A DNA stretch of 5,771 nucleotides from Labilithrix sp. (GTDB lineage Bacteria > Myxococcota > Polyangia > Polyangiales > Polyangiaceae): NCBI GenBank assembly GCA_028287035.1, contig JAQBQL010000067.1:1-5771 (forward strand), in the 5' to 3' direction. The position numbers and the translations under genes were made by a program. The notes under the pieces were generated by a model. That model searched no databases, was not told the origin of the DNA, and worked only from the letters and a program-made list of their open reading frames with translations. Shown here piece after piece: positions 1-5,771 of the stretch (its first letter is position 1; each line of letters begins with the position of its first letter).

Positions 1-76
1 GTGCCCGGTGTGCGGCCCGAACCCCTCGATCACGTCGTACATCGACTACGAGGGGTTCTGCGCGGTGCCCGGCTGA
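1..76 (+). CDS. moeB: MoeB/ThiF-family adenylyltransferase, C-terminal fragment
   Basis: Only the last 24 codons are present (reading frame begins at base 2, TGA at 74-76). They read CPVCGPNPSITSYIDYEGFC followed by AVPG. This matches the usual C-terminal tail of MoeB/ThiF-type E1-like enzymes, which adenylate the C-terminal glycine of a ubiquitin-like sulfur carrier (MoaD or ThiS). The CxxC pair at visible residues 1 and 4 would be the second half of the structural zinc site, and 'IDYE-FC' is a recurrent ending. The protein stops right after this tail, so it lacks the C-terminal rhodanese domain of MoeZ/MOCS3-type fusions. The nucleotide-binding domain and catalytic cysteine lie outside the window, so MoeB cannot be separated from a ThiF-like or generic sulfur-carrier adenylyltransferase. 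Family assignment is fairly secure; the exact symbol is less so. Confidence 0.7.
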   Translation, partial: CPVCGPNPSITSYIDYEGFCAVPG

Positions 77-91
77 AGGCCCGGGCCGGGC
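67..91. terminator. GC-rich hairpin between convergent genes, possible weak terminator
   Basis: GCCCGGC at 67-73 pairs with GCCGGGC at 85-91, giving seven G/C pairs around an 11-base loop. A perfect 10-bp palindrome, GGCCCGGGCC, lies at 78-87 and offers a competing fold. The hairpin contains the stop codon of the upstream + gene and ends five bases before the stop of the convergent - strand gene. The position suits a shared bidirectional terminator. There is no T-run on either strand, so intrinsic termination is uncertain. Confidence 0.3.
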
Positions 92-95
92 GGGA

Positions 96-1439
96 TCACT
101 TCTCGTTCGGCTCGCGCGTGTCCGCGGGGTGCTCGTCGACGGCCTCGGGCATGCCGTCCTCGTCGGCGGCAGGCTCCTTGGCCGAAGCGCGCTCGAGCGC
201 CTCGCTCTTGCCGCTCTTCGGCGGCCACGCGCTCACGTAGCGCGGAGTCTCGCCGGGGCCGCTCGCGTCGATCCACGCGACGTGACCCTTGCCCGGGTCG
301 CGCACGTCGAGATGCACGAACGAGCTGTTCGGGTAGTAGCCGCAGCCGGTGTCGGTGAGGGTCTTGCAGAACGCGACGACGTCCTCGTTCTTCGTCCCCT
401 CGATGCGGAAGTCCACGGCGCGACCGGTCGCGTGCATGCTGCCGACCGACGTCGGACGCACGCCGGAGACGATGGACATCTTGATGGCGGCGCCGGGCTT
501 GCCGAAGTGATCGGCGAGCGCCTGGATGCGCTGCGCGAGCCGCTCGTCGACGCGGTGCACGCCGTGCGCGAGCTCCTCGCCCTTCTTCTTCGCGAGCTCG
601 GCGAGCGACGCGACGGGGCGGGCGGCGCTGCCGGGCCGGATGGCGATCGAGAGGTGCTCGACCGCGAGAGGCGCGACGGTGCCGTCGCACCGGGTGAGAG
701 CGAACGTGTCGATCTCCGGTCCCCGGATGACCTCGATGGGGTCCTTCTCACAGCCGCGCGAGGTCTCGCTCACGCGGCGAGGCTTGCCGGCCTCGTGCTC
801 GGACCGGGCCTTGGCGTCCTTCGCCTCGCCCTCGTCCTTGCCTTCCTTGCCGCCACTCTTGCCGCGGATCCGCGCGACGAGATCGGCGAAGTCCTCGTCG
901 CGCTTGGGTTGGCCACCTTCGTCGGAGTCGGCTTCCTTCTTCTCGGTCGCCTTGCGGGCGCCCTTCTCGCTGCCGTTCTTGCCCGCCTTCACGGAGACCT
1001 TCGACGCGTCGGGGAGCTTCGGGAGCTCGGCCTTCTCCGTCTTCTCGGACTTCGTCTCGGCCTTGTGCGAGCTGGTCTTCGTGTGGGTCTTCGTCGTGAG
1101 CGAAGCCGGGACCAGGTCCTTGTCGGCCTTGGGCTCCTTGTGGCCGGGGCCGCTCACGTCCGCGTTGTGCGCGTGGTGCAGCACGACGGGCTTGAGGACG
1201 ACCTTGGAGGTCGAGGAGTGGTGGACGCGCGTGATCGTCTCCTCCTTCTCTTCCTTCTCGTTCTTGACGACCTTCTCGTCACGGGAAGTCGACTTCTCCG
1301 TCTTGGAGCTCGTCTTCTTGTGGTGCTTCTCCACCTTGGTGGAGGTCGGCTTGTGGGCCGCGCTCTCGGGCGCCGCGTACGCGGCGAAGGGCGCAATGGC
1401 GATCGCGAGAGCGATGATCGAAGAGACCACGGGCTTCAT
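96..1439 (-). CDS. exported peptidase M15/DUF882 (YcbK/MepK-like) murein hydrolase with Lys/Glu-rich linker
   Basis: A 447-aa protein. Residues 1-22 look like a Sec signal peptide (Lys, then a hydrophobic stretch ending FAAYA, no lipobox Cys). Residues about 25-220 are low complexity, rich in Lys, Glu, Ser, Thr and His. The catalytic domain lies at about 230-405. Its zinc motif SMHATGRAVDF supplies H336 and D343, and SFVHLDVR supplies H376, preceded by SGVRPT and GCGYYP. This is the pattern of DUF882/peptidase M15 proteins such as E. coli MepK, which cleave peptidoglycan peptide cross-links in the periplasm. Cysteines C230/C251 and C358/C366 could form disulfides in an exported protein. Residues 408-447 form a charged, probably disordered tail. 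The ATG at 1439 is preferred because of its good Shine-Dalgarno site and immediate signal peptide; the open frame continues upstream but only across the divergent gene. The linker is much longer than in MepK (about 180 aa in total, from memory). The exact bond cleaved is not known from sequence. Confidence 0.88.
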   Translation of the reverse strand: MKPVVSSIIALAIAIAPFAAYAAPESAAHKPTSTKVEKHHKKTSSKTEKSTSRDEKVVKNEKEEKEETITRVHHSSTSKVVLKPVVLHHAHNADVSGPGHKEPKADKDLVPASLTTKTHTKTSSHKAETKSEKTEKAELPKLPDASKVSVKAGKNGSEKGARKATEKKEADSDEGGQPKRDEDFADLVARIRGKSGGKEGKDEGEAKDAKARSEHEAGKPRRVSETSRGCEKDPIEVIRGPEIDTFALTRCDGTVAPLAVEHLSIAIRPGSAARPVASLAELAKKKGEELAHGVHRVDERLAQRIQALADHFGKPGAAIKMSIVSGVRPTSVGSMHATGRAVDFRIEGTKNEDVVAFCKTLTDTGCGYYPNSSFVHLDVRDPGKGHVAWIDASGPGETPRYVSAWPPKSGKSEALERASAKEPAADEDGMPEAVDEHPADTREPNEK

Positions 1440-1583
1440 GAAGACGTCCTCCTGGCCGCCGGGATCCTCTCCGGCAGCTCGTGGAGGTAAAGTCCTACAT
1501 GTGCCCACATTGGGCCAAACGAACGGCGTCGCTTTTTGCGAGAGTGCTCGCGGAGCCCCGAAGTACGGCAAAATGCGCGGCTC
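1440..1583. promoter_or_regulatory. divergent intergenic region with short inverted repeat
   Basis: These 144 bases separate the - strand hydrolase gene from the + strand cysteine-rich gene and should hold promoters for both. The stretch from about 1485 to 1540 is visibly less G/C-rich than its surroundings. It contains the inverted repeat GCCCA-cat-TGGGC at 1503-1515, which might be an operator. On the - strand, TTGGCC followed 15 bases later by TAGGAC is a poor sigma-70-like match, and I see no convincing + strand promoter. The presence of promoters is inferred from gene orientation; no individual box is certain. Confidence 0.35.
1448..1453 (-). promoter_or_regulatory. Shine-Dalgarno site of the M15/DUF882 gene
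   Basis: Read on the - strand, AGGAGG lies eight bases before the ATG at 1439. It is the only strong consensus ribosome binding site I see in the window. It fixes the start of the hydrolase gene against a longer open frame extending to 1922. Confidence 0.75.
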
Positions 1584-1997
1584 ATGACGCCCGCCGAGTT
1601 CGAGCAAGAGTTCCGGAGCCTCGTCGAGGCGCACGAGCACGGGACCGGCAACGTGGGCTGCCTCGCCTGCGAGGGCTGCGAGCGGTGCAGCGAGTCCACG
1701 TTCCTCACCGATTGCACGAACGTGGCGCGCTCGAACTACTGCCGCGGCTGCGCCGACTGCACCGAGTGCTCGCACTGCGACTCGTGCACGGGCTGCCTCT
1801 CGTGCTCGCACTGCGAGCGGAGTGATCGCTGCGTGGCGAGCGCCTACCTCGTTCGCTGCGTCGGCCTGAGCGGCTGCACGTACTGCTTCGGCTGCGTGGG
1901 CCTCGTGAAGAAGGACTTCCACATCCTGAACGAGCCGTACGATCGGCAGACGTACTTCGACACCGTCGCCGAGCTCCGGCGCGGGCTGCGGATCTGA
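1584..1997 (+). CDS. cysteine-rich CxxC-repeat protein, function unknown
   Basis: A 137-aa protein with no signal peptide or membrane segment, so probably cytoplasmic. Residues 1-25 are ordinary and possibly helical. Residues 26-104 contain 19 cysteines, all spaced by multiples of three: runs at 26-35 and 53-77, singles at 44, 83 and 92, then 98, 101 and 104. In the same register the other positions are only Ser, Leu or Val (38, 41, 47, 50, 80, 86, 89, 95). The cysteine-free tail 105-137 contains DFHILNEPYDRQTYFDTV. There is no CxxCH, so it is not a c-type cytochrome. The run lacks the CxxCxxCxxxCP spacing of a bacterial ferredoxin. Metal or iron-sulfur binding, a disulfide-poor redox role or a structural repeat fold are all possible. 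The ATG at 1584 is chosen over an in-frame TTG at 1536, which would add 16 residues including one out-of-register Cys. No clear Shine-Dalgarno site precedes it. The stop lies two bases before the dtd start, suggesting an operon. Confidence 0.8.
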   Translation: MTPAEFEQEFRSLVEAHEHGTGNVGCLACEGCERCSESTFLTDCTNVARSNYCRGCADCTECSHCDSCTGCLSCSHCERSDRCVASAYLVRCVGLSGCTYCFGCVGLVKKDFHILNEPYDRQTYFDTVAELRRGLRI

Positions 1998-1999
1998 TC

Positions 2000-2449
2000 G
2001 TGCGCGCCGTCCTCCAGCGGGTCCGTTGGGCGAAGGTCGAGGTGGCGGGCGAGGTCACCGGCGCCATCGAGCGCGGTCTCCTCGTCTACCTCGGCGCGGG
2101 CCGCGGCGACGACGCGGCCGCGCGAGCCTGGCTGCTCGGGAAGATCCTCGGCCTCCGGATCTTCCCGAACGACGCGGGCAAGATGGACCGGAGCGTCGTC
2201 GACGTGGGCGGCGCGCTCCTCGTCGTCAGCCAGTTCACGCTCTACGCGGACGTGAGCAAGGGCCGCCGGCCGAGCTTCGAAGGCGCGATGCCTCCCGAGG
2301 ATGCGGAGGTCGCCTACGAGGCGTTCGTCGCGGACGCCCGCGCCGCCGGCATCACGGTGGCGACCGGGAAGTTTCGCGCGGACATGCAGGTGTCGAGTCA
2401 GAACGACGGACCCATCACGATCTGGCTCGACAGCGCGCGGGTTGGATAG
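2000..2449 (+). CDS. dtd: D-aminoacyl-tRNA deacylase (DTD)
   Basis: A 149-aa protein, close to the usual length of about 145 aa. DTD is a cytoplasmic homodimer that hydrolyses D-amino acids from mischarged tRNAs, and also glycine from tRNA-Ala, keeping D-residues out of translation. The protein opens MRAVLQRVRWAKVEV like the family. It carries the signature SQFTLYAD at 77-84 followed by SKGRRPSF, and the Gly-Pro motif NDGPITIW around G137-P138, which the partner subunit uses to exclude L-amino acids. The TGKFRADMQV segment is also typical. Near residue 62 the common 'GKMN' reads GKMD, a mild change. The start is GTG, two bases after the preceding stop, with no obvious Shine-Dalgarno site, so translational coupling to the cysteine-rich gene is likely. 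Identification is secure. Confidence 0.96.
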   Translation: MRAVLQRVRWAKVEVAGEVTGAIERGLLVYLGAGRGDDAAARAWLLGKILGLRIFPNDAGKMDRSVVDVGGALLVVSQFTLYADVSKGRRPSFEGAMPPEDAEVAYEAFVADARAAGITVATGKFRADMQVSSQNDGPITIWLDSARVG

Positions 2450-2458
2450 GCTTCGGTC

Positions 2459-2806
2459 GTGAGCGACGAGGAAGACACCGGCGATCCCGTGTTCGAGGCG
2501 CTGTGGTCACGCGTGCTCGAGGCGTGGGACGAGGACAAGCCGCACCAGGCGGTCCTCGGTCACGCGATCGCGAACGAGCAGCTTCCCACGCTCGCCGGTC
2601 GCTACCGCGCGCTCTTCGACGACGCCGAGAAGGGCGAGCGCGCGAGGAAGAAGATCGACGGCATCGTCATCGCCGCCACCCAGATGCTCATGTCGACGAA
2701 GACGCCGCCGCGCGAGAAGATCCCGTGGCAGTGGACCGCCAGCGTCGCGGCGGTGTTCGTGCTCGTCGTCGCCTTCCTCGCGTTCAAGGTCTTCCTCCGT
2801 CACTGA
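2459..2806 (+). CDS. small protein with single C-terminal membrane segment, function unknown
   Basis: A 115-aa protein I do not recognise. Residues 1-80 are soluble, acidic at the N-terminus and predicted mainly helical, with FEALWSRVLEAW, then HQAVLGHAIANEQLPTLAGRYRAL and a charged stretch. Similar His/Leu/Tyr-Arg patterned helical modules occur, as I recall, in uncharacterised deltaproteobacterial proteins. Residues about 92-112 are a hydrophobic helix (TASVAAVFVLVVAFLAF) with only a few residues after it, so the protein looks tail-anchored with its bulk in the cytoplasm. The GTG start lies nine bases after the dtd stop, and AGG eight bases upstream (2448-2450) is a plausible weak ribosome site, so it likely sits in one transcript with dtd. 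Its last seven bases overlap the end of the convergent pdxA gene. Codon use resembles its neighbours, which supports it being a real gene. Confidence 0.75.
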   Translation: MSDEEDTGDPVFEALWSRVLEAWDEDKPHQAVLGHAIANEQLPTLAGRYRALFDDAEKGERARKKIDGIVIAATQMLMSTKTPPREKIPWQWTASVAAVFVLVVAFLAFKVFLRH

Positions 2807-3900
2807 CCGGCGCGGGCGAGCCGCGCCGCGAGACGCAGCGCCTCGAGCATGCCGCGCGGATCGGCGGTGCCCTGGTACGCGCGGTCGTAGGCGGTGCCGT
2901 GGTCGACGCTGGTGCGGATGATCGGCAGCCCGAGCGAGATGTTCACGGCCTCGCCGAAGCCGAGGAGCTTCATCGGGATGGTCGCCTGGTCGTGGTACAT
3001 CGCGACCACCGCGTCGTAGCCGCCGCCCGAGGCGATCCGGAAGGCGCTCTCGGCCGGCATCGGTCCCGTGAGCACCACCTCGAGGCCGGCCGCGGCGATG
3101 CGCTTCCGCGCGAGCACGATGCCCGGGGTGATGGCCTTTCCTTCCTCGTCCCCGAGGAGCCCGTTCTCTCCCGCATGCGGGTTCAGCGAGGCGACGACGA
3201 TGCGCGGCGCGCCGTGCTTCTTCGTGCCCGAGGCGAGCCGGGCCACGAGATCGGCGGTCCAGAACGCGGCGCGCGCGACCTCGGCGGCCTTGATCGCCCG
3301 CGGCACCGCGGAGAGCGGCAGGTGCGTCGTCACGAGCGACGTCGTGAGCCGCTCGTTGCGGAAGGCCATCGTCACCTCGCGGGCGCCGAGACGCGCCGCG
3401 AGGTGCTCGGTGTGGCCGAGGAAACCCTTGCTGCCGGGCGCCCCCGAGCGCGCGATCGCGTCCTTGCTGACGGGTCCCGTGACGAGCGCATCGGCTTGCC
3501 CGCACGCCGCGAGGTCGGTGGCCCGATCGATCCACGCGAGCTGCGCGGCGCCGGCGGCCCGCGTCGGCTTGCCGGGCGCGCGGTCGACGGGCTTCAGCGG
3601 CGGCTGCGGCGAATAAACGAGCACGCGAGGCGTCGCAGGCCTCGGGGGAAAGAGCGTTCCCTCGCCCCACGCAAGCGCCGGCGACCGCACCGGCGCGAGC
3701 ACGTCCCGCGGCACGCCGAGCGCCTTCGCCGCCGCGCGTAGCGCTCCGACGTCACCGACGAGGAGCACGCGCGCCGAAGGGTCTTCCTCGGCGAGCGCCA
3801 GGGCCCCGGCGAGCGACACCTCGGGTCCGATCCCGCTCGGACACCCGATGCTGATCGCGAGACGGACGCCGGCCGCCGGCTCGCGGGACGTACGCGCCAT
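2800..3900 (-). CDS. pdxA: 4-hydroxythreonine-4-phosphate dehydrogenase (PdxA family)
   Basis: A 366-aa protein (E. coli PdxA is 329). PdxA oxidises 4-phosphohydroxy-L-threonine with NAD(P)+ in the DXP-dependent pyridoxal 5'-phosphate pathway, giving the substrate that PdxJ condenses with DXP. The three metal-binding histidines are visible: TTHLPL (H193), LNPHAGENG (H242) and MYHDQ (H303). The substrate motif GHTE (H163) and the strongly conserved block LGLPIIRTSVDHGT near 323-336 are also present. Two signatures differ from the E. coli form: GEPAGIGP reads GCPSGIGP at about 19-26, and the usual PADT reads PAES at about 282-285. A GTG at 3927 would add nine residues, but three of those codons (CTT CCT CGT) end in T, unlike the rest of the gene, so I prefer the ATG at 3900. 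Neither start has a good ribosome site. It lies downstream of the response regulator gene, probably in the same transcript. Related PdxA2-type enzymes act on other phosphorylated acids, so the substrate is slightly open. Confidence 0.9.
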   Translation of the reverse strand: MARTSREPAAGVRLAISIGCPSGIGPEVSLAGALALAEEDPSARVLLVGDVGALRAAAKALGVPRDVLAPVRSPALAWGEGTLFPPRPATPRVLVYSPQPPLKPVDRAPGKPTRAAGAAQLAWIDRATDLAACGQADALVTGPVSKDAIARSGAPGSKGFLGHTEHLAARLGAREVTMAFRNERLTTSLVTTHLPLSAVPRAIKAAEVARAAFWTADLVARLASGTKKHGAPRIVVASLNPHAGENGLLGDEEGKAITPGIVLARKRIAAAGLEVVLTGPMPAESAFRIASGGGYDAVVAMYHDQATIPMKLLGFGEAVNISLGLPIIRTSVDHGTAYDRAYQGTADPRGMLEALRLAARLARAGQ

Positions 3901-3931
3901 GCCGGCGCGGCTACGAGGAAGGCTCACCGCG

Positions 3932-4669
3932 TCAGCGTACCGCCGCCTCGCGCCTCCGTGCGAGCGACTCGCCGCCGCCCGGCTCGCCTGGCGTGCGCAT
4001 CTTGTAGCCGGCGCCGCGGAGCGTCTCGAGCGGGAACGCGTCGCCGAGCTTCATGCGCAGCCGCCGCACGTGGATGTCCACGGTCCGCGCGCCGCCCTCG
4101 TAACGAGCGCCCCACACCCGGGCGAGGAGCGAGTCGCGCGAGAAGACGCGCCCGCGGTTCTGAGCGAGGAACGCGAGGAGGGCGAACTCCTTGGCGGTGA
4201 GCACGATGGATCGTCCGTCGACGAGGACCTCGTGGGCGGCACGGTCCACGACGAGTCGGCCCACCTTCGTCCGCTCCTCGGTCGCGAACTCGCTCCGTCG
4301 CCATTCGAGCTGGCGGATGCGGGCGTAGAGCTCGGAGGGCACGCACGGAAGCACGATGAAGTCGTCGAAGCCGCTCGCCGGATCGATCCGCGCGATCTGC
4401 CGCGGCGAGACGGCGACGATCGCGGGCACCTCCGTGAGCTCCGCGGTCTTGCGGACCGCCCGGAGCGCCGCCACCGCGAGGTCCGGTCGCTCGCCGGCCT
4501 CGATCACGATGGCGCGCGCCGTCGCGTCGCTCCCCTCGAAGAGCGCCGCGCCGTCGTCCCAGAGATCGAGCGTCCGGACCTCGGCGCCGAGCGTCCGCAG
4601 CAGGGTGGCGGACCCTTCTGGGCTCTCGAGATCGGGGCCGTGCCCGATGACGACGACGAAGGAGGGCAT
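3932..4669 (-). CDS. OmpR/PhoB-type response regulator with degenerate receiver domain
   Basis: A 245-aa protein with a receiver-like domain at about 1-125 and a winged-helix DNA-binding domain at about 134-228. The latter shows the family pattern LTAKEFALLAFLAQNRGRVF, the recognition segment TVDIHVRRLRMKLG and the closing RGAGYKM. The receiver keeps its overall shape (VVVIGHG start, AIVIEAG, PAIVAVSP, GFDDFIVLP, ELYARIRQL). It lacks the N-terminal acidic pair, has E57 where the phospho-acceptor Asp is expected, S88 at the Thr/Ser site and L107 in place of the conserved Lys before Pro. This suggests an atypical regulator that works without phosphorylation, or is constitutively on. No histidine kinase gene is adjacent, so it is an orphan here. 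Residues 229-245 form an Arg/Gly-rich tail. ATG at 4669 lies 22 bases after the tldD stop; no strong ribosome site is seen. Target genes are unknown. Confidence 0.88.
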   Translation of the reverse strand: MPSFVVVIGHGPDLESPEGSATLLRTLGAEVRTLDLWDDGAALFEGSDATARAIVIEAGERPDLAVAALRAVRKTAELTEVPAIVAVSPRQIARIDPASGFDDFIVLPCVPSELYARIRQLEWRRSEFATEERTKVGRLVVDRAAHEVLVDGRSIVLTAKEFALLAFLAQNRGRVFSRDSLLARVWGARYEGGARTVDIHVRRLRMKLGDAFPLETLRGAGYKMRTPGEPGGGESLARRREAAVR

Positions 4670-4691
4670 CGCTCGAGCTGTGGTGGCTCGC

Positions 4692-5771
4692 CTAGATCTT
4701 GGTGCCGCCGACGGTGATCGAGCTGATCTTCATGGTCGGGCAACCGACGCCGACCGGCACGCTCTGCCCGTCCTTGCCGCACGTCCAGATCCCGTCGGAG
4801 GTCGCCACGTCGTTGCCGAGCATCGACACCTTGCGGAGCACGTCGGGGCCGTTGCCGATCAGGTTCACGCCCTTGAGCGGCGCCGTGATCTTCCCGTCCT
4901 CGACGAGGTAGCTCTCGGTGAGCGAGAAGACGAAGTCACCGTTCGAGATGTCGACCTGACCTCCGCCGAACTTCTTCGCGAAGATCCCCTTCTTCATGCT
5001 CTTCAGGATCTCCTCGGGGTCCGACTCGCCGGCGAGGAGGATGGTGTTGGTCATGCGCGGCATCGGCGCGGACGCGAAGCTCTCGCGGCGCCCGTTGCCG
5101 CTCGGCGCGAGCTTGTAGTGATGGGCGCTCAGGCGGTCGTGCATGTAGCCGACGAGCTTGCCCTTCTCGATGAGGACGCTCGACCGGGGCTCGTTGCCCT
5201 CGTCGTCGACGTTGATCGAGCCGCGTGACTGGAGGAGCGTCGCGTCGTCGACGACGGTGCAGACGTCGCTAGCGACCATCTGGCCGATGTGACCGGAGTA
5301 GTTGCTCGTGCCCTTGCGGTTGAAGTCCGCCTCGAGACCGTGACCGACGGCCTCGTGGAGGAGGATGCCGCTGTCGCCGGGCGCGAGGACGACCTCCATC
5401 TGACCGGCAGGTGCCTCCTGCGCGTCGAGCATGAGGATGGCCTGCCTCGCCGCGTTCACGGCGTGCCACTCCGGCGACTTGCCGTCGAAGTAGCCGATGG
5501 TCGTGCGACCGCCGCCGCCGGAGCTTCCCTCCTGGCGCTTGCCGTCGCGCTCGACGACGACGCGAATCCCGAAGCGCATGAGCGGCTGGACGTCGCGGGC
5601 GAGCTTTCCGTCGCTCGTGACGACGAGGATCTCGCGGATCTCCTCCGCGAAGGAGCACTCGACCTTCACGACCCGCGGATCGTGTGCGTGCGCGGCGGCC
5701 GCGGCGCGCTCGAGGATCTTCCGCTTTTCCATGCCCGGCACGTCGAGCGTCACCTGATCGAGCACGTAGCG
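4692..5771 (-). CDS. tldD: metalloprotease TldD, N-terminally cut by window edge
   Basis: 359 C-terminal residues are visible; full-length TldD is about 480, so roughly the first quarter lies beyond the right edge. TldD pairs with TldE (PmbA) to form a cytoplasmic zinc protease that degrades unfolded or small peptides; in E. coli it is linked to microcin B17 leader removal and CcdA turnover. The zinc motif HEAVGHGLEADFNRKGTS is intact (HExxxH at bases 5340-5357). The third ligand, the Cys in WTCGKDGQSVPVG, is present (4779-4781). Other family blocks are SGNGRRESFASAPMPRMTNT, FGGGQVDISNGDFVFS and the C-terminal ending ITVGGTKI. Nothing appears broken, so an active enzyme is expected. It is the first visible gene of a - strand run leading to the regulator and pdxA. 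A tldE/pmbA partner is not in the window. Confidence 0.96.
   Translation of the reverse strand, partial: RYVLDQVTLDVPGMEKRKILERAAAAAHAHDPRVVKVECSFAEEIREILVVTSDGKLARDVQPLMRFGIRVVVERDGKRQEGSSGGGGRTTIGYFDGKSPEWHAVNAARQAILMLDAQEAPAGQMEVVLAPGDSGILLHEAVGHGLEADFNRKGTSNYSGHIGQMVASDVCTVVDDATLLQSRGSINVDDEGNEPRSSVLIEKGKLVGYMHDRLSAHHYKLAPSGNGRRESFASAPMPRMTNTILLAGESDPEEILKSMKKGIFAKKFGGGQVDISNGDFVFSLTESYLVEDGKITAPLKGVNLIGNGPDVLRKVSMLGNDVATSDGIWTCGKDGQSVPVGVGCPTMKISSITVGGTKI

Follow-up and report, generated by a model that had tools for sequence, protein, structure and literature searches.

The closest described system is the Tenebrio molitor antifreeze (thermal hysteresis) protein (1ezg, 1l1i), which is built of 12-residue coils in which every third residue, Cys and Ser among them, points inward. 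Its C2 and C8 residues are joined by disulfides and it carries a TxT rank that binds ice. Pentapeptide repeat proteins form a right-handed quadrilateral beta-helix from a five-residue repeat, with 20 residues per coil. The Brevundimonas Knotted Solenoid is described as a bacterial beta-solenoid with conserved cysteines close to one another and no disulfides; it is triangular, contains a trefoil knot with a skip-and-backtrack coil and has Phe and Cys at the beginning of its coils (PMC13123833). Heterocycloanthracin-type precursors are described as carrying Cys at every third residue behind a leader peptide, with variation in repeat number, and their Cys-Xaa-Xaa repeats are thought to become thiazoles (PMC2674419).

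The stretch of DNA analysed here (5,771 nucleotides, hereafter the window) encodes a 137-amino acid protein whose cysteines all fall in one three-residue register. For its family, 12-residue coils with every third residue inward are predicted, as in the Tenebrio antifreeze protein, which was the top PDB match both by structure and by family sequence profile, both matches being weak. The family differs from that protein in being bacterial, in the absence of exact repeats, in its predicted helical caps, in a Phe/Tyr/His ladder that stands in place of the TxT rank, and in a pairing of cysteines at i,i+6 that is not favoured overall, some pairs being conserved. TxT surrounds the register sites at only 2 of 3,861 sites in the main alignment (A2, see below), and an antifreeze function was rejected because this rank is missing. 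The insect antifreeze family did not match the window protein in Pfam-A at E≤1, and convergence is considered a likelier source of the resemblance than common descent. With pentapeptide repeat proteins the predicted fold shares its four sides; the gap-free three-residue register with a period of 12 is a difference, and no pentapeptide repeat Pfam match was obtained with the window protein. The Brevundimonas solenoid was absent from the structure and sequence matches of the family, and neither the repeat-number variation nor the leader peptide described for heterocycloanthracin-type precursors (PMC2674419) is found in it.

A Cys-Xaa-Xaa register also occurs in phage proteins of PHROG 15341, which matches the window protein at E 3.9e-5, probably through the cysteine pattern; the same PHROG matches proteins of viral contigs L064 (E 7e-17) and L066 (E 8.9e-12). 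These viral-contig proteins show a near-unbroken CxxCxx pattern and, by eye, are without the C-terminal signature of the family. Near-unbroken Cys-Xaa-Xaa repeat proteins were observed on L064 (4785-5291), L065, L066 (4902-5318), L067 and L068, and are possibly another, independent use of the register. Low-complexity GCxGC repeat frames with weak profile matches were also seen in L063 (2662-3246, a Minicystis genome) and L062 (2727-3026); they may be simple-sequence DNA or peptide precursors and not family members.

The cysteine register and its conservation

The gene lies at 1584..1997 on the forward strand (stop codon included) and begins with ATG; this start agrees, exactly or nearly, with that of most aligned homologues. 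Comparison with relatives L001-L004 by the NG86 method gave dN of 0.11-0.22 and dS of 0.52-0.55, suggesting purifying selection on the gene. Neither Pfam nor NCBIfam matched the window protein at E≤1, and no signal peptide was recognised by eye.

The register region (1659..1895, forward strand; residues 26-104) comprises 27 positions, predicted to point inward, or about 6.6 coils of 12 residues. Cysteines occupy residues 26, 29, 32, 35, 44, 53, 56, 59, 62, 65, 68, 71, 74, 77, 83, 92, 98, 101 and 104, so that 19 of 19 belong to a single class (residue number 2 modulo 3), and the eight other positions hold four Ser, three Leu and one Val. The sequence-only reading, which had described 19 cysteines in one register over 27 triplets whose non-Cys starts were only Ser, Leu or Val, was thus exact on these points. 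The chance that 19 randomly placed cysteines share one class in 79 residues is 4e-12, a value that is optimistic because the region was picked after the pattern had been seen; none of 200,000 shuffles placed all 19 in one class. The reality of the register is settled by the homologues, which keep it.

Homologues were collected at E≤0.001 with a single-sequence search (387 proteins from 392 candidates) and with a profile search (833 proteins from 2050 candidates). The best 120 of the 387 and the best 120 of the 833 gave 155 distinct proteins, to which 25 more were added, for a total of 180. Over whole proteins, 2940 of the 2953 cysteines of the 155 listed homologues are in the main register; within the domain, the figure for the 180 listed homologues is 3428 of 3433. 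The five stray domain cysteines belong to P0162 (one), P0167 (one) and P0179 (three), the last of which has an N-terminal part unlike the family, perhaps through a frameshift.

Alignment A2, built for folding, holds 143 rows (the window protein, 127 of the 155 P proteins and 15 locus proteins). Over residues 26-104 it contains 2692 cysteines in register and none out, a count that could flatter the family because the 28 P proteins outside A2 include seven of the eight that have any cysteine off the main register; in the count on 180 homologues, none of these eight has a stray cysteine inside the domain. There is not one gap over the 79 columns and 143 rows. The region is likewise gap-free in A3 (30 diverse rows; 546 cysteines in register, none out) and in A5 (41 rows, none shared with A2; 798 in register, two out). 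The register is therefore kept in homologues in which individual cysteines vary, as the sequence-only reading had proposed to check.

What replaces cysteine at these positions is restricted. The inward positions of A2 are Cys (69.7%), Ser (17.2%), Leu (8.6%) and then Val, Ala, Gly, Thr, Met and Ile, with nothing else and thus no charged residue; residues in the other two phases are polar or of mixed character. In the more distant sets, Asn is gained (7 cells in A3, 31 in A5), together with one Gln. Exchange only among the nine residues seen in A2 indicates that these positions form a buried row. The summed volume of the 27 register residues has a standard deviation of 44.5, against 62.9 in column-shuffled controls (0 of 500 as low), and a core volume steadier than in such controls is what packing predicts.

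Coil period and predicted structure

A second periodicity is carried by the residue directly before every fourth register residue. In the window protein these residues are F40, Y52, H64, H76, Y88, Y100 and F112, one per coil (1701..1919, forward strand; codon starts at 1701, 1737, 1773, 1809, 1845, 1881 and 1917), and Phe, Tyr, Trp or His is found at each of the seven positions in 93-100% of the 143 A2 sequences. The next step backwards, position 28, is aromatic or His in 1% of them. The autocorrelation of aromatic/His content at non-register positions is 0.77 at lag 12, 0.74 at lag 24 and 0.73 at lag 36; at the remaining lags divisible by three, as far as 39, it lies between -0.16 and -0.19. 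None of 5000 triplet shuffles reached 0.77 at lag 12. The ladder is weaker in A5 at position 64 (23 Gln and 17 His of 41) and slightly weaker at position 100 (4 Gln of 41). This 12-residue period is independent of any structure prediction. With a period of 12, each of the four sides of a coil should turn its register residues to the inside, so that these residues surround the entire core, and the single cysteine-lined face imagined from the sequence was not borne out.

Structures were predicted with AlphaFold2 from A2 and from A5 (alignment offset 4). The A2 model has a mean pLDDT of 73.9, with block means of 82-93 for residues 41-100 and values of 50-61 at the weak ends (50-56 at residues 21-40, and residues 111-137); it shows bridges at every third residue and strands near residues 41, 52, 64, 77, 87 and 99. 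The A5 model (mean pLDDT 80.1) has strands starting at 44, 56, 68, 80, 91 and 103, which, once the offset of 4 is allowed for, differ from the ladder positions by one residue at most. The spread of pLDDT over the five models was wide in both cases (49.7-73.9 with A2, 52.0-80.1 with A5). A helix at residues 3-18 (1590..1637, forward strand) is predicted as an N-terminal cap by both models, and both also have a C-terminal helix, at residues 124-134 in the A2 model.

AlphaFold2 is reported to invent solenoids for perfect repeats, a bias said to be smaller in AlphaFold3 and ESMFold (PMC11795689). The family differs from the false solenoids described there in that its sequences are diverged, its repeats are imperfect and no charged residue occupies a register position in A2. 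The continuous three-residue periodic structure proposed from the sequence is supported by the register and by the two models, which predict a periodic solenoid and not separate zinc fingers. As for the two forms suggested for it, the beta-solenoid agrees with the ladder and both models, whereas a polyproline-II-like helix was set aside because a plain three-residue helix predicts no longer repeat, while the ladder repeats every 12 residues and strands are present in both models. A four-sided beta-solenoid with 12 residues per coil is considered highly probable on these predictions.

Chemistry of the core

The nature of the thiols was considered through the joint occurrence of cysteines in pairs of columns. 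Cys-Cys at i,i+6 is rarer in A2 than expected under independence (1574 against 1634.5, z -7.5), and across 12 column pairs the weighted Cys correlation at this lag averages -0.17. At lag 9, Cys-Cys counts exceed the independence expectation (z 5.3); at lag 21 they fall short of it (z -4.1). Certain i,i+6 pairs are nevertheless conserved: in A2, five of them have Cys at both positions in 119 to 138 of the 143 rows, and in A5 other pairs stand out, five with Cys at both positions in 31 to 39 of the 41 rows. Distant members often keep one cysteine and lose its partner: in A3 a single Cys remains at pairs 29/35, 53/59 and 77/83 in 11, 8 and 10 of 30 rows, and at pair 77/83 in 32 of the 41 rows of A5. 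The ladder of thiols suggested earlier, if understood as thiols paired along the protein, fits this depletion poorly despite the conserved pairs, and an ordered metal array along the whole protein is not supported, register sites being exchanged with Ser, Leu, Val, Ala and Gly. With moderate confidence, the core would consist mostly of free, reduced thiols serving as packing.

The one place where a metal looks plausible from the sequences is the C-terminal end (1875..1994, forward strand), with the signature CxxCFGCVGLxxKDFHILNxPYxR followed by helix 124-134. The candidate site is formed by C98, C101, C104 and H113, with N116. Position 113 is His in 132, Cys in 5 and Tyr in 6 rows of A2, and Cys in 28 and His in 12 rows of A5.

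Four other explanations were weighed against the solenoid packed mainly with reduced cysteines. The same fold could bind Zn or Fe in its C-terminal coil through C98, C101, C104 and H/C113, the other cysteines serving as packing. All four putative ligands are found in 130 of the 143 A2 rows, 27 of the 30 A3 rows and 38 of the 41 A5 rows, C104 never varies in A2, A3 or A5, C101 never in A3 or A5, the His/Cys swap at 113 is typical of metal ligands, and the low pLDDT at residues 111-137 could reflect a missing ligand. The exceptions in A2 (the Tyr rows at 113, Leu in four and Ser in two rows at 101, Ser in five rows at 98) speak against such a site, a structural end cap would also be conserved in the last coil, and the AlphaFold2 models contain no metal; terminal metal binding is possible but rather unlikely. 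Cross-core i,i+6 disulfides of the Tenebrio kind, either as permanent bonds or as a redox switch that closes on oxidation, would suit the predicted coil geometry, which is that of the antifreeze protein, as well as the conserved pairs just mentioned. The overall depletion, the loss of partners in distant members and the odd number of cysteines (19) argue against them, as does the lack of a signal peptide by eye, which presumably places the protein in a reducing cytosol; close cysteines without disulfides are moreover described for the Brevundimonas solenoids (PMC13123833). Disulfides of this kind are judged quite unlikely.

A set of separate zinc fingers, or a store of metal in the manner of metallothionein, would account for the high cysteine content, and among the 143 A2 rows Cys occupies positions 26, 29, 32 and 35 in 134, 140, 136 and 122, respectively. 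Cysteine at both 26 and 32, however, is kept by no more than 11 of the 30 A3 rows and by a single one of the 41 in A5, register sites exchange with Ser, Leu, Val and Ala, no zinc-finger Pfam match was obtained, and the 12-residue ladder and the twice-predicted solenoid do not agree with separate fingers, so that this explanation is very improbable. Least credible, and to be regarded as extremely improbable, is a modified-peptide precursor in which Cys-Xaa-Xaa would be converted into thiazoles. Such repeats are indeed described for heterocycloanthracins, but these vary by insertion and deletion of Cys-Xaa-Xaa units (PMC2674419), against no gaps in 143 rows here. Leu and Val at register sites, the 12-residue ladder and the conserved end do not fit a precursor either, and no cyclodehydratase-type match was found among the Pfam-tested neighbours, with the reservation that heterocycloanthracins are described as encoded far from their enzymes (PMC2674419).

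Genomic context and distribution

The divergent neighbour of the gene encodes an M15-type peptidase (96..1439, reverse strand; Pfam PF05951 at 2e-9 and PF08291 at 2.6e-8). A 608-amino acid frame (96-1922, reverse strand) runs antisense through the cysteine gene into this peptidase; it is probably a GC-rich artefact, the start at 1439 being more likely. Two nucleotides past the stop codon of the cysteine gene lies dtd, encoding a D-aminoacyl-tRNA deacylase (2000..2449, forward strand; Pfam PF02580 at E 7e-54, TIGR00256 above cut-off). This gene is found downstream in 25 of 31 loci, with a spacing between matches of 0-63 nt (8 nt in L018, 14 nt in L020). It is followed by a gene for a 115-amino acid protein (2459..2806, forward strand) without Pfam match, whose C-terminal stretch is hydrophobic by eye and a possible tail anchor. 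The latter gene is downstream in 21 of 31 loci and adjoins the cysteine gene in L026, L029, L030 and L060, where dtd is absent from the stretch examined; an OmpA protein is encoded further downstream of it in L030 and L060. On the reverse strand, pdxA, a response regulator gene and tldD (cut by the window end) come after the 115-amino acid protein gene. The response regulator (3932-4669) has a Trans_reg_C domain and no Pfam receiver-domain match, its N-terminal half giving GlnR_1st below cut-off only; its receiver is possibly atypical.

The closest loci, those of a Myxococcales MAG (L001) and of Labilithrix MAGs (L002, L003), share 80-82% identity in the cysteine protein and have several of the window's neighbour genes, which places the window in a myxobacterium close to them. 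The neighbours of distant members that gave Pfam matches are DapB (L028), P5C reductase (L047), Smr (L050, L058), a MoCF_biosynth protein (L054, L057) and OmpA (L025, L030, L060). Pfam was run on 20 proteins, namely 19 chosen neighbours and one viral-contig protein; matches were obtained for 9 of these neighbours. A tie to tRNA proofreading through dtd was not drawn because the distant members have other neighbours.

The 31 loci come from a species-level genome collection, in which distant groups could be missed since the search words were taken from the window; 29 have titles of Myxococcota groups, L028 is titled 'Deltaproteobacteria' and L027 'bacterium'. G005 was drawn in the phylum of G001 (a Sorangium genome), and drawing from the phylum of G006 gives the same genomes, which suggests that L027 and L028 belong to the same phylum as the rest. 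Sampling 282 genomes from the phylum of G001 gave 71 with a match at E≤0.001: 65 have a near full-length copy, one each, one copy is cut (G072) and five matches are weak. The 65 of 282 is a lower bound, at most 14 candidates having been scored per genome. A second draw with A3, which overlaps the first and is not additive to it, gave matches in 63 of 188 genomes, of which 44 were nearly complete, one was cut and 18 were weak. A Nannocystaceae-type group of the proteins carries a long low-complexity tail. One Sorangium member is labelled 'caib/baif family protein' by one source, which looks like a misnomer with respect to that CoA-transferase family. Among the open-access literature matches listed, no title or abstract start describes the family. 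With no Pfam or NCBIfam match, the cysteine-register protein is, judged from its sequences, a new family of Myxococcota.

Proposed architecture and significance

The protein, presumably cytosolic, would be a four-sided beta-solenoid of about seven coils of 12 residues, capped by a helix at each end. Each coil would consist of four three-residue sides with the middle residue of each side turned inward, and this inward orientation would explain the strictness of the register. The narrow interior would take only small or slim side chains, mainly reduced Cys and alternatively Ser, Leu, Val, Ala or Gly; that the core is mainly a reduced packing core is considered probable. One side per coil would be a short beta strand, whose outward residues would form the continuous Phe/Tyr/His ladder. 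Fold and core taken together, i.e. a beta-solenoid of 12-residue coils filled mainly by reduced cysteines, are regarded as moderately probable.

The flat ladder face and the highly conserved C-terminal end (around CFGCVGL and FHILN) are the probable working surfaces. We tentatively suggest that the protein is a stable adaptor or binding scaffold docking a protein partner through the ladder face or the end. A bolder and improbable proposal is that the family arrived independently at the minimal beta-solenoid, with 12 residues per coil, that insect antifreeze proteins have, maintains it in a reducing cell with a column of about nineteen free thiols, and uses this column or the site at its end chemically, as a redox- or soft-metal-sensing rod in which thiol pairing or metal binding would change the rigidity and so control the partner docked on the ladder.

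If the predicted fold is right, the family would represent a natural intracellular, narrow four-sided beta-solenoid, capped, without exact repeats and apparently without obligatory disulfides. It would show which packing rules let coils of 12 residues exist under reducing cellular conditions, and would provide protein designers with a soluble scaffold. It would also mean that an all-cysteine register can mark core packing and not a metal site, which would correct the annotation of cysteine-rich proteins.
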